Origin: Catellatospora vulcania
GTDB taxonomy: Bacteria > Actinomycetota > Actinomycetes > Mycobacteriales > Micromonosporaceae
Direction of reading: 5' to 3'
Length of the DNA stretch: 64,000 nt
NCBI RefSeq assembly: GCF_009720385.1
Contig: NZ_ML769303.1
Location: forward strand, 149,979-213,978
This document shows, one piece after another, positions 1 through 64,000 of this stretch. The notes below the pieces were generated by a model, which was given only the letters and a program-made list of their open reading frames with translations, did no database searches and was not told where the DNA came from. Position 1 is the stretch's first letter. Each line of letters starts with the position of its first letter. Both the position numbers and the translations under genes were made by a program.

Positions 1-85
1 GAGCTGGGGGGTGGGGCGTCGTGGCCAAACCGCGGGGGCCCCGCCGCACCCCCGGGGTCCCGGGGGGCCGCCCAGCCCTGCTGGA

Positions 86-1729
<1,644 letters not shown>

Positions 1730-1776
1730 GGCTCTCCCTTAATGATTGACACCTATCCCCCCGATGCGGCCAAACA

Positions 1777-1831
1777 TTAAGTTAACTTTCCTTAAAATGG
1801 AAGAGCGTTTACCTAAAAGGTCCTTTAAGGT
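1777..1831 (-). promoter_or_regulatory. AT-rich palindromic region upstream of chitinase
   Basis: In very GC-rich surroundings this stretch holds TTAAGTTAACTTTCCTTAA (1777-1795) and a second near-palindrome built on AAAGG-T-CCTTT (about 1813-1829). It lies 50-100 bp upstream of the chitinase start. The position and symmetry suggest operator sites for a carbohydrate-responsive regulator. Which regulator is unknown; it does not match the Streptomyces DasR box. Confidence 0.45.
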
Positions 1832-1847
1832 GCTCTGAGCAGCGGTT

Positions 1848-2423
1848 TCAGGCCGCGTTGGTGATCTCCACTCCGGACTCGCGGAGCGCGGTCAGCGCGA
1901 GCTCCGTCGATTCCGGGGCGACGCCGGCGGTCAGGTCGAGCAGCACCGTGGTCGCGAAGCCCTCCCGGGCCGCGTCGAGCGCGGTCGCGCGTACACAGTG
2001 GTCGGTGGCGATGCCCACCACGTCCACCTCGGTCACGTCGCGCATGCGCAGCCAGGCCGCCAGCCCGATGCCGCTGCTCTGCCCCTCGAACCCGGAGTAC
2101 GCCGCGGCGTACTCACCCTTGAGGAAGATCGCCTCGATCCGGTCGGTGTCCAGCGCGGGGTGGAACTGCTCGCCGAAGGTGTCCGCCACGCAGTGCACCG
2201 GCCAGCTGCTGGAGAAGTCCGGCGGATTGCCGAAGTGGCCACCCGGGTCCTGGTGGTGGTCCTTGGTCGCGACGATGTGGTCCCAGCGGCGCGGCGAAGC
2301 GCCCTCGTCCGCGGCCAGGTGCGCCGAGACTCCGGCCGCCACCGCCGCCCCGCCCGCCACCGGCAGCGAGCCGCCCTCGCAGAAGTCGTTCTGCACGTCG
2401 ACGATGATCAGTGCGCGGGCCAT
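1848..2423 (-). CDS. pncA: Nicotinamidase / pyrazinamidase
   Basis: Cytoplasmic isochorismatase-fold amidase that converts nicotinamide to nicotinate and ammonia in NAD salvage. The catalytic triad is visible as Asp9 (IVDVQNDF), Lys102 (LKGEYAAAY) and Cys143 ([12 protein letters not shown]). An Asp/His cluster near [11 protein letters not shown] fits the metal site. The ATG at 2423 is chosen because GGGGAGG lies 8 nt upstream and the family begins [13 protein letters not shown]; an upstream in-frame start at 2498 adds 25 unlikely residues. The product is 191 aa, typical. It follows pncB on the same strand with a 78-bp gap, so the two probably form one salvage unit. Confidence 0.94.
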
Positions 2424-2501
2424 AGCCGCCTCCCCGGACAGACAACGGTGGTGCCTTCCACCGCCCATCATGCTGCTCCGGTCACGGCCGTCCCGCAACG
2501 A

Positions 2502-3800
2502 TCACGTGGCGGTGGTCACCGTCACCGGCACAGCCGGGTCCCCGGCGGACAGCTTCAGGCCCTCCCACGGGATCGTGATCAGACAGTCGCGCAGGTGGGC
2601 CCGGCTGTCGGCCAGGGTAGGCAGGTCCGCGGCGAACTCGCCGCCGCGCACGAACGGGCGCTGCAGCAACCGGTCGCCGGGCTGTGCCGGGGGAGTCGCC
2701 AGCTGCGCGAGCACGATCTCCTCGACCGCGGTGCCGGTCGGCTTGTGCCGGCGGTACGCCGTCTTGCGCCCGCCGACGGTGGCCTTGTTCTCGGAGCGCT
2801 TCACCACCGGGCGGCCGTCCACTTCGACCAGCTTGTAGACCAGGCCCGCGGTCGGCGCGCCCGAGCCGGTCACCACCGCGGTGCCCGCTCCGTACACGTC
2901 GACCGGCTCGGCGGCCAGGGCGGCGATGGCGTACTCGTCGAGGTCGCCGCTGACGACGATCTTCACGTCCGGCGCGCCCAGCTCGTCGAGCAGCGTGCGC
3001 GACTGGGCCGCCAGCACCGACAGGTCGCCCGAGTCGATGCGCACCGCGCGCAGGCCGGGCCCGGCGACCGCGATCGCGTTGCGGATGCCCTGGCTGATGT
3101 CGTACGTGTCGACCAGCAGCGTGGTCTGCTCGCCCAGCGCCGCGACCTGCGAGGCGAACGCGGCCTTCTCGTCGTCGTGCAGCAGGGTGAAGGCGTGGGC
3201 TGCGGTGCCCGCGGTCGGGATGCCGTAGCGAAGTCCCGCGGCCAGGTTCGAGGTCGAGGCGAAGCCGGCCAGGTAGGCGGCGCGGGCGGAGGCCACCGCG
3301 GCCTCCTCGTGCGCGCGGCGCGAGCCCATCTCGATCAGCGGGCGGCCCCGGGCCGCGGTGACCATGCGGGCCGCGGCGGCGGCGATCGCGCAGTCGTGGT
3401 TGAGGATCGACAGGATCAGCGTCTCCAGCACCACACACTCGGCGAACGTGCCGGTCACCGTGACGATGGGGGAGCCGGGGAAGAAGAGCTCGCCCTCGGC
3501 GTACCCGTCGAGGTCGCCGCGGAAGCGGTAGTCGGTCAGCCAGGCCGCCGTCTGCTCGTCGACGACGCCCTTGTCACGCAGGAAGTCGACCTCGTCCGGG
3601 TGAAATCTGAACTCGGCGAGCTGCTCCAGCAGGCGGCCGGTCCCGGCGACCACGCCGTAGCGGCGGCCCTGCGGCAGCCGCCGCGCGAAGACTTCGAAGA
3701 CGCTGCGGCGGTGGGCAGTGCCGTCGCGCAGCGCTGCGCTGATCATGGTCAGCTCGTAGTGGTCTGTCAGCAGACTCGGCGCCCCAGCATGCATCCCCAC
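2502..3800 (-). CDS. pncB: Nicotinate phosphoribosyltransferase
   Basis: Makes nicotinate mononucleotide from nicotinate and PRPP, the step after PncA in NAD salvage. The N-terminal [10 protein letters not shown] and internal blocks such as [19 protein letters not shown] and VRIDSGD are hallmarks of the family. The product is 432 aa, full length. The start is either GTG 3800 or ATG 3794 ([17 protein letters not shown]); AGGG lies just upstream of both. It is divergent from clpS, the same arrangement as pncB1 (Rv1330c) and clpS (Rv1331) in Mycobacterium. Confidence 0.94.
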
Positions 3801-3816
3801 ACCCTATGGCCTAGCC

Positions 3817-3883
3817 CGATCTTGTGCGGTGTCCCCCGTGCGCCGTGGTCGTGGCCTGGCCGCGGCCGATCCCCACAAGATCG
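3817..3883. repeat. Palindromic element A-like copy (divergent)
   Basis: Ten-bp inverted arms CGATCTTGTG (3817-3826) and CACAAGATCG (3874-3883) enclose a GC-rich core of 47 bp. The arms match the ends of the element A copies at 10727, 12222 and 16323, but the interior is unrelated. It occupies the pncB-clpS intergenic space. Confidence 0.6.
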
Positions 3884-3940
3884 TTTGAAGCTCGTCAGGA
3901 CGGCACTTCCTCGTGCCTGTGTGTTGCCCGAATCAACTCG

Positions 3941-3946
3941 TAGGAT
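3941..3946 (+). promoter_or_regulatory. TAGGAT -10 box, leaderless clpS
   Basis: TAGGAT ends exactly 7 nt before GTG 3954. This is the spacing at which transcription would begin on the start codon. The same layout recurs at many genes here (see findings). Confidence 0.55.
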
Positions 3947-3953
3947 GGGGGAC

Positions 3954-4247
3954 GTGACCGCCGCCCCACAGACAGTTCCGGTTGATAAACCGGACATAGA
4001 CGAAGCGTCGGAATTCGCCCGACCCTGGGTCACCATCGTGCACAACGATCCGGTGAACCTGATGAGCTACGTGACCTGGGTTTTCCAGCAGCTCTTCGGT
4101 TACAGCAGGGACAAGGCCGAACTGCTGATGCTCGACGTGCACCAGAAGGGCCGTGCCGTCGTCTCGGCGGGGGCCCGCGAGCGCATGGAGCACGACGCCA
4201 GCAGGCTGCATACGTACGGCCTGTGGGCCACGGTCGACCGACAGTGA
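3954..4247 (+). CDS. clpS: ClpS, ClpC/ClpA protease adaptor
   Basis: Small adaptor that docks on the N-domain of the Clp ATPase and delivers N-degron substrates. The ClpS core is clear: [20 protein letters not shown], then a VHQKGRAVV strand and the [19 protein letters not shown] tail. GTG 3954 gives 97 aa and suits a leaderless transcript; an ATG at 3945 would add three residues and overlaps the -10 box, so it is less likely. It is followed 10 bp later by the DUF2017 gene, as in Mycobacterium (Rv1331-Rv1332). Confidence 0.9.
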
Positions 4248-4257
4248 GCGAGCGCGC

Positions 4258-4773
4258 ATGACGATCTTCCGCAGAGTCGGCGCGGAGTGCGTGGCGGACT
4301 TTCGCGAGGACGAGGTACGGGTGCTGCGCAAGGTCGCCGAAGAGGTCGTCGGTCTGCTGACCGACGGCTTCGACCGCGAGGACCCCGTCGTCGGGAGACT
4401 GTTCCCCGACGTGTACCCCGAGGACGTCAAGAACTCCGCCGAGTTCCGGCGCTTCACCGAGGGCGACCTGAAGACCGCGAAGATCGACCAGGCCGGCGCG
4501 GTGCTGGCCGGGCTGCCCGAGGCCGGCAAGGGCGAGGTGCGCCTCGACACCGAGTCCGCCGAGGCGTGGCTGCGGGCCATCAACGACGCCCGGCTCGCGC
4601 TCGGCATCCGGCTGGAGCTGACCGACGACACGGTGGTGGAGTACGAGCTGGAGGAGGCGCTGGAGCAGGACGCCGGCTCGGCGCGGGTGTTCCAGCTCAG
4701 CGTCTACTCGTACCTCGGCTACCTCCAGGAGTCCCTGCTGGAGGCCGTCATCGGCGCCGACTTCCGGCGCTGA
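4258..4773 (+). CDS. DUF2017 family protein
   Basis: Conserved actinobacterial cytoplasmic protein of unknown function, 171 aa, matching the DUF2017 family found directly after clpS (Rv1332 in M. tuberculosis). It is rich in charged residues and has no signal peptide or membrane segment. ATG 4258 lies 10 bp after the clpS stop, so the pair is probably co-transcribed. It ends 64 bp before the mec start. A role linked to ClpS is suggested only by gene order. Confidence 0.85.
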   Translation: MTIFRRVGAECVADFREDEVRVLRKVAEEVVGLLTDGFDREDPVVGRLFPDVYPEDVKNSAEFRRFTEGDLKTAKIDQAGAVLAGLPEAGKGEVRLDTESAEAWLRAINDARLALGIRLELTDDTVVEYELEEALEQDAGSARVFQLSVYSYLGYLQESLLEAVIGADFRR

Positions 4774-4824
4774 CGCGCTGCATGGCGCGGGTCACAGGGC
4801 TGTTCGCGGACGGGTGCGGATCGG

Positions 4825-4830
4825 TAGGCT
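4825..4830 (+). promoter_or_regulatory. TAGGCT -10 box, leaderless mec
   Basis: TAGGCT ends 7 nt before GTG 4838. No ribosome site is visible at that start, which fits a leaderless transcript. Confidence 0.5.
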
Positions 4831-4837
4831 GGTCGCC

Positions 4838-5353
4838 GTGCTGACCATCCACAGGGAGATCATCGAGGCGATCGTCGCCCACGCCCGCCGGGACCACCCG
4901 GACGAGGCCTGCGGTGTCGTCGCCGGTCCCGTGGGCTCGGACGCGCCGGCGCGGCACATCCCGATGGAGAACGCCGAGCGTTCCACCACGTTCTACCGCT
5001 TCGACTCGACGGAGCAGCTGCGCGTGTGGCGGGAGATGGACGACCTCGACGAGGAGCCGGTGGTGATCTACCACTCGCACACGGCGACGGAGCCGTACCC
5101 CTCGCGCACCGACATCTCCTACGCGGGCGAACCGAACGCCCACTACCTTCTCGTCTCGACCCGCGACCCGCAGACCGCGGAGATCCGCTCGTTCCGCATT
5201 CTGGACGGGCAGGTGTCCGAAGAGCCGGTCCAGCTCGTTGGTGAGAGTATGGACGCCATGCGGAGCTACGAGGAGAACGGCGACCCGCACGCCGTGCAGT
5301 CGTTCATGTTCGGGCAGAGCCCGGCGGCGGTGGACTACGAGTGTCAGCGCTGA
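4838..5353 (+). CDS. mec: Mec+ JAMM metallopeptidase
   Basis: Zinc JAMM/MPN+ peptidase (M67). In Mycobacterium, Mec+ (Rv1334) releases cysteine from the CysO-cysteine adduct. The JAMM signature is intact from this start: Glu23 (PDEACGVVAG), then His79-Ser-His81-x7-Ser89-x2-Asp92. The GTG at 4838 starts at the conserved VLTIHREIIEAIV; an upstream GTG at 4814 adds eight unlikely residues. The product is 171 aa. It lies 65 bp upstream of cysO and before cysM, the same order as Rv1334-Rv1336. Because the CysO here has a C-terminal tail, this enzyme may also do the maturation cut. Confidence 0.92.
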   Translation: MLTIHREIIEAIVAHARRDHPDEACGVVAGPVGSDAPARHIPMENAERSTTFYRFDSTEQLRVWREMDDLDEEPVVIYHSHTATEPYPSRTDISYAGEPNAHYLLVSTRDPQTAEIRSFRILDGQVSEEPVQLVGESMDAMRSYEENGDPHAVQSFMFGQSPAAVDYECQR

Positions 5354-5418
5354 GCTGATCTCGCGCTTGGTCCCGACTACCGTCCGTTCGACTTTTCTTC
5401 TTTCAGGAGTTCTCTGCC

Positions 5419-6874
<1,456 letters not shown>

Positions 6875-6956
6875 CCGCCGCGCCGCCGCCGACCGCGTTC
6901 ATCATGAACTTGTGGACGTGTTCGACGGCGTGTCGCCACCTGGCGCCGTGATCGAA

Positions 6957-6991
6957 AAAGAGCCCGACCGGGTTGACCGGTCGGGCTCTTT
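6957..6991. terminator. Bidirectional intrinsic terminator
   Basis: Perfect 15-bp stem AAAGAGCCCGACCGG / CCGGTCGGGCTCTTT with a 5-nt loop and T-runs on both sides. It serves cysM (+) and the membrane protein gene at 7014 (-). Confidence 0.9.
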
Positions 6992-7013
6992 CGTGTTCGT
7001 GAGTGCCAGGGAT

Positions 7014-7505
7014 TCAGAGGGTGGTGTAGGCGAGGGTGATGTTCGTCAGGAGGAGGAAGGTGGAGATGGTGAAGAGGATGAGGGGGAGGCGGAAGCGGTG
7101 GATCGCGGCGAAACCGGCGGCGATCGCGACGATGCCGAGCACTCCGATGGTCAGGGCGGTGGGCGCGTACCAGGTGGGCACGTCGAGGTTCGTGGCCAGC
7201 GCGACGGCCAGGCGGCCGCCGGGGATCAGGCCGAGGAAGCCCAGCGCGGCGGCCCAGGCGCACAGGCCCAGCAGCCGACCGGTACGCGGGGACGGGTCGT
7301 CCTCGCCGGGCAGCCGGAACCGCGACGTCACGGCGGTGCGCAGCCCGGTGCCCGCGCCGTCCTGGTCGTCGGGTGCGGTGCGCGCCGACGGCATGGCGGC
7401 AGGCTCGTCACTGGCAGTGCCCGGCGGGTTGCCGGCGGTGCCGGCCGGCGCCGCCGTGGCGAGGACGCCGTCGGCGTCGCGCTCGGAGTTCGACTCAGTA
7501 CGCAC
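7014..7505 (-). CDS. Small membrane protein, three TM segments
   Basis: Unrecognised protein of 163 aa from GTG 7505 (AGAGGA lies 12 nt upstream); ATG 7394 is an alternative giving 126 aa. The N-terminal half is disordered and Ala/Asp/Pro-rich. The C-terminal half has three hydrophobic segments: GLCAWAAALGFLGLIPGG, PTALTIGVLGIVAIAAGF and LPLILFTISTFLLLTNI. It occupies the slot where Mycobacterium has Rv1337 (a rhomboid), but it is on the opposite strand and has no rhomboid catalytic motif. Function unknown. Confidence 0.65.
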   Translation of the reverse strand: MRTESNSERDADGVLATAAPAGTAGNPPGTASDEPAAMPSARTAPDDQDGAGTGLRTAVTSRFRLPGEDDPSPRTGRLLGLCAWAAALGFLGLIPGGRLAVALATNLDVPTWYAPTALTIGVLGIVAIAAGFAAIHRFRLPLILFTISTFLLLTNITLAYTTL

Positions 7506-7659
7506 TGTGCTCGCCAATCCTCTGCCTGACCTGCCCGTTGATCGGGCCGTGCACTGAGTGCAACGGTCTTCGGCGACGGTCCGTAACGGCAGGCTGATTA
7601 CCGTGTCACGTTCGCGACATCTCGGAACGGACCGTTCCCCTGAAGGGGGGTTGGCCAAG

Positions 7660-7665
7660 TAGGCT
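7660..7665 (+). promoter_or_regulatory. TAGGCT -10 box, leaderless murI
   Basis: TAGGCT ends 7 nt before GTG 7673, with no Shine-Dalgarno sequence between. Confidence 0.55.
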
Positions 7666-7672
7666 GCGCAGC

Positions 7673-8467
7673 GTGACGGACGCGCCGATCGGCATCTTCG
7701 ACTCGGGGGTCGGTGGGCTGACGGTGGCCCGCGCCATTCTCGACCAGTTGCCTCATGAACGCGTCGTCTACATGGCCGACACGGCACACGTGCCGTACGG
7801 GCCCAAGCCACTGGCCGACGTGCGCGCCTACGCCCTCGACTGCTTGGACGCCCTCGTCGAGCGCGGCGCGAAGATGCTGGTCATCGCCTGCAACACCGCC
7901 TCCGCCGCCTGCCTGCACGACGCGCGCGAGCGTTACGCCGTGCCCGTCGTCGAGGTGATCCGCCCGGCCGTGCGACGTGCCGTGGCCGCCACGCGCAACG
8001 GCAGGGTCGGTGTCATCGGCACCACGGCTACGATCAACTCAGGGGCGTACCAGGACTCGTTCGCCGCCGCGCCGCACCTGTCGGTGACCGCGGCGGCCTG
8101 CCCGCAGTTCGTCGGGCTGGTGGAGCGGGGAGTGACGTCCGGCCGGGCGCTGCTCGGCCTGGCCAGCGCCTACCTGGAGCCGCTACAGCGGGCCCAGGTG
8201 GACACGCTGGTGCTGGGTTGCACGCACTATCCGCTGCTCACCGGTGTGATCAGCCTCGTGATGGGGGATCAGGTGACCCTGGTGTCGAGCGCGGACGAGA
8301 CCGCACGCGACGTCTACCGCGTCCTCGTGGAGCGCGACCTGCTGCGCCCGGACGACGCCCCGACTCCCGCGCACGAGCTGCTGTGCACCGGAGACCAGGA
8401 GATCTTCGACCGGCTGGCGAAGCGGTTCCTCGGATCCGCGCTGGACCCTGCGGGAGCGCGGGCATGA
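7673..8467 (+). CDS. murI: Glutamate racemase
   Basis: Makes D-glutamate for peptidoglycan. The two catalytic cysteines are Cys73 ([10 protein letters not shown]) and Cys183 ([10 protein letters not shown]), with the N-terminal substrate loop [12 protein letters not shown]. The product is 264 aa, full length. It starts at GTG 7673 behind a TAGGCT box. The gene order murI - metallo-hydrolase - rph - rdgB is conserved with Rv1338-Rv1341. Confidence 0.95.
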
Positions 8468-8503
8468 GCGAGCGAAGCGAGCGAAACATGGGCCTCGTGC
8501 CTT

Positions 8504-8536
8504 ATGCCGATTCTCCGCGGAGCGGAGAATCGGCAT
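8504..8536 (+). promoter_or_regulatory. Perfect hairpin enclosing SD and start codon
   Basis: A 15-bp perfect inverted repeat, ATGCCGATTCTCCGC (8504-8518) and its complement (8522-8536), with a 3-nt loop. The right arm holds the GGAG ribosome site and the first two bases of the ATG at 8535. If folded in mRNA it would mask the start of the downstream hydrolase. Confidence 0.6.
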
Positions 8537-9281
8537 GAGATTGACTGTCCTCGGCTGCGCGGGCAGCTTCCCCGGGCCGGAGTCGGCCTGCTCGGCGTAT
8601 CTGGTGGAGGCGGACGGGTTCCGGCTCCTGCTGGACTTCGGCACCGGCTCGCTGTCGGCGCTGCAGCGCTACGCGAGCCTGAAGTCGGTCGACGCGATCC
8701 TGCTCAGCCACCTGCACTGCGACCACATGCTGGACGCCTGCTCGTACGTGGTGGTGCGCCGGTACGCACCGGACGGGCCGTACCCGCCGATCCCGGTCTA
8801 CGCGCCCGCGGGCGCGCCGGAGCGCATCGCCACCGCGTACAGCTTGGACGAGGGTCCGCTGGACGACGTCTACACGTTCTATGCGCTCCAGCCGGGCAGC
8901 TTCCCGATCGGGCCGTTCCAGGTCAGCGTGGACCGGGTCAACCATCCGGTGGAGACGTACGGCGTGCGCCTGGAGCACGAGGGGCGGGTGCTGGCGTACT
9001 CGGGTGACACCGCGGTCTGCGACGCGCTGCTGCGGCTGGCCCAGGGGGCGGACCTGTTCCTGTGCGAGGCGAGCTATCTCGACGGCGTGGACAATCCGCC
9101 GGACCTGCACCTGACCGGCGGCGAGGCGGGCGAGATCGCGACCAAGGCGGGGGTACGCCGGCTGCTGCTGACGCATCTGGTCACCGCGTGGGGCTCGGAG
9201 GCGGAGACGCTGAACAACGCCGCCGCCACGTTCGCCGGACCCGTCGAGATCGTCCGCCCCGGTGCCCGGTACGAAGTTTGA
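8535..9281 (+). CDS. MBL-fold hydrolase, Rv1339-like
   Basis: Metallo-beta-lactamase-fold hydrolase of 248 aa. The zinc motif HLHCDH is at residues 59-64, followed by SGDTAVCD and the C-terminal LLLTHL histidine. The position between murI and rph matches Rv1339 of M. tuberculosis, which has been described as an atypical class II cAMP phosphodiesterase; that substrate is inferred by orthology only. ATG 8535 with GGAG 7 nt upstream. The start region is buried in a hairpin with the murI-distal sequence, so translation may depend on upstream ribosomes. Confidence 0.88.
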   Translation: MRLTVLGCAGSFPGPESACSAYLVEADGFRLLLDFGTGSLSALQRYASLKSVDAILLSHLHCDHMLDACSYVVVRRYAPDGPYPPIPVYAPAGAPERIATAYSLDEGPLDDVYTFYALQPGSFPIGPFQVSVDRVNHPVETYGVRLEHEGRVLAYSGDTAVCDALLRLAQGADLFLCEASYLDGVDNPPDLHLTGGEAGEIATKAGVRRLLLTHLVTAWGSEAETLNNAAATFAGPVEIVRPGARYEV

Positions 9282-9286
9282 CCCCA

Positions 9287-9292
9287 TAGGGT
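9287..9292 (+). promoter_or_regulatory. TAGGGT -10 box, leaderless rph
   Basis: TAGGGT ends 7 nt before ATG 9300. Confidence 0.5.
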
Positions 9293-9299
9293 GGGTCGC

Positions 9300-10076
9300 A
9301 TGACCAGACCTGATGGCCGTGCGGCCGACCAGCTCCGCCCGGTCACGCTGACGCGGAGCTGGAGCATGCATCCCGAGGGCTCCGTGCTGGTGGAGTTCGG
9401 CAACACCCGGGTGCTGTGCACCGCGAGCGTCACCGAGGGCGTGCCGCGCTGGCGCAAGGGCACCGGCCAGGGCTGGGTCACCGCCGAGTACGCGATGCTG
9501 CCGCGGGCCACGACGACCCGGTCCGACCGGGAGAGCGTCAAGGGCAAGGTCGGCGGGCGTACCCAGGAGATCTCCCGCCTGATCGGCCGCGCGCTGCGGG
9601 CCTGCGTGAACCTCAAGGCGCTGGGCGAGAACTCGATCGTCATCGACTGCGACGTGCTGCAGGCCGACGGCGGCACCCGCACCGCCGCGATCACCGGCTC
9701 GTACGTGGCCCTGCACGACGCGGTGAGCTGGCTGGCCGCCAAGAACATGCTGACCCGCAAGCAGACCGTGGAGACCACGCTGCACCGCTCGATCGCCGCG
9801 GTGAGCGTCGGCATCGTCAGCGGCGAGCCGCGCCTCGACCTCTGCTACGAAGAGGACGTGACGGCCGCGGTCGACATGAACGTAGTCTGCACCGGCACCG
9901 GGGACTTCGTCGAGGTCCAGGGCACCGGTGAGGACGGCGTCTTCGACCGCAAGCAGCTCAACGCCCTGCTCGACCTGGCCGTTGCGGGCTGCGAGACGCT
10001 GACCACGCTCCAGCGCCAGACGCTGGGACTGCCCACACTCGACGCGGCCGGGCTGCTGGAGGTGTTCCGCAAGTGA
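9300..10076 (+). CDS. rph: Ribonuclease PH
   Basis: Phosphorolytic 3'-5' exoribonuclease that trims tRNA 3' ends. Family blocks are intact: [13 protein letters not shown] at the N-terminus, [28 protein letters not shown] and the phosphate-site [18 protein letters not shown]. The product is 258 aa. ATG 9300 follows a TAGGGT box. Its last 4 bases overlap the rdgB start (GTGA), so the two are translationally coupled. Confidence 0.96.
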
Positions 10077-10696
10077 AGCTCCTGCTCGCCACGCGCAACG
10101 TCAAGAAGCTCGACGAGCTGCGCCGCATCCTGGCCGCCTCGCCGGAGCTGCTCCAGGTCGAGCTGGTCGGCCTCGACGACGTCCCGCCGTACGTCGAGGT
10201 CCCCGAGACCGGCCTGACCTTCGCGGAGAACGCGCTGCTCAAGGCGCGTGAGGGTGCCAAGCACACCGGCCTGCCCACGGTCGCCGACGACTCCGGGCTG
10301 GCCGTGGACGCGCTCAACGGCATGCCCGGCGTGCTCAGCGCCCGCTGGTCCGGCAAGCACGGCGACGACCGCGCCAATCTGGACCTGGTGCTGGCGCAGA
10401 TCGGCGACGTGCCCGACGAGCACCGCGGCGCGGCGTTCGTCTGCGCGGCGGCCCTGGTGCTGCCCGGCGGCGGTTCCTCGCCGAACGGCCGCGAACACCT
10501 GGTCAGCGGCAAGATGGCGGGCCGGCTGCTGCGCGCCCCCCGCGGCGAGAACGGCTTCGGCTACGACCCCATCTTCGTGGCCGAGGGCAACACCCGCACC
10601 AACGCCGAACTCGAACCCGCCGAAAAAGACGCCATCAGCCACCGCGGAAAAGCCTTCCGCGCCCTCGCCGCCGTCGTCGCCAAAAACCTCTCCTGA
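10073..10696 (+). CDS. rdgB: dITP/XTP pyrophosphatase
   Basis: Ham1/RdgB pyrophosphatase that removes deaminated purine nucleotides. N-terminal [15 protein letters not shown], the [13 protein letters not shown] metal/catalytic block and GFGYDPIFV are all present. The product is 207 aa. GTG 10073 overlaps the rph stop by 4 bp. An element A copy begins 30 bp after its stop and may act as the transcript end. Confidence 0.95.
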
Positions 10697-10726
10697 CCCA
10701 CCGACCCCTGCCTCCCTCCCCCCGGG

Positions 10727-10803
10727 GCGGCGATCTTGCGTGGGTCGTGGGTACGACACACTCGAACCGGGCATATCCCTAACAGTTCGTGCAAGATCGT
10801 CGC
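10727..10803. repeat. Palindromic element A, copy 2
   Basis: Ends GCGGCGATCTTGC (10727-10739) and GCAAGATCGTCGC (10791-10803) are inverted with one mismatch. The interior shares a near-identical stretch, GGGCATATCCCTAACAGTTCG, in part with the copy inside hutF. It lies between rdgB and the monooxygenase gene; the ribosome site of the latter begins just after it. Confidence 0.85.
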
Positions 10804-10821
10804 GATCATGAGGAGCGGGGC

Positions 10822-12039
10822 GTGGCGGAGCGGGAGTCGCGGGCGCAGGTCTGCGTGGTGGGGAGTGGGCCGGCGGGGTTGATGCTGGCGTTTCTGCTGG
10901 CGCGGTTAGGGACCGAGGTCGTGCTGCTGGAGAAGCACGCCGACTTCTTCCGGGACTTCCGAGGGGACACGATCCATCCGTCCACCCTGGACGTGCTGGA
11001 CGAGCTGGGGCTCGGCGAGGAGATCGCCAAGCTACCGGGGCGGCGTGAGCCCGGGGTGACGGTCTCGTTCGACGACGGGAACTACCAGGTCGGCGACTTC
11101 ACCCGGCTGCGCAAGCCGCACAACTACCTGCTGATCCTGCCCCAGTGGGACTTCCTGGACCTGATCGCGGCCGAGGCCGCCAAGCTGCCGGGGTTCACGC
11201 TGCTGCGCTCGACCGAGGCGGTCGACGTGCTTCGGGACGAGACCGGGCGGGTCACCGGGGTCGCGGCGATCGGCCCCGACGGGGCCGCGGTGCGGGTGTA
11301 CGCGGAGCTGACAGTGGCCTGTGACGGGCGGTCCTCGGTGATCCGGGACAGGCTCGGGCTGGTGCCGGTGGACTTCGGTGCGCCGATGGACGTGCTCTGG
11401 TTCCGGATCTCACGGGAGCCCGGCGACCCGGAAGGGCTGCTCGGCCGGGTCGGGGCGGGCGCGATGCTGGTCATGATCGATCGGCACGACTACTACCAGT
11501 GCGGGTACGTCATTCCGAAAGGCGGCTACGCCCGGGTGCAGTCCGAAGGGCTGGACGGGTTCCGGCGACGGGTCGCGGGGCTCGCGCCACCGACGGCGTC
11601 GGGCCGGGTCGGTGAGATCACCTCGTGGGACCAGTTGCATCTGCTGACGGTGCAGGTCAACCGGCTGGAGAAGTGGCACGTGCCCGGTGCGCTGTGCATC
11701 GGCGACGCCGCGCACGCGATGAGCCCGGTGGGCGGCGTCGGGATCAACCTCGCGGTGCAGGACGCGGTCGCCACGGCCCGGCTACTCGGCCCGAAGCTCC
11801 GGGCGGGCCGGTTGCGCACCGAGGACCTCGACCTGGTCCGCAAGCGCCGCATGTTCCCGACCCGGGTGACCCAGCGCGCCCAGCGCGTCGCCCAGAGCCG
11901 CCTGGTCGGCGCGGTGCTCCGCGCCGAATCCCCGATCAAGGCCCCCGGCGTGCTGAAACTCTTCCAGCGCTTCCCCGCCCTGCAGGCCGTCCCGGCCCGC
12001 CTCGTCGGCCGCGGCGTCCGCCCCGAACACGTCGCCTGA
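10822..12039 (+). CDS. FAD-dependent monooxygenase
   Basis: Flavoprotein of the PHBH-like aromatic hydroxylase family, 405 aa. The Rossmann FAD motif VVGSGPAGLMLAFLLARLG is N-terminal, followed by the DG motif (ACDGRSSVIRDRLG) and the GD motif (CIGDAAHAMSPVGGVGINLA). GTG 10822 is preferred because AGGAG lies 6 nt upstream; a start at 10789 would fall in the repeat. It stands alone, so the substrate cannot be deduced. Confidence 0.88.
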   Translation: MAERESRAQVCVVGSGPAGLMLAFLLARLGTEVVLLEKHADFFRDFRGDTIHPSTLDVLDELGLGEEIAKLPGRREPGVTVSFDDGNYQVGDFTRLRKPHNYLLILPQWDFLDLIAAEAAKLPGFTLLRSTEAVDVLRDETGRVTGVAAIGPDGAAVRVYAELTVACDGRSSVIRDRLGLVPVDFGAPMDVLWFRISREPGDPEGLLGRVGAGAMLVMIDRHDYYQCGYVIPKGGYARVQSEGLDGFRRRVAGLAPPTASGRVGEITSWDQLHLLTVQVNRLEKWHVPGALCIGDAAHAMSPVGGVGINLAVQDAVATARLLGPKLRAGRLRTEDLDLVRKRRMFPTRVTQRAQRVAQSRLVGAVLRAESPIKAPGVLKLFQRFPALQAVPARLVGRGVRPEHVA

Positions 12040-12126
12040 CACACCGCCGGTCGCAACGTTAGCCGCGGCGGGCGGCGCGCTCCGTCAGGCGCGACGGGTG
12101 GCGCGCCCTCCGGCAGGCGCGACGAT

Positions 12127-12203
12127 GGCGTGATGATCGCTGTTTCGTGCCAGAACCTGTGGTCTGACCGCACTTTCTGACACGAGACAGCGATCATCAC
12201 GCC
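12127..12203. repeat. Long inverted repeat C
   Basis: Two 29-bp arms (12127-12155 and 12175-12203) pair with two mismatches around a 19-nt loop. The outer part reads GGCGTGATGATCGCTG. It has no T-tract and is unlike element A, which begins 19 bp further on. The intergenic region 12040-12378 holds only this, element A and a GC microsatellite. Confidence 0.8.
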
Positions 12204-12221
12204 CTCCCGCCGTTGGCCGCG

Positions 12222-12294
12222 GGGATCTTGCGCGAACGGTGGGCAGTTCGTCCGTTTTGGGCGTGTCGTACCCACGGTCCGTGCAAGATCGTCG
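12222..12294. repeat. Palindromic element A, copy 3 (inverse orientation)
   Basis: Ends GGATCTTGCGCGAAC and GTGCAAGATCGTCGC. Its right half, GTGTCGTACCCACGG..., is the reverse complement of the left half of the 10727 copy, so it is inserted the other way round. It lies in the FAD monooxygenase-hutH gap. Confidence 0.8.
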
Positions 12295-12342
12295 CCGCGC
12301 CGCGCCGCGCCGCGCCGCGCCGGGCCGCGCCGCGCGGGGCGG
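12292..12342. repeat. CCGCG microsatellite
   Basis: About ten tandem CCGCG/CGCGC-type units adjoining element A, with a few interruptions. It is a likely slippage-prone tract in non-coding DNA. Confidence 0.75.
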
Positions 12343-12378
12343 CGTGGGCGCAGGGTGGGGGCGGCGTGGGAGGCGGGG

Positions 12379-13914
12379 TCAGGCGAGGGGGCCGACTTCG
12401 GATTCGATGGTGTTGAGGAGGTGTGGGCCGGAGACGACGGCGCGGACCTGTTCCAGGATCGGGGCCATGAAGACGTCGGGGCCGGGTGTACCGATGACCG
12501 GGGTGAGCTGCTCGATGGCTATCCGGCCCGCGGGAGACGGGGTCAGCGGAGCGCGCAACTGGAGGCCGCGTACCGCTGCCAGCAGTTCCACCGCGAGCAG
12601 GCTGGTCAGGTTGTCCAGGACGGTGCGCAGCTTCTTCGCCGCGGCCCAGCCCATGCTGACGTGGTCCTCCTGCATGCCCGAGGTCGGGATGGTGTCGACG
12701 CTGGCGGGCGAGGCCAGCCGGCGGTTCTCGGCGACGATGCCCGCAGCGGTGTACTGGGCGATCATCAGGCCGGAGTTGACGCCCGCGTCGGGGCTCAGGA
12801 ACGGCGGCAGGTCGCGGGAGCGGGTCATGTCGAGCAGCCGGTCGACGCGGCGCTCGCTGATCGAGCCGATCTCGGCGGCGGCGATGGCGAGGAAGTCGGC
12901 GGCGAAGCCGAGCGGCGCACCGTGGAAGTTGCCGGTCGACTCGACCCGGCCGTCGGGCAGCACCACCGGGTTGTCGGCGAGGCTGATCAGCTCCCGGGCG
13001 GCGACGGTGCGGGCGAACTCCAGGGTGTCGCGGGCCGCGCCGGCGACCTGCGGGGCGCAGCGCATGGAGTACGCGTCCTGGACGGCATGCTCGTGGTCGT
13101 CGCGGTGGCTGTCCATGATCGAGGACTGCTGGAGCAGCTTGTACATGTTGGCTGCGCTGGCGCCCTGGCCCGGGTGCGGGCGGATCTCGTGGATCGACGG
13201 GTGGAACGGCCGGTCGGTGCCGAGCATGGCCTCGATCGACAACGCCGCGGTCACGTCGGCCATGGTGCACAGGTGACCCAGGTCGTCGCAGGCCAGCAGC
13301 AGCATGGCGAGCATGCCGTCGGTGCCGTTGATCAGCGCCAGGCCCTCCTTGGAGCTGAGCGAGATGCCGCTGAGCCCGGCGGCGTGCAGGGCGTCCTCGG
13401 CGGCCACGCGTGCGCCGTCCTTGCCGAGCACCCAGCCCTCGCCCATGAGGACCAGCGCGCAGTGGGCCAGTGGGGCCAGGTCGCCGGACGCGCCGAGCGA
13501 GCCGTGCTCGGGTACCCACGGGGTGATGTCGTGGTTGAGCAGGTCGACGAGCGCCTGGGCGACGAGTGGGCGTACGCCGGAGTGGCCCAGCGCGAGCGAG
13601 CGGACCCGCAGCAGCATCATGGCCCGGACCACCTCGCGCGGCATGGGCGCGCCGATGCCGGCGGCGTGCGAGCGGATCAGCGCGTGCTGCAGTTCGGAGC
13701 GGCGCTCGGGGGCGATGAAGGTGTTCGCCAGCGCCCCGAAGCCGGTGGAGACGCCGTAGACGGGGCGGCCGGCGCGTTCGATGTCATCGACGATGGCGCG
13801 GCTGGCCTGCATCGCGGCGACGGCGGCCGCGCTGATGGCGACCTGCGCGTCGGCGCGGGCCACCGCGGCGACGGCGTCCGGGGCGATGCCGGTGGGTTCG
13901 ACGATGACGGTCAT
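12379..13914 (-). CDS. hutH: Histidine ammonia-lyase
   Basis: Deaminates histidine to urocanate, the first step of histidine catabolism. The autocatalytic MIO triad Ala142-Ser143-Gly144 lies in [14 protein letters not shown], and the active-site Tyr53 region reads [12 protein letters not shown]. The product is 511 aa, full length. It is the last gene of the minus-strand hut operon; its ATG overlaps the hutI stop by 4 bp (ATGA). Confidence 0.96.
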
Positions 13915-15128
13915 GAGAGCACTCCCTTGTGCGGAGATTCCGATTGGTGCGATGCCCGCGGGTTAAGAAGGTGCCCTTCCTCTACGCATAGCGATTGGAG
14001 GGTGCCCTTCCTTACCACCGAGCTGGTCAGCGGGACGCCGGGGCGGTAGGCCAGGTGGAGGTGAGAGGGGGCGTCGAGGACGATCAGGTCCGCGGACGCG
14101 CCGATGCCGAGGTGGCCGAGGTCGGGGCGGCGCAGGGCGCGGGCCCCGCCTGCCGTCGCGGCCCAGACCGCCTCGGTGGGGGTCATGCCCATGTCCCGCA
14201 CCGCGAGGGCGATGCAGAAGGGCATGGACGAGGTGTACGAGGAACCGGGGTTGCAGTCCGACGCCAGCGCGACGGTGACCCCGGCGGCGAGCAGGCGGCG
14301 CGCGTCCGGGTAGGGCGCGTGGGTGGAGAACTCGGCACCCGGCAGCAGGGTCGCGATCGTGTTCGAGTGCGCCAGGGCGTCGACGTCGGCGTCGGACAGG
14401 TGGGTGCAGTGGTCGGCGCTGGCGCAGTCGAGTTCGACCGCGAGCTGCACACCGCCGCCCATGGTGAGCTGGTTGGCGTGGATACGCGGTTTCAGCCCGG
14501 CTGCGATGCCGGCCTTGAGCACCCGGCGTGACTCCGCGACGTCGAACGCGCCGCGCTCGCAGAACACGTCGACCCAGCCCGCGTACTTCGCGCAGGCGTC
14601 CAGCATCGGGCCGGTGACCAGGTCGACGTAGCCGTCGGGGGAGTCCGCGGGTTTCACGTGCGCGCCGAGGAAGGTGACCTCGTCGGTGAACTCGGCCGCG
14701 ATCCGGACCGAGCGGGCCTCGTCGAGGGTGCTGAGGCCGTACCCACTCTTGATCTCGATGGTGGTGGTGCCCTGCCGCAGCGCCTCGCCGACCAGGCGGG
14801 CCACGTTGGCGCGCAGCTGGTCGTCGGTGGCCTCGCGGGTCGCGGCGACGGTGGTGCGGATGCCGCCGCCGGTGTAGGGCTGCCCGGCCATGCGCGCCGC
14901 GAACTCCGGCGCGCGGTCCCCGGCGAACACCAGATGGCTGTGGCTGTCCACGAAACCGGGCAGCACCGCCGCCCCGCGTACGTCGAGGCGCTCGTCGGCG
15001 GCGGGGGCTGCGGCGGCCGGGCCCACCCACTCGACGCGCTCGCCGACGACCATCGCCGCGTCGCGCAGGATGCCCAGCTCCGGGTCGTTCGTGGTCAGCT
15101 CGCCGATGTTCGTGATCAGTAGAGACAC
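13911..15128 (-). CDS. hutI: Imidazolonepropionase with repeat-encoded C-terminus
   Basis: Hydrolyses imidazolone-5-propionate to N-formimino-L-glutamate. Amidohydrolase metal motif [12 protein letters not shown], then [14 protein letters not shown], and SDCNPGSS are present. The catalytic body ends near residue 371. The last 34 or so residues (from [18 protein letters not shown]) are encoded by a copy of palindromic element B, so the natural C-terminus has been replaced or lengthened. GTG 15128 overlaps the end of hutF by 13 bp. The stop overlaps hutH. Confidence 0.94.
13961..14016. repeat. Palindromic element B, copy 1 (inside hutI 3' end)
   Basis: Two GGTGCCCTTCCT units flank a core TACGCATAGCG, and the left edge is GGTTAAGAAGG. 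The reverse complement matches the copy at 22782 through AAGGAAGGGCACC, CGCTATGCG and CTTCTTAACC. Here it is translated as the tail of HutI. Confidence 0.8.
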
Positions 15129-16504
15129 GTGATCGCCTCCTGCAGTTCGCGGGCCACGTCCACGGAGACGTGCCGCCGGTCGTGGACGATCTCCCGGCCG
15201 TCGGCCAGCACGTGGGTGACGTCGGCGGCGCCCGCTGCGAACAGCACGCCCTCGGGGTTGATCCCCGCGGTGCGCGGGCTGTCCAGCGCCACGGTCACCA
15301 GGTCGGCACGCGCCCCGACCTCGATGCGCCCGGCATCGGGCCAGCCCAGGCTGGTGTGCCCGGCCACCGTCGCCGCGTTGCGCAGTTCCGCCGCGGTGAA
15401 GTGGCCGCGCTGCTCGGTGGCGAGGCGTTCGTCCAGCTCCAGGGCCCGTGACTCTTCGAAGAAGTCTATGACCGCGTGGCTGTCGCTGCCCAAGGTCAGC
15501 CGGGTGCCCGCATCGGCCAGCAGACGCGCCGGGCCGATGCCGTCACCCAGGTCGCGCTCGGTCGTCGGGCAGAAGCAGGCGTACGAGTCCGACAGCAGCG
15601 CCATGTCCCGGTGCGTCAGGTGCGTGGCGTGCACCGCCGTGAACGTCTCGTGCACCGCCCCGAAGTCCGCGAGGACCTCGGTCGGCGTACGGCCGTGCTC
15701 GGCCAGGCAGGCCTCGTTCTCGGCCCGCTGCTCGGACACGTGGGCGTGCAGCGGACGCCCCGCGGCCCACGCGGCCACGGTCGCCATCTGCGGCAACGGC
15801 ACCGCCCGCACGGAGTGGATCGCCGCCCCGACGACCAGGTGCGGAGCCTCGGGCAGCGCGTCGACCCGGTCTGCCCAACGCAACGCGTCCCCATCTCCGA
15901 ACCGCAGTTGCGGCCCTTCCAGCGGCTTGCCGTCCACCGAGGCGGTCAGGTAGAGCGTGTCCAGCAACGTGATCCGCACCCCCGCGTCCTGCGCCGCCGC
16001 GACGAGCGCATGGCTCATCGCGTTCGGATCCGCGTACGCCGTCCCACCCGGCCCGTGATGCAGATAGTGGAACTCACCCACGGACGTGATCCCCGCGAGC
16101 GCCATCTCGCCGTAAACGCCCCGCGCGAGCCGGTAGTACGAATCCGGGTCCAGCGCCCCGGCCACCCGGTACATCTGCTCCCGCCAGGTCCAGAACGACC
16201 CCCGGTCCCCGTGCGTCCTGCCCCGCAACGCCCGGTGAAACGCATGCGAATGCGCATTGGCAAACCCCGCCATGGTCAGCCCGGCCCGATAAACCGCCCC
16301 GCCCCCCACCCCCACCTCGCCGCGACGATCTTGCGTGGACTGTGGGGACGACACGCCTGAATCGGGCATATCCCTAACAGTTCGCGCAAGATCGTCGTGA
16401 TCTTGGAGGCGGGTGACGCGGGTCAGGCGGTTTTCGTGGATTTCCAGGAGGACGTCGGGGGAGACGCCGTCGGGGAGCCAGGCGTACTGGCAGTGGATCA
16501 GCAT
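15116..16504 (-). CDS. hutF: Formimidoylglutamate deiminase with in-frame element insertion
   Basis: Amidohydrolase that converts N-formimino-L-glutamate to N-formyl-L-glutamate and ammonia. The metal-binding [17 protein letters not shown] block is at about residues 79-95, with later HLTHRD and [11 protein letters not shown]. The expected N-terminal beta domain is interrupted: residues about 36-61 come from a 75-bp element A copy, read without a stop and in frame (25 codons). The rest is full length (462 aa). ATG 16504 overlaps the upstream M20 gene by 7 bp. No HutG is seen nearby. Confidence 0.93.
16323..16397. repeat. Palindromic element A, copy 4 (inside hutF)
   Basis: Perfect 12-bp ends CGACGATCTTGC and GCAAGATCGTCG bound a 75-bp unit. 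Its interior shares CGGGCATATCCCTAACAG with the copy at 10727. It lies wholly within the hutF reading frame. Confidence 0.85.
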
Positions 16505-17697
16505 GCGAGGTCTGCCAGGACGTCGGCGAGGGACTGGATGCCGGCCTCGCAGTCGGGGTCGGGAGCGTGTTCGGCGGGGGAGTGGGAGATGCCGGTGGGG
16601 TTGCGGACGAAGAGCATGGCGGTGGGGACGAAGGCGCTCAGGACGCCTGCGTCGTGGCCTGCTCCGGTGGGCAGGACGGGGGCGTCGTCGAGGAGTTTCG
16701 CCAGGCGGTCGCGCAGGCCGCTGTGGAACTCCGTCTCCGGGGAGACCGACTCCGCGGTCAGCGTGACCTTGGTGCCGTCCGTCATGGCCCGGTGCTGGGC
16801 GTGCAGGTGGACTCCGGCAACGACCTGCTCCATCGTCTCGGGGGAGTAGGCGCGGGCGTCGAGCCAGGCGCTGACCTTGCCGGGGACGGCGTTGGTGGCG
16901 TTCGGGTAGACCTGGACCCGGCCGATGGTGGCGTGCGCGCCGAGCCGCCGGGCCTCGTCGTTGGCGGCCAGCACCGTTGCCGCGAAGGTCAGCATCGGGT
17001 CGCGGCGGTCGGCCATCAGCGTGGTCCCGGCGTGGTTGGCCTCGCCGTGGAAGTCCAGCCGCCAGCGGCCGTGCGGCCAGATCGCGCTGGCCACGGCGAC
17101 CGGCCGGTTCAGGTCGACCAGGGCGCGGCCCTGCTCGACGTGCAGTTCGACGTAGCAGCCGATGCGGCCCAGCAGGTCCGGGCGGGCTCCGGCCGGACCC
17201 GTGCCGAGCGCCGCGCGCATGGCCGTGTCCAGGGTGACGCCGTCGCGGTCGGTCAGCGCGGCCGCGGCGGCCGGGTCGACGAGCCCGGCGAGCAGGCGCG
17301 AGCCGAGGCAGGCCAGCCCGAACCGGGAACCCTCCTCCTCGGCGAACACCGCGATGCCGATCGGGCGGGCCGGGGTGACGCCCCGGGCCCGCAGCTCGTC
17401 GACCGCGAGCAGGGCACTGACCACACCGAGCGGGCCGTCGTACGCCCCGCCGTGCGGCACCGAGTCCAGATGCGAGCCGGTCAGCACGGCGCCCCCCGCG
17501 GCGGGATCACCCCACCACGCGAAGATGTTGCCGTTCCCGTCCTCCTCGACCACCAGGTCACGCGCCCTGGCCTGATCGAGGAACCACCCCCGCAGCGTCA
17601 TCTCCGCCGCCCCGAACGCGTAGCGCAGGTACCCGCCGGTCTCGGGGTCGCGCCCCACCGGCGCAAGCTGCGCCCAAAGCTCCGTGAACGCGCTCAC
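16498..17697 (-). CDS. M20 amidohydrolase (AllC/HyuC-like) in hut operon
   Basis: Dinuclear-metal amidase of the allantoate amidohydrolase / N-carbamoyl-amino-acid hydrolase family, 399 aa. Metal motifs: GSHLDSVPHGGAYDG, AVFAEEEGSRFG, ELHVEQG, and the C-terminal SHSPAEH. Hut operons of other actinobacteria also carry such a gene beside hutF. Since HutF yields N-formylglutamate and no HutG deformylase is visible, it is a candidate for the missing deformylation step; this is inference. GTG 17697; it overlaps hutF by 7 bp. Confidence 0.85.
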   Translation of the reverse strand: MSAFTELWAQLAPVGRDPETGGYLRYAFGAAEMTLRGWFLDQARARDLVVEEDGNGNIFAWWGDPAAGGAVLTGSHLDSVPHGGAYDGPLGVVSALLAVDELRARGVTPARPIGIAVFAEEEGSRFGLACLGSRLLAGLVDPAAAAALTDRDGVTLDTAMRAALGTGPAGARPDLLGRIGCYVELHVEQGRALVDLNRPVAVASAIWPHGRWRLDFHGEANHAGTTLMADRRDPMLTFAATVLAANDEARRLGAHATIGRVQVYPNATNAVPGKVSAWLDARAYSPETMEQVVAGVHLHAQHRAMTDGTKVTLTAESVSPETEFHSGLRDRLAKLLDDAPVLPTGAGHDAGVLSAFVPTAMLFVRNPTGISHSPAEHAPDPDCEAGIQSLADVLADLAC

Positions 17698-17764
17698 CCC
17701 GACACCTCCGCGCCGCCGCGCCCCGGCAGCCCGGTCGCGTGCGCCACCACCGCGGCGCGCGCCC

Positions 17765-17824
17765 GCGGTTTCGGGGAAACTGCAGCAATCAGGCTCGGCT
17801 TTCGTGCGGTTTCCCCGAAACCGC
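17765..17824. repeat. Inverted repeat D between hutU and M20 gene
   Basis: Perfect 16-bp arms GCGGTTTCGGGGAAAC (17765-17780) and its complement (17809-17824) with a 28-nt loop. It sits in the 142-bp hutU-M20 gap inside the operon, where it could stabilise the hutU mRNA 3' end or attenuate the rest. Confidence 0.8.
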
Positions 17825-17839
17825 AGAGCATGCGCGCGC

Positions 17840-19489
17840 TCATGACTCGCGCATGGGGACGCGGACGCCGCGGTCGGTGGCGACGGTGGCGGCGAGGTCG
17901 TAGCCGGCGTCGACGTGGCGGATGACGCCCATGCCGGGGTCGTTGGTGAGGACGCGCTCGATCTTCTGGGCGGCCAGCGCCGTGCCGTCGGCGACGGTCA
18001 CCTGGCCGGCGTGGATGGAGCGGCCGATGCCGACGCCGCCGCCGTGGTGGATGGACACCCACGACGCGCCGGAGGCGGTGTTGACCAGGGCGTTGAGCAG
18101 CGGCCAGTCGGCGATCGCGTCGGAGCCGTCGAGCATCGCCTCGGTCTCCCGGTACGGCGAGGCGACGCTGCCGCAGTCGAGGTGGTCGCGGCCGATGACG
18201 ATCGGGGCCTTCAGCGTGCCGTCGGCGACCATCTCGTTGAACCGGACGCCGGCCTTGTCCCGCTCGCCGTAGCCGAGCCAGCAGATCCGGGCGGGCAGGC
18301 CCTGGAAGGCGACCTTCTCCTGCGCCATCCTGATCCAGCGCGACAGGGACTCGTTCTGCGGGAACAGCTCCAGCACGGCCTTGTCGGTGGCGGCGATGTC
18401 GGCCGGGTCACCGGACAGCGCGGCCCAGCGGAAGGGCCCCTTGCCCTCCTCGAACAGCGGCCGGATGTACGCGGGCACGAAGCCCGGGAACGCGAACGCC
18501 CGGTCGTAACCGCCGAGCTGGGCCTCGCCGCGGATCGAGTTGCCGTAGTCGAAGACCTCGGCCCCGGCGTCCATGAACCCGACCATGGCTTCGACGTGCT
18601 TGGCCATGCTCGCGCGGGCCCGCTCGGTGAACTCCTCCGGCTTGTCGGCCGCGAAGGTCTGCCATTCCTCCATGGCCACACCCTCGGGCAGGTACGACAG
18701 CGGGTCGTGGGCGCTGGTCTGGTCGGTCACGATGTCGATCTCGACGCCGCGGCGCAGCAGCTCAGGGAAGATCGTCGCGGCGTTGCCGACCACGCCGACC
18801 GACAGCGGGCGGCGCTCGCGCCTGGCGGCCAGCGCCAGCTCGATGCCGTGGTCCAGGGAGTCGGCGACCACGTCGAGGTAGCGGGTCTGCACGCGCCGGT
18901 CGAGGCGGGTCTTGTCGACGTCGACGACGATGCACGCGCCGCCGTTCATGGTGACGGCGAGCGGCTGCGCGCCGCCCATGCCGCCGCAGCCGCCGGTCAG
19001 CGTCAGCGTGCCGGCCAGCGTCCCGCCGAACTTCTTCTCGCCCACGGCCGCGAACGTCTCGTAGGTGCCCTGCAGGATGCCCTGGGTGCCGATGTAGATC
19101 CAGGAGCCGGCGGTCATCTGGCCGTACATGGTCAGGCCGAGCTGCTCCAGGCGGCGGAACTCGGGCCAGGTGGCCCAGTCGCCGACCAGGTTCGAGTTGG
19201 CCAGCAGCACGCGCGGGGCCCACTCGTGGGTGCGGAACACGCCGACCGGGCGGCCCGACTGGACGAGCATGGTCTCGTCGTCCTTGAGCGTGGTCAGGGT
19301 GCGGATCAGCGCGTGGAAGCTGGGCCAGTCACGGGCCGCCTTGCCGGTGCCGCCGTACACCACCAGGTCCTGGGGGCGCTCGGCGACGTCCGGGTCCAGG
19401 TTGTTGCTCAGCATCCGGATCGCCGCCTCCTGCGGCCAGCCCAACGCGGTGCGGGTGGTGCCGGTCGCGGCACGGATGATCTGCTCCAT
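17840..19489 (-). CDS. hutU: Urocanate hydratase
   Basis: NAD-dependent hydration of urocanate to imidazolone propionate. Full length at 549 aa, with the family blocks [34 protein letters not shown], the NAD loop [13 protein letters not shown], and the C-terminal [20 protein letters not shown] 19489 lies 12 bp after the RpiR regulator stop, so the regulator and hutU are probably co-transcribed and head the operon. Confidence 0.96.
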
Positions 19490-19501
19490 CGCTTCCCCTA
19501 C

Positions 19502-20380
19502 CTATTCCATGAAGACGCTGCGGCGGGTGGCCGAGCTCTCGAAGTGTTCGAGCCGGCGCTGGGTGGCCGCCGGGTCGACGTCGCTGATGGCCTGCAGCAG
19601 CACCATGGTCAGCACCATGGGCGCGGTGTGCAGGTCGAACACGAGCTGGGAGCCGACCGCGGCGGTGAGCGTCACGTCGGCGAGGTCGGCGGCGGGGCTG
19701 ACCGGCGAGTCGGTCACCACGACCACCTTCAGGCCCAGGCTGCGGGCCTCGCCGAGGGCGTCGCGCAGTTCCCGGGGGTATCGCGGCAGCGCGTACGCCA
19801 GCACGGCCCGCGCGCCGGAGTCGGCGCACTGTTCAAGCCGCTCGGCGAGCATGCTGCCGCCGGTGTCCAGCACCCGCACCTCGGGGTGGATCTTGGCGGC
19901 GAAGTAGCCGAAGTAGCCCGCGAGCGGGGCGGCGGCACGCAGGCCGACCACGGGCAGCGGGCGGCTGGCGGCCAGCAGCCCGGCGGCGGCGTGCACCGCG
20001 GCCGGGTCGGCCAGGTGGTCGGCGAGCCGGGTCAGGTTGGCCATCTCGTCGCGTACGGCACGCTGCAGGTCGTTGTCGCTGTCTGCGGCGGTCCCGGCGC
20101 GCTGCCCCGCGGTGAGCTCCCGCAGGCGGCGGCGCAGCGCGGGATAGCCGTCGAAGCCCAGTGCCATCGCGAACCGGGTCACCGACGGCTGGCTGACCTG
20201 TGCCAGCTCGGCGACCTCGGCCGCGGACAGGTAGGCGACGGTGTCGGCGTGGTGCACGAGCTCGCGGGCGATGCGCCGCTGGGTGGGGGTCAGGCGGGCG
20301 CCCTGCACGAGCGAGCGCACCCCGGCTGTCGCCCCGGTCGCAGCCCCGGTGGGCGCGTCGGTTGTTGGCACCACATTCAC
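19502..20380 (-). CDS. MurR/RpiR-family regulator of the hut operon
   Basis: DNA-binding regulator of 292 aa with an N-terminal HTH_6 domain (about 25-100; SAAEVAELAQVSQPSVTRFA is the recognition region) and a C-terminal SIS domain (about 130-270) that would sense a small ligand. It is the first gene of the hut operon, so it likely controls histidine degradation and itself; that is inferred from position. GTG 20380. A near-palindromic AT-rich site lies 12 bp upstream of the start. Confidence 0.88.
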   Translation of the reverse strand: MNVVPTTDAPTGAATGATAGVRSLVQGARLTPTQRRIARELVHHADTVAYLSAAEVAELAQVSQPSVTRFAMALGFDGYPALRRRLRELTAGQRAGTAADSDNDLQRAVRDEMANLTRLADHLADPAAVHAAAGLLAASRPLPVVGLRAAAPLAGYFGYFAAKIHPEVRVLDTGGSMLAERLEQCADSGARAVLAYALPRYPRELRDALGEARSLGLKVVVVTDSPVSPAADLADVTLTAAVGSQLVFDLHTAPMVLTMVLLQAISDVDPAATQRRLEHFESSATRRSVFME

Positions 20381-20391
20381 ATCGACACTGT

Positions 20392-20405
20392 ATGCAAAAT
20401 TTCAT
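20392..20405. promoter_or_regulatory. Candidate RpiR operator
   Basis: ATGCAAAATTTCAT, an imperfect palindrome of ATGAAAT half-sites, sits between the RpiR gene and the divergent methyltransferase gene. RpiR-type operators are often of the TGAAA-n-TTTCA kind. It is AT-rich in a GC-rich setting. Confidence 0.5.
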
Positions 20406-20495
20406 TCAGCGACAATCTCGGGTCTGTCCCGGCGGCGGTCGGACATGATAGAACTCGCACACGGATTCATGTTCGCCGTGGAAGGTGCGTCCCTC

Positions 20496-21338
20496 ATGCC
20501 CGACCGTAGGACTCGGATCAGGCGTGCCGTGTCGCGCACCGCGCTGGCCCCGCTGGCCGCGCTACCAGGGCGGCTGGCGCGGGTGGCCCGCCACGACGCC
20601 AAGGTGCTGCGCCAGTCCGCGCGCTGGCTGGTGACCTCCCGCGAGCACCACAACTACACCTACGACCTGACCCCGCTGAACCGCGAGCACCTCGCCTGGT
20701 TCGTCAGCATCGTCGCCGAGGCGTCCATCGCCGACGTGCGCGGCTGGATGGCGGAGATCGACGCGGACACGGCACTGCGTACCCACATCGAGCAGACGAC
20801 GGCCGGGGCGGCCCGCCGGGGCCTGGCCGACAAGCAGGTCCGCTACGCGCGCCGGGTCGGCTGGTACGCCCTGGTGCGGGCACGCAAGCCGCAGCACGTG
20901 GTGGAGACCGGCGTGGACAAGGGCCTGGGCACCTGCGTGCTGGCCGCGGCGCTGCTGCGCAACGCGGCCGAGGGCCACCCGGGCCGGGTCACCTCGCTGG
21001 ACATCAACCCCGAGGCGGGTTACCTGGCCAAGGCGCAGCCGTGGGCCGGCGTGGTGGACCTGGTCATCGGCGACTCGATCGCGACGCTGACCGCGATGGA
21101 CCGCCCGGTGGACATGTTCCTGCACGACAGCGACCACAGCGCCGGGCACGAGCAGCGCGAGTTCACCGCGGTCGAGCCGCACCTGTCCGAGCGGGCGCTG
21201 CTGCTCACCGACAACGTCACCGTCACCACCGTGCTGCTGCGGCTCGCGGAGAAGACCGGCCGCCGCTTCCTGGCCTTCCGCGAGCAGCCCAAGGAGCACT
21301 GGTATCCCGGCGACGGCATCGGGGCGGCCTGGCGCTGA
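20496..21338 (+). CDS. Class I SAM-dependent methyltransferase
   Basis: Protein of 280 aa with a Rossmann methyltransferase core: VVETGVDKGLGTCVLAAAL is motif I, VTSLDINPEAG follows, then FLHDSDHSAGHEQREF. It resembles the Methyltransf_24 group. The N-terminal 100 residues are basic and helical. ATG 20496 has GGAAGG about 10 nt upstream; ATG 20445 is an alternative. It is divergent from the hut regulator and followed by the MOSC gene. Substrate unknown. Confidence 0.78.
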   Translation: MPDRRTRIRRAVSRTALAPLAALPGRLARVARHDAKVLRQSARWLVTSREHHNYTYDLTPLNREHLAWFVSIVAEASIADVRGWMAEIDADTALRTHIEQTTAGAARRGLADKQVRYARRVGWYALVRARKPQHVVETGVDKGLGTCVLAAALLRNAAEGHPGRVTSLDINPEAGYLAKAQPWAGVVDLVIGDSIATLTAMDRPVDMFLHDSDHSAGHEQREFTAVEPHLSERALLLTDNVTVTTVLLRLAEKTGRRFLAFREQPKEHWYPGDGIGAAWR

Positions 21339-21383
21339 CCCGGGCGCGTCCGGCAGCGGACAGCCGGGCGCGTGACGCGCTGA

Positions 21384-21389
21384 TAACGT
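21384..21389 (+). promoter_or_regulatory. TAACGT -10 box, leaderless MOSC gene
   Basis: TAACGT ends 6 nt before ATG 21396. Confidence 0.45.
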
Positions 21390-21395
21390 CGCGTC

Positions 21396-22238
21396 ATGCG
21401 AGTGAGCGCGCTGCACACGTACCCGATCAAGGGCTGCCGCCGGGTGGATCACCAGCGGGCGACGGTCGAGCCATGGGGCCTGGCCGGCGACCGCCGTTGG
21501 ATGATCATCGATCCGGACGGCGCGGAGGTGACCCAGCGTGAGGTCGCCAGGCTCGCGCTGCTGCGCGTGCTGCCCGTCGTCGGCGGCCTCGAACTCTCCT
21601 TCCCCGACTCCGCGCCGCTGCTGGTGGAGCAGCCGGTACCGGACCCGGTGACGCACTCGACCCTGTGGAACGAGCCTTATCCGGCGACCGCGGCCGGTCC
21701 CGCGGCTGACGCGCTGCTCAGCAAGGAACTCGGCCGTGACGTGCGGCTGGTCTGGATGGACGACCCGGCGACACGACGCCCGATCGAGCCCGGGTACGCC
21801 CTGCCCACCGACCGCGTCTCCTACGCCGACGGCTACCCGCTGCTGCTGGCCAACAGCGCCTCGCTGGACCGGCTCAACGACTGGATCGCCGAGTCCGGCT
21901 CCGACGAGGGGCCGCTGCCGATGGCCCGGTTCCGGCCGAACGTCGTCGTCGACGGCCCGGCGGCGTTCGCCGAGGACGAGTGGCTCGGCCGCCGCCTGCG
22001 CATCGGCGCCGTCGTGTTCCGGGCCGCGAAGGCGTGCGGCCGCTGCGTGGTCACCACCACCGACCAGGAGACCGGCGTACGCGGCCGCGAACCGCTGCGC
22101 ACCCTGGCCCGCCACCGCAGCGTCGACCAGAAGCTGCTGTTCGGTATCAACCTGATCCCCGACACGCTCGGCGAGATCGGCGTCGGCGACGCGGTCGAGG
22201 TGCTCGGCCGGTTCGCCGACCCGGCCGGGCTCAGCTGA
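21396..22238 (+). CDS. MOSC domain protein (YcbX-like)
   Basis: Protein of 280 aa with an N-terminal MOSC_N beta barrel (YPIKGCRRVDHQRATVEPWG) and a C-terminal MOSC domain. The conserved molybdenum-ligand cysteine lies in AKACGRCVVTTTDQETG, and RFRPNVVV is typical of YcbX/mARC-type proteins, which reduce N-hydroxylated compounds. Start ATG 21396 behind a leaderless -10. The last 8 bp overlap the convergent GNAT gene. Confidence 0.88.
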   Translation: MRVSALHTYPIKGCRRVDHQRATVEPWGLAGDRRWMIIDPDGAEVTQREVARLALLRVLPVVGGLELSFPDSAPLLVEQPVPDPVTHSTLWNEPYPATAAGPAADALLSKELGRDVRLVWMDDPATRRPIEPGYALPTDRVSYADGYPLLLANSASLDRLNDWIAESGSDEGPLPMARFRPNVVVDGPAAFAEDEWLGRRLRIGAVVFRAAKACGRCVVTTTDQETGVRGREPLRTLARHRSVDQKLLFGINLIPDTLGEIGVGDAVEVLGRFADPAGLS

Positions 22239-22746
22239 GGTCCAGCCACATCCTGATCTCGTCGCGGTCGTCGCCGGGGGCCACCCGCAGCGCGCCGGGC
22301 AGTCGGCCCACCTCCCGGTAGCCGAGCGGCGTGTAGAAGCGCTCCAGGCCCATGCCGCCGCGCACGGTGATGTGCAGGCCCGCCAGGCCCATCTCCCGGC
22401 CGAGGCGCTCGCCCTCGCGCATCAGCGCCGCGCCGTCGCCCCGGCCCTGCCGGCGCGGGTGCACCATGACCCGGCCCAGCGTGCGCCAGTGCGCCGACAG
22501 CTTGAACCGCTGGTCCACCAGGATCAGCATGGCGGCGACGGCGCCGTCCTCGTCGTAGCCGACCAGCAGCCGGTCGATCCCGGCCGCGATTCCGTCGAAC
22601 GTCGCACGGGCCACGGGCTCGACGTCGTGCCGGGTCACCTGGCCGGCGAAGCCCACTGCCCCGCCCGCGTTCGTGACGTCGAGCCACATGTCGATGATCT
22701 GGTCGCGCAGCGTGTCGCTCAGCTCGGGATCCACCTCAAACCGCAT
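22231..22746 (-). CDS. GNAT-family N-acetyltransferase
   Basis: 171-aa acetyltransferase with the acetyl-CoA loop RVMVHPRRQGRGDGAALM and the terminal ERFYTPLGYREVGRLPG strand typical of the fold. Substrate unknown. ATG 22746 is preceded by TAGGAT with 7 nt between, so the transcript is probably leaderless. It converges on the MOSC gene with an 8-bp overlap. Confidence 0.87.
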   Translation of the reverse strand: MRFEVDPELSDTLRDQIIDMWLDVTNAGGAVGFAGQVTRHDVEPVARATFDGIAAGIDRLLVGYDEDGAVAAMLILVDQRFKLSAHWRTLGRVMVHPRRQGRGDGAALMREGERLGREMGLAGLHITVRGGMGLERFYTPLGYREVGRLPGALRVAPGDDRDEIRMWLDLS

Positions 22747-22753
22747 GATCCAG

Positions 22754-22759
22754 ATCCTA
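22754..22759 (-). promoter_or_regulatory. TAGGAT -10 box, leaderless GNAT gene
   Basis: On the minus strand TAGGAT ends 7 nt before ATG 22746. Confidence 0.5.
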
Positions 22760-22781
22760 CGAACCCGCGCCCGAGCAGAAG

Positions 22782-22825
22782 GAAGGGCACCTTCACAACG
22801 CTATGCGTTGTAGAAGGTGCCCTTC
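22782..22825. repeat. Palindromic element B, copy 2
   Basis: Arms GAAGGGCACCTTC-ACAACGC (22782-22801) and GCGTTGT-A-GAAGGTGCCCTTC (22805-22825) fold with a 3-nt loop. It matches the copy inside hutI through the core CGCTATGCG and the flank CTTAACC. It lies 10 bp after the carboxypeptidase stop and may act as its transcript end. Confidence 0.85.
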
Positions 22826-22835
22826 TTAACCCAGG

Positions 22836-25800
22836 TCAGTACCCGAGCAGGTGCTTCAGCGAGCGCTTGACCAGGTCGTCGCGCTGCGCCGGGGTGAGGC
22901 CCTCGGCGCCGAAGCCGGTGAAGACCGTGTCACGGGTGACCACGATCGAACCCTCCTCGAACGCCTGCTGGCTGCGCACCCAGGTGTTGCTGCCGGCCGG
23001 TGAGCCGTCCGGCGCCGCGGCGACGGTGAAGCCGCCGAAGCCGTCCTCGAACGAGGTCGTCGCGACGGGCGCGCCGTCGGCGCTGACCGTCACGTCGTCG
23101 AGGAACACGCCGAGCCCCTGCGTACCCCAGTCGGACGCGTAGGAGATCGAGATCTCCACCTGCTGGCCGGCGTACGGGGTCAGGTCGTAGGCGAGCTCCG
23201 TCCAGCCCCCGGAGGGGCCGGTCAGCGCGTGCCACGCGCCCGTCGTGCCGGTCGGCGAGCAGTCCGCCGTCTGGTAGTGCGCCAGGAACGGGTGCAGGTC
23301 GGCCCAGCCGCTCGCGCAGCTGTCACCGGTCACCTGGGTGCTGTGACCGGTGGTGTCCGGCAGCGTGGTCCAGGTGTCCGAACCGACCGGGTGCACCTCC
23401 ACGAAGAGGAAGTCCCAGTTCGGCTCGGTGTCGTAGGACGACCAGAACCGCAGCTCGCCCGAGCTCTTGCCGGACAGGTCCACGGTGCGGGTGAGCCGCT
23501 TGTAGGAGGTGTCCGCCCGGTCGCTGTAGGCGTACCAGGCGCCGGTGCGCGGGTCGAACGGCGCCGCTCCCGGGCGCAGCCAGTCCCCTGGAGCGGAACT
23601 GTTGAACTGCGGGAACTGTGCCGGTGGCAGGAAGCTCGACGTGGTCAGGAACGAGGCTGTGTGCGCCTGGTTGTCCGCCGATCCGGTCCCGTTGAGCGTG
23701 CCCGAGAAGCCGCTGAACGCGCCCGCGCCGCCGCCGACCCCGTACGGCGCGCCGTCCGGGTCGGTGCCGCCGTCGCTGACGTAGGTGTACGCGCCGAGGT
23801 AGTACTGCATGAAGTCGTTCAGCAGCGGCAGGCACGGGTACTCGCGCACCGTGCACTCCGGCTGCGCCGGCGCGTCGGGCTGGTAGAAGTACGACCCGTC
23901 GGCCGACTGCGCGAACAGCGCGTTCTGACCCGTGAGCAGCAGCTTGCCGCCCTCGTTCAGGTAGTCGCGCACGGCCAGCTCGATGTCGAGCGCGGCCTTC
24001 GCCGCGGTGCCGCCGGGCTGCCCGGTGGACCGCAGGATGATGTCGTCGCCGGTCTCCCAGACGATCGCCTTGTAGTGCGACAGCACGCCCAGGTGGTGCG
24101 GCGCCTTGCGGCCCTGGGCGTCGAAGTCGTACACGTCGCTGGAGTAGCCCGCCGCGCTCAGCGAAGCGGCGTAGTCCGCGGCGTACTTCGCCGTGGTCAC
24201 CCCCTGCGCCGGGCTGATGCCGGTGACGTCCTCCGCGGCCAGGATCAGCACCTTGCCGCCGATGTCGTCGTGCACCCGGTAGGTGAAGTGGTCACTGGTG
24301 ACCGCCCCGGCCCGTCCCGGTGTCACGGAGAACCCGCTGAACCACACCTCGACCTGGTCACCGGACTTCTGCCCGGTAACCGTGCCGCGGAACTCGGCGT
24401 AGTAGTCGTCGTTCTCGTCGCCGTAGCGCTCGCCGCCCTTCCACTCCTTCACGGAGCCGGACTTCGTCGCCCCACCGTTGATCTTCCAGTGCACCTTCAC
24501 GTTCTTCAGCGAGCGGCGGATCGTCGCGGCGACGGCCTGGGTGCGGCCGTACGACACGTCGAACGCGTCGGTCACGAAGTGCGGGGTGACGTGGCCCAGC
24601 ACGGACACCGGGTCGTCCGGCCGCGCCGCCGACTTGGCCAGCGACAGGGCGAACGGGATGTTCTTGGCGAACTCCGCCTGGATCAGCTCCTCGTCGTCCG
24701 GGAAGTTGAAGCCGCTGGCGCAGTCCTCGGCCAGCCACTCGTCGTCCGGGATCGAGTTCGACACCGTCTCGCAGGTCGTCATCTCGGGGGTGAAGCCGAG
24801 CGTGCCGTACTTGGCCTGCATGTGCGAGTCGACGTCGCCGTTGGTGGTGTACAGCTCCGCCGAGATGTCGGGGTCGTAGCCGGGCACCGCCGGGTTCGCG
24901 TCGTCGCCGGCCAGCGCCTGGTAGATGGTGTCGTCCGGCGTCGGCGTGCTGACCTGCCAGCCCGTGCCGTAGAGCAGCAGCTCCGCGGCCGAGTGGTAGT
25001 TGATGTAGTAGTCCGGGCGCACCCGCTTGAAGAACGAGTCGAGCGCCTTGCTCTCCGGCTCCGAGTTCGGGCCGCTGCCCCGGTAGGTCTCGTTGGCCGG
25101 GTCGGGTGAGGATCCCTCGTTGTCGTATCCCCACTTGAAGGCGTAGTTGCGGTTCGGGTCGACGCCGTCGCCCGGCGTGATCTGCCCGTCACCGTTGTTG
25201 TCGCGCAGGTTCTTGCGCCACAGCCGGTTGCCCTCGGTGAAGGTGAAGTCGTAGCCGTCCGGGTTGACCACCGGGAAGAAGTACAGCTCCCGCGTCTTGA
25301 TCAGGCTGGTCAGCTCGGCGTTGCTGCCGTACCCGTCGAGGTAGTGGTGCAGCAGCCGGCGCACCATCTCCGGCGTGATCCATTCACGGGCGTGCTGGGC
25401 GGCGCCGTAGACCACCGACGGCTTGGTCCCGTCGGGCAGCCAGCGTGCGCCCAGGGACAGCTTGATGCCCCGGATCGGCTTGCCCTGCACGGTGTGCCCG
25501 ATCGTCACCAGCTTGGTGATGGCCGGGTTGTCCGCCGCGATCTTCTCCAGCTCCTCGCGGATGCCGCCGGCCTCGCTGTACGACCGGTACACGGTGTTGC
25601 CGGCCAGCGCCTGCTTGCGCAGCGCGTCGGACGCCTTCTGGCCGCGGATCATCTTCACCGACAGCGGCACGCCACGGCCGGCCAGGCGCGAAGCCTCCAC
25701 TTGGGAGAGGATGACCTCGACCTTCACCTTGCCGCCCGCCAGCGGCGCGGTCCGCAGCTCCTCACTGTCGACGCCTGCCTTGCGCAGCGCGTCCAGCTGC

Positions 25801-25943
25801 TTCTGATCCAGCTCTCCCACATAAACGTCGAGCGGGTTCCTGCCCCGATCGCTGTCACCGACGGGTTTCGCGCTTGCCGGCACGACCAGCGCGATGGCGC
25901 CGATCATGCCGAGGCACACCGCCACGACTCGTAGTTTCCTCAC
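22836..25943 (-). CDS. Secreted M14 zinc carboxypeptidase, multidomain
   Basis: Secreted carboxypeptidase of 1035 aa. Signal peptide about 1-25 (ASA-KP cleavage), propeptide-like region to about 115, then an M14 domain. Zinc ligands are His184 and Glu187 (AQHAREWITPE) and the His of INYHSAAELL; the catalytic Glu lies in GFTPEMT. The C-terminal half has beta-rich segments with VQISISYASDWGTQGLGVFLDD-like repeats resembling immune-inhibitor-A/MAM-type modules. GTG 25943 has GGAGG just upstream. It stands alone under a TTGACA promoter. Confidence 0.92.
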   Translation of the reverse strand: MRKLRVVAVCLGMIGAIALVVPASAKPVGDSDRGRNPLDVYVGELDQKQLDALRKAGVDSEELRTAPLAGGKVKVEVILSQVEASRLAGRGVPLSVKMIRGQKASDALRKQALAGNTVYRSYSEAGGIREELEKIAADNPAITKLVTIGHTVQGKPIRGIKLSLGARWLPDGTKPSVVYGAAQHAREWITPEMVRRLLHHYLDGYGSNAELTSLIKTRELYFFPVVNPDGYDFTFTEGNRLWRKNLRDNNGDGQITPGDGVDPNRNYAFKWGYDNEGSSPDPANETYRGSGPNSEPESKALDSFFKRVRPDYYINYHSAAELLLYGTGWQVSTPTPDDTIYQALAGDDANPAVPGYDPDISAELYTTNGDVDSHMQAKYGTLGFTPEMTTCETVSNSIPDDEWLAEDCASGFNFPDDEELIQAEFAKNIPFALSLAKSAARPDDPVSVLGHVTPHFVTDAFDVSYGRTQAVAATIRRSLKNVKVHWKINGGATKSGSVKEWKGGERYGDENDDYYAEFRGTVTGQKSGDQVEVWFSGFSVTPGRAGAVTSDHFTYRVHDDIGGKVLILAAEDVTGISPAQGVTTAKYAADYAASLSAAGYSSDVYDFDAQGRKAPHHLGVLSHYKAIVWETGDDIILRSTGQPGGTAAKAALDIELAVRDYLNEGGKLLLTGQNALFAQSADGSYFYQPDAPAQPECTVREYPCLPLLNDFMQYYLGAYTYVSDGGTDPDGAPYGVGGGAGAFSGFSGTLNGTGSADNQAHTASFLTTSSFLPPAQFPQFNSSAPGDWLRPGAAPFDPRTGAWYAYSDRADTSYKRLTRTVDLSGKSSGELRFWSSYDTEPNWDFLFVEVHPVGSDTWTTLPDTTGHSTQVTGDSCASGWADLHPFLAHYQTADCSPTGTTGAWHALTGPSGGWTELAYDLTPYAGQQVEISISYASDWGTQGLGVFLDDVTVSADGAPVATTSFEDGFGGFTVAAAPDGSPAGSNTWVRSQQAFEEGSIVVTRDTVFTGFGAEGLTPAQRDDLVKRSLKHLLGY

Positions 25944-25977
25944 TGCCCCTCCAGGGTGTCGAAGGACTCGCGCACCG

Positions 25978-26007
25978 AGCCTTTCGGAACACCGTTAAAT
26001 ATGTCAA
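25978..26007 (-). promoter_or_regulatory. Promoter of M14 carboxypeptidase
   Basis: Minus-strand TTGACA (26007-26002) is followed after 18 bp by AAGGCT (25983-25978), a housekeeping-type promoter about 35 bp upstream of the GTG start. Confidence 0.5.
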
Positions 26008-26109
26008 TAGACACGCCGTCTTCTGCGAAGACGTGCGCGGAATGTCACCGGTGCGGAGCAGACTGGTGGGCGCGAGGCCGGGCACAGGGCAAAACGGGGG
26101 TGGGCGCGA

Positions 26110-26463
26110 ATGGTCACGGTGGACCAGGTGCGGCAGGTGGCGCTGGCACTGCCGCGGGCGTACGAGGCGCTGGTGCGGGACCGGGTCAAGTTCCGGGTCG
26201 GGCAGATCGTGTTCGCCGCGTTCTCGGCCGACGAGGCGGAGCTGGGCTTCGGCTACCCGAAGGAGGCCCGCGACGCGCTGGTGGCGGCCGAGCCGGACAA
26301 GTTCTTCCTGCCGCGTACGTCCGACCTGCGCTACCACTGGGTGCAGGCGCGCATGGCCGCGCTCGACGAGGACGAGATGCGCGAGCTGATCATCGACGCC
26401 TGGCGCATGTGCGTGCCCAAGCGCGTCGCCGCCGAACACCTGCGGACGCTCGGGCCGAGCTGA
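26110..26463 (+). CDS. MmcQ/YjbR family DNA-binding-like protein
   Basis: 117-aa protein of the MmcQ/YjbR family (cyclophilin-like fold), recognised by VDQVRQVALALPRAYE at the N-terminus, FRVGQIVFAAFS and the C-terminal IIDAWRMCVPKRVAAEH. Function unclear in the family. It is the only plus-strand gene between two minus-strand genes; it converges on the lipoprotein gene with 24 bp between stops. Confidence 0.85.
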   Translation: MVTVDQVRQVALALPRAYEALVRDRVKFRVGQIVFAAFSADEAELGFGYPKEARDALVAAEPDKFFLPRTSDLRYHWVQARMAALDEDEMRELIIDAWRMCVPKRVAAEHLRTLGPS

Positions 26464-26487
26464 CGCGGCTCCCTGCCGCGCTGCGGC

Positions 26488-27024
26488 CTAATCGCAGCCC
26501 GGGGCCTGTGCGGCGGTGCGCTCGAAGACGATCGGCGGGAGCGTCGGCTCGATGTGGCGGTCGTCCGCCGTGAACTCGGCCGTGTCCGGATCCAGCAGCC
26601 GCATCGTGCCGGGCACGTAACCGGAGTAGCGGGTGATGCCGTCCGCCCCGACCCGGGTCCTCGGCTCGGCCAGCGGGATCCGTGCCCGCCAGGTCGCCCC
26701 GGCGAACCATGTCCACTCGATGCCGCAGTGGGCGTAGAGATCGTAGGGGTAGTCGACGCCGGGCTCCGGTCGCGCGGGCAGGGTTCGCGGGTGCTGCCAG
26801 TCCACCGGCGAGACGCGTGCCGTGGTGGGCGGTCGGCCCGTCGTCGTGTTCCCGTCTGGCGGTGCGGGTGCTGTCGAGGACGCGGCCGGCGGCGCCGAGG
26901 CCGTGCCCGCGGGCGGCGTGGCGCATCCGGCCAGCGCGACCAGCACGGCCGCGGCAAGGCAGGCGCCGGCGGCGCGCGGCCGCGGGCGGGGCGGTGCGCC
27001 CGCCGGGTCGTCGAGAGTCATCAC
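26488..27024 (-). CDS. Putative lipoprotein
   Basis: 178-aa hypothetical lipoprotein. A basic N-terminus and hydrophobic stretch end in the lipobox LAGC with the lipidated Cys34. A Pro/Ala/Thr linker follows, then a compact domain with two cysteines (AHCGIEW and the C-terminal GCD) that could form a disulfide. No recognised family. GTG or ATG at 27024/27021 are alternative starts. It is divergent in orientation from nothing; the odd tRNA lies 128 bp upstream on the same strand. Confidence 0.75.
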   Translation of the reverse strand: MMTLDDPAGAPPRPRPRAAGACLAAAVLVALAGCATPPAGTASAPPAASSTAPAPPDGNTTTGRPPTTARVSPVDWQHPRTLPARPEPGVDYPYDLYAHCGIEWTWFAGATWRARIPLAEPRTRVGADGITRYSGYVPGTMRLLDPDTAEFTADDRHIEPTLPPIVFERTAAQAPGCD

Positions 27025-27152
27025 GCCTCATTCCACGTGCCTGCGTCGGGGAGGTGCTCCCTTACACAGACCGGGCCGGCGGCATCCGCGTTCCCTGCGG
27101 GCGGCGAATTCCGCGAACCGGCCGCGACAGGGTCGGCGGTGCGCGAGAAGAG

Positions 27153-27225
27153 TAGGGCCGGCGGGATTCGAACCCGCACTGGCGCGGACCTAAACCGCGT
27201 GCCTCTGCCGTTGGGCTACGGCCCC
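27153..27225 (-). tRNA. tRNA-like gene with UAG anticodon, class I fold
   Basis: Minus-strand cloverleaf: acceptor GGGGCCG / CGGCCCT (7 bp with a G1-U72 wobble), D-arm GCCC...AGGC (3 bp), anticodon stem CGCGG / CCGCG with loop TTTAGGT, variable loop CCAGT, T-arm GCGGG TTCGAAT CCCGC, discriminator A73. The anticodon is UAG, which reads leucine codon CUA. A normal tRNA-Leu has a long variable arm; this has a short class I loop. CCA is not encoded, unlike the other two tRNAs here. Confidence 0.8.
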
Positions 27226-27301
27226 AGGGGCATCAGCTGCCCGCCGTATTCTCGCGCATCCCCGTCCACGACCGTGATGCAGGCCCCGCCTTCCGGTGAC
27301 C

Positions 27302-27778
27302 TCAGTCGATCTTGAGATCCCGGCGGAGCTTGGCGACGTGTCCGGTGGCCTTGACGTTGTAGAAGGCGTGCTCGATGTGGCCCTTCTCGTCGATGACGAA
27401 GGTGGACCGGATGACGCCCTGCACGACCTTGCCGTAGTTCTTCTTCTCGCCGTACGCGCCGTAGCTGACGAGCACGGCTTTGTCCTGGTCGCTGACGAGC
27501 GGGAAGGTGATCGCGTCGCGCTCGACGAACTTGGCCAGCTTCGCGGGCGCGTCGGGGGAGATGCCGACCACGGCGTACCCCTTGGCGGTGAGCGAGGCGA
27601 GCGAGTCGCGGAAGTCGCAGGCCTGGGTGGTGCAGCCGGGGGTCATCGCGGCCGGGTACGCATACAGGACGACCTTCTTGCCGCGCAGGTCGGACAGGCT
27701 GAGCGTGCTGCCGTCGGCGGTCGGCAGGTTGAAGTCGGGGGCGGCGTCGCCGGGTGCGAGTCGTACGTTCTCCGTCAC
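27302..27778 (-). CDS. bcp: Peroxiredoxin, Bcp/PrxQ type
   Basis: Thiol peroxidase of 158 aa. The peroxidatic Cys49 and resolving Cys54 are in YPAAMTPGCTTQACDFRD, with the N-terminal GDAAPDFNLPTADG and later VIRSTFVID. GTG 27778 is chosen because a TAGGGT box ends 7 nt upstream; an in-frame start at 27787 lies inside that box. It is divergent from the cbiM operon. Confidence 0.92.
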   Translation of the reverse strand: MTENVRLAPGDAAPDFNLPTADGSTLSLSDLRGKKVVLYAYPAAMTPGCTTQACDFRDSLASLTAKGYAVVGISPDAPAKLAKFVERDAITFPLVSDQDKAVLVSYGAYGEKKNYGKVVQGVIRSTFVIDEKGHIEHAFYNVKATGHVAKLRRDLKID

Positions 27779-27785
27779 ACCGGCC

Positions 27786-27791
27786 ACCCTA
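27786..27791 (-). promoter_or_regulatory. TAGGGT -10 box, leaderless bcp
   Basis: Minus-strand TAGGGT ends 7 nt before GTG 27778. Confidence 0.5.
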
Positions 27792-27838
27792 TCCGTGCCG
27801 GCGGACGCCGCAGGTGAGGGCGGGACCGACGCAGCTTA

Positions 27839-27867
27839 TTGCAAGTACTTTGCAACAACCTTAGGCT
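27839..27867 (+). promoter_or_regulatory. Nur-box overlapping the cbiM promoter
   Basis: TTGCAA-GTACT-TTGCAA (27839-27855) is an exact match to the published Streptomyces Nur consensus tTGCaa-N5-ttGCAA. The first half-site sits where a -35 would be: 17 bp before TAGGCT (27862-27867), which ends 6 nt before GTG 27874. A nickel-bound Nur dimer here would block the promoter. Confidence 0.75.
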
Positions 27868-27873
27868 GGCGGA

Positions 27874-28944
27874 GTGAATATCGCGATGCACATCTCCAAC
27901 GGCATCATCGGCGGCCCGGTCTCCCTGGCCTACGGTGTGGTGGCCGTCGGGCTGCTGGTCCTGTGCCTGGGCCGGGCGCGTCAGGACCTCAACGACCGGC
28001 TGGCGCCCATGGCCGGCCTGGTGGCCGCGTTCATCTTCGCGGTGCAGATGCTCAACTTCCCGGTGCTGCCCGGCATCAGCGGGCACCTGCTCGGCGGCGC
28101 GCTGGCCGCGGCGCTGGTCGGCCCGTGGGTCGGCGCGCTGTGCGTCTCGGTGGTGCTGATCGTGCAGGCGCTGGTCTTCGCCGACGGCGGCATCAGCGCG
28201 CTGGGCCTCAACATCTCCAACATGGCGCTGCTCGGCACCGCCGTCGGCTACCTGGTGCTGATCGCCCTCATGAAGCTGCTGCCGCGTACCGCCGCGGGTG
28301 TCGGCCTGGCCGTCTTCGCCGCCTCGATCGTCTCCGTGGTGCTCGCCTCGCAGGGCTTCGTGCTGCAGTTCGTGCTCGGCGGCGAGGTGCCGCTGACCAT
28401 CGGCTACGGACAGATCTCGGCGACCATGGCCGGGGTGCACGCGCTGATCGGCATCGGTGAGGGCCTCATCGCGGCGGTCACCGTCACCACCGTGGCGAAG
28501 GTCCGCCCCGACCTGGTGTACGCGCTGCGCGGGGCGCGGCTGGACCTCCCCGCGACCGGCGGCCTGCCCACCAGGGTCTTCGTGCTCGGCGGCCTGGCCG
28601 TCGCCGCGGCGCTTGCCGGCGGCGTCAGCTACCTGGCCTCCGGCTCCCCGGACGGCCTGGACGCGACCACCCTCGCCGGCTGCACCGTCGACGCCGACGG
28701 GGTGATCACCGGCGGCAGCTGCATCGCGCAGCGCGCCGCCGACCACGAACTCGGCGGCTCATTCCTGGCCGACTACGGCATCAAAGGCGTGGACAATGCG
28801 ACCGGCCTGGCCGGGCTCATCGGCGTGGCGCTGACGTTCGCGGTCGGCCTGGCGATCTTCTGGTCGGTGCGCCGCCGCCGGCACGCGGCAGCCGAGGCCG
28901 CCGCGATCGAGCCGACCCCTGCCCCCGTGCCCGCGGAGAAGTAG
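27874..28944 (+). CDS. cbiM: ECF transporter S component CbiM/NikM fused to PDGLE domain
   Basis: Substrate-binding membrane subunit of an energy-coupling-factor nickel/cobalt importer, 356 aa. The N-terminal MHISNGIIGGPVSLAY block and the ISGHLLGGALAAALVGP and MAGVHALIGIGEGLI segments are CbiM. The C-terminal part (about 228-345), with LASGSPDGLD, is a fused CbiN-like PDGLE module. GTG 27874 is the leaderless start; ATG 27886 would expose the Met-His metal-binding N-terminus known for this family, so the true start is open. The Nur-box suggests nickel. Confidence 0.9.
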   Translation: MNIAMHISNGIIGGPVSLAYGVVAVGLLVLCLGRARQDLNDRLAPMAGLVAAFIFAVQMLNFPVLPGISGHLLGGALAAALVGPWVGALCVSVVLIVQALVFADGGISALGLNISNMALLGTAVGYLVLIALMKLLPRTAAGVGLAVFAASIVSVVLASQGFVLQFVLGGEVPLTIGYGQISATMAGVHALIGIGEGLIAAVTVTTVAKVRPDLVYALRGARLDLPATGGLPTRVFVLGGLAVAAALAGGVSYLASGSPDGLDATTLAGCTVDADGVITGGSCIAQRAADHELGGSFLADYGIKGVDNATGLAGLIGVALTFAVGLAIFWSVRRRRHAAAEAAAIEPTPAPVPAEK

Positions 28945-28946
28945 CC

Positions 28947-29717
28947 ATGGGCGCCGGGCACACCCATCCGATGTACGTGCACGGGCACTCGCCCGTGCAC
29001 CACCTCGCACCCGAGGTCAAGATCGCCGCGTCGGTGCTGTTCACCATCGTGGTGGTGGCGACGCCACGCGAGCTGCTGCCCGCCTTCGGGGCGTACGCCC
29101 TGATCGTCGCCGGACTCGCGGTGCTGGCCCGGGTGCCCGCCGGGTGGCTGGCCCGGCGCAGCCTCATCGAGCTGCCCTTCGTGGCCACCGCGGTGCTGCT
29201 GCCCTTCTTCGCGGCGGGCCCCCGCACCGACGTGCTCGGCATGTCCGTCGCCGTGGAAGGCCTGTGGGCCGGCTGGAACATCCTGGTCAAGGGCACGCTC
29301 GGGGTGCTCATCGCGCTGCTGATGGCCGGCACCACCCCGGCCCGCGACGTGCTCGTCGGCCTGGACCGGCTGCGCACCCCGCAGGCGATCACCCAGATCG
29401 CCCTGTTCATGCTGCGCTACCTGGACGTGCTCGCCGACGAGGCGCGGCGTATGCGCATCGCCCGGCTGTCCCGGCTGGACGACCCCCGGTTCCTGTGGCA
29501 GGTGCGCGGCTTCGCGGCCGGGCTCGGCACCCTGTTCCTGCGCGCGTTCGAACGCGGCGAGCGGGTCTTCCTGGCCATGCGCTCGCGCGGCTACACCGGG
29601 CGGCTGCCCGCAGCCCTGCACGAGGGCAGCACGGCCACCGCCCGGCAGTGGGCGGTCGGGGCCGCGGTGCCCGCGCTCGCCGTCCTGGTCCTGCTCACGG
29701 ATAGGTTCCTGGTATGA
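28947..29717 (+). CDS. cbiQ: ECF transporter T component CbiQ
   Basis: Transmembrane energy-coupling subunit, 256 aa, several hydrophobic segments. The family Ala-Arg-Gly-type coupling motif appears as AFERGERVFLAMRSRGYTGR. The first 25 residues are unusually histidine-rich (GAGHTHPMYVHGHSPVHH), probably a metal-binding tail. ATG 28947 begins 2 bp after the cbiM stop and the gene overlaps cbiO by 4 bp, so the three are one transcript. Confidence 0.9.
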   Translation: MGAGHTHPMYVHGHSPVHHLAPEVKIAASVLFTIVVVATPRELLPAFGAYALIVAGLAVLARVPAGWLARRSLIELPFVATAVLLPFFAAGPRTDVLGMSVAVEGLWAGWNILVKGTLGVLIALLMAGTTPARDVLVGLDRLRTPQAITQIALFMLRYLDVLADEARRMRIARLSRLDDPRFLWQVRGFAAGLGTLFLRAFERGERVFLAMRSRGYTGRLPAALHEGSTATARQWAVGAAVPALAVLVLLTDRFLV

Positions 29718-30472
29718 CCGCGTTGCTGCTCGACGACGTGCGCTACGCCTACCCCGACGGCCACCAGGCGCTGCACGGCGTCAGCCTGCACATCGAACCC
29801 GGCGAGCGGGTCGCCCTGCTCGGCCCGAACGGCGCCGGCAAGACCACCCTCGTCCTGCACCTCAACGGCATCCTGCCCGCGTCCGGCCTGACCGGCTCCT
29901 CCGGCACGGTGGCCGTCGGCGACCGTACCGTCGATCCGAAGGACCGGCCCGGCCTGGCCGAGATCCGCCGCCGCGTCGGGCTCGTCTTCCAGGACCCCGA
30001 CGACCAGCTGTTCCTGCCCACGGTCGCCGAGGACGTGGCGTTCGGGCCGGCGAATCTGGGGCTGCGCGGGGCCGAGCTGGCGGCGCGGGTCGACGAGGCG
30101 CTGGCCGCGGTCGGGATGAGCGACGTCAAGGAACGGGCCCCGCATCACCTGTCGCTGGGGCAGCGCCGCCGCGTCGCCGTCGCGACAGTGCTCGCGATGC
30201 GGCCGGATCTGCTGGTCATGGACGAGCCGTCGTCCAACCTGGACCCGCAGGCGCGGCGCGAGCTGGCCGAGATCGTGCTCGGGCTGGACGTGACGCTGCT
30301 GATGGTGACGCACGACCTGCCGTACGCGCTGCAGCTGTGCCCGCGCTCGGTGATCCTGGACGACGGCCGCATCGTGGCCGACGGCCCGACCCGTGACCTG
30401 CTGTCCGACGCCGACCTGCTGGCCCGCCACCGGCTGGAACTCCCGTACGGCTTCGCCGTCCCCGTGCCCTGA
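29714..30472 (+). CDS. cbiO: ECF transporter ATPase CbiO
   Basis: ABC ATPase of the importer, 252 aa. Walker A GPNGAGKTT (about 37-45), Q-loop VFQDPDDQLF, signature LSLGQRRRVAVA, Walker B LLVMDEPSSNLD and the switch histidine in MVTHDLPYAL are intact. ATG 29714 overlaps the cbiQ stop by 4 bp. Only one ATPase gene is present, so it would act as a homodimer. Confidence 0.94.
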   Translation: MTALLLDDVRYAYPDGHQALHGVSLHIEPGERVALLGPNGAGKTTLVLHLNGILPASGLTGSSGTVAVGDRTVDPKDRPGLAEIRRRVGLVFQDPDDQLFLPTVAEDVAFGPANLGLRGAELAARVDEALAAVGMSDVKERAPHHLSLGQRRRVAVATVLAMRPDLLVMDEPSSNLDPQARRELAEIVLGLDVTLLMVTHDLPYALQLCPRSVILDDGRIVADGPTRDLLSDADLLARHRLELPYGFAVPVP

Positions 30473-30488
30473 CGCGCCCCACTCCGAC

Positions 30489-30587
30489 GCGCACGCGCAC
30501 GCGCACGCGCACCCTGCTTTTCATAGACGTTGGCCTATCTGGATGAGTTCGATCGGCGAATTCTCATCCAGATAGGCCAGCGTCTAT
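30489..30587. repeat. GCGCAC microsatellite and inverted repeat E
   Basis: A GCGCAC tandem tract (30489-30512) is followed by 25-bp arms at 30523-30547 and 30563-30587, pairing with one mismatch around a 15-nt loop. The arms contain TAGACGTTGGCCTATCTGG. It lies between the convergent cbiO and 30652 genes and could end both transcripts, though no T-tract follows. Confidence 0.8.
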
Positions 30588-30651
30588 TCGGGGCGCGGCG
30601 GCGCGGCGCGGCGGAGCGCGGCGAGGGCGCTGGGCGGCGGTGGGTTGGGGG

Positions 30652-31788
30652 TTAGGGCTGGGTGGTGGGGGTTGGGGCGTCGGCGGTCGGGTTCGCGGTG
30701 ACGTCGGGGACGGTGCCGGTGGTGTCGGCGGAGGTGGCGTCGGGGGTGCCGGAGGTGGTGCCGCGCAGGCGCAGCATGCCGGCCGCGGCGACGCCCACGC
30801 CGAGGGCGATCACGATGGCGACGGCGATGCGGGCAGCGGTGTCGCCCCAGGGGACCGGGGCGATCGAGCGGTGGAAGACGGCCGCGTTGACCATCCCGGC
30901 GAACAGGCCGACCGCGGCCGCGCCGAGCGCCAGCGCGAAGTCGCCCGCGGCGCGGCGGGACAGCGAGTACGCCCCGGCGGCGATCGCGGCCAGCGCGCTG
31001 ACCACGGCCCACAGTTGGACCGTGAGCAGTTCGAGCAGGATCGGGCCGGGCGTGCGGTTGCCCGCGTCGATCTCGCGCGCGACCGCGTAGGCGAGGGCGA
31101 GCACCCCGGCGGCGATGGCGCTGAGGGACAGCGCGACCGTGATCGGGCGGGGGCGGCCGGGCACCAGGCCGAGCAGGGCGACGGCGAGTGCGCCGGCGAC
31201 GGCGGCGATCCACCAGATCACGGGGTTCGGCGGCGGGACCCAGTCCAGGGTGCCGGTGACCTGCAACGGGGTGACCTCGGTGCGCATCGGCACGGTCCAC
31301 TCGCGGATGCGGTGGGGCTGGTCGGGTGCGGTGGCGACGGCGGGCGGCTCGGCCGGGTCGGTCCAGATGGCGCGCTGGTCGTGCCAGCGGTACACCGGCT
31401 CGTCGCTGACCTTGCGCCACTCCGGGGCCACCGTCGGGTCGGCGTGCGCGGGCGGGTCGACGTGCGCGATGGTGATGTTGAGGTACGTGGCGGGGGAGTG
31501 GATGTTCTCGTACACCCCGTCGGGGCGTACCTCCAGGTAGGGCTCATTGCTGTAGCCGAGGACCTCGACCGGCTTGCCGCTGTGGTTGGTCAGCTGGAGC
31601 CGCGCGCCAGCCTCGATCGTGATCACTTCGAGGCCGGGCAGGTCGGGCGTGCCGGTGATGGCGGTGCGGTAGTTGGTGGCGTCGGGGGCGTCGGCCCCGT
31701 GCGCGGCGGCGGGGGTGGCGAGGGTGAGCAGCAGGGTGAGCGCGGTCCCGAGGACCGCGCCCACCCGCTGTGCCGTGAGGGGTGTCAT
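30652..31788 (-). CDS. Exported membrane protein, copper-locus associated
   Basis: 378-aa protein of unknown function. Signal peptide about 1-29 (ATPAAAHGADA), an extracellular beta-rich domain of about 180 residues (TITGTPDLPG..., HSGKPVEVLGYSNEP), then five or six hydrophobic segments and a Thr-rich cytoplasmic tail. The mature N-terminus begins with a histidine, as in CopC and YcnI. Same strand as, and 20 bp downstream of, the DsbA-like gene, so they are probably co-transcribed. Confidence 0.75.
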   Translation of the reverse strand: MTPLTAQRVGAVLGTALTLLLTLATPAAAHGADAPDATNYRTAITGTPDLPGLEVITIEAGARLQLTNHSGKPVEVLGYSNEPYLEVRPDGVYENIHSPATYLNITIAHVDPPAHADPTVAPEWRKVSDEPVYRWHDQRAIWTDPAEPPAVATAPDQPHRIREWTVPMRTEVTPLQVTGTLDWVPPPNPVIWWIAAVAGALAVALLGLVPGRPRPITVALSLSAIAAGVLALAYAVAREIDAGNRTPGPILLELLTVQLWAVVSALAAIAAGAYSLSRRAAGDFALALGAAAVGLFAGMVNAAVFHRSIAPVPWGDTAARIAVAIVIALGVGVAAAGMLRLRGTTSGTPDATSADTTGTVPDVTANPTADAPTPTTQP

Positions 31789-31808
31789 CTGCTCCTGCTC
31801 AGCTCATG

Positions 31809-32543
31809 TCAGCTGGTGCTCGCGGACGGGTTGGCGCCGGCGGCCGCGGCCACCGCGGCGGCGATCTGCGCCGCGCTGGCCTGGGCGGGCTTGCCGTTGA
31901 CCAGGACGGTCGGGGTGCCGGTGACCCCGGCCCGGCCGGCCTCCTCGCTGACGTGGCTGGTCCAGGTGAGGAAGCGCTTGTCGCGTACGCACTGGGCGAA
32001 GTCGTCGCCGAGCCCGGCCTGCTTGCCGAGCACGATCAGATCATCGTCGCTGGGTCCGGCCCCGCCCTCGGCGGGCTGGTTGGCGAACAGCACGTTGGAG
32101 AACTCGGTGAACTTCCCGTACTCGGCGGCGCAGCCGGAGGCGGCCGACGAGCGGGTGGAGTACCGGTTCGTGGACGCGCCGTCGAGGTACGCCACCGGGT
32201 GCGTCACCAGCGTGATCTTGCCGTCGGCGGCGAGCTGCGCGATCGAGGCGGACGCCTCGTCGTGGAAGCTCTTGCAGTGCGGGCAGAGGAAGTCGACGTA
32301 CTCGTCGACGACGACCGGCCCGCTGCCGGTGCTGATGCCGTTGCCGGCGGCGTTGGCCCCCTTCGGGGCGGTGTAGTCGGTCGTCTTGTTGCCCGCGTAG
32401 ATGCCCCAGCCGATCAGGCCCGCGATGACCAGTGCGGCCACCGCGGCGATGGAGATCCACATGGTGCGCTTGCGGCGCTGCTCCTTGGCGATCTGGTCCC
32501 GGACCATCCGGGCAGCCGCGTTCTGATCCTTCCGGCTGCTCAT
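31809..32543 (-). CDS. Membrane-anchored DsbA-family thiol oxidoreductase
   Basis: 244-aa protein with a cytoplasmic basic N-terminus, one TM helix (about 28-50) and an extracytoplasmic thioredoxin/DsbA domain. The active site is Cys87-Pro-His-Cys90 (DFLCPHCKSFH), with the cis-Pro loop VTGTPTVLVNG. It would form or shuffle disulfides in exported proteins. It lies 15 bp downstream of the DoxX/MauE gene, a classic partner that can reoxidise such proteins. Confidence 0.9.
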   Translation of the reverse strand: MSSRKDQNAAARMVRDQIAKEQRRKRTMWISIAAVAALVIAGLIGWGIYAGNKTTDYTAPKGANAAGNGISTGSGPVVVDEYVDFLCPHCKSFHDEASASIAQLAADGKITLVTHPVAYLDGASTNRYSTRSSAASGCAAEYGKFTEFSNVLFANQPAEGGAGPSDDDLIVLGKQAGLGDDFAQCVRDKRFLTWTSHVSEEAGRAGVTGTPTVLVNGKPAQASAAQIAAAVAAAAGANPSASTS

Positions 32544-32558
32544 GCCCGCGTCCCCTGA

Positions 32559-33131
32559 TCAGGCGCGCTCGCGGCGCGGCGCGGTGTGGTCGGTCGATTC
32601 GTCACTGTCTTCCTCCAGCACGTCGTCTTCCGCCGGCACCCCGGCGGAGAACGGTCGATCCAGTCGTGCGTCGAGGGAGAAACGGCTGACCGGGTAGATG
32701 ATCAAAAAGATGGCCATCGCCAGGAAGGCCACATCCCGGAAGATCTCCGGAAGATAGTTGGGCGTCACCCCGGGCGGCAGCTGGCCGCCCTTGCTGAAGC
32801 ACCCGCAGTCGATGTTCAGGCCGCGGGCCCAGGCCGAGCTGATGCCCGCGATGAAGGCGACCATCATGCCCGCCGAGAGCCAAGCCGCCAGCCGGGTGGC
32901 GAGGCCCACCAGGAGCAGCAGGCCGACGACGATCTCCACGAAGGGCTGGACCGCGCCGACGACCATCGCGGCGTCGTACGACATGATCTGGTACGCGTTC
33001 ACGGCGCGGCCGTTGGCGGCCAGGTCGGTGACCTTGAGCCCGCCCGCGACCAGGAAGATCCCGGCCAGACCGAGCCTGACCAGCAGGCTCACCCACGGCT
33101 GTGCCCGATGCCAGCCGGTGCGCTCGTCCAT
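32559..33131 (-). CDS. DoxX/MauE-family membrane protein
   Basis: 190-aa, four-TM DoxX/MauE family protein (VRLGLAGIFLVAGGLKV, VEIVVGLLLLVGLATRL). A vicinal CxC pair, Cys109 and Cys111 (NIDCGCFSKGG), lies in the third loop, as in MauE and thiol-oxidising relatives. It precedes the DsbA-like gene by 15 bp, so a quinone-linked disulfide relay is plausible. The C-terminal tail is acidic. ATG 33131. Confidence 0.87.
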   Translation of the reverse strand: MDERTGWHRAQPWVSLLVRLGLAGIFLVAGGLKVTDLAANGRAVNAYQIMSYDAAMVVGAVQPFVEIVVGLLLLVGLATRLAAWLSAGMMVAFIAGISSAWARGLNIDCGCFSKGGQLPPGVTPNYLPEIFRDVAFLAMAIFLIIYPVSRFSLDARLDRPFSAGVPAEDDVLEEDSDESTDHTAPRRERA

Positions 33132-33161
33132 CGCTCTCCTCCTTCGCCCCCGCGTGCCGCC

Positions 33162-33737
33162 TCAGGCGGCTAAGGCGCTAACGACGTCGTCCACCAGTTC
33201 GGCGCGGGCGCGCGCGACCCGGGACCGGATCGTGCCGACCGGCACCTCCTGCACCGCCGCCGCCTGCTCGTACGACAAGCCCAGCAGCTGGGTGAGCACG
33301 AACGCCTCCCGGCGCTCCGGCGACAGCCGGTCGAGCAGCTGTGCCGCCCCGACCTGGCCCGCCGGGTCCGGGTGCGGCCCGCTCGTCAGCACCTGTGCGG
33401 CCAGGCGCACGCCCAGCCGGCGCTGCCTTACCACCGTACGCAGATGGTCGGCGCAGGTGCGCCGGGCGATGCCGAGCAGCCAGGTGCGGACCGTCGAGCG
33501 GCCCTCGAACGCGGGCAGCGCCCGGAACGCCCGCAGGTACGTGTCCTGGGTGAGGTCGTCCGCGCTGCCCGGGTCGACCAGCGCGGCGACGAACCGCCAC
33601 ACCTCGGCCTGGGTGGACCGCACGAAGGCGGCCTGGGCGACGGGATCGCCGGTCCGTGCCGCCAGCGCCCACTCGGTAGCCGGGTCGACGGGGACACCGT
33701 CGTCCGGGAGCGTGTCGTCACGTGGCACGGGGGGCAC
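33162..33737 (-). CDS. ECF RNA polymerase sigma factor
   Basis: Group 4 sigma-70 factor of 191 aa. Region 2 (VWRFVAALVDPGSADDLTQDTYLRAFRALP) and region 4 (LSPERREAFVLTQLLGLSYEQAAAVQEVPVGTIRSRVARAR in parts) are clear. GTG 33737 is preferred because TAGGCT ends 8 nt upstream; a GTG at 33803 would lie upstream of that promoter. It is divergent from a zinc-finger membrane protein, likely its anti-sigma. The position beside copC/ycnI suggests a copper or envelope-thiol stimulus. Confidence 0.9.
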   Translation of the reverse strand: MPPVPRDDTLPDDGVPVDPATEWALAARTGDPVAQAAFVRSTQAEVWRFVAALVDPGSADDLTQDTYLRAFRALPAFEGRSTVRTWLLGIARRTCADHLRTVVRQRRLGVRLAAQVLTSGPHPDPAGQVGAAQLLDRLSPERREAFVLTQLLGLSYEQAAAVQEVPVGTIRSRVARARAELVDDVVSALAA

Positions 33738-33745
33738 GGGGACAA

Positions 33746-33751
33746 AGCCTA
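33746..33751 (-). promoter_or_regulatory. TAGGCT -10 box, sigma factor gene
   Basis: Minus-strand TAGGCT ends 8 nt before GTG 33737. Confidence 0.4.
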
Positions 33752-33843
33752 ACCGCCGGTCGGGCACACTCCGGGCGGTGACGGCACGCGTGTCCCGCGC
33801 CACCGCCGGGAACTGAACGGCGGTCGGCGGCGACTACCCGCCC

Positions 33844-34494
33844 ATGACGAACTGCGACGAGGTGCGGGTCGGCCTGTCCGCGCGGCTGGACGGCGAGGCC
33901 GAGGCGTGGGCCGCGCAGGCCGGGCTCGCACCGGACGCGCTCGACGCGCACCTGGTCGGCTGCCCGGACTGCCGTACCTGGTCACGGGCTGCCGAGCAGC
34001 TCACCCGCGCGGTGCGGGTGCAGGCGGTCGCGGTGCCCGACCTGACCGCCCCGATCCTCGCCGCGGTCGCGGCCGAGCGGGACGGCGCGGCACGGGCCGC
34101 CCGGCGGCAGGCCGAGGGGCGGCGGCAGATCCTGCGCGTCGCGCTCGGGGCGACCGCCGCGGTCCAGGTGCTGCTGGCGCTGCCCGCGCTGTTCGCGGGC
34201 GGCGGCGGCCTGCACACCGGCCGGGAGGCGGCCTCGTTCGACATCGCGCTGGCGGTCGGGTTCGCGCTGGCCGCGTGGCGGCCGGAGCGGGCCCGCGCGT
34301 TCGTGCCGGTGGCCTTCGTGCTCGCCGCCTGTCTGATCATGACCAGCGCCTTCGACGTCGCCGAGGGTGTGACCGCGCTGGCGCACGAGATCGGCCACGC
34401 CGCCGCCCTGGTGCAGGCCGGGCTCCTGTGGGCGCTCAGCCGCACCACTGCCATCTCGCGCGAACCCGCCCGCCCCGTTACGGTCGCCCCGTGA
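33844..34494 (+). CDS. Zinc-finger (ZAS-type) membrane anti-sigma factor candidate
   Basis: 216-aa protein. The N-terminal cytoplasmic part carries His36-x3-Cys40-x2-Cys43 (AHLVGCPDCRTW), the zinc-binding anti-sigma signature. Four hydrophobic segments follow (VLLALPALFAGGGG, FDIALAVGFALAAW, FVPVAFVLAACLIM and the last near LVQAGLLWALS). It is divergent from the ECF sigma gene with 106 bp between starts. It would hold the sigma factor at the membrane until a signal arrives; the pairing is inferred. Confidence 0.82.
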   Translation: MTNCDEVRVGLSARLDGEAEAWAAQAGLAPDALDAHLVGCPDCRTWSRAAEQLTRAVRVQAVAVPDLTAPILAAVAAERDGAARAARRQAEGRRQILRVALGATAAVQVLLALPALFAGGGGLHTGREAASFDIALAVGFALAAWRPERARAFVPVAFVLAACLIMTSAFDVAEGVTALAHEIGHAAALVQAGLLWALSRTTAISREPARPVTVAP

Positions 34495-34625
34495 GTCACA
34501 TGACTGCCCCTTCCCCCCTCGATCACTCGACTTGCCCGGCAAGTGTGCGAATGAGTGGTCAAGATACGCACGTCTGCCAGGCAGGTCCGACGATCGAGGA
34601 CCGGGCGCGGCGCGGCCGGAGCAGG

Positions 34626-36242
34626 ATGCGGGCGCTGCTCGCCGTCGTGGCGTTCCTGGCGTTGACGCTGCTGCCGGGGTCGCCGGCGTACGCGCATGCG
34701 GCGCTGCTGCGGACCAGCCCGCCCGCCGGGTCGGTGGTGCCGGAGGCCCCGCGGGACGTGACGCTGACGTTCAGCGAGCCGGTGTCGCCGGTCGCCGACA
34801 AGATCAGGATCATCGGGCCGGACGGGCAGCGGGCCGACCGCGGCAAGCCGTCGGTCGAGGGCAACGTACTGAAGATCGGGCTGCGCGAGGACGCCCCCAA
34901 GGGCACGTACCTGGTCAGCTATCGGGTGATCTCCGCGGACAGCCACCCGATCCCGGGCGGGTTCACGTTCTCGGTCGGCGCGCCGTCGGCCACCCCGGCG
35001 GCGCTGCCGGAGGAGAAGGTCGACACCACGATCCGCAACCTGATCGCGGTCGGCAAGGCGATCGGGTACGCCGGGCTGGTGCTGCTGGTCGGTCCGGTGC
35101 TGGTGCTGACGCTGCTGTGGCCGGCCCGGCTCAGCCAACGCGGCCCGCGCCGCGTCATGTGGACCGGCTTCGGCGTGGTCGCCCTGGCCACCCTGGCGGG
35201 CCTGTACCTGCAGGCCCCGTACTCGACCGGCGGCAGCCTGTTCGGCGCCACCGGCAGCGACCTCGGCGACGTGCTGGGCAGCCAGTACGGCATCGCGCTG
35301 CTGGTGCGGCTGGCGCTGCTGGCGGTGGCCGCGTTCCTGGTGCGCCCGCTGCTGGCCGGGCGCGACGGCGTCGTGGACCGGGTGCTGCTGCTCGCGGTGG
35401 CCGCCGGGGCCGCGCTGACCTGGCCGCTGGCCGGGCACCCGGCCGCCTCACCGGTGCCCGCCGTGTCGGTGGTCGTCGACGCGCTGCACCTGGCCGGGGC
35501 GGCGGTGTGGCTGGGCGGCCTGCTCATGCTGGCGCTGTTCCTGCTGCGCCAGGCCGACCACCGCGAGCTGGGCGCGATCCTGCCGATCTGGTCGCGCTGG
35601 GCGGCGCTGGCCGTGTCGACCGTGCTGCTGGCCGGGGTGGTGTCCGGCCTGATCCAGATCGGCACGCCGCGGGCGCTGATCGACACGACGTACGGCCAGA
35701 TCATGATCGCCAAGATCGTGCTGGTGGGCCTGATCCTGGTCGCCGCCTACTTCGCCCGGCGGTGGACCAACAACGGGGCCGCCGACAACCCGCGCCCGCT
35801 GCGCCGCATCGTCACCACCGAGCTGGCCATCGCGGCCGTCGTGCTGGCGGTGACCGGGGCGCTGACGCAGACCACCCCGGCGCGCACCGCCCAGGAGACC
35901 GCGCAGCTGCCCGCCCAGCCGGTCATCTACTCCACGACCCTGACCAGCTCGTTGTACACGCTGCAGGTGGAGGTCGACCCGGCCAAGCTGGGTGACAACG
36001 CGGTGCACCTGTACGCGTACAAGGCCGACGGCTCGCCGCTGCCGGTGGTGGAGTGGAAGGCCACCGCGGCGCTGCCCTCGGCGGGCATCGAGCCGGTCAC
36101 GTTCCCGCTGCTCAAGCTCACCGACAACCACGCCAGCGGGCAGGTCACCCTGCCCACGCCCGGAGACTGGCAGCTGCGCTTCACCCTTCGCCTCTCCGAG
36201 ATCGATCAGGATTCGGTCACCGCGACGGTGCCGATCTCATAG
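34626..36242 (+). CDS. CopC-CopD fusion, copper transport
   Basis: 538-aa fusion. Signal peptide 1-23, then a CopC domain whose mature N-terminus is His24 (AYA-HAALLRTSP), the usual Cu(II) ligand, with DSHPIPGGFTFSV. From about residue 140 there is a CopD membrane domain with eight or more TM helices, and a C-terminal extracellular region ending in VTLPTPGDWQLRFTLRL (YtkA-like). ATG 34626 has GGAG 5 nt upstream; ATG 34551 is an unlikely alternative. ycnI follows by 33 bp. Confidence 0.9.
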   Translation: MRALLAVVAFLALTLLPGSPAYAHAALLRTSPPAGSVVPEAPRDVTLTFSEPVSPVADKIRIIGPDGQRADRGKPSVEGNVLKIGLREDAPKGTYLVSYRVISADSHPIPGGFTFSVGAPSATPAALPEEKVDTTIRNLIAVGKAIGYAGLVLLVGPVLVLTLLWPARLSQRGPRRVMWTGFGVVALATLAGLYLQAPYSTGGSLFGATGSDLGDVLGSQYGIALLVRLALLAVAAFLVRPLLAGRDGVVDRVLLLAVAAGAALTWPLAGHPAASPVPAVSVVVDALHLAGAAVWLGGLLMLALFLLRQADHRELGAILPIWSRWAALAVSTVLLAGVVSGLIQIGTPRALIDTTYGQIMIAKIVLVGLILVAAYFARRWTNNGAADNPRPLRRIVTTELAIAAVVLAVTGALTQTTPARTAQETAQLPAQPVIYSTTLTSSLYTLQVEVDPAKLGDNAVHLYAYKADGSPLPVVEWKATAALPSAGIEPVTFPLLKLTDNHASGQVTLPTPGDWQLRFTLRLSEIDQDSVTATVPIS

Positions 36243-36275
36243 CGCTCACGTCGAGCCGTACGAAAGGTCCCTGGC

Positions 36276-36977
36276 ATGAAGATGACGCGCCGTTTCGGTG
36301 TGGTCGCGGCGACGGTGCTCGGCCTGCTGGCCGTCGCCGTGCCCGCGTCGGCCCACGTCACGGTCAACCCGAAGGAGGCCGTGCAGGGCGGCTACGCCCG
36401 CGTGGCGTTCCGGGTGCCGAACGAGTCCGACGACACCAACACCACCAAGATCGAGGTGTACCTGCCGGAGGACGCCCCGGTCGCGTCGGTCACCACGATG
36501 CCGGTGCCCGGCTGGACGGTGGCCGTGGCCAAGCGCAAACTGGCCACGCCGATCGAGGTGCACGGCAGCCCGGTCAGCGAGGTCGTCTCCACGCTGACCT
36601 GGACCGCGACCTCACCTGAGGCGGCGGTCAAGCCGGGCCAGTTCCAGGAGTTCCCGGTGTCGATGGGCCCGCTGCCCAAGGTCGACAAGATGGTCTTCAA
36701 GACGCTGCAGACCTACTCCGACGGCGTCGTGGTGCGCTGGATCGACCCGCCGGCGGGCGACGGCGCCGAGCCGGAGAACCCGGCTCCGGTGCTGACGCTG
36801 CTGCCCGCTGCGGCCGGCGCGGCGGCCACCACGGCGACGAACAACACCCTCGCCGTCGGGGACGCCAAGAGCAGCAGCACCGACTGGTACGGCGTGGCCG
36901 GCCTGATCGCCGGCGTGCTGGCCCTGATCCTCGCCGGACTGGCGCTGGCGCGTACCCGCAAGGAGCCTGTGCGCTAG
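36276..36977 (+). CDS. YcnI/DUF1775 copper-binding exported protein
   Basis: 233-aa YcnI-family protein. Signal peptide 1-26 and a mature N-terminal His27 (SA-HVTVNPKEA), the known copper ligand. The DUF1775 body (YARVAFRVPNESDDTNT, VKPGQFQEFPVSMGPLP) is followed by one C-terminal TM helix (about 205-225) and a basic tail. SD AAGG precedes ATG 36276. It lies 33 bp after the CopC-CopD gene, a common copper operon. Confidence 0.92.
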   Translation: MKMTRRFGVVAATVLGLLAVAVPASAHVTVNPKEAVQGGYARVAFRVPNESDDTNTTKIEVYLPEDAPVASVTTMPVPGWTVAVAKRKLATPIEVHGSPVSEVVSTLTWTATSPEAAVKPGQFQEFPVSMGPLPKVDKMVFKTLQTYSDGVVVRWIDPPAGDGAEPENPAPVLTLLPAAAGAAATTATNNTLAVGDAKSSSTDWYGVAGLIAGVLALILAGLALARTRKEPVR

Positions 36978-37114
36978 TCATCCGCATGGTCGTCATCGGC
37001 CGGGTGCCCGCATCTGCCGGGTGCCCGGCCGCGTTGTCCCAGGAGAGCGCGCCTGGCCTCAGCGGCGCGCGGAGAGCCTCGCCACCCCGCCGGCGAGCCC
37101 TGGGAGGACACCCG

Positions 37115-38317
37115 ATGCGCGCTGTTCGTCTTCTCGTCGGCCTGCTGGCCCTGCTCGTCGCGGTGCCCGCGCTGGCCGCCGGCGGCGGCGCGGCCTGGCT
37201 GTCCGGCCACGACAGCCCCGACGGGGCCTTCCACGCCCCGATCGTGCCGCCGAAGGACCCGAACCGGGTGCTGGTGGTGCCGGACCTCGACGCGCTGCTG
37301 CAACGCGACGTGCCGTACGCGCGGGTCGGCGCGACCACCCTGCGCCTGTCCGCGAGCTCGGCGAACACGCCCGCGTTCATCGGCGTCGCAGCCCCCGACG
37401 AGGTCGCCGCGTACCTGGCGGGCGTCCGGTACACCGAGGTCGCGCAGACGGTCGTGGGGTCGGGGCCGGTGGCGCTGCGCACCAACCGGATGGACGCGCC
37501 CGGCCGGGACCCGCGCGACCCGCTCGCCCAGGGGTTCTGGCTGCGGCAGGGGCTGGGTTCGCTGTCCTGGAACCCGCAACTGGACCGGGGGCGGCACCTG
37601 GCCCTGGTGGTGGTGCTGCGGGACATCCCGGTGACGGCCGGGCCGGCGCTGCCGTCGGACGCGGCGGTCCTGGATGTGGCGCTCGGCGCGAGCTGGCTCG
37701 GCTCGGCCTCCTGGGGCCTGCTCATCCTCGGCATGGTGCTGCTGATCCTGGCGTTCGTGACCCTGTCCTGGCCCGCTCGGGTGGCCGAGGAACCGGCCGA
37801 CCGGGCCGACACGACCGGCGACGGCGCGCTGACCGCGCTGCTGTCCACCGACACCCGGCCGGTGCTGTCCGGGCAGACCGAGGCGGTCACCCTGCCGCTC
37901 GCGCCCGAGCAGCGTGCGCCGCAGGAACCCGCGCCGGGCGTACGCACGCCGCTGGAACGCGACCCAGGTGTGCGGGCGGACCGCGACCCGGCCGGGCACG
38001 CACCGCTGACCGTTCCGTGGGCCGGCGCGCCCTACACGGGCCCGGCCACGACGCCGCTGGTCACCTGCGTGCAGGCCGCCACAGGGCCGGGTGCGGCGCT
38101 CGATGACACGGTGGCGGTGCGCACCGCCGACTCCACCACGCCTGCCGTGCCCGCGATGCGGACCGTCGCCGGGCCCGAGCTGCCGTGGCCACCGCCGCGC
38201 GGCACGCTGTGCGCGACCGAGCCGGTCCGGGAGGTGCTCACCGAGGAGTTCCTGCGGGAGTGGCTGCCCCGTCCGGGCTGCGAGCTGCGGCTGGATCGTC
38301 CGCGCCAGCGGGTCTGA
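37115..38317 (+). CDS. Exported membrane protein, unknown
   Basis: 400-aa protein without a recognised family. Signal/anchor about 1-25 (LLVGLLALLVAVPALAAGGG), an extracellular region to about 200, one TM helix at about 205-225 (WGLLILGMVLLILAFVTL), then a long Pro/Ala-rich cytoplasmic tail. ATG 37115 is chosen because GGGAGG lies 8 nt upstream. It follows ycnI by 137 bp on the same strand, so it may belong to that unit. Function unknown. Confidence 0.72.
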   Translation: MRAVRLLVGLLALLVAVPALAAGGGAAWLSGHDSPDGAFHAPIVPPKDPNRVLVVPDLDALLQRDVPYARVGATTLRLSASSANTPAFIGVAAPDEVAAYLAGVRYTEVAQTVVGSGPVALRTNRMDAPGRDPRDPLAQGFWLRQGLGSLSWNPQLDRGRHLALVVVLRDIPVTAGPALPSDAAVLDVALGASWLGSASWGLLILGMVLLILAFVTLSWPARVAEEPADRADTTGDGALTALLSTDTRPVLSGQTEAVTLPLAPEQRAPQEPAPGVRTPLERDPGVRADRDPAGHAPLTVPWAGAPYTGPATTPLVTCVQAATGPGAALDDTVAVRTADSTTPAVPAMRTVAGPELPWPPPRGTLCATEPVREVLTEEFLREWLPRPGCELRLDRPRQRV

Positions 38318-38461
38318 GGGACAAGTCGAGCGGCCCGCACGTACCGGCGTACGGGCCGCTCTCACCGGGGGAACGGTGTCACCACTTGGGGACCTGTCCC
38401 GGGGGAGACGTTGTCCCTGCCCCTCACGTTACGGTAAAACCGTCAGAACGGACAAGACTGG

Positions 38462-39673
38462 CTAAACAGCTCTTGACGTGGGATAATCCCCTGGGCGATT
38501 AATCGGCAGGAAGACCAGCAGCACCAGGCTCAGCAGGACGTAGGCGTTGCGGGCCAGGAACAGTCCCGCCGTGTCGGTGGGCACCGCGGCCACACCCCAG
38601 TCCACCACCGAGACGACCCCGATCACGCAGACGGCGTACGTCCCGGCCGCGAAGGCGAGCCAGCCCCACCGGCGGCCGTCCCCGGCATGCTGCGCCGCGG
38701 CGACCAGGGTCACGATCGCGGGCACGAACCAGTACAGGTGGTGCGGCCAGGTGATCGGGCTGATCAGCCCCGACACCAGGCCGGTCAGCGCCAGCCCGGT
38801 GACCGCGTCGCCGGCCAGGCCCGCCCGCGCCGCCCGCCACATGCCCAAGCCCAGCACCGCCAGGGCCAGCAGCAGCCAGAGCCACTTCGCGGGCTGCTCC
38901 GGCGCGACCAGCCGGGCCAGCAGGCCCTGCAACGACTGGTTGCCGGTGTAGTCGAGCCGGCCCACCCGGGCGGTGTCCCACAGCGCCGAGGTCCAGAAGT
39001 CCCACGAGGCCCGCGGCGCGATCGCGGCGGCCAGCAGGGTCACGCCCGCGGCCGCGCCCATCGCCGTGAACGCCGCCCGCCACTGCCGTGTGACCAGCAG
39101 GTACACGATGAACAGGCCGGGGATCAGCTTCAGCGCGGTGGCCACGCCGATGCCGACGCCGGTCCACTTCGAGCCGCGCGGCCCGAGCACCAGCAGGTCC
39201 AACATGATCAGCACGATCAGCAGCAGGTTGATCTGCCCGAACGTGATGGTCTCGCGCAGCGGCTCGATGACCAGCACCAGCGGCGCGGCGATGCCGACGG
39301 CATACCAGGCCGGCCAGCCCTGCCGCCGGGCCAGCGGGGCCACCAGCCAGTACGTGGTGACCACCACGGCCGCCACGGTGCCCAGCGTGAACAGCGCCTG
39401 GGTCACGCCCAGCGGGAGCAGGCCGAACGGGAACAGCAGCAGCGCCGCGAACGGCGGGTAGGTGAAGTACAGCGCGCCCTGCACCCGGTCGGGCTGCGCG
39501 TAGTCGTACAGGTCGTGCCCGTCGCCCCACCAGTTCACCGCGGACATGTAGATCTTCAGGTCGAAGAAGTCGTGCTCCACCCGCAGCCGCCAGAACGCCA
39601 CGGCGGCCAGCGCGAGCACGGCGACGACGGTGAGCACCCGCACGAGCGGGTCGCGGGTGCGGACCTGAGACAT
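38462..39673 (-). CDS. GT87-family mannosyltransferase
   Basis: 403-aa polytopic glycosyltransferase family 87 (DUF2029) enzyme, usually a polyprenyl-phosphomannose-dependent alpha-1,2-mannosyltransferase for lipomannan-like glycans. About ten hydrophobic segments. The catalytic Asp is in the first loop (HDFFDLKIYMSA), followed by LYFTYPPFAALLLFP and the GQINLLL and ALKLIPGLF motifs. ATG 39673 follows a TAGGGT box by 7 nt. Divergent from orn. Confidence 0.88.
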   Translation of the reverse strand: MSQVRTRDPLVRVLTVVAVLALAAVAFWRLRVEHDFFDLKIYMSAVNWWGDGHDLYDYAQPDRVQGALYFTYPPFAALLLFPFGLLPLGVTQALFTLGTVAAVVVTTYWLVAPLARRQGWPAWYAVGIAAPLVLVIEPLRETITFGQINLLLIVLIMLDLLVLGPRGSKWTGVGIGVATALKLIPGLFIVYLLVTRQWRAAFTAMGAAAGVTLLAAAIAPRASWDFWTSALWDTARVGRLDYTGNQSLQGLLARLVAPEQPAKWLWLLLALAVLGLGMWRAARAGLAGDAVTGLALTGLVSGLISPITWPHHLYWFVPAIVTLVAAAQHAGDGRRWGWLAFAAGTYAVCVIGVVSVVDWGVAAVPTDTAGLFLARNAYVLLSLVLLVFLPINRPGDYPTSRAV

Positions 39674-39680
39674 GGTCGAC

Positions 39681-39686
39681 ACCCTA
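39681..39686 (-). promoter_or_regulatory. TAGGGT -10 box, leaderless GT87 gene
   Basis: Minus-strand TAGGGT ends 7 nt before ATG 39673. Confidence 0.5.
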
Positions 39687-39757
39687 TCCGCCACGCCGGT
39701 CACCGGGGCACACCCCGGGCTCGACAGTGGCGACACTGACAGTGCGCCCTTACGGCG

Positions 39758-39763
39758 TACGCT
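39758..39763 (+). promoter_or_regulatory. TACGCT -10 box, leaderless orn
   Basis: TACGCT ends 6 nt before GTG 39770. Confidence 0.45.
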
Positions 39764-39769
39764 GTGCCG

Positions 39770-40384
39770 GTGGGAGATCTGCGAAGCGCCGACCATCTGG
39801 TATGGATCGACTGTGAGATGACCGGCCTGAACCTGGGCAGCGACGCCCTCATCGAGGTCGCCGCCCTGGTCACCGATGCCGACCTGAACGTGCTGGGCGA
39901 CGGGGTGGACGTCGTGATCCACACCGACGACGCCGCCCTCGACGGCATGGTCGACGTGGTGAAGCAGATGCACGAGAAATCGGGCCTGACCGAGGCGGTG
40001 CGCCGGTCCACGGTCACGGTCGAGCAGGCCGAGGACATGGTGCTGGAGTACGTCACCAAGTACGTCACCGACCCGCGCACCGCGCCGCTGTGCGGCAACT
40101 CGATCGCCACCGACCGCGGCTTCATCGTCCGGGACATGCCCCGCCTCGACACGCACCTGCACTACCGCATGATCGACGTGTCGTCGGTGAAGGAGCTGTG
40201 CCGCCGCTGGTACCCCCGGGTGTATTTCGGCCAGCCGGAGAAAGGGCTGGCCCACCGGGCCCTGGCCGACATCCGGGAGAGCATCCGCGAGCTGCGCTAC
40301 TACCGCGAGGCGATCTTCGTGCCGCAGCCCGGACCGGACGTCGACGAGGCCAAGCGCATCGCCGCGACGATGATCCTTCCCTGA
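39770..40384 (+). CDS. orn: Oligoribonuclease
   Basis: DEDDh 3'-5' exonuclease that degrades di- to pentanucleotides such as pGpG. Exo motif I is Asp14-x-Glu16 in [10 protein letters not shown]; motif II is in [12 protein letters not shown] and motif III in [15 protein letters not shown]. The product is 204 aa. GTG 39770 fits the leaderless box; GTG 39764 two codons upstream is an alternative. tRNA-His follows. Confidence 0.95.
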
Positions 40385-40481
40385 GTAGCGGGAGACACAG
40401 CGATACCCGCTCGACGTGGTGCCGGGGGGTATGGCTATCATTGGTCAGTCGCCGCGGCCACACGGTCAGCGGCGTGCGATG

Positions 40482-40557
40482 GTGGTCGTAGCTCAGCTGG
40501 TAGAGCACCGGGTTGTGGTCCCGGGGGTCGCGGGTTCAAGTCCCGTCGATCACCCCA
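40482..40557 (+). tRNA. tRNA-His (GTG)
   Basis: Full cloverleaf with acceptor GTGGTCG / CGATCAC, anticodon loop TTGTGGT (anticodon GTG), and encoded CCA. The preceding G at 40481 is the expected G-1 opposite C73, the tRNA-His identity pair. Confidence 0.95.
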
Positions 40558-40563
40558 TACGAG

Positions 40564-40596
40564 AAAGCCCCGGCGGGAAATCCCGCCGGGGCTTTT
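40564..40596. terminator. Bidirectional terminator after tRNA-His
   Basis: Perfect 15-bp stem AAAGCCCCGGCGGGA / TCCCGCCGGGGCTTT with a 2-nt apex (effectively a tetraloop) and T-tract. It lies between tRNA-His (+) and the L,D-transpeptidase (-). Confidence 0.9.
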
Positions 40597-40608
40597 CGCT
40601 GCTCGTCG

Positions 40609-41943
40609 TCAGGCGCTCGGGGTGCCCGAGGGGCCTGCAGAGGGGGTCGCCGACGGGTCGGTGGACGGCGCCGTCGACGGGTCCGGCGTCGGCTCGGCCG
40701 GGGCCACGTACGGGATGGCGCTGCCCTTCACGTACTGCTCCCAGGACTTGTCCCAGTCGGTCCAGCCGTTGCCGTACTCCAGCTCGCGGGGCGTGCCCTT
40801 GGTGGTGATCGGCGTGCCGACCAGCGTGTTCGCGAACAGCCAGGCGGCATTCGCCATGGACACGTTCACGCAGCCGTGCGACACGTTGCGGCGTCCCTGG
40901 TGCTGCGTCGACCACGGGGCGGCGTGGATGAACTCCCCGCCCCAGGTCATCCGCTGGGCGTACTCCACCGGAGTGCGGTAGCGGTTGGCCGGGTTAGGGG
41001 CGTCCATGGTGTCGAAGACGGTGTTCCGCTTCTTCTCGATGATGATCATCGTGCCGCTGGACGACGGCATGCTCGGGCGGCCCAGGCTGACCGGGATCGT
41101 CCGGATGAGCTTGCCGTCCTTGTGCACCGTCATCTTGTGGGTCTTGTCGTCGACCCGCAGCTGCAGGTCCGGACCCACGGTGCAGACCAGCGTCGAGTCA
41201 CGCCGGCCGTAGTAGCCGCCGCCCATCGGCAGGCCGCCGGCCCGCACGCTGACGTTGATCTTCGTGCCGGCCTTCCAGAACGCCTTCGGCCGGAAGTGCA
41301 GCTCGCGAGCGGTGTACCAGGTCCAGATGCCTTCCTGGAACGGCTGGGTCTCCACCAGCAGCCGCCGCTGCACCGCGGCCCGGTCGGCCTTCGCGATGTC
41401 CCGGCTGGTCCGGAAGATCAGCACCATGCCGACGCCGATGACGGCGTTGTCGGCCAGGAAGCTGCTGAACCCGACCAGCTTGGACGGCTTGGCCATGGTG
41501 GTGAACGTGGTCGTGGCGGTGGCGGCCTTGCCGTCGTCGCCGGTCGCGGTCACCGTCGCGGTGTACGCCGTGCCGAAGGCCAGCGACTTCTCCGGCAGCC
41601 AGCCCTTGCCGTCGGGGTGCATGGCACCCTTCACCTCGGCGCCGTTGGCGTCCTTCAGCGAGACCGTGGTGTCCACCGCTTCGGTCGCGGCGAACACGAT
41701 CTCTGCGCTGGCCGGGACGTCCTTGGCATCGGCAGCCGGGCCGCTGATGGTGACCGTCGCCTTGGGCGGCGTCTCGGCCGGGGAGTCCCCGTCGCCGTTC
41801 GAGCCGTTCCAGATCGGCGACTTGTCGCCCGTGCAGGCAGCCAGGCCGGCCACTCCGGCGACACCCGCGCCGGCCAGGCCGAGCGCGGTGAGCGCGCGCC
41901 GCCGGGTCATGGACATGGGGGTCGGGAGATCGGGGGTGGGCAT
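40609..41943 (-). CDS. L,D-transpeptidase lipoprotein, LdtMt2-like (1)
   Basis: 444-aa lipoprotein that makes 3-3 peptidoglycan crosslinks. Lipobox LAAC with Cys37, two Ig-like domains (about 70-280), then a YkuD domain whose catalytic Cys358 lies in NVSHGCVNVS. ATG 41943 has GAGGAG 5 nt upstream; a longer frame to 41991 is unlikely. The TRRRALTALGLAGAG stretch gives a possible Tat-style twin-arginine signal. It is followed downstream by a shared terminator; a paralogue lies just upstream. Confidence 0.93.
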   Translation of the reverse strand: MPTPDLPTPMSMTRRRALTALGLAGAGVAGVAGLAACTGDKSPIWNGSNGDGDSPAETPPKATVTISGPAADAKDVPASAEIVFAATEAVDTTVSLKDANGAEVKGAMHPDGKGWLPEKSLAFGTAYTATVTATGDDGKAATATTTFTTMAKPSKLVGFSSFLADNAVIGVGMVLIFRTSRDIAKADRAAVQRRLLVETQPFQEGIWTWYTARELHFRPKAFWKAGTKINVSVRAGGLPMGGGYYGRRDSTLVCTVGPDLQLRVDDKTHKMTVHKDGKLIRTIPVSLGRPSMPSSSGTMIIIEKKRNTVFDTMDAPNPANRYRTPVEYAQRMTWGGEFIHAAPWSTQHQGRRNVSHGCVNVSMANAAWLFANTLVGTPITTKGTPRELEYGNGWTDWDKSWEQYVKGSAIPYVAPAEPTPDPSTAPSTDPSATPSAGPSGTPSA

Positions 41944-42071
41944 AGGCTCCTCACCAAGATCGAGGGGTGTGTGCGCGATGCGCGTATCCATACTGCCTCA
42001 AAGACGCTCCGCCAAGGGTATGCGTTGCATCCAGTGAGGCTGCACACCGGGATCTTCGAGGATAAACCGGA

Positions 42072-43340
42072 CTAGTTGGCCGGATCCGAGGGGGACGGGC
42101 TCACCGGAGCGGCAGAGGCGACCGCGGACGGCGAGGGCGCCACCGCCGGCACCGGCTCCAGCAGCTCCTGCGGGATCGGCAGCGCACTGCCCTTGACGAA
42201 CTCCTTCCAGCTCAGGTCCCACGCGGTGAAGCCGTTGCCGCGTTCCAGCTTCACCCCCGTACCCCTGACCGTCACCGGGTCGCCCACGTGCGTGTTCTGG
42301 AACAGCCACACCGCGTTGCCGTACGAGACGTTCAGGCAGCCGTGCGACACGTTGCGGTTGCCCTGGTCGCCGACGCTCCACGGGGCCGAGTGGATGAACT
42401 CGCCGCCCCAGGTCAGCCGCTGCGCGTACTGGATCGCCACCCGGTACTGGTCGCCCGGCTCGCCGGTGGTGTCGAAGATGGTGGACTCCTGCTTATCCAT
42501 GATCACCATGGTGCCGGAGGACGACGGGGTGCTCGCCTTGCCCAGGCTCACCGGCATCGACTTGACCTTCTTACCGTCGCGGAAGACGTCGATGTGCTTG
42601 TTCGAGTTCTTGACGATCAGCTCCAGCTTCTCGTCCGCGATCTTCACGGTGGCCTTGCGGTCGTCGTCGCCGAACCGGCCCTCGCCCATCGGCAGGCCCT
42701 TCAGCGCGGCCCGCACGCTGAGCACGGTGTTCGGCTTCCAGTACTCCGGCGCCCGGTAGGTCACCTGCCGCCCGCTCATCCAGTGCCACACGCCGGGCTG
42801 GGCCGGTGTCGTCGTCACGAACAGCCGCGACTCCACCTGCGCCCGGGACGCCTCCGGAATCTGCTCCGAGAACTCCACCACCACCGGCATCGCCACGCCG
42901 TAGGTGTTGCCGTCGAACAGGTACATGCCCGTGCCGACCTGCCGCGTGGGCTCCGCCATCGTGCTGAACGAGGTCGACTTCGTGATCGCCCGTCGCCCGT
43001 CGGTGGCGGTCACGGTGACCGAGTAGCGCCCCTTGTACTCCAGCGGCTTGTCCGGGACCCAGGACAGGCCGCCCGGCCGCATCCGGCCCGACAGCAGCCG
43101 GCCCTTGGCGTCGGCCAGGGCCACCGAGCGGACCGAGGCGTTCGCGACGCTGATCCCGATCTCGGCGCTGACCGGCAGGTCCTTCTGCTCGGCCGCCGGG
43201 GTGAGCTCCAGGGTCTGCGCGGGCGGGGCCGGTTGCGGGGCCGCCTGATTCTTGACGGGATCGCCGGTGTCGCACGAGCCCAGCGGTACGAGGACCGCGG
43301 CCGTAACCGCGGCTATGCCGAACCTGCGCAGTGCACCCAT
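42072..43340 (-). CDS. L,D-transpeptidase lipoprotein, LdtMt2-like (2)
   Basis: 422-aa paralogue of the neighbour at 40609. Lipobox LGSC with Cys23, Ig-like domains, and a YkuD catalytic domain with Cys335 in NVSHGCLNVSYGNAVWLF. Differences are spread over the length, so the duplication is old. ATG 43340. The 128-bp gap to the next gene allows separate transcription. Confidence 0.93.
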   Translation of the reverse strand: MGALRRFGIAAVTAAVLVPLGSCDTGDPVKNQAAPQPAPPAQTLELTPAAEQKDLPVSAEIGISVANASVRSVALADAKGRLLSGRMRPGGLSWVPDKPLEYKGRYSVTVTATDGRRAITKSTSFSTMAEPTRQVGTGMYLFDGNTYGVAMPVVVEFSEQIPEASRAQVESRLFVTTTPAQPGVWHWMSGRQVTYRAPEYWKPNTVLSVRAALKGLPMGEGRFGDDDRKATVKIADEKLELIVKNSNKHIDVFRDGKKVKSMPVSLGKASTPSSSGTMVIMDKQESTIFDTTGEPGDQYRVAIQYAQRLTWGGEFIHSAPWSVGDQGNRNVSHGCLNVSYGNAVWLFQNTHVGDPVTVRGTGVKLERGNGFTAWDLSWKEFVKGSALPIPQELLEPVPAVAPSPSAVASAAPVSPSPSDPAN

Positions 43341-43654
43341 GACGCCACCTACCCATTACCGCCGATATGTCCCGGTTCACATATTGCCGCAGGCGGGTGG
43401 GGTGTGTGGGCGGTTCTGACGGAATCTCAGGATCTGGCGTGGCGACACGGATGATCTTTGCGTGAGCGTGCTCACATGGCGCGGTCGTGACGCTTCGTGG
43501 CTGCGGGGCGGAGGCCGGGCGGCGCGTCATTGTGGGGTGGTATGCGGCGTTCTGGCAGGTGGTTTGCGGGGGTTTGCGGATGCCGACCGCGAGTCCGCTA
43601 ACCGATTGGAGAACCCCCGGATCGTCATGCTAATGTTCTCTCCGTTGCCAACGA
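43341..43654. promoter_or_regulatory. Intergenic: promoters for ldt (2) and tRNA-Lys
   Basis: The 314-bp gap holds no gene. TTGGAG (43606-43611) and TAATGT (43631-43636), 19 bp apart, are a plausible tRNA-Lys promoter, with a start about 10 bp before the tRNA. No repeat is seen. Confidence 0.4.
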
Positions 43655-43730
43655 GCGCCGCTAGCTCAACTGGCAGAGCAGCGGACTCTTAATCCGCGGG
43701 TTCGGGGTTCGAGTCCCTGGCGGCGCACCA
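43655..43730 (+). tRNA. tRNA-Lys (CTT), island integration site
   Basis: Intact cloverleaf: acceptor GCGCCGC / GCGGCGC, anticodon stem GCGGA / TCCGC with loop CTCTTAA (anticodon CTT), A73, encoded CCA. Its 3' 51 bp recur exactly at 61057-61107, so the gene is the attachment site and its 3' half was probably supplied by the island. Confidence 0.96.
43680..43730 (+). repeat. Island direct repeat (attL), 51 bp
   Basis: From the anticodon stem to CCA of tRNA-Lys. Identical to 61057-61107; identity stops at once on both sides (C versus A before, AAAG versus CAGG after). Confidence 0.92.
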
Positions 43731-43732
43731 AA

Positions 43733-43767
43733 AGAAGCCCCATCTGACCTGGTCAGATGGGGCTTCT
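43733..43767 (+). terminator. Terminator after tRNA-Lys
   Basis: AGAAGCCCCATCTGA / TCAGATGGGGCTTCT stem of 15 bp with a 5-nt loop. A degenerate relative of this sequence occurs at about 61396-61436, outside the other end of the island. Confidence 0.85.
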
Positions 43768-44051
43768 GGCATTACGGGGCCGTATCTGTCGGCGGCCGGT
43801 GCGCTCGACGTGTGCTCGTATGCGCCGTGAGCATCCGATACGTGGCGTCAGGTGCTGTCACCGACTGATCTTTGATCTTGTTTCGGGGCGTCGACGGGGA
43901 TCGGCTCAGGTGTCGTTTCGGCAACGTTCCCGACGGTCGCGCAGAGTGGAGTTGGAGTGGGATCGTCAGACGGTTCGTTCAGACGGGTTCGGCAGAAAGT
44001 GGCCAGAACGGGGAGGAGGCGGCAGCTGTGGGCGACGGCGGATGATTCTCG
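43768..44051. other. Non-coding island segment
   Basis: No convincing gene, repeat or RNA seen; short frames on both strands lack ribosome sites. Confidence 0.4.
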
Positions 44052-44354
44052 GTGCGGTGCGTCGTGCGGTTTCCGGCCGAGCAGCGCTCGACGTTCGAGG
44101 AACGGGTCACGCTGTGGCGGGTGGCGAACTTCGACGAGGCGGTGCGGCTTGCGGAGGTGGAGGTCCGCGAGTATGCGGCCGCTATCGGCGGCGAGTACAC
44201 CGGCCTGGCTCAGGCCTACGAACTCGCCGACATGCCGGGCCACGGGGCAGAGGTGTTCTCCCTGATGCGTGACAGTGACCTCGACCTGGACGCCTATCTC
44301 GACGCATTCTTCGATACGGGCAGTGAGCGGCAACGCGCCATCGACGAGCACTGA
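44052..44354 (+). CDS. Small DUF4288-like protein
   Basis: 100-aa acidic protein with blocks RSTFEERVTLWRVANFDEA, LAEVEVREYAAAIGGEYTG and GAEVFSLMRDSDLD. These resemble small actinobacterial DUF4288-type proteins, a tentative match from memory. GTG 44052 is the first start after an in-frame stop at 44043; no clear ribosome site. Function unknown. Opposite strand to the next three genes. Confidence 0.6.
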   Translation: MRCVVRFPAEQRSTFEERVTLWRVANFDEAVRLAEVEVREYAAAIGGEYTGLAQAYELADMPGHGAEVFSLMRDSDLDLDAYLDAFFDTGSERQRAIDEH

Positions 44355-44409
44355 GTCCGTCCCTGCGCGCACTGGATTCGCGCGGAGGGGGCGGGCTGTC
44401 TGCGGGCCG

Positions 44410-45207
44410 CTACACGCCTCGGTACTCCGCCCAGGCTCGGGCAGCCTCGGCGACCTCGATCTTCCACGGCTGTGGATCGGCGGCGCTGATCTCAGCCCAC
44501 AGGCCTCTCGCCGCGGTGACGAAGGTCGACACCGCTTCGTCGGTGACGAGGGTGAAGGTGGGGGAGTCCTGGCACCAGTGCTCGGCGTTCTTCGGGGTAT
44601 GCCCGGCCTGGATGAGCTGCAGACCTACGCAGGCGGTGTCGAGCCAGGATGCGGCGAGCGTCGGCCAGGCCCAGTCGATGAATTTCGCGGTTCCGTCGAC
44701 CAGGATGTTGTGGCGGTGCAGGTCGGTGTGGGCGATGGTCGTTCCGGCGAGCAGATGAGCGCGGTCTCCGGCGTAGTCGCGCCAGCGGTCTTCGATGGTG
44801 CGCAGGGTCAGCCCTCGTGGGGCGGGGATCGAGGCGAGGGCCTGCAGGCTTGTGGCGATCTTCGGTAGGTCCGGCGATCCAGGGCTGAGGTCGGCGTGGC
44901 GGCCGTCGAGATACAGGAAGCCGAGCACGTCCCAGCCGTCCGCGGCCACGCGGAAGGCGAGCGGAGCCGACACGTGCCGGACATGCTCGTTGATCGCGGC
45001 CTCGTTGCTATGGGTCCAGACGGCCCGCTTGTGGTCGGCTGGGACACCCTTGAGGAAGTATCGGTCGCGCGCCGTGTGCATGACCATGCCGAGCAGACAG
45101 TTGTGCCCGGTGTCGACCTGGTCGGCACGGACGAACGCGCCTGTCTCGGCCTCGATCATGCGGCGCAGGTTGGCGGGAAGGTCATCCCATGACACACGCG
45201 GGTTCAT
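44410..45207 (-). CDS. APH-family phosphotransferase
   Basis: 265-aa small-molecule kinase of the aminoglycoside phosphotransferase / choline kinase fold. The catalytic loop is TIAHTDLHRHNILVDG and the metal-binding Asp is in KFIDWAWPT. Whether it confers resistance cannot be told; most such proteins act on other substrates. ATG 45207 has GGAGGA 5 nt upstream. It lies 96 bp downstream of the Cys-containing peptide gene and a SPASM fragment on the same strand, so it may have modified that peptide. Confidence 0.82.
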   Translation of the reverse strand: MNPRVSWDDLPANLRRMIEAETGAFVRADQVDTGHNCLLGMVMHTARDRYFLKGVPADHKRAVWTHSNEAAINEHVRHVSAPLAFRVAADGWDVLGFLYLDGRHADLSPGSPDLPKIATSLQALASIPAPRGLTLRTIEDRWRDYAGDRAHLLAGTTIAHTDLHRHNILVDGTAKFIDWAWPTLAASWLDTACVGLQLIQAGHTPKNAEHWCQDSPTFTLVTDEAVSTFVTAARGLWAEISAADPQPWKIEVAEAARAWAEYRGV

Positions 45208-45303
45208 GGTCTCCTCCATCGCTGGGCCGCTTACCGGCGGCGAGGTTACAGGGAACGTTGGGGATGGTCCCAGCGCCCACGCCGGGACCACCCCACCGAG
45301 CGG

Positions 45304-45471
45304 CTAGTACGGGTTGTCGTCGCTGGAGTTGCAGTTGCACTTGTTCGCGGCCAGGACGGTCTGCTCGACGTTGACGAACTCGATCTCCGTCACCTCAGGC
45401 CGCGGCTGCGGACGCTGGGACAGCGCGACCATGACCGGTGCCGGCCGGGTCGCTGTGGGTGTCGGTGCCAT
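45304..45471 (-). CDS. 55-residue Cys-containing peptide, candidate RiPP precursor
   Basis: Small gene with an excellent ribosome site (GGGGAGGTGATTGTCA-ATG). The product starts MAPTPTATRPAPVMVAL, has a middle EVTEIEFVNVEQTVLAAN and ends KCNCNSSDDNPY. A leader-like N-terminus plus a short C-terminal core with a CxC pair, Ser and Tyr is the shape of a ribosomally made, modified peptide precursor. The gene directly upstream is the SPASM end of a radical SAM protein, the kind of enzyme that makes thioether or C-C crosslinks in such cores. The family is not one I recognise. Confidence 0.65.
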   Translation of the reverse strand: MAPTPTATRPAPVMVALSQRPQPRPEVTEIEFVNVEQTVLAANKCNCNSSDDNPY

Positions 45472-45712
45472 TGACAATCACCTCCCCACTTTCTCGATGC
45501 TGGCAGTAGCGCTCCATCGGCGACTTCGCCTGCCGGTACAGCCGGACCAGCGGCATGCACGTGTTGCACGTGCCTTGCACGCCGCATCCGCTGCACCCGC
45601 CGGTCCTGGCGAGCAGGCCGTCGGCTATGCCGCCGAGTCGGCGCAGGCCCTCCACGCCTTCGGCGAGGAGGTCGATGTTGGGGTCCCGGCCGACCTTGCA
45701 GATCGAGGCCAT
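45395..45712 (-). pseudogene. Radical SAM/SPASM maturase fragment (C-terminal)
   Basis: 105-codon frame whose sequence GGCSGCGVQGTCNTCMPL followed by SPMERYCQHR has the C-x2-C-x5-C-x2-C ... C spacing of a SPASM auxiliary iron-sulfur domain. The radical SAM CxxxCxxC domain is missing: an in-frame TAG stands upstream and the DNA beyond 45770 encodes an unrelated plus-strand gene. So it is a truncated remnant. Its 3' end overlaps the peptide gene by 77 bp in another frame. Confidence 0.6.
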
Positions 45713-45850
45713 TCGACGGACCCATCCGGAATTACCGACCCAAGACCTGGAAGACTACGAAATGGACTAAAACCGCTCGGTGCCCTATGCCCGAAGCTAC
45801 GACGCGAAGACGGGTCGTGGCCTGCCGACCACGGCACCTACCAATACCAG

Positions 45851-46406
45851 ATGGACCTACCCGCATCGCCACGCGGCGAACGGCGGTTGCCACGCCGTAG
45901 CGGATTCGACACCCGTGAGGCGGCGGTCGCCGACCGCTGCCGGATCACGGAGGTCACCCTGGGCGCGGCGGAGTACATCTCCGACCGCGGAAGGCTGACG
46001 CTTCCCGCATGGCTGTTCACCGTGGCGGAGCCGGTCAGAACACTGGCCGTGCCCGCACTTGCCGCCGAGGCGTTCTGGTACCCAGGCGAGCCCAACTACG
46101 GCGACCTCCGCGGCCACAGTGTCCGCCGACGGGCGGGCACTGACCATCATGATGATGAAGCTGAAGGCGCCATGCCGCGGCGAGCCGACTCTGCGTCTGG
46201 CAGCGAAGGCGACGGAGTCCGTGACCGCGGTCACCGTCGGGCTGTACGTGGCGGAGATCGTGCCGGCTACCGCCACGACCACGGGCGACGACTGCTTCCG
46301 CGACTTCGAGCAGCTAGCCGAGCCGTACCAGGTGCGGTTGAACGCACCGCTGGGCAACCGAGGGTTGGTCGGGGCTAGCGGAGCATCTGCGGTCACCCGA
46401 GGTTGA
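45851..46406 (+). pseudogene. Frameshifted hypothetical gene
   Basis: Two frames read as one protein when joined near 46105-46122. The first gives CRITEVTLGAAEYISDRG and LPAWLFTVAEPVRTLAV; the second gives TVSADGRALTIMMMKLK, then GDDCFRDFEQLAEPYQVRL. The split is where DLRGHS should continue into VSADGR. It resembles exported actinobacterial hypothetical proteins; the 5' end is probably also missing. The gene is a broken remnant. Confidence 0.5.
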
Positions 46407-46667
46407 AACAGTCGGCGGCGCTCAGTCCAGCCTCAGCATTGGGCCGACACGGCCTCCGGAGCTGAAACGATCGACAGAACAGTGTTGACCAGTAGGGCCG
46501 TATCTACGGATATAGCGGTCACTGCGAGTCATCGGCCAAAGCCTCCGTAGCGGCAACGTCCGCCACTTTGGGTGGTGACGATCAGCCGGGGGACAATGAT
46601 CGAAGCTTTCGGCCCGGGTGACCGGGGCCATAGGATCTCAAGTTCGGGCCTGTGTAGGAGGTAGTCG
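46407..46667. promoter_or_regulatory. Upstream region of the defence-like cassette
   Basis: 261 bp without a gene. TAGGAT at 46631-46636 may be the -10 of the cassette, and AGGAGGT (46656-46662) is the ribosome site of its first gene. Confidence 0.4.
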
Positions 46668-47792
46668 GTGGATTTCGAGAGGGCTTCGGACATTCTGCTG
46701 GCGCTGACCAGGCGCAAGAAGGTCAGCGACGCTTTGGAGTGGCTGGTGGAGGGCCGGCAGCTTGCCCAGCCACCGGACGTCCGCGACCTGTTCGTCGCAT
46801 TGATCACCATTGTTGACCAGTCGCCGAACCTCGCCGAGCTCGGCCGTAGCGCCCTGCTGGCCGCAACTAAGACTCACCTGAAGTCGGACATCGATCCCGC
46901 CGCGGAACTACTCGCCGTCGACAAGGTCACTCGTTCGAGCGAATACGACCAGGCCCTCAGCGACCTTGTGGGGCTGACGCCCGGGCGCTCGCTACGCGAC
47001 CTGAATCCGGCCATTGTCTTGGCGGCGCAGGCGCGCAATTCGCTGACCATGCGGGTGCTGTGTCTGATCGCGGGCCTGAGCTTCAAGGAGCTGAAGGCGC
47101 GATGCTCGGTCAAGCTGCCCGGACAGGCGCAGGGTAGGTGGAACGGGGAGCAGGTAACCGCGGCGTTCGGGGTGGTCGACATGATCGTGCGCGGCACGGT
47201 GGAGTGTCGCTCGCCTGTGGCGTCTCCCATGCGCCCGGTAGAGCTGATGATGCCTGCGGACGGCTTCGGCGACGGCTGGGGAGCTGTGGAGCAGATGCGC
47301 ACCGGCGGCGTTCCCTACTCGGTGCTGCTCGCGCAGCGTGCCGTGGGATCGGCCTGGCTGGCCCACCGGAATTCGACCACCGGCCGAGTGCAGGACGAGG
47401 TGAACGACAAGCTGCAGGAGAAGCTGGAAGCGGCCGGTGTGAAGGTTCGCCGTCTGCGAAGCGACGCCGTGTCCAAGGCGTTCATGGCGGACTTCATCAA
47501 AGACGGAGTAGACCGGGACACGGTCAAGCAGGTGAAGCTGGTCACCGAAGGCAAGGCCCCGATGGCGATCATCGTGTCGGTGGCTACCGACACCGGCACC
47601 GCTAACAAGAGCGGAGCAAAGCTACTGGGATTGGTTGATCATCTCAAGATGCGTGTGGCGGTCGTTCTCATGGGCAAGGGGTGGTCGCAGCGTAGGAACA
47701 CCGCCGACCTCATCCGTGGATTCGATGGGAGGGTGTACTCGGATCTCACTCTCGATCAGCTCGTAGGGGACCTCGCCGGCGGCCGCAGGTAG
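46668..47792 (+). CDS. Cassette protein 1, unknown
   Basis: 374-aa protein, no family recognised. GTG 46668 has a perfect AGGAGGT 5 nt upstream. The N-terminal half is helical. The C-terminal part has GSAWLAHRNSTTGRVQDEV, EKLEAAGVKVRRLRSDAV and a Rossmann-like beta-alpha region (APMAIIVSVATDTGTANKSG, MRVAVVLMGKG). The helical HRNSTTGRVQ stretch recalls some restriction endonucleases, but no PD-(D/E)XK or HNH motif is sure. It leads a five-gene run with helicase, nuclease-like and methyltransferase genes, so a restriction or sensor role is suspected. Confidence 0.75.
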   Translation: MDFERASDILLALTRRKKVSDALEWLVEGRQLAQPPDVRDLFVALITIVDQSPNLAELGRSALLAATKTHLKSDIDPAAELLAVDKVTRSSEYDQALSDLVGLTPGRSLRDLNPAIVLAAQARNSLTMRVLCLIAGLSFKELKARCSVKLPGQAQGRWNGEQVTAAFGVVDMIVRGTVECRSPVASPMRPVELMMPADGFGDGWGAVEQMRTGGVPYSVLLAQRAVGSAWLAHRNSTTGRVQDEVNDKLQEKLEAAGVKVRRLRSDAVSKAFMADFIKDGVDRDTVKQVKLVTEGKAPMAIIVSVATDTGTANKSGAKLLGLVDHLKMRVAVVLMGKGWSQRRNTADLIRGFDGRVYSDLTLDQLVGDLAGGRR

Positions 47793-47869
47793 GGCGCGGA
47801 GGCCGAATGTCGGCCGGTCGGTGCAGACTGGTGCGGTCGTAGGAGCGGACAGGTAGTCGGGGAGTGGCA

Positions 47870-49312
47870 ATGGTCGTGTTGACGCAGGTCCGTCGGCGTG
47901 TGATCGAGGAAACGTTGGCTGTGGCCGCGACGGATTCCCACGTGGAGCGGCGGGAGATTCCGTGGCGCGCAGGCAAGAAGTTGCTGCCCGTTGTGTCGCT
48001 GCGTGTTGATCATGTCGTCCTCAACCCGCGCAGCCACCGGATCCAGGCGCAGCTCAAATCCAACCCTGCGTGGACGGACCTGATGGCCGCGGATCCGTTC
48101 GGCGCGCCCGCGCAGGATGTGATCGCGCAGATCATCAAGGAGACGCCGGGCTACGAGCGGATCAGGAAGCTGCTGTCGCAGGAGCCACAGCGCGAGCCGG
48201 GGATGGTCACCACGGCGGGCGTGTTGATCAACGCCAACACGCGCGTGGTCGCGCTTCGTGAGTTGAACCGCGAGTACGTCAAGGTGCAGGTCCTGCCGGC
48301 CGACGCGAACGAGATCGAACTCGCAGATCTTGAGCTGAGTCTGCAGATGGAGGTGGAGAGCAAGCAGCCCTACTCGTTCACGAACAGGTTGTTGTTCATC
48401 CGCGACCTGCTGCGCACCCACCAGCCTGAAGACGTCGGTCTTAAGCTCGACCCAGCGCTGAGCAGGAACATCGAGGCTGACCGCAAGAAGGCCACGGCCG
48501 AGGTAGAGACCAGTGCTCGGCTCCTCAACATGATCGAGAACGTCATCCACGACTCCGGTGGGGCGTTGACCTACGAGTTCTTCGATGGTGAGCAGCAGAA
48601 CGTCAAGGATATCGACATCGCTTACGAGGCGCTGCTGCGGAGGGGCCAGCCGCAGCTGGCAGACAGGGTGCGCCGGGCGAAGATCGCCGGAATGTTGGCC
48701 GAAATGGACTACCGCAAGGTGCGTGACATCGACGCGACGCTGCTGTCGGACTATGTCGTCGGTGCGCTTCGCGAGCAGCCGTTGCTGAAGGACCATGTCG
48801 CGTTGCTGACCACCGCCGAGCCGTCGGACCATGCGGCGGCTGACGTGACCGGGCTGGATATCCTCGACGACCTCGACGATCTTGACGACTTCGACAGCCG
48901 TGACGACGAGGCGGGCGCCGGCGTGGTGACGCTGGAGCCGGTCTACCGGCTGCTCGCCGCGACGCCGAAGGATGGAGAGGTGAAGCTGCCAGCTGTTGGT
49001 GACAGCCCCGCGAAGACCCTTGCGCGTGAGGTCTTCTCCAAGGCTGTGTTCGCCGGGCTGAACACGGCACTGATGGCCATGGCTAGCGACAGCAAGCACG
49101 GCACGGAGCTCGAGTCGCCCTACCGTCGCTTGATGCTGGCTGCCCGTGCCTGTGACCAGGTTAAGGAGGCAGTGGCGAGGGTGAACGACCGCAGCGACGT
49201 CGACCTGGACAAGGTGAAGTCCGCGCTGGGCGCCTTTGAGCGGGCACGTGACGAGATGGTCATGGTGCTCGAGCAGTTCGGTGTGTCGATCGACGACGGC
49301 GACCTGGCGTGA
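47870..49312 (+). CDS. Cassette protein 2, ParB-like domain
   Basis: 480-aa protein. Residues about 40-160 resemble a ParB/DndB-type N-domain: VVSLRVDHVVLNPRSHRIQ, then TTAGVLINANTRVVALREL and VKVQVLPAD, the strand-helix pattern in which a G-x-R-x-x-A loop binds nucleotide or DNA. A long helical region follows, with an Asp-rich stretch at about 325-345. ATG 47870 has GGGGAG 5 nt upstream. Its stop overlaps the helicase start by 4 bp, so the two are coupled. Confidence 0.78.
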   Translation: MVVLTQVRRRVIEETLAVAATDSHVERREIPWRAGKKLLPVVSLRVDHVVLNPRSHRIQAQLKSNPAWTDLMAADPFGAPAQDVIAQIIKETPGYERIRKLLSQEPQREPGMVTTAGVLINANTRVVALRELNREYVKVQVLPADANEIELADLELSLQMEVESKQPYSFTNRLLFIRDLLRTHQPEDVGLKLDPALSRNIEADRKKATAEVETSARLLNMIENVIHDSGGALTYEFFDGEQQNVKDIDIAYEALLRRGQPQLADRVRRAKIAGMLAEMDYRKVRDIDATLLSDYVVGALREQPLLKDHVALLTTAEPSDHAAADVTGLDILDDLDDLDDFDSRDDEAGAGVVTLEPVYRLLAATPKDGEVKLPAVGDSPAKTLAREVFSKAVFAGLNTALMAMASDSKHGTELESPYRRLMLAARACDQVKEAVARVNDRSDVDLDKVKSALGAFERARDEMVMVLEQFGVSIDDGDLA

Positions 49313-51192
49313 CGGCCCCGCTGCTGACGCTGGTGCTCGGTGAGGGCGCACCTCCGTTCGCTATCGCTACTCGCAACGCCGCAGTGCCGGAAGTGTTCTG
49401 GGACCGTCTGCGGGTGGAGTGGGGCTACGCGGGTGATCCGGCGCGGTCGGTGCGGGTGCCTATGGCGCGGTTCCGGGCGAACCTGGGGTGGCTGCGGTCT
49501 GCGTGTGAGCAGCACGAGGTCAGCCTCGACTGGGATCTGAAGCTGAAGGACGTCGTCCGTCAATCTATCGAGGAACGCCGACAGGTTGAGGCGCTGCTGG
49601 ACAAGGCCGTGCCGCTGGAACCTCACGAGGTCCGGGCACGCCTCGCCGACACCCGGTTCAACCGGGACCTGCGCGACTTCCAGCTGCGCGACGTCGGCCG
49701 GCTGCTCGCCCTGCCGCACGGCGCTAACTTCTCCGTGCCGGGCGCAGGCAAGACTACGGTCGCCTACGCCGTCTACGAGGCCGAACGCGTCGCGGGCAAG
49801 GTGTCGCAGATGCTGGTCGTGGCGCCGCTGTCGGCCTTCGATGCATGGCGCTCGGAGATCACTGAGTGCTTCGACGCTGCCGACGCGCCTAAAGTCCGGG
49901 TGCTGACCGACGGCGACCCCGGCGACGCCGAGGTGCTGCTGGTCAACTACCACCGGCTGGCCGGCAACTTCGAGACGGTCGTGCGCTGGGTCGCGCAGGC
50001 GCCGACGCTCACATTGCTGGACGAGGCGCACCGTATGAAGGCCGGCCGCAACGGCCAGCACGGCAGCGCGTGCCTGGACCTGGCGTTCGGCGCAGTTCGT
50101 CGCGACATCCTTACTGGCACCCCGGCGCCGCAGGCCCCGAACGACTTCCTGGCGCTACTGGACTTCCTGTGGCCGGGGCAGGCTCGCAGGCTTATCCCGC
50201 GGGCTGCGCTGGCCAGCCGCCCGTCGACCGAAGCCGTGCACGACGTCGCCCGGGCCATCCGGCCGCTGTTCGTGCGCACTCGCAAGCAGGAACTCGGCCT
50301 CACCCCGCCGCGGCTGCGGGTCGAGTCCGTGCCACTGGAGGGCCTGCACCGCGACATCTACCTGGCGCTGCGGGACCAGTACGCCGGTGAGATGAAGGTC
50401 AACATGACCGACCGGGTCGAGCTGGGCCGCATGGGCGCGGTCGTGATGTACCTGCTGGAGGCGGCGACGAACCCGTTCCTGCTGGCGACCGGGTCCAGCG
50501 TTGACGACGCGCCGGAGTTCCGGCACCCGCCGCTGTCTGTGGAGCCAGGCAGCAGGTTGTGGGATCTGCTGCAGCGCTACAACCAGTACGAGACGCCTAC
50601 CAAGTTCGTCCGGCTCGCGCAGATGGTCAAGGCCAACGCCGAAATGGGCCGTAAGACGTTGGTGTGGTCGAATTTCGTCCGGAACCTGCACATGCTCGAG
50701 CGGATGTTTCGCGGACTCAACCCGGCGATGATCTACGGCGGTGTGCCGTCGGAGGGCAACGGCCCGCCCGGCAACGGTCGCACCCGCGAGCAGGAGCTGC
50801 GCCGTTTCCGCCACGACGACTGCATGGTGCTGCTGGCCAACCCCGCCGCCATGAGCGAGGGCGTGAGCCTGCACATGACCTGCCACGACGCGATCTACCT
50901 TGATCGGACCTTCAACGCAGGCCAGTACCTGCAGAGCATCGACCGCATCCACCGGCTGGGCCTGGACCCCGGCGTCGAGACACGGCTCACCTTCCTGGCG
51001 ACCGCCGACACCATCGATGACGTCGTCAACGACCGGATCAAGATCAAGGCGACAGCGTTGGGGAACATGCTCAACGATCCCGATCTGGTCGCGATGGCCT
51101 TGCCCGACAGCGACGAGGAGGGCTACGGCGCCACTATTGACGACGAAGCAGACGTCCAGGCCCTGTTCGCGCACCTTCGCGGAGAGCGGTGA
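49309..51192 (+). CDS. Cassette protein 3, SNF2-type SF2 helicase
   Basis: 627-aa superfamily 2 ATPase. Q-motif region LRDFQLRDVGRLL, Walker A SVPGAGKTT (142-150), motif Ia VVAPLSAFDAW, DEAH box 238-241 (TLLDEAHRMK), motif III LTGTPAPQAPNDF, and the C-lobe motifs TLVWSNFVRNLHML and QSIDRIHRLG. This set is typical of SNF2-like translocases found in restriction and anti-phage systems. GTG 49309 overlaps the upstream stop (GTGA). The nuclease-like gene follows after 6 bp. Confidence 0.92.
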   Translation: MTAPLLTLVLGEGAPPFAIATRNAAVPEVFWDRLRVEWGYAGDPARSVRVPMARFRANLGWLRSACEQHEVSLDWDLKLKDVVRQSIEERRQVEALLDKAVPLEPHEVRARLADTRFNRDLRDFQLRDVGRLLALPHGANFSVPGAGKTTVAYAVYEAERVAGKVSQMLVVAPLSAFDAWRSEITECFDAADAPKVRVLTDGDPGDAEVLLVNYHRLAGNFETVVRWVAQAPTLTLLDEAHRMKAGRNGQHGSACLDLAFGAVRRDILTGTPAPQAPNDFLALLDFLWPGQARRLIPRAALASRPSTEAVHDVARAIRPLFVRTRKQELGLTPPRLRVESVPLEGLHRDIYLALRDQYAGEMKVNMTDRVELGRMGAVVMYLLEAATNPFLLATGSSVDDAPEFRHPPLSVEPGSRLWDLLQRYNQYETPTKFVRLAQMVKANAEMGRKTLVWSNFVRNLHMLERMFRGLNPAMIYGGVPSEGNGPPGNGRTREQELRRFRHDDCMVLLANPAAMSEGVSLHMTCHDAIYLDRTFNAGQYLQSIDRIHRLGLDPGVETRLTFLATADTIDDVVNDRIKIKATALGNMLNDPDLVAMALPDSDEEGYGATIDDEADVQALFAHLRGER

Positions 51193-51198
51193 ACGCTG

Positions 51199-52131
51199 AT
51201 GAACCTGCTTCTTCCCGCGCAGCGCACTATCCCGGGCATCCTGCAGGTGAACGCGGCCGCCGAACTCTGGCCGATCTTCACCGAGGAAGGTGTGAACGCC
51301 CGCAAGCTGGAGTCGCAGTACCACAGGATCCCCACCCAGGGCGTGCACGACCACGCCTCGCTGTGGCAAGGTCAGCAACTGCTGCTGCGCCTCGGGTTGA
51401 TCGTCGAACGTGACGGCTCCTTGTATTCCCACCCTGACCTGCGGGCGTTTCAGGATATGGCGCACCAAATGCGTGTCGAGGTCCTGACCGAGCGTGCGCT
51501 GCTGACGTGGGCGACGCTGTGGCTGCCTACGTTCGCCGATGCCGACGAGGTCCACTGGGAGCGCGTCCCGGCCGAGGCGCACAACTTGCTGGCCTCAGTC
51601 TTCGAAGACACCGGACGACGTGAAGCCTTCATCCTCGCCTCCGCCCGCAAAGTCGACGCGGCGCTGCTGGCCGAGATCGGCTCCGACGGGGAAGTTGCTG
51701 TTGTCGCTAGATGCCGCGAGCACTTGTCCGGCAAGAACCGGGGCGACCTGGCCGCGATGGTGACTAGGGTCAGCCTCACCGACGACACGGCCGGATTCGA
51801 CGTCTACGCGCTGGACTGCGCCGGCAGCCGACACCACATGGAAGTGAAGACCACGCGGTCGATCACCGAGCGCATTGGGTTCTACCTGAGCCGCAACGAG
51901 GCGATAGTCGGCCAGAGGGACGAGTGCTGGGCCATCGTGGTGGCCAGGCAAGTGGTCGTGTCGGGCGACGGCCAGGCCGAAACCGAGGTCGTCGGCTGGC
52001 TGAAGTACACCGATATTCACGACCTGCTTCCCAGTGACACGATCACCGACACCGACTCATTTGCCCGATGGGCGTCGACGAAGATCGTCGTCCCCCAGTG
52101 GCGGCTACGCCCAGGGCTACCACTTGACTGA
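51199..52131 (+). CDS. Cassette protein 4, DUF3883-like putative nuclease
   Basis: 310-aa protein. The C-terminal half fits a DUF3883/NOV-type restriction endonuclease-like fold: GFDVYALDCAGSRHHMEVK gives Asp201 ... Glu215-x-Lys217, the PD-(D/E)XK core, followed by FYLSRNEAIVGQ and a downstream beta strand (CWAIVVARQV). The N-terminal half is helical. ATG 51199 begins 6 bp after the helicase stop. In defence systems this domain often accompanies helicases. It has no visible target-recognition domain. Confidence 0.82.
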   Translation: MNLLLPAQRTIPGILQVNAAAELWPIFTEEGVNARKLESQYHRIPTQGVHDHASLWQGQQLLLRLGLIVERDGSLYSHPDLRAFQDMAHQMRVEVLTERALLTWATLWLPTFADADEVHWERVPAEAHNLLASVFEDTGRREAFILASARKVDAALLAEIGSDGEVAVVARCREHLSGKNRGDLAAMVTRVSLTDDTAGFDVYALDCAGSRHHMEVKTTRSITERIGFYLSRNEAIVGQRDECWAIVVARQVVVSGDGQAETEVVGWLKYTDIHDLLPSDTITDTDSFARWASTKIVVPQWRLRPGLPLD

Positions 52132-52291
52132 CCCGGCCACTGCGCGTTGACTCGCGATCATCAGCGAGACCACTTATGATCAAGGCCGCCACGCGGCTCG
52201 CGGATCAGCAGGTCGAGTTGCTGCCGGTCGCGCCGCTAACGGCGGCATAGATTGGCCTCACTCACGCAATGACCGACTTGGAGCAACGACC

Positions 52292-54301
52292 ATGGCTACG
52301 GCGACGATAACGGGACACCAGACCCGGGAGTCGCTCGACGCGCCATCCGCGCGTGTCAGCCCTCTACGACACCTCAACCCCACCGCCGTGAGCGCGGCAG
52401 CCAAGATCGAAAGCCGCAACCGCGAGGTCCACCTGCCACCCGTCAGCATCTACCGCTGGTGGGCCCGCCGCACGGCCGCCGTCAACGGCGCGATCATCGA
52501 CGCCTTCGCCCAAGACCACCCGGGCAAGCTCCTCATCGCTGACGTCTTCGCAGGCGGCGGGGTCATCCCACTGGCGGCAGCGGTACGTAATCACCAGGTG
52601 TACGCGCAGGACCTCAACCCCTGGGCCGCCACAGGCCTGGCCGCGATGCTCGGCCTGCCTACGGCCAATTCACTGCGAGAAGCGTACGCGGCCATGCGCC
52701 AGTGGATCGACGCCGAGGTATCGGCCGCCTACGGAACGACACTGTCCGACGGCACCAGCGGCCTGGTCTCCCACACCTTCCGCGTCGCCACCGCCGAATG
52801 CACCAACTGCCACGTCCGTGCCCGCCTCTTCCCCCACGCCATGGTCACACTGCTCGCCCGCCGCGAACGCGACAAGCCCGAAGCCTTCCTGGCCTGCCCC
52901 GAAGGCCACCTCTTCGCAGGCGACTCCTCCGAGGTCAACATCTGTCCGCAGTGCAAGACCAAGACCGACCCCGACGCCACTTATACGGCACGTCGCCAGG
53001 TCGTCTGCCGCTCCTGCAAACACGAGGACCGGCTGGAGCAACGTGCTGGCACCTGGCAATGGGAGATCGTGCTGGTCGAACGCAGCGGCAAGAAGAAGCG
53101 TGAACTCGCCCTGCCGTCCACCAGCGAGATCGAAGCCGCGGACCACGAACGCTGGCAGCCAAGCCGCCAACTCGGAGCCATCCCCGAAGGCCAAGAGACC
53201 AAGGTCCTGCTTCGGCACGGCTTTACCACCTGGGACGACCTCTACCCGCGCCGCCAGCGGTACCTGCTTGAACGCATCCTGCTGTCCGCGCAGAGCTGTT
53301 CCCAAGACGCCGCCGTTGTACAGGCCATGTCGATGGCGGTCATCGGCTCTGCCGAAATGGCGGGACATGTCTCACGCTGGGACCGCTACTACCTCAAGAG
53401 CTACGAATCGATGGCGGGCCACCGGTTCAACCTGACCACCCTCACCGTCGAGCCGAACGCGTGGGGCACCCACAACAGCGGCCGCGGAACGGTGCTGCGT
53501 CGCATCAACCAGCTGATCAAGGCCGCTGAGTGGTTCCACAAGAAGACGGCTAAAGACGTCAGCGTGGAAGGGCCCCTGTTCGCGACAGCAAAGACTCCTG
53601 CGCCGTTCACCGACGACGTGAGGGTGGTCGAGGGTTCCTCAGAGACGATCCTGCTGCCCGACGGCGTCGTCGACCTCGTCCTGACCGATCCGCCCTACCA
53701 CGACGACGTCCAATACTCGGAGCTGTCCCGCCCGTTCCGGGCCTGGGCCAACATTGTTGACGGCCCGCTGTGGCACCCGCAGATGGACGACGGTCATCTG
53801 TCCGGCGAAGCCGTGGTCAACGGGGCGCTCGGCCAGCTCACCGAAGACGGCGCCTACGGCGGACTACTGCAGCGGATCTTCACCGAGGTCCGGCGCACAC
53901 TCAAGCCATCAGGACACCTGGTCTTCAGCTACGCCAATCGCAGTCCATCAGCGTGGGTTGAAGTGTTCAACGCGCTGCAGGCAGCTGGTTTCCGTGCCTC
54001 CGGCTGCGAGATCGTCCACAGCGAGAACGAGACAGACCACGCCAAACGCGGCGTCCGCGCCTGTACGCTCGACCTAATCCTCGACCTGGTGGTAGCCGAC
54101 GAGACCCCCATCGAGCCGCACCATCCCCGCACCACCGAAGATTCGATCGAGGTGACGTTCCTCAGGATCGTCGCGGACACGTTCGCCAAAATCGGCTCCC
54201 TGCCGACCGGATGGGAGAAGCAGTTCCAGGCCGACCTGGCCAGCACCGCCTTCCTGGCCGGGCCGAAGAAGGCCAAGCCCGCACCGCCAGAGAAGGCATA
54301 G
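52292..54301 (+). CDS. Cassette protein 5, DUF1156-type DNA methyltransferase
   Basis: 669-aa amino-methyltransferase. N-terminal DUF1156-like start (REVHLPPVSIYRWWARRTAA), SAM-binding DVFAGGGVIPLAA (84-96), and catalytic motif IV Asp466-Pro-Pro-Tyr469 (LTDPPYHDDVQYSELS). Between them are zinc-ribbon pairs (CTNCHVR, ICPQCKTK, VCRSCKHED). DPPY implies N6-adenine or N4-cytosine methylation. ATG 52292 has GGAG 8 nt upstream; the 160-bp gap before it may carry its own promoter, so that methylation precedes restriction. It completes the cassette. Confidence 0.9.
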   Translation: MATATITGHQTRESLDAPSARVSPLRHLNPTAVSAAAKIESRNREVHLPPVSIYRWWARRTAAVNGAIIDAFAQDHPGKLLIADVFAGGGVIPLAAAVRNHQVYAQDLNPWAATGLAAMLGLPTANSLREAYAAMRQWIDAEVSAAYGTTLSDGTSGLVSHTFRVATAECTNCHVRARLFPHAMVTLLARRERDKPEAFLACPEGHLFAGDSSEVNICPQCKTKTDPDATYTARRQVVCRSCKHEDRLEQRAGTWQWEIVLVERSGKKKRELALPSTSEIEAADHERWQPSRQLGAIPEGQETKVLLRHGFTTWDDLYPRRQRYLLERILLSAQSCSQDAAVVQAMSMAVIGSAEMAGHVSRWDRYYLKSYESMAGHRFNLTTLTVEPNAWGTHNSGRGTVLRRINQLIKAAEWFHKKTAKDVSVEGPLFATAKTPAPFTDDVRVVEGSSETILLPDGVVDLVLTDPPYHDDVQYSELSRPFRAWANIVDGPLWHPQMDDGHLSGEAVVNGALGQLTEDGAYGGLLQRIFTEVRRTLKPSGHLVFSYANRSPSAWVEVFNALQAAGFRASGCEIVHSENETDHAKRGVRACTLDLILDLVVADETPIEPHHPRTTEDSIEVTFLRIVADTFAKIGSLPTGWEKQFQADLASTAFLAGPKKAKPAPPEKA

Positions 54302-54653
54302 GGTCGTCGCGGCCCGTTGTCGACGTCCTCCCGACACGGGCCGCGCTCCCCCTCCGGGACCACCCGCCTTCGCGCATGCCACGTTCAGCTGGATCCGCCT
54401 GAAGAACGGTACGCCCTGCGTGGCAGCGCATCGGGCCGCTGCTTCACGGCCACCATCACCAGCGATATGGCGATCACAAGCCAGTGCCACGCAGTCAAGA
54501 TCAGAGTTGTCGGCCATACGCGATGGCGGACCTACGCTGTTGCGCTCGCCGGCCGTAGATCATGATGTCTGCGCTCGGCCTGGAGTTCTTCGGTGAGCCT
54601 GCAGGGGGAGCCCCGAATGGCGGCGGCGATCCTCGGTCGGGTAGAACCTGAGA
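54302..54653. other. Gap between methyltransferase and kinase genes
   Basis: 352 bp with no convincing gene, repeat or terminator. A short frame at 54317-54565 lacks a ribosome site. Confidence 0.4.
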
Positions 54654-55268
54654 ATGGAAGATGCCGGAGTGCTCACCACGTCAGCGCCCTCGCCCACCCG
54701 CTTGACCGTGCTGTCCGGGCCCTCCGGTGTCGGTAAGGACGCGGTTATCGAAGCCGTCCGCAACAGGTCCGCCCACGTTTGGCTATCTGTGTCGGTAACA
54801 ACGCGCCGCAAGCGGGACTATGAGATCGACGGCATGCACTACACCTTCGTGTCCCGGGCCGAGTTCCAGACCCTCGTAGATGCCGGCCTGCTGCTGGAAT
54901 GGGCAGAGTTCGCCGGCAACCTCTACGGCACTCCGCGCGCCGCGGTGCAGGATCGTCTCCGCGCCGGTGTGCCGGTTCTCCTGAAGATCGACTTGCAAGG
55001 TGCCCGTCAGGTCCGCGAGACCATGCCCGACGCGCAACTGGTCTTCCTCGCACCGCCCAGCCGAGAAGAGCTACGCCGCCGGCTGGTAGGCCGCGGCACC
55101 GAAGACCCCGTAACTCTGCGCCGCCGGCTGGCCCACGCCGACGAGGAACTGGCCGCAGAGCAGGAGTTCGATGTAACCGTCGTGAACGACAGACTCGAAC
55201 GAGCCGCAGATGAGCTGATCGGGCTGCTGGCGGCGACACCGCTCGTCGCCGCACCGGCTCGGCGTTGA
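54654..55268 (+). CDS. Guanylate kinase-like protein in the island
   Basis: 204-aa nucleoside monophosphate kinase of the Gmk family. P-loop [10 protein letters not shown] (22-30), the GMP-binding [21 protein letters not shown] in part, [10 protein letters not shown], and the lid [19 protein letters not shown] are intact. It is a complete enzyme and not the housekeeping gmk context (no rpoZ or mihF nearby). A role in nucleotide-based defence or phage nucleotide metabolism is possible. ATG 54654. Confidence 0.82.
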
Positions 55269-55532
55269 TGAACGCAACCAGGGCCTCACGCCCTCCGGCT
55301 TCGTAGCCGCTCCACGGGTCCGACCTACTACGTGCTCAGATCGACGCACGCTGGCTGGCGTCGGCACGACGTCGAAATGTATGCGCGCGATGTAGGCGTG
55401 GAAATGAAGCCCTATTCCGTGCCTCTGGCTAACTTGCTCCCGCCTGGACTGACGTACAGAAGCCTGCATCGTGCAACTATCGGCTACGGCGGGTAGCGCT
55501 TGATGGCTCGATGACTGAGGGACGCAGAATCT
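55269..55532. other. Short intergenic island segment
   Basis: 264 bp. One open frame near 55313-55497 encodes about 60 residues but has no credible start signal, so it is not called as a gene. Confidence 0.35.
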
Positions 55533-56450
55533 GTGACGATCGATGGACAAGACGGTCTGAGACGGCGGACGGCCGATGAGCACATGTTCCAGCCTGATAG
55601 CGGGACCTGGACGAACGCTACCTTCCGGATCCAGGTGTTCACCGCACCCGGACTGCGGCCGGTCGGGATAGCGACGCAGATCCCCGGGCAAGACGGGCGG
55701 TCGCTGACGAATGCTGCCGAGATCTATGCTGCGGCGGTATGGGAGCGGCTGTGTCCAGAAGAGGCACAACCCCCAATCTGGATCGAGAACCAGTTACTCC
55801 AAAGCACTGCTGAGCCACGGTTGAAGGTGGTGAGATTCGGCCACGCTGAGCCGTTTCGGTTGACTGACCCAAGCTGGGAGACGATCGACCCGCCCCGGCT
55901 GTCGCAGCTGGTCGGCTGCGAGGTCGACCTAACCCGAGGAGACGGGTACATCCCCCCACCGCCGGAACCTGAGCCGATCGAGGTCTTTATCGCATTCCCG
56001 GTGCAGCAACTCCCATTGACCACTCCGTTTCGGGCCGCCTGCATGGTTGAGCCCTCGCGCCGTTCATGGCCAGGTCAGTTCCAGTTCCTATCTCGGCGTC
56101 GAGGCGCTATCGGCAGACGGACCTGTTGCTTCTATCACCAGATCGACTGGGTGCAGGTGAACAAAGTGGGCATACCTGTGCTGAAGAAGGCGTGGGGTGA
56201 GGGACTGCGAGGGGAGGAGCTCATCACGGAGGTCGAGGACCGGGCCGCCGGCCTGTTGTCGGATCAAGGTTCGCGAGACGCGCTGGGCACCTTGCTCCAC
56301 GACCCCATTCACATTGTGCGCGACGGTGAGGGGTGGGCCTGGATCAACGGTCAGCATCGAACACAAGCAATGAAAGACCTTGGGATCCCACTAACCATCG
56401 TGATGATCTACGAGTGGCCAGAAGCTGACGAACTCCCAGACTTGCGGTGA
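55533..56450 (+). CDS. Unknown protein with NGQHR (ParB/DGQHR-like) motif
   Basis: 305-aa protein, GTG or TTG-type start at 55533. No family is recognised over most of its length, which is rich in Pro and aromatic residues. The C-terminal IHIVRDGEGWAWINGQHRTQAMKDLG ends matches a DGQHR/ParB-like core: strand, NGQHR turn, helix. Two proteins with this kind of fold (see 47870) in one island is notable. Codon use is less GC-biased than the core genome. Possibly DNA-binding or nucleotide-hydrolysing. Confidence 0.62.
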   Translation: MTIDGQDGLRRRTADEHMFQPDSGTWTNATFRIQVFTAPGLRPVGIATQIPGQDGRSLTNAAEIYAAAVWERLCPEEAQPPIWIENQLLQSTAEPRLKVVRFGHAEPFRLTDPSWETIDPPRLSQLVGCEVDLTRGDGYIPPPPEPEPIEVFIAFPVQQLPLTTPFRAACMVEPSRRSWPGQFQFLSRRRGAIGRRTCCFYHQIDWVQVNKVGIPVLKKAWGEGLRGEELITEVEDRAAGLLSDQGSRDALGTLLHDPIHIVRDGEGWAWINGQHRTQAMKDLGIPLTIVMIYEWPEADELPDLR

Positions 56451-56628
56451 CGCAGAGACGGGTTGGCGCAACTGACAGGCGGCCATGAGACGTTCGTGCT
56501 GCTGGCAGCTGAGGTGGCCCGCCATCAACTCGCGTTCATATTTCCGTTTCGACTATCGGAACGATATCCAGGATTTCGTGGCCAAAAACCCGCTGCAGAT
56601 TTTAGGGGGCATCATCTAAATTTGCCGA

Positions 56629-57861
56629 GTGATTATGCTGAACACATTGCGGTGCCCAGGCTGCGAGCAGCCGTTTCACGTCCGGTTCGGCGTCGGTCCG
56701 TCAAAGATGGCTCGCTTCTATGTTCCGTGCGCAAATTGCAGTCTGCCGATCAGAGGGCGATCCCACGGCCAGGATTTGGATTCGCATCGGCTCGAGTTCG
56801 AGGCCGAGGTGCTGCCGAGCGAGCCTTCTCTCGAGGATACGTTCGTCACTGTGGATCCGAACGTCCCTTCAAACTATTCGGCCACGCAGAGAGGGGAGCT
56901 CGGCACATTTCCTACCATGACGTTGATGCTTCTAGTAGGAGCCGGGCGCGAAGAAGCCCTCTTCGAAGTGCTTTCCAGAAGTAGGTCGGCGGTCGACGAG
57001 GTCTGGCCGAAGGTTCGTCGAATATACGAATATTACCTGGTCGAAGACTGGAAGCACTTCGACAAGGCCGGCAAGGATGCATTTAATGATTGGCAAACGG
57101 CCGCGACGAATCACGGGCGAGCTACCGCGGCGCACCAAGCCGTGTGGGCAGTGACTGCGGCGATAACAGATGACATTAACGATTCTGCGACTCGCTACCT
57201 GCACAAGTTCCGCAACAAACATACCGCCGCATTAAGGTTGACAAAGTACCTTCATTCCTCGCGAGCGGATGTTGCCTCTGGACTAGTGCCTCAGTTGCAG
57301 CGGGGCTCCTTTCAGTTGTTGGATCGATTCATTGGTCACTTTGACGCATGGCAGATGGGTGTCCTGCGCCGCGTGATGCCTACCAATCGTCTGGTAATGC
57401 TTGAGGATCTAACGCTCTTTCGCGATGAGTTCGACATCCTTCGAGATCTCTATCAACAAGGGTTCGAAACGGTTTGCAAGACGCTGAGATTTGCCGTTGC
57501 GGCGCAGAACACCATCAAGCGGCAGGACCCGGACGACTTCGGACCTGATGTGCCACTCAGCCTGAACAATCAAAAGGCGAACCCAAAGTCTCTCAACGCT
57601 TACGACAAGCTGGGCAACGCAGCCCGCCTGGCCTACATCGGACAGGTTCCGGGATGGGAGAGGTACGCGGCCCTCCTCAACAACCACACTCGGAACGCGA
57701 TCGGCCACGCGACCGCCTGGCACGACCTCCGTACTGGAAAAATCTTCAGCGACACGAAACCAGATGGTGTCCAATATCTCGACCTCGTGGCGGATGTCTT
57801 TGGAGTATTCGACGCGCTTTCCGCCTCGCTTCAAGTACTTCGGTCCGTTCGAGTCGCTTAA
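56629..57861 (+). CDS. Zinc-ribbon protein with HEPN-like motif
   Basis: 410-aa helical protein. An N-terminal zinc ribbon is formed by Cys9, Cys12, Cys34 and Cys37 (RCPGCEQ, PCANCSL). Near the C-terminus, NNHTRNAIGHATAW carries Arg355-x4-His360, the R-x4-6-H signature of HEPN ribonucleases, in the usual RN...H form. Many abortive-infection toxins have this. Starts GTG 56629 or ATG 56635, no strong ribosome site. Base composition is the lowest in GC of the window, pointing to a different donor. Confidence 0.7.
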   Translation: MIMLNTLRCPGCEQPFHVRFGVGPSKMARFYVPCANCSLPIRGRSHGQDLDSHRLEFEAEVLPSEPSLEDTFVTVDPNVPSNYSATQRGELGTFPTMTLMLLVGAGREEALFEVLSRSRSAVDEVWPKVRRIYEYYLVEDWKHFDKAGKDAFNDWQTAATNHGRATAAHQAVWAVTAAITDDINDSATRYLHKFRNKHTAALRLTKYLHSSRADVASGLVPQLQRGSFQLLDRFIGHFDAWQMGVLRRVMPTNRLVMLEDLTLFRDEFDILRDLYQQGFETVCKTLRFAVAAQNTIKRQDPDDFGPDVPLSLNNQKANPKSLNAYDKLGNAARLAYIGQVPGWERYAALLNNHTRNAIGHATAWHDLRTGKIFSDTKPDGVQYLDLVADVFGVFDALSASLQVLRSVRVA

Positions 57862-58076
57862 TCTCGGTGGGGTGGTCCTCCATTGCGTGCTCGATTATGT
57901 CGTCCAGAACATGACGCGGGATAAGCAGCATGTAGTGAGTTTAGATTTGGAGGGCCGATCTTTTGCTCGCGCAGTTGCGTGTTCGACGCCATCCCACTAG
58001 CGCCCGGCCACTTCCGGGTGGTTTTGCCTAGGGCGCTGCGTGTGTGGTTTCCTGCGGGTGCTGGAGGTGTTAGACG

Positions 58077-58364
58077 TTGGATATGTCTCTTGCGCCCGAC
58101 CAGTTAGAACACTTTCAGAAGCGTGCCCGTGAAGTTGGTGAGAAGGTCGGCTGGGAGCTGGAGTTCTCTACCGCGCCAGCTGACCCCGACATCGTGGGTC
58201 TTCACGCCTGGGATTCGGAGGGCCGGGGGAACTTCGTGATCAATCCTGCGGACCTGGCGAACATGGCTGCTCACAACATCGACCTCGTGCTCGATCTGCT
58301 CGAGAACGGGACCACCCGAATCCTCAGGGATCACGAGGGCACGGTTCGGATCGTCGACTATTAG
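58077..58364 (+). CDS. Small hypothetical protein
   Basis: 95-aa acidic protein without a recognised family. TTG 58077 is supported by GGAGGT 8 nt upstream; ATG 58083 is an alternative with poorer spacing. It reads LAPDQLEHFQKRAREVGEKV, then VGLHAWDSEGRGNFVINPAD and ends TTRILRDHEGTVRIVDY. No signal peptide. The strong ribosome site argues that it is real. It follows the HEPN-like gene by 215 bp. Confidence 0.6.
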   Translation: MDMSLAPDQLEHFQKRAREVGEKVGWELEFSTAPADPDIVGLHAWDSEGRGNFVINPADLANMAAHNIDLVLDLLENGTTRILRDHEGTVRIVDY

Positions 58365-58489
58365 GTTGTGGTGTTAGCGCCCGGCTCGTCTCCCACGACC
58401 AGGCTGGGCATCACCCCGTTGGCATTCATGCCGGCAGTTCGCCTGCGCGCCCTTCAGCTATCGTGTGGGTGCCCATGTGACGCGCCGAA

Positions 58490-58738
58490 TCACATCTCGC
58501 GCTCGAGCCAACGCTGCCGAGCCAACTGCAGCTCGGCCAGAGGCACCCTTTCCATCCCGAGGTCCAATGAGTAGAGAGGAAAGATCCAATTGTCGCGGAC
58601 TTCGCGTGCATCGCGCCGATTTTTCTCTGTGTTGGGCACGCTCAGGTTCTGAATTACGGCAATGTTCAGCGCCTCGATGGCCTTCCAGTGGGTGGTGTCT
58701 TCCACAGTTACGCCACTCCAGACATCGCGAATCGCCAC
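58490..58738 (-). pseudogene. Possible C-terminal gene remnant
   Basis: Minus-strand frame of 82 codons with protein-like sequence (VEDTTHWKAIEALNIAVIQN, REVRDNWIFPLYSLDLGMER, QLARQRWLEREM). No ribosome site and the 5' side runs into the opposite-strand gene, so it looks like a fragment. No family recognised. Confidence 0.3.
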
Positions 58739-58745
58739 TAGCCCG

Positions 58746-59721
58746 TTGCGAGACAGCAGACCTAATCGTAGTGCCCTAGCCCGTCGTGTTGAAGAACTTC
58801 GGGCCGAAGCAGGCAACAATATCGAAGCGCAACACGTTCTATCTAAAGTAATCTTGAAGCAGTTTACCGACAATAGACGTCTACTACATGCGGTCAGCGT
58901 CACCGATCTCGAGGCAGGGCCCCTCATAAGAGGTCCACGTGGTTTGGGTAAGGTGCCCAACTTCGTACGTCAGGCGTCGAAGTCCGCAGAAGAACTATGG
59001 GGTAGAACCGAGAACCTCGTACCGAGAGTTATTAAGCTATGCGAGCAGGACCGCCTGCACGGCGATGCCGCTGCGCTCGCGGTTGTTCGGGATACAGTGG
59101 CGTTGCACTATATCCGAACGCCCGGTGTTGGCGATTCATGAGCGCGGGTATGAGCAGATCCGAGAGGAGCTGCGGCAGAACGCACGAAACATGCCAGGAT
59201 ACGAGGAGGGTTTCCGCAGTCAATTCGGCCGGGCACTACGAAATGATGAAGACCATGATGCCTATTTTGAAAGTGCATTCATGGAATGCCGCCAGTGGAT
59301 GGTCAACAAGCCGGTGCAGTTGCTGCATCCGGGGGACGGGATGTTCCTCATTGGCGATTCGCCGGTGATCTCCATCGATCACCTCGGGCAACTTGGCCCT
59401 GAAAATGGCGTAGCAATGGGGAACGCAATCCAGATACTCATGCCGTTGACCCCACGAACGCTGATCGCCTTCGGCCCTTCAGCCACCGGCGTGGTGCCTG
59501 CCGAAGTCGTGGCGGAGTTGAACACCTTCCAGGTTCGTGCGGCTCGCGAATACGTTTTCGTGCACCCTGCCAGCGGTCTGGAAGGCTTTGTGCGGACCGT
59601 GCGGCTCGGCACCGAGGCGCTTGACGGGTCCGGTTGTGTCCAAGAAGGATTGAATACCAAACGGCCATATGTCGGTCGCGACGGTGCCCAGCTGGAGGCG
59701 GTATCCCAGGTTGCTTTGTGA
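58746..59721 (+). pseudogene. Frameshifted DUF4238-like gene
   Basis: Two overlapping frames form one protein of about 320 residues. The first runs to VALHYIRTP, the second continues VLAIHERGYEQIREELRQNA. They join cleanly if one C of the CCC run at 59121-59123 is dropped. NIEAQHVLSKVILKQFTDN at the start and FLIGDSPVISID later fit a DUF4238-like family. The break is either a real one-base insertion or a sequencing error. Confidence 0.6.
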
Positions 59722-59749
59722 CCTTTGGATAGGTCACCGCGACAAATCA

Positions 59750-60298
59750 TCAGTTGCGATCGTGAGGTTCACGATCGCGGAGCTGCACACGTGACTGCCG
59801 GCTCCTCGGGTCTGATGCGGCCAACTTGCCTGTGGATGTGGAGCTGCTGACCTTGCCGCCAAGGCCGAACGCCTTGCGTGCGTACTCAGCAATCTCTTCG
59901 CCTTTCTCCGCTTTCAGCCACCTCACGTACGTGGCACGCCTTGCTCGTCGCAGCTGACTCGTCCGATGGGTTTTGTCCCAGCGTTCATGCGTGCCGAACC
60001 TCTCACAGGCGGACTGTCGGCTAATGCCGATCGCGCCTCCGATCTCTTCCCAGGTGACACCGGATTTTCGAGCCAGCTCCGCTTCCAGCGCCAGCAGCCG
60101 TTCGGCAGCCGCAGACAGTTCGCATATCCCCGCCAGCCACTCGGCGAAATGACTGTCGGCGGTGAGGACAGTTGTGTCGCCACGTTCCAGGGCGCTCGCC
60201 GCAACCCGGTGCTCGGTCGCGAGCTCGTTAAGAGCTCGGGCGAGCACCGAAATTGCGTGAGCGTGAGCTCGAAGAGTGTTGCGGAACGGCTTGGCCAT
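59750..60298 (-). CDS. Helix-turn-helix protein
   Basis: 182-aa basic protein with a central HTH (about residues 80-100, VTWEEIGGAIGISRQSACER). The N-terminal part is helical, the C-terminal 40 residues are Ser/Arg-rich and probably disordered. ATG 60298. Small proteins of this kind are common in actinobacterial accessory regions. Likely a local transcription regulator; no target site identified. Confidence 0.65.
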   Translation of the reverse strand: MAKPFRNTLRAHAHAISVLARALNELATEHRVAASALERGDTTVLTADSHFAEWLAGICELSAAAERLLALEAELARKSGVTWEEIGGAIGISRQSACERFGTHERWDKTHRTSQLRRARRATYVRWLKAEKGEEIAEYARKAFGLGGKVSSSTSTGKLAASDPRSRQSRVQLRDREPHDRN

Positions 60299-60431
60299 CG
60301 CTCGATTCTGTCAGGTTTTCCCTGACGTCTCAAAATGACGTTATCGCAGGTCATGCGCTCACACTCGATGTAGGGCCGGAAACCTGATAGGAAGGTTGGC
60401 CCACGCGAGGCAATCGCGGAAGCTGATCGCC

Positions 60432-60755
60432 ATGCTCATCTGGATCACCTCCGCGACGGCGTTACTGGCAGCCAGCGGCGCGCTGCTGGTTGAGGCGCGC
60501 GCCTACCTTCTGGCGATCTATCTCTGGCGCAAAACACGCCAGTTAAGCGTCCTTCGTGACGTCGCTGAATTCGAAACGGCGATCAGCCAGGCAGGCAGCA
60601 GAAACGTCGAGGAGCCCGTACTTGGCGGGGCCGAAGCGGGACGCGACGAACGCGCTGCCGACGACCCGCGCCAGCTCGCTGGCCAGCTAGTGAGCGGTAG
60701 CGCTACGACTGTGCGTGCTCATACGGCCCATGCCGTCCCACGCGGCACGATCTGA
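60432..60755 (+). CDS. Small membrane-anchored hypothetical protein
   Basis: 107-aa protein with one N-terminal TM segment (MLIWITSATALLAASGALLV, first part) followed by a basic-acidic soluble tail. ATG 60432 has GGAAG 10 nt upstream; TTG 60396 is an alternative. Family unknown, and it may be a remnant. Confidence 0.4.
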   Translation: MLIWITSATALLAASGALLVEARAYLLAIYLWRKTRQLSVLRDVAEFETAISQAGSRNVEEPVLGGAEAGRDERAADDPRQLAGQLVSGSATTVRAHTAHAVPRGTI

Positions 60756-61056
60756 CGCTATTCGACCTCTCAAGCGAAGCCAGCCTTCCCAAACCCGCGG
60801 ACTGGTCTTCGCGGCGCCGCTCAGAAGGAGCTGCTCGTGTGCGCTCGGTGTGTGCTCATACGTCCTACGCTCTCCCGGCACCACCCGGCAGATATCGATG
60901 AATCTGGGCGACGACTCTCGATTGCGATGGGTACTCGCTGCGGCAGTTCCCGGCGCTTTCCGCCAGGTGCTGATACGACGGGACATCTCCCGGTCCTTTA
61001 TTGGGACTTGAGGAACTATATGTTATGAACAGTCTCTTACAGCTGTAAAATTACAA
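60756..61056. other. Right edge of island, non-coding
   Basis: 301 bp before the right repeat. No credible gene, integrase remnant or terminator. The last 40 bp are AT-rich. Confidence 0.4.
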
Positions 61057-61107
61057 AGCGGACTCTTAATCCGCGGGTTCGGGGTTCGAGTCCCTGGCGG
61101 CGCACCA
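61057..61107 (+). repeat. Island direct repeat (attR), tRNA-Lys 3' fragment
   Basis: Exact copy of 43680-43730, the last 51 bp of tRNA-Lys including CCA, with no 5' half. It marks the right end of the island. Confidence 0.92.
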
Positions 61108-61136
61108 CAGGTTCCATTGAGAACCGATGCAACGGG

Positions 61137-61164
61137 AGAGCCGGTCGATTCTTCGACCGGCTCT
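61137..61164. terminator. Hairpin terminator beyond attR
   Basis: AGAGCCGGTCGA / TCGACCGGCTCT, 12-bp stem, TTCT loop, short T-run. It lies where the tRNA-Lys terminator would have been before integration. Confidence 0.65.
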
Positions 61165-61664
61165 GTTGCTTCTTCCGGGACTTGAAGACCTGGATCAGCC
61201 GGGCTCCGTGGAACTGAAACTCGGCGACGTTCTCCTCGATCAGGGCCTTGCGCTGGCCCGGTGCGCCGTGGCGGCACCCGAGTGCCTCCGGGCACGGTCA
61301 CCTCGCGGTGCTCACCCGCCGGACGGGGGTCACCGGCAGCGGCCTACCCGTAACCAGCAGGAATCGGTACCCGTTCCGGTGACCACGCTGCACGGCGAAA
61401 GCCCCGTCTGACGTGGTCAGGGCTTCTGACATTGCTAGGTTCCCCGGCTGCCATACGGTCTGCAAGATCGCGAATTCCTGTCAGGCCGTCGGGTCTGACC
61501 TATCTCGATACAAAGCACTGATCTTCGGGCACAGTGCAGAGGTCGGAGGCGGGTACGGGTGGCCGTTCGGCTTACGTGGGCCGCGGATCCGTGTCGTGGC
61601 CCGGTGGTTGGTGTGGGCGGAAAGGCAGCGAATCTCGTTGCCCCGCAGTGGTACAAAGATCGCC
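61165..61664. other. Gap with degenerate repeats
   Basis: 500 bp without a gene. It contains a degenerate partner (about 61258-61355) of a sequence at about 63355-63432, sharing GCCGGACGGGG and CCGGCAGCGGCCTAC, and a degraded relative (61396-61436) of the tRNA-Lys terminator at 43733. Confidence 0.5.
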
Positions 61665-63263
61665 ATGTCCTTTCTGCTCACTCGCCAGGCGGCGCGCCTC
61701 CTGGCGGTAATCACGTGTACGGGGCTCGTGGGAGCAGCCCTGCCGGCCGCTGCGGCGCCGGCCGATCCGCTGAGCATCAGCGCGATCAACTTCTCGGTGA
61801 ATACGGTCGACGCCCGCGGCGACTGGACCGTCGTCCCGCTGGAATGGACGGTCCGCGACACCGACACCACCGCCGAGGAGGTGTCCGGCCGCGTGAAACT
61901 CCACGCCCTGGACTCCGACGGCAACCGCGTCGGCCAGCTCTACGAGATCGACTTCGAGTACGGCGAGCAGTGGTACACCGAGGCGCAGTTCGTCTCGGGC
62001 ACGCCTGCGCAGTCGACGTACCACTACGACTTCGTCGTGCCGCGCTACGGCCGGACCCACCAGACTTCGTGGGCGGTGACCGAGGTCGAGCTCCGCGACG
62101 ACCGGGGCGCGACGGCCACCGTGCGCGGCACCGCGCTCGGCGCCGCGACGCTCAAGGCCCGGACCGTGGCCGACAGCACGCCGCCGAGCCAGCAGTACTT
62201 CAGCTGGGAGCGGATCCAGGCCGAGAAGCCGTACGTGTACGTCGGGGGCACCCCCGGCTACCAGCACTTCGGCTTCACGGTGAACGACAGCGGGGCGGGT
62301 TTCTGGAAGGGTTCGCTGCGGCTGTCCGGCCCTGGCGGCCGGACCCTGGACACCCCCTTCGAGCTGCGCTACTTCACCGATGACCGGAGCTGCGGCTCGG
62401 TCACCGGCGGGGATCTCCACTCGGTCAGCTGCACCATCGAGGTGGTGTTCCCGCCGGGCACCGCTTCGGGCCAGTGGCGGGTGTCGCAGCTGACGCTGGT
62501 CGACAATGCCGGCAACGCGGCGACGCTGACCGGGCTGGCGCCCGAATTGGTGATCACCGTGACGTCGAACGAGACGGTGAGCGCGGCGGGCTTCACCGCG
62601 ACGCCGAACCCGGTGAACAACTGGACGGCCGACGTGACCGCCCGGGTGGGCGCCACGATCACCGGGGCGCAGAACGGCGTCGCGGAGATCGTCGTGGAGT
62701 TCGACATCTTCGGCTGCCGGCAGACGTCCACCACGCCTACCGACGACGGCAACGGCGTGTACTCCGTGCCGGTCCGGGTGCCGCGGCAGGTGCAGCGATG
62801 CAACGTGCTCGGGTACGCGGTGCGGGACGGCGCGGGCAACGTCGCGGTGTACGGCCCCGACTACGGTGCTCCCGCGGTCGGGCTGCGCATCGACCGGCTG
62901 CCCAACACCACCCCGCCCACGGCGACCGCGGTCACGCTGACGCCGACCACGATCGCGCGCAGCCAGGCCGGCAACGTGTCGCCGAAGGTCACCGTGCAGG
63001 TGGTGGCCCCGCTCGCGCCGGTGAGCGGCTACGACATGTACCTCTACGACGCGAACGGGACGATCGTGGCCCAGCAGGGCGGCGGCGGCTCCGTCTACAA
63101 CGGCGAGCTGACCATCTGGGGCTACCTGCCGTACGGCATCGCGCCGGGCGTGTACACGTACGGGTTCGTGCTCTACGACGCGGGCGGCCTGCGCACCATG
63201 TACGGGCCGGAAGGGCTGGCGATGCCCGGCGGTCCGCTCCAGCTGACCGTCACCGACGCCTGA
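61665..63263 (+). CDS. Secreted beta-rich protein, unknown
   Basis: 532-aa exported protein. Signal peptide about 1-34 (LLAVITCTGLVGAALPAAAA), no membrane anchor, then several Ig-like beta-sandwich repeats marked by FTVNDSGAGFWKGSLRLSGP, LTLVDNAGNAATLTGL and VRDGAGNVAVYG. Cysteine pairs (RSCGSV ... VSCTIEV; FGCRQTS ... QRCNVLG) suggest one disulfide per domain. ATG 61665 is chosen for the signal peptide. No enzyme motif seen. A terminator follows at 63275. Confidence 0.8.
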   Translation: MSFLLTRQAARLLAVITCTGLVGAALPAAAAPADPLSISAINFSVNTVDARGDWTVVPLEWTVRDTDTTAEEVSGRVKLHALDSDGNRVGQLYEIDFEYGEQWYTEAQFVSGTPAQSTYHYDFVVPRYGRTHQTSWAVTEVELRDDRGATATVRGTALGAATLKARTVADSTPPSQQYFSWERIQAEKPYVYVGGTPGYQHFGFTVNDSGAGFWKGSLRLSGPGGRTLDTPFELRYFTDDRSCGSVTGGDLHSVSCTIEVVFPPGTASGQWRVSQLTLVDNAGNAATLTGLAPELVITVTSNETVSAAGFTATPNPVNNWTADVTARVGATITGAQNGVAEIVVEFDIFGCRQTSTTPTDDGNGVYSVPVRVPRQVQRCNVLGYAVRDGAGNVAVYGPDYGAPAVGLRIDRLPNTTPPTATAVTLTPTTIARSQAGNVSPKVTVQVVAPLAPVSGYDMYLYDANGTIVAQQGGGGSVYNGELTIWGYLPYGIAPGVYTYGFVLYDAGGLRTMYGPEGLAMPGGPLQLTVTDA

Positions 63264-63274
63264 GCGTAGGTACG

Positions 63275-63316
63275 AGGGGACCGAGTCGGGCACGGCGCCC
63301 GGCCCGGTCCCCTTTT
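63275..63316 (+). terminator. Intrinsic terminator
   Basis: Outer stem AGGGGACCG / CGGTCCCCT with a GC-rich inner hairpin, followed by TTTT. Ends the secreted-protein transcript. The gap up to 63617 holds only the degenerate repeat noted above. Confidence 0.75.
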
Positions 63317-63617
63317 CGCTGCTCCGGTGCGGGGCCGGTCGGACGGCGACCGGCTCGTCGAGGCAGCGGGCGGCGCACGGTGGTCACGCGATGCCCACTC
63401 GCCGGACGGGGCTTGCCGGCAGCGGCCTACGGCCTTTCGTCGTACGGGGCCGACGGGGGCCTCCTCTGTTCGGGTTGATCTGCCCGGCCGCGCGGATCGT
63501 GACTCCCGAATCCCCATGAGCCGGGGCGGCTCGACTTGGCTCGATCCACTAGCCTGCCTGCCAACGGGGCTCCTTCAAGCCCGGTCCATGCGTTCACCCC
63601 TTCCCCTGTGAGGACTC

Positions 63618-64000
63618 ATGCGCAGAACACCGCTGCGCCGGTTCGGGCTGATGCTGCTGGCCGTGGTCGTCACCACTATGGGCATGACCACGCCCGCACG
63701 AGCTGCTGACACCGGCGTCATCGCTGGACAGATCACCTACAACGGCGCTCCTGTCGCGAACGCCTTCATCTACGCCTCCAATGTCGACACCGGCGACGGG
63801 GGCTCGGCCGTGGCCGACGGCAGCGGCCGTTACACCGTCACCGACCTGGTGCCTGGCCCGTACCTGGTGCAGATCTTCGCGGAGGGCCACCCGGTCCAGT
63901 ACGCGCCGAACACTCCCAGCTGGGACGCGGCGCAGCTCTACGCGGTGAACGAGAACGCGACGACCACCGCCAACGCGACGCTGATCCCGTTTGGGACCGT
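63618..64000 (+). CDS. Secreted protein with carboxypeptidase-regulatory-like domain (partial)
   Basis: Truncated by the window end. Signal peptide about 1-30 (LMLLAVVVTTMGMTTPARAA), then a transthyretin-like carboxypeptidase-regulatory domain: GVIAGQITYNGAPVANAFIY, SGRYTVTDLVPGPYLVQ. ATG 63618 has GAGG 6 nt upstream. These domains are beta-sandwich repeats of cell-surface and secreted enzymes; the main function lies beyond the window. Confidence 0.8.
   Translation, partial: MRRTPLRRFGLMLLAVVVTTMGMTTPARAADTGVIAGQITYNGAPVANAFIYASNVDTGDGGSAVADGSGRYTVTDLVPGPYLVQIFAEGHPVQYAPNTPSWDAAQLYAVNENATTTANATLIPFGT

Follow-up and report, generated by a model that had tools for sequence, protein, structure and literature searches.

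The core of DISARM consists of DrmA, DrmB (DUF1998) and DrmC (PLD), BREX is marked by PglZ and BrxC, and Hma comprises HmaA, HmaB and HmaC; the nuclease of R.CglI is of the PLD type. In FANCM-FAAP24, a translocase is joined to a nuclease-fold partner that binds DNA without cutting it. According to the available parts of two papers, the CglI and NgoAVII systems contain a separate methyltransferase (MTase), a restriction protein and a helicase-like ATPase, and ATP-dependent communication along DNA precedes cutting (PMC5737866, PMC4267653). SNF2-DUF3883 fusions are described in DUF499/HEPN restriction-modification (R-M) operons, where DUF3883 is called a novel restriction endonuclease (REase) domain (PMC3710099, in its accessible sections), and MORC/paraMORC R-M operons contain a SWI2/SNF2 helicase, HNH or other nucleases, Dcm and Vsr (PMC2292703, from an excerpt). 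In the accessible text of PMC12839542, BREX-Related (BR) and type 3 BREX systems carry a Swi2/Snf2 helicase with an inactive REase domain, proposed to be a sensor.

Here we describe a five-gene cassette in the window, the 64,000-nucleotide stretch of Catellatospora vulcania DNA analysed. It encodes an REase-like protein (P1), a ParB-like protein, an SNF2 motor, a NOV_C (DUF3883-like) protein and an MTase. An earlier note, made from the sequence alone, had likened it to DISARM without drmA, drmB and PLD partners; DrmB and PLD were indeed not matched, but CglI/NgoAVII is the closest mechanistic precedent among the systems compared. There the R protein is an endonuclease that both reads and cuts, whereas in the cassette the REase-like protein appears dead (P1 has neither PD nor ExK, and the five genes gave no match to PLD families), cutting probably falls to a distinct NOV_C protein and there is an additional ParB-like protein; the motors are likened by description. 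The cassette shares the linkage of an SNF2 helicase with DUF3883 in an R-M setting with the operons of PMC3710099, although the proteins in the accessible part of that source are fused, lie beside DUF499 and come without a ParB-like protein or dead type II REase, while the cassette genes are separate. BR systems, as far as PMC12839542 could be consulted, are centred on a DUF499 ATPase, which had no Pfam match in the cassette, and their inactive REase is a helicase domain rather than a separate type II REase relative varying by locus. The SNF2, nuclease, Dcm and Vsr content of MORC/paraMORC operons recurs at related loci of two kinds (X and HNH, below), but those operons, in the excerpt of PMC2292703, are centred on GHKL ATPases and lack ParB or a dead REase; Pfam found no GHKL in the window cassette, and the ATPase gene adjoining one X locus (L006) is AAA-type. 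FANCM-FAAP24 (PMC3905867) is a eukaryotic repair complex without restriction or methylation logic.

Layout and conservation of the cassette

All five plus-strand ORFs are present at the positions first reported (Table 1), within an island of 17.4 kb that has a perfect 51-bp repeat of the tRNA-Lys 3' end on either side, in agreement with the tRNA island of the earlier note. The close spacing of the middle genes also held (a 4-bp overlap between genes 2 and 3, a 6-bp gap between genes 3 and 4), with outer gaps of 71 bp (genes 1-2) and 160 bp (genes 4-5). AGGAGGT precedes the GTG start of P1. A hairpin-like short sequence, at about 61390 in the window, directly follows the tRNA in 5/9 congeneric genomes.

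Table 1. Features of the island and cassette (window coordinates)
Feature	Position	Strand	Basis
tRNA-Lys(CTT); its 3' 51 bp (43680-43730) form one island end	43655-43730	+	ARAGORN, repeat
Possible integrase remnant inside island	45314-46378	+	Pfam Arm-DNA-bind_4 E 0.039, below cut-off
Gene 1 (P1), 374 aa, proposed address reader without PD, ExK	46668-47792	+	Comparison with P1' relatives
Gene 2, ParB-like, 482 aa, Q-x-E-P...N-x-N-T-R motif	47864-49312	+	Motif, family-level profiles
Gene 3, SNF2-type helicase/translocase, 627 aa	49309-51192	+	Pfam
Gene 4, NOV_C (DUF3883-like) PD-(D/E)XK-type protein, 310 aa, proposed cutter	51199-52131	+	Pfam
Gene 5, DUF1156-like amino-methyltransferase (DPPY), 669 aa, proposed self-marking enzyme	52292-54301	+	PADLOC
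Perfect 51-bp copy of tRNA-Lys 3' end, other island end	61057-61107	+	Repeat

Locus counts and clustering cover 93 of 143 loci (L004-L096) plus the window, 94 in all; the short, redundant L001-L003 and the weaker viral SNF2 matches L097-L143 stand outside them. A genome scan retained 80 of 322 relatives, and G411 added no new locus, as it is probably the same Catellatospora paridis genome that carries L019. The five families occur together in 13/94 loci, that is, in 12 besides the window, which is more than chance. PADLOC and NCBIfam searches of the window proteins and their relatives matched no named system, phage records searched with gene 2, P1' (the active-type relatives of P1, below) and the BglII-like protein gave no match, and a literature search, with preprints and most subscription papers outside its coverage, recognised no paper describing the five-gene set.

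The helicase, nuclease and MTase motifs lie where they had been placed (Walker A 142-150 and DEAH 238-241 in SNF2; D201 and E215-x-K217 in gene 4; DPPY 466-469 in gene 5) and are kept in relatives. Gene 3 is an SNF2-type helicase (Pfam SNF2-rel_dom 9.4e-15, Helicase_C 6.4e-08), with DEAH in 93/93 rows and the Walker A lysine in 92/93, one being a gap. The DUF3883-like assignment of gene 4 was confirmed by Pfam NOV_C (6.1e-05, 23.5 bits against a cut-off of 22.1); D201, E215 and K217 are intact in 58/58 NOV_C proteins, a predicted endonuclease site linked to the cassette as in R-M systems. Gene 5, described as DUF1156-type, is DUF1156-like (PADLOC PglXI 7.5e-20, DUF1156_MTase 7.7e-12) rather than a full member of that family, scoring 61 bits against NCBIfam DUF1156_antiphage with its cut-off of 1000; DPPY and motif I are each present in 16/16, and a linked, DUF1156-like MTase accompanies P1 at all 13 P1 loci.

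For gene 2, the ParB-like label has moderate family-level backing. The window protein itself matched nothing in Pfam, PADLOC or NCBIfam; Pfam ddrB-ParB weakly matched 11 of 45 relatives, the window protein not among them (best 2.5e-4), and a repeat on 10 members matched two (0.015-0.023). A profile-profile comparison of the gene 2 family with canonical ParB (hhalign) gave E 4e-4 at 35% probability, compared with at most 8.5% for 12 control families. N125 and R127 are kept in 91/92 rows, the remaining row being a gap, and the ParB profile retrieved nothing usable from solved structures.

REase-like proteins without catalytic residues

Gene 1 had been left as unknown in the earlier note. Our best reading is that P1 resembles a type II REase stripped of its active site. 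Five of five separate relatives, P1', carry APDF...ExK, the motif of the PD-(D/E)XK superfamily, while PD and ExK are both missing from 13/13 ParB-adjacent P1 proteins, which thus do not have the intact active site of a type II R-M enzyme. P1 is under purifying selection (dN/dS 0.14-0.25 in five pairs of relatives), and D308, the Asp of D-x-GTA, is invariant across P1 and P1'. Pfam PDDEXK_11 matches to P1' were weak and below cut-off (0.043, 0.28), covering the PD...ECK stretch, with no match for the P1' of L014; the P1 profile found nothing usable among solved structures. MTase-P1' pairs occur without a ParB-SNF2 core nearby: one lies on a Microbacterium plasmid, another (G138) has upstream of P1' an ORF 31% identical to the Microbacterium MTase (6.7e-32), and in a genome of the window's own family (G204) P1' is paired with a DUF1156-like MTase. 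A relaxed search found no P1 at the three loci with a DUF1156-like MTase and no P1 (L021, L023, L026). Upstream of ParB, we read the L021 gene as an integrase, and that of L023 as resembling DUF4238, with no PADLOC match.

Elsewhere the ParB-SNF2(-NOV_C) core has other REase-like neighbours, namely X (28 loci), HNH (33) and BglII-like (5). Catalytic residues are absent from the ParB-adjacent copies of X (28/28) and HNH (33/33), whereas separate X' proteins have the Asp in 7/7 and D/E-x-K in 6/7 (in L035 the Glu is replaced by Ala), and separate HNH' proteins have His and Asn in 3/3, with the His of L061 shifted by one column. The BglII-like slot has Gln where BstYI and BamHI have Glu, its matches to these being weak (E 0.07 and 0.65) and its Pfam BglII match just under cut-off. 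In fresh loci, on contigs whose lengths are absent from the genome scan, catalytic loss beside ParB was seen in 7/7. Each family probably lost these residues about once, long ago, so within-family counts are not independent. One PADLOC type II REase model matched an X' at 2.3e-120 and an X at 2.7e-19; dcm-X' pairs also occur without the core nearby. X-type matches to X' occurred in 18 plasmid records, six of which were examined, Rhizobium included; the Azospirillum and Mesorhizobium rows among the plasmid matches are X. Neither the X nor the HNH profile found a usable match among solved structures. A NotI-like identity for X, suggested by a motif, was dropped: a PDB search to E 1 did not retrieve NotI. 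P1', X' and HNH' are the type II R-M relatives; the REase-like protein of the window differs in lacking the active site and being joined by a motor and another nuclease.

Slot classes track the SNF2 tree (92/94 rows; L054 and L096 were dropped for length or absence, and the L005/L046 and L094/L095 rows are identical), although the groups are impure, with L004 in the HNH group and L051 in the X group, neither of which has an identified slot. In all, 15/94 loci yielded no REase-like slot, and eight of these have an Eco57I-type MTase. NOV_C was missed at 4/28 X-type loci (three truncated by a contig end) and at 3/5 BglII-type loci; for two of the latter, L094 and L095, clustering gave a separate family, whose L093 member matches Pfam NOV_C. 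NOV_C was not found at 25/33 HNH-type loci, where 6.6 kb or more of sequence follows SNF2 in every case, and therefore is not the linked cutter everywhere. The MTase and REase-like partners vary by branch around a ParB-SNF2(-NOV_C) core.

Proposed mechanism and alternative explanations

We propose, with a probability of about 0.58, that the cassette is an ATP-dependent R-M system made of a reader, a clamp or adaptor, a motor, a cutter and a marker. We infer that P1, having kept the scaffold of a type II REase and lost catalysis, would bind the unmethylated recognition sequence and recruit the ParB-like protein, as clamp or adaptor, and the SNF2 motor into a complex; SNF2 would travel along DNA using ATP and NOV_C would cut, while the DUF1156-like MTase would modify host copies of that sequence and thereby keep P1 from engaging. 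The earlier note's helicase-nuclease-methyltransferase logic is supported at the level of predicted functions, and on the checks that it set the genes co-occur elsewhere and match no named system; it missed the identity of gene 1, the variation among branches and the CglI/NgoAVII precedent. More tentatively, and with the odds somewhat against it, the loci may form a separate restriction class in which at least four unrelated type II families (P1, X, HNH, BglII-like), each deprived of its active site, serve as plug-in readers for one ParB-SNF2(-NOV_C) module, comparable to dead Cas9 employed for targeting, with the target being changed by swapping the retired enzyme and its MTase.

In a different role, which we consider unlikely, the dead REase would act with SNF2 and the ParB-like protein not as an independent restriction system but as an accessory to a type II R-M system already in the cell, controlling or curbing it, for instance by occupying host sites in competition with the active REase or by stripping that enzyme from them. 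SNF2 proteins that strip proteins from DNA are known, many X and HNH loci carry further REase-like genes (X', GIY-YIG, DUF4928, NaeI-like), and the frequent lack of NOV_C at HNH loci fits. At the P1 loci, however, an intact-site NOV_C is present in 13/13, and 11/13 have no P1' in the fetched flanks, which before P1 are short in L011, L016 and L018. A P1' search of the window genome found P1 alone and no second P1-like protein, leaving no homologous cutter there that would need restraining. Less probable still is that the dead protein pairs, as a non-cutting subunit, with NOV_C or an active REase, the heterodimer nicking one strand or cleaving at a distance, and that the ParB-like protein acts as a nuclease or NTPase effector in its own right. 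P1' and P1 do occur together at L014 and, within one six-gene same-strand row, at L012, and nuclease and NTPase activities are discussed for the ParB superfamily in the accessible parts of PMC12839542 and PMC10853773; yet these are just two of the 13 P1 loci.

We give very little weight to the cassette being a reduced form of DISARM, BREX, Hma or a BREX-related (DUF499) system. PADLOC weakly matched SNF2 to HmaA, ZorD, DpdE, BrxH, DrmA and DrmD and the MTase to HmaB, PglXI and DUF1156_MTase, but the matches are partial (HmaA 26 bits, HmaB 47 bits; DrmA/DrmD on SNF2 alone, best 1.3e-4), scores to NCBIfam defence models run from 14 to 61 bits where the cut-offs are 500-1500, HmaC was unmatched in PADLOC, and DrmB, PLD, PglZ, BrxC and DUF499 were unmatched among the five genes. 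It is just as improbable that P1 is an active nuclease whose catalytic site has escaped recognition: the invariant D308 would suit one, but the loss of PD and ExK in every P1 is paralleled by comparable losses in X, HNH and BglII-like proteins.

If the proposed ATP-dependent R-M reading is true, restriction enzymes would have been repeatedly retired into sequence readers serving a shared ATP-driven cutter, a natural modular path from simple type II R-M to motor-driven R-M. Catalytically dead restriction enzymes overlooked in annotation would gain meaning, and they would be a source of methyl-sensitive DNA-binding proteins whose sites could be predicted from their active relatives.

The cassette and its tRNA-Lys island

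All five genes of the cassette were recovered where the earlier note had placed them, on a single strand and with the middle genes closely spaced, in a genome of 8.83 Mb. Pfam matched both the SNF2 helicase (gene 3) and the DUF3883-like protein (gene 4, NOV_C), and the DUF1156-type methyltransferase (MTase, gene 5) was found DUF1156-like by PADLOC and NCBIfam, but with a score far under the NCBIfam cut-off. Genes 1 (P1) and 2 had no confident match in Pfam, PADLOC or NCBIfam, the sole library match of P1 being RdfA (0.035, under cut-off). The ParB-like label of gene 2, unmatched in these libraries, gains moderate support from hhalign, which aligned the stretch Q-x-E-P...G-x-L-x-N-x-N-T-R-x-x-A-L with the ParB N-domain (E 4e-4 at 35% probability, compared with 8.5% or less for 12 control families).

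The proposed tRNA island was borne out by perfect 51-bp copies of the tRNA-Lys(CTT) 3' end bounding a 17.4-kb region, and G+C falls from about 0.68-0.75 ahead of it to 0.57 near 56-59 kb. Directly behind the tRNA, five of nine congeneric genomes carry a short hairpin-like sequence, and three of nine (G397, G398, G399) have extra repeat copies on the same contig, which suggests that tRNA-Lys is an integration hot spot.

Coordinates of features in the window and in related loci
Feature	Position	Observation
P1 (gene 1)	46668-47792, +
ParB-like (gene 2)	47864-49312, +
SNF2 (gene 3)	49309-51192, +
NOV_C (gene 4)	51199-52131, +
DUF1156-like MTase (gene 5)	52292-54301, +
tRNA-Lys repeats	43680-43730; 61057-61107
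Hairpin-like sequence	~61390
Integrase trace	45314-46378	weak integrase-arm match, nothing else left
Guanylate-kinase family protein	54654-55268	Pfam 4.3e-43; in island, immediately after cassette
Second possible ParB/DGQHR-like protein	55533-56450	in island; INGQHRTQAM, by eye; Pfam gives a weak match to FhuF_C, PADLOC and NCBIfam give none
DUF4238 gene	58662-59721	matches divided between two overlapping ORFs, so probably broken
ParB of locus L011	L011:3718-5141	divided into two ORFs, so looks broken
SNF2 of locus L054	L054:9944-11629	divided into two ORFs, so looks broken
MTase-P1' unit, genome G204	L153:6665-9854
X' on Kozakia plasmid	L163:3676-4534	beside dcm, annotated as two pieces; same plasmid has X-ParB-SNF2-NOV_C

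Relatives and the gene adjoining ParB

Among 393 other genomes drawn from the class, 8 encode an SNF2 protein of the cassette family (E <= 1e-60), and within the genus 2 of the 10 other genomes gave strong matches; gene 2, as a single-sequence query, matched 2 of 395 other genomes in the phylum. A tblastn search with gene 2 recovered five plasmids, all of which have a ParB-helicase pair; its matches are annotated ParB/RepB/Spo0J in two and ParB N-terminal in one, and DUF3883 follows the pair in all five, unannotated in one. Genome contigs were scanned with an SNF2 alignment (best 80 of 322 relatives retained), as were viral contigs (best six of 53 used), and counts rest on ORF clustering and family profiles over 93 loci plus the window.

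Across these 94 loci, the slot adjoining ParB holds a restriction endonuclease (REase)-like gene of the HNH family (33), X (28), P1 (13) or a BglII-like family (5), or none (15). Each slot has its partners: a C5 MTase accompanies X at 25/28 loci and HNH at 31/33, and P1 is joined by NOV_C and a DUF1156-like MTase at all 13. The co-occurrence that the earlier note had suggested surveying extends to 12 other loci (Sciscionella, Planotetraspora, Blastococcus, Nocardioides, Kribbella, two Actinomadura, Spongiactinospora, Catellatospora, Microbacterium, an Acidimicrobiaceae MAG and a Solibacter MAG of the Acidobacteriota); three further loci have the DUF1156-like MTase with no P1 found. Eight of the 15 slot-less loci (L024, L025, L027, L028, L031, L037, L052, L058) carry an Eco57I-like MTase, which perhaps reads the site itself. 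At L064 and L085 an HNH-ParB-SNF2 trio with dead HNH stands with neither MTase nor NOV_C detected within the fetched stretch.

Active sites lost and retained

Separate copies of three slot families (P1', X', HNH') keep residues that the ParB-adjacent copies lack. APDF...ExK is present in 5/5 P1', and both motifs are absent from 13/13 ParB-adjacent P1. The D/E-x-K of 6/7 X' reads I/V-x-K in 28/28 ParB-adjacent X, and an upstream Asp, present in 7/7 X', is missing from all 28; the PADLOC type II REase model matched one X' at 2.3e-120 and one X at 2.7e-19. His and Asn are kept in 3/3 separate HNH copies and absent from 33/33 ParB-adjacent ones (in L061 the His lies one column off); a separate copy matched Pfam HNH_5 (7.3e-08) and HNH (3.3e-07), and neither model matched L081, the ParB-adjacent copy scanned. 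The BglII-like family (Pfam Endonuc-BglII 2.3e-05, its 24.6 bits falling short of the cut-off of 26) shows Q-x-Q in all four rows aligned, in place of the E-x-Q/E-x-E of BstYI/BamHI, which we take to be the catalytic residues; these matches are weak. In seven previously unused loci (6 HNH, 1 X) the slot copy was dead by residues in 7/7, a test of known families rather than of a new one.

Several of the separate copies adjoin MTases. X' stands behind a C5 MTase on plasmids, such as a 6-kb Phaeobacter plasmid; P1' lies directly behind an MTase gene (N6_N4 MTase 1.3e-35) on a Microbacterium plasmid and, in G138, behind an ORF 31% identical to that MTase. In G204, from the window's family, a DUF1156-like MTase (717 aa) followed by active-type P1' is a candidate plain type II restriction-modification (R-M) pair. 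L012 has the same-strand row P1'-P1-ParB-SNF2-NOV_C-MTase, and L014 likewise a second P1-like gene. On Rhodococcus opacus pROB02, dcm, an active-type HNH, a NaeI-family REase and Vsr adjoin; family #25, present at several HNH-type loci, we take to be NaeI-like. Five contigs classed viral (L092-L096) combine MTase, ParB-like and SNF2 genes with a BglII-like gene that reads Q-x-Q; the first four, L092-L095, also have NOV_C-like genes. A Paracoccus plasmid has a close copy of the BglII-like gene.

The remaining genes retain their motifs: D201/E215/K217 of NOV_C in 58/58, DEAH of SNF2 in 93/93 and DPPY of the MTase in 16/16. Purifying selection acts on P1 itself, with dN/dS of 0.14-0.25 across five pairs (SNF2 0.06-0.16). 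In an SNF2 tree from a quick search, with no bootstrap and long branches flagged, the HNH (34 rows), X (29) and BglII (4) groups each have SH-aLRT 100, and 24 rows of mixed type (P1, Eco57I-MTase, and DUF1156-MTase without a slot gene) form a further group at 97. The slot label needs seven changes, P1 rows alone two. Given that the groups stand apart with few changes, the losses probably amount to about one event per family, and the weight of the pattern is four unrelated families, not raw counts.

Known systems and a proposed mechanism

Searches of the five genes with Pfam, PADLOC and NCBIfam revealed no set of DISARM, BREX, Hma or BR components, in line with the DISARM partners that the earlier note listed as absent. 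Of the systems compared, CglI/NgoAVII is nearest in logic (PMC5737866, PMC4267653). SNF2-DUF3883 fusions within R-M operons are already published (PMC3710099), MORC R-M operons have SNF2, HNH, Dcm and Vsr in common with the loci here (PMC2292703), and an inactive REase domain is part of the helicases of BR and type 3 BREX (PMC12839542).

P1 is unlikely to act only by restraining an active homologue, since a search of the window's genome with P1' returned P1 alone. NOV_C is the likely cutter in the window cassette, to judge by its sequence. It was not found at 25/33 HNH-type loci despite ample downstream sequence; therefore cutting at these loci must fall to a different nuclease, or their mode of action is not the same. 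For the cassette, we favor an R-M system in which the dead REase would serve as sequence reader, sharing one site with the MTase. Protection by the MTase requires that its site be the reader's as well, which would make a dead REase a natural reader; the pairing of P1' with an MTase resembling gene 5 in G204 fits such a shared site.
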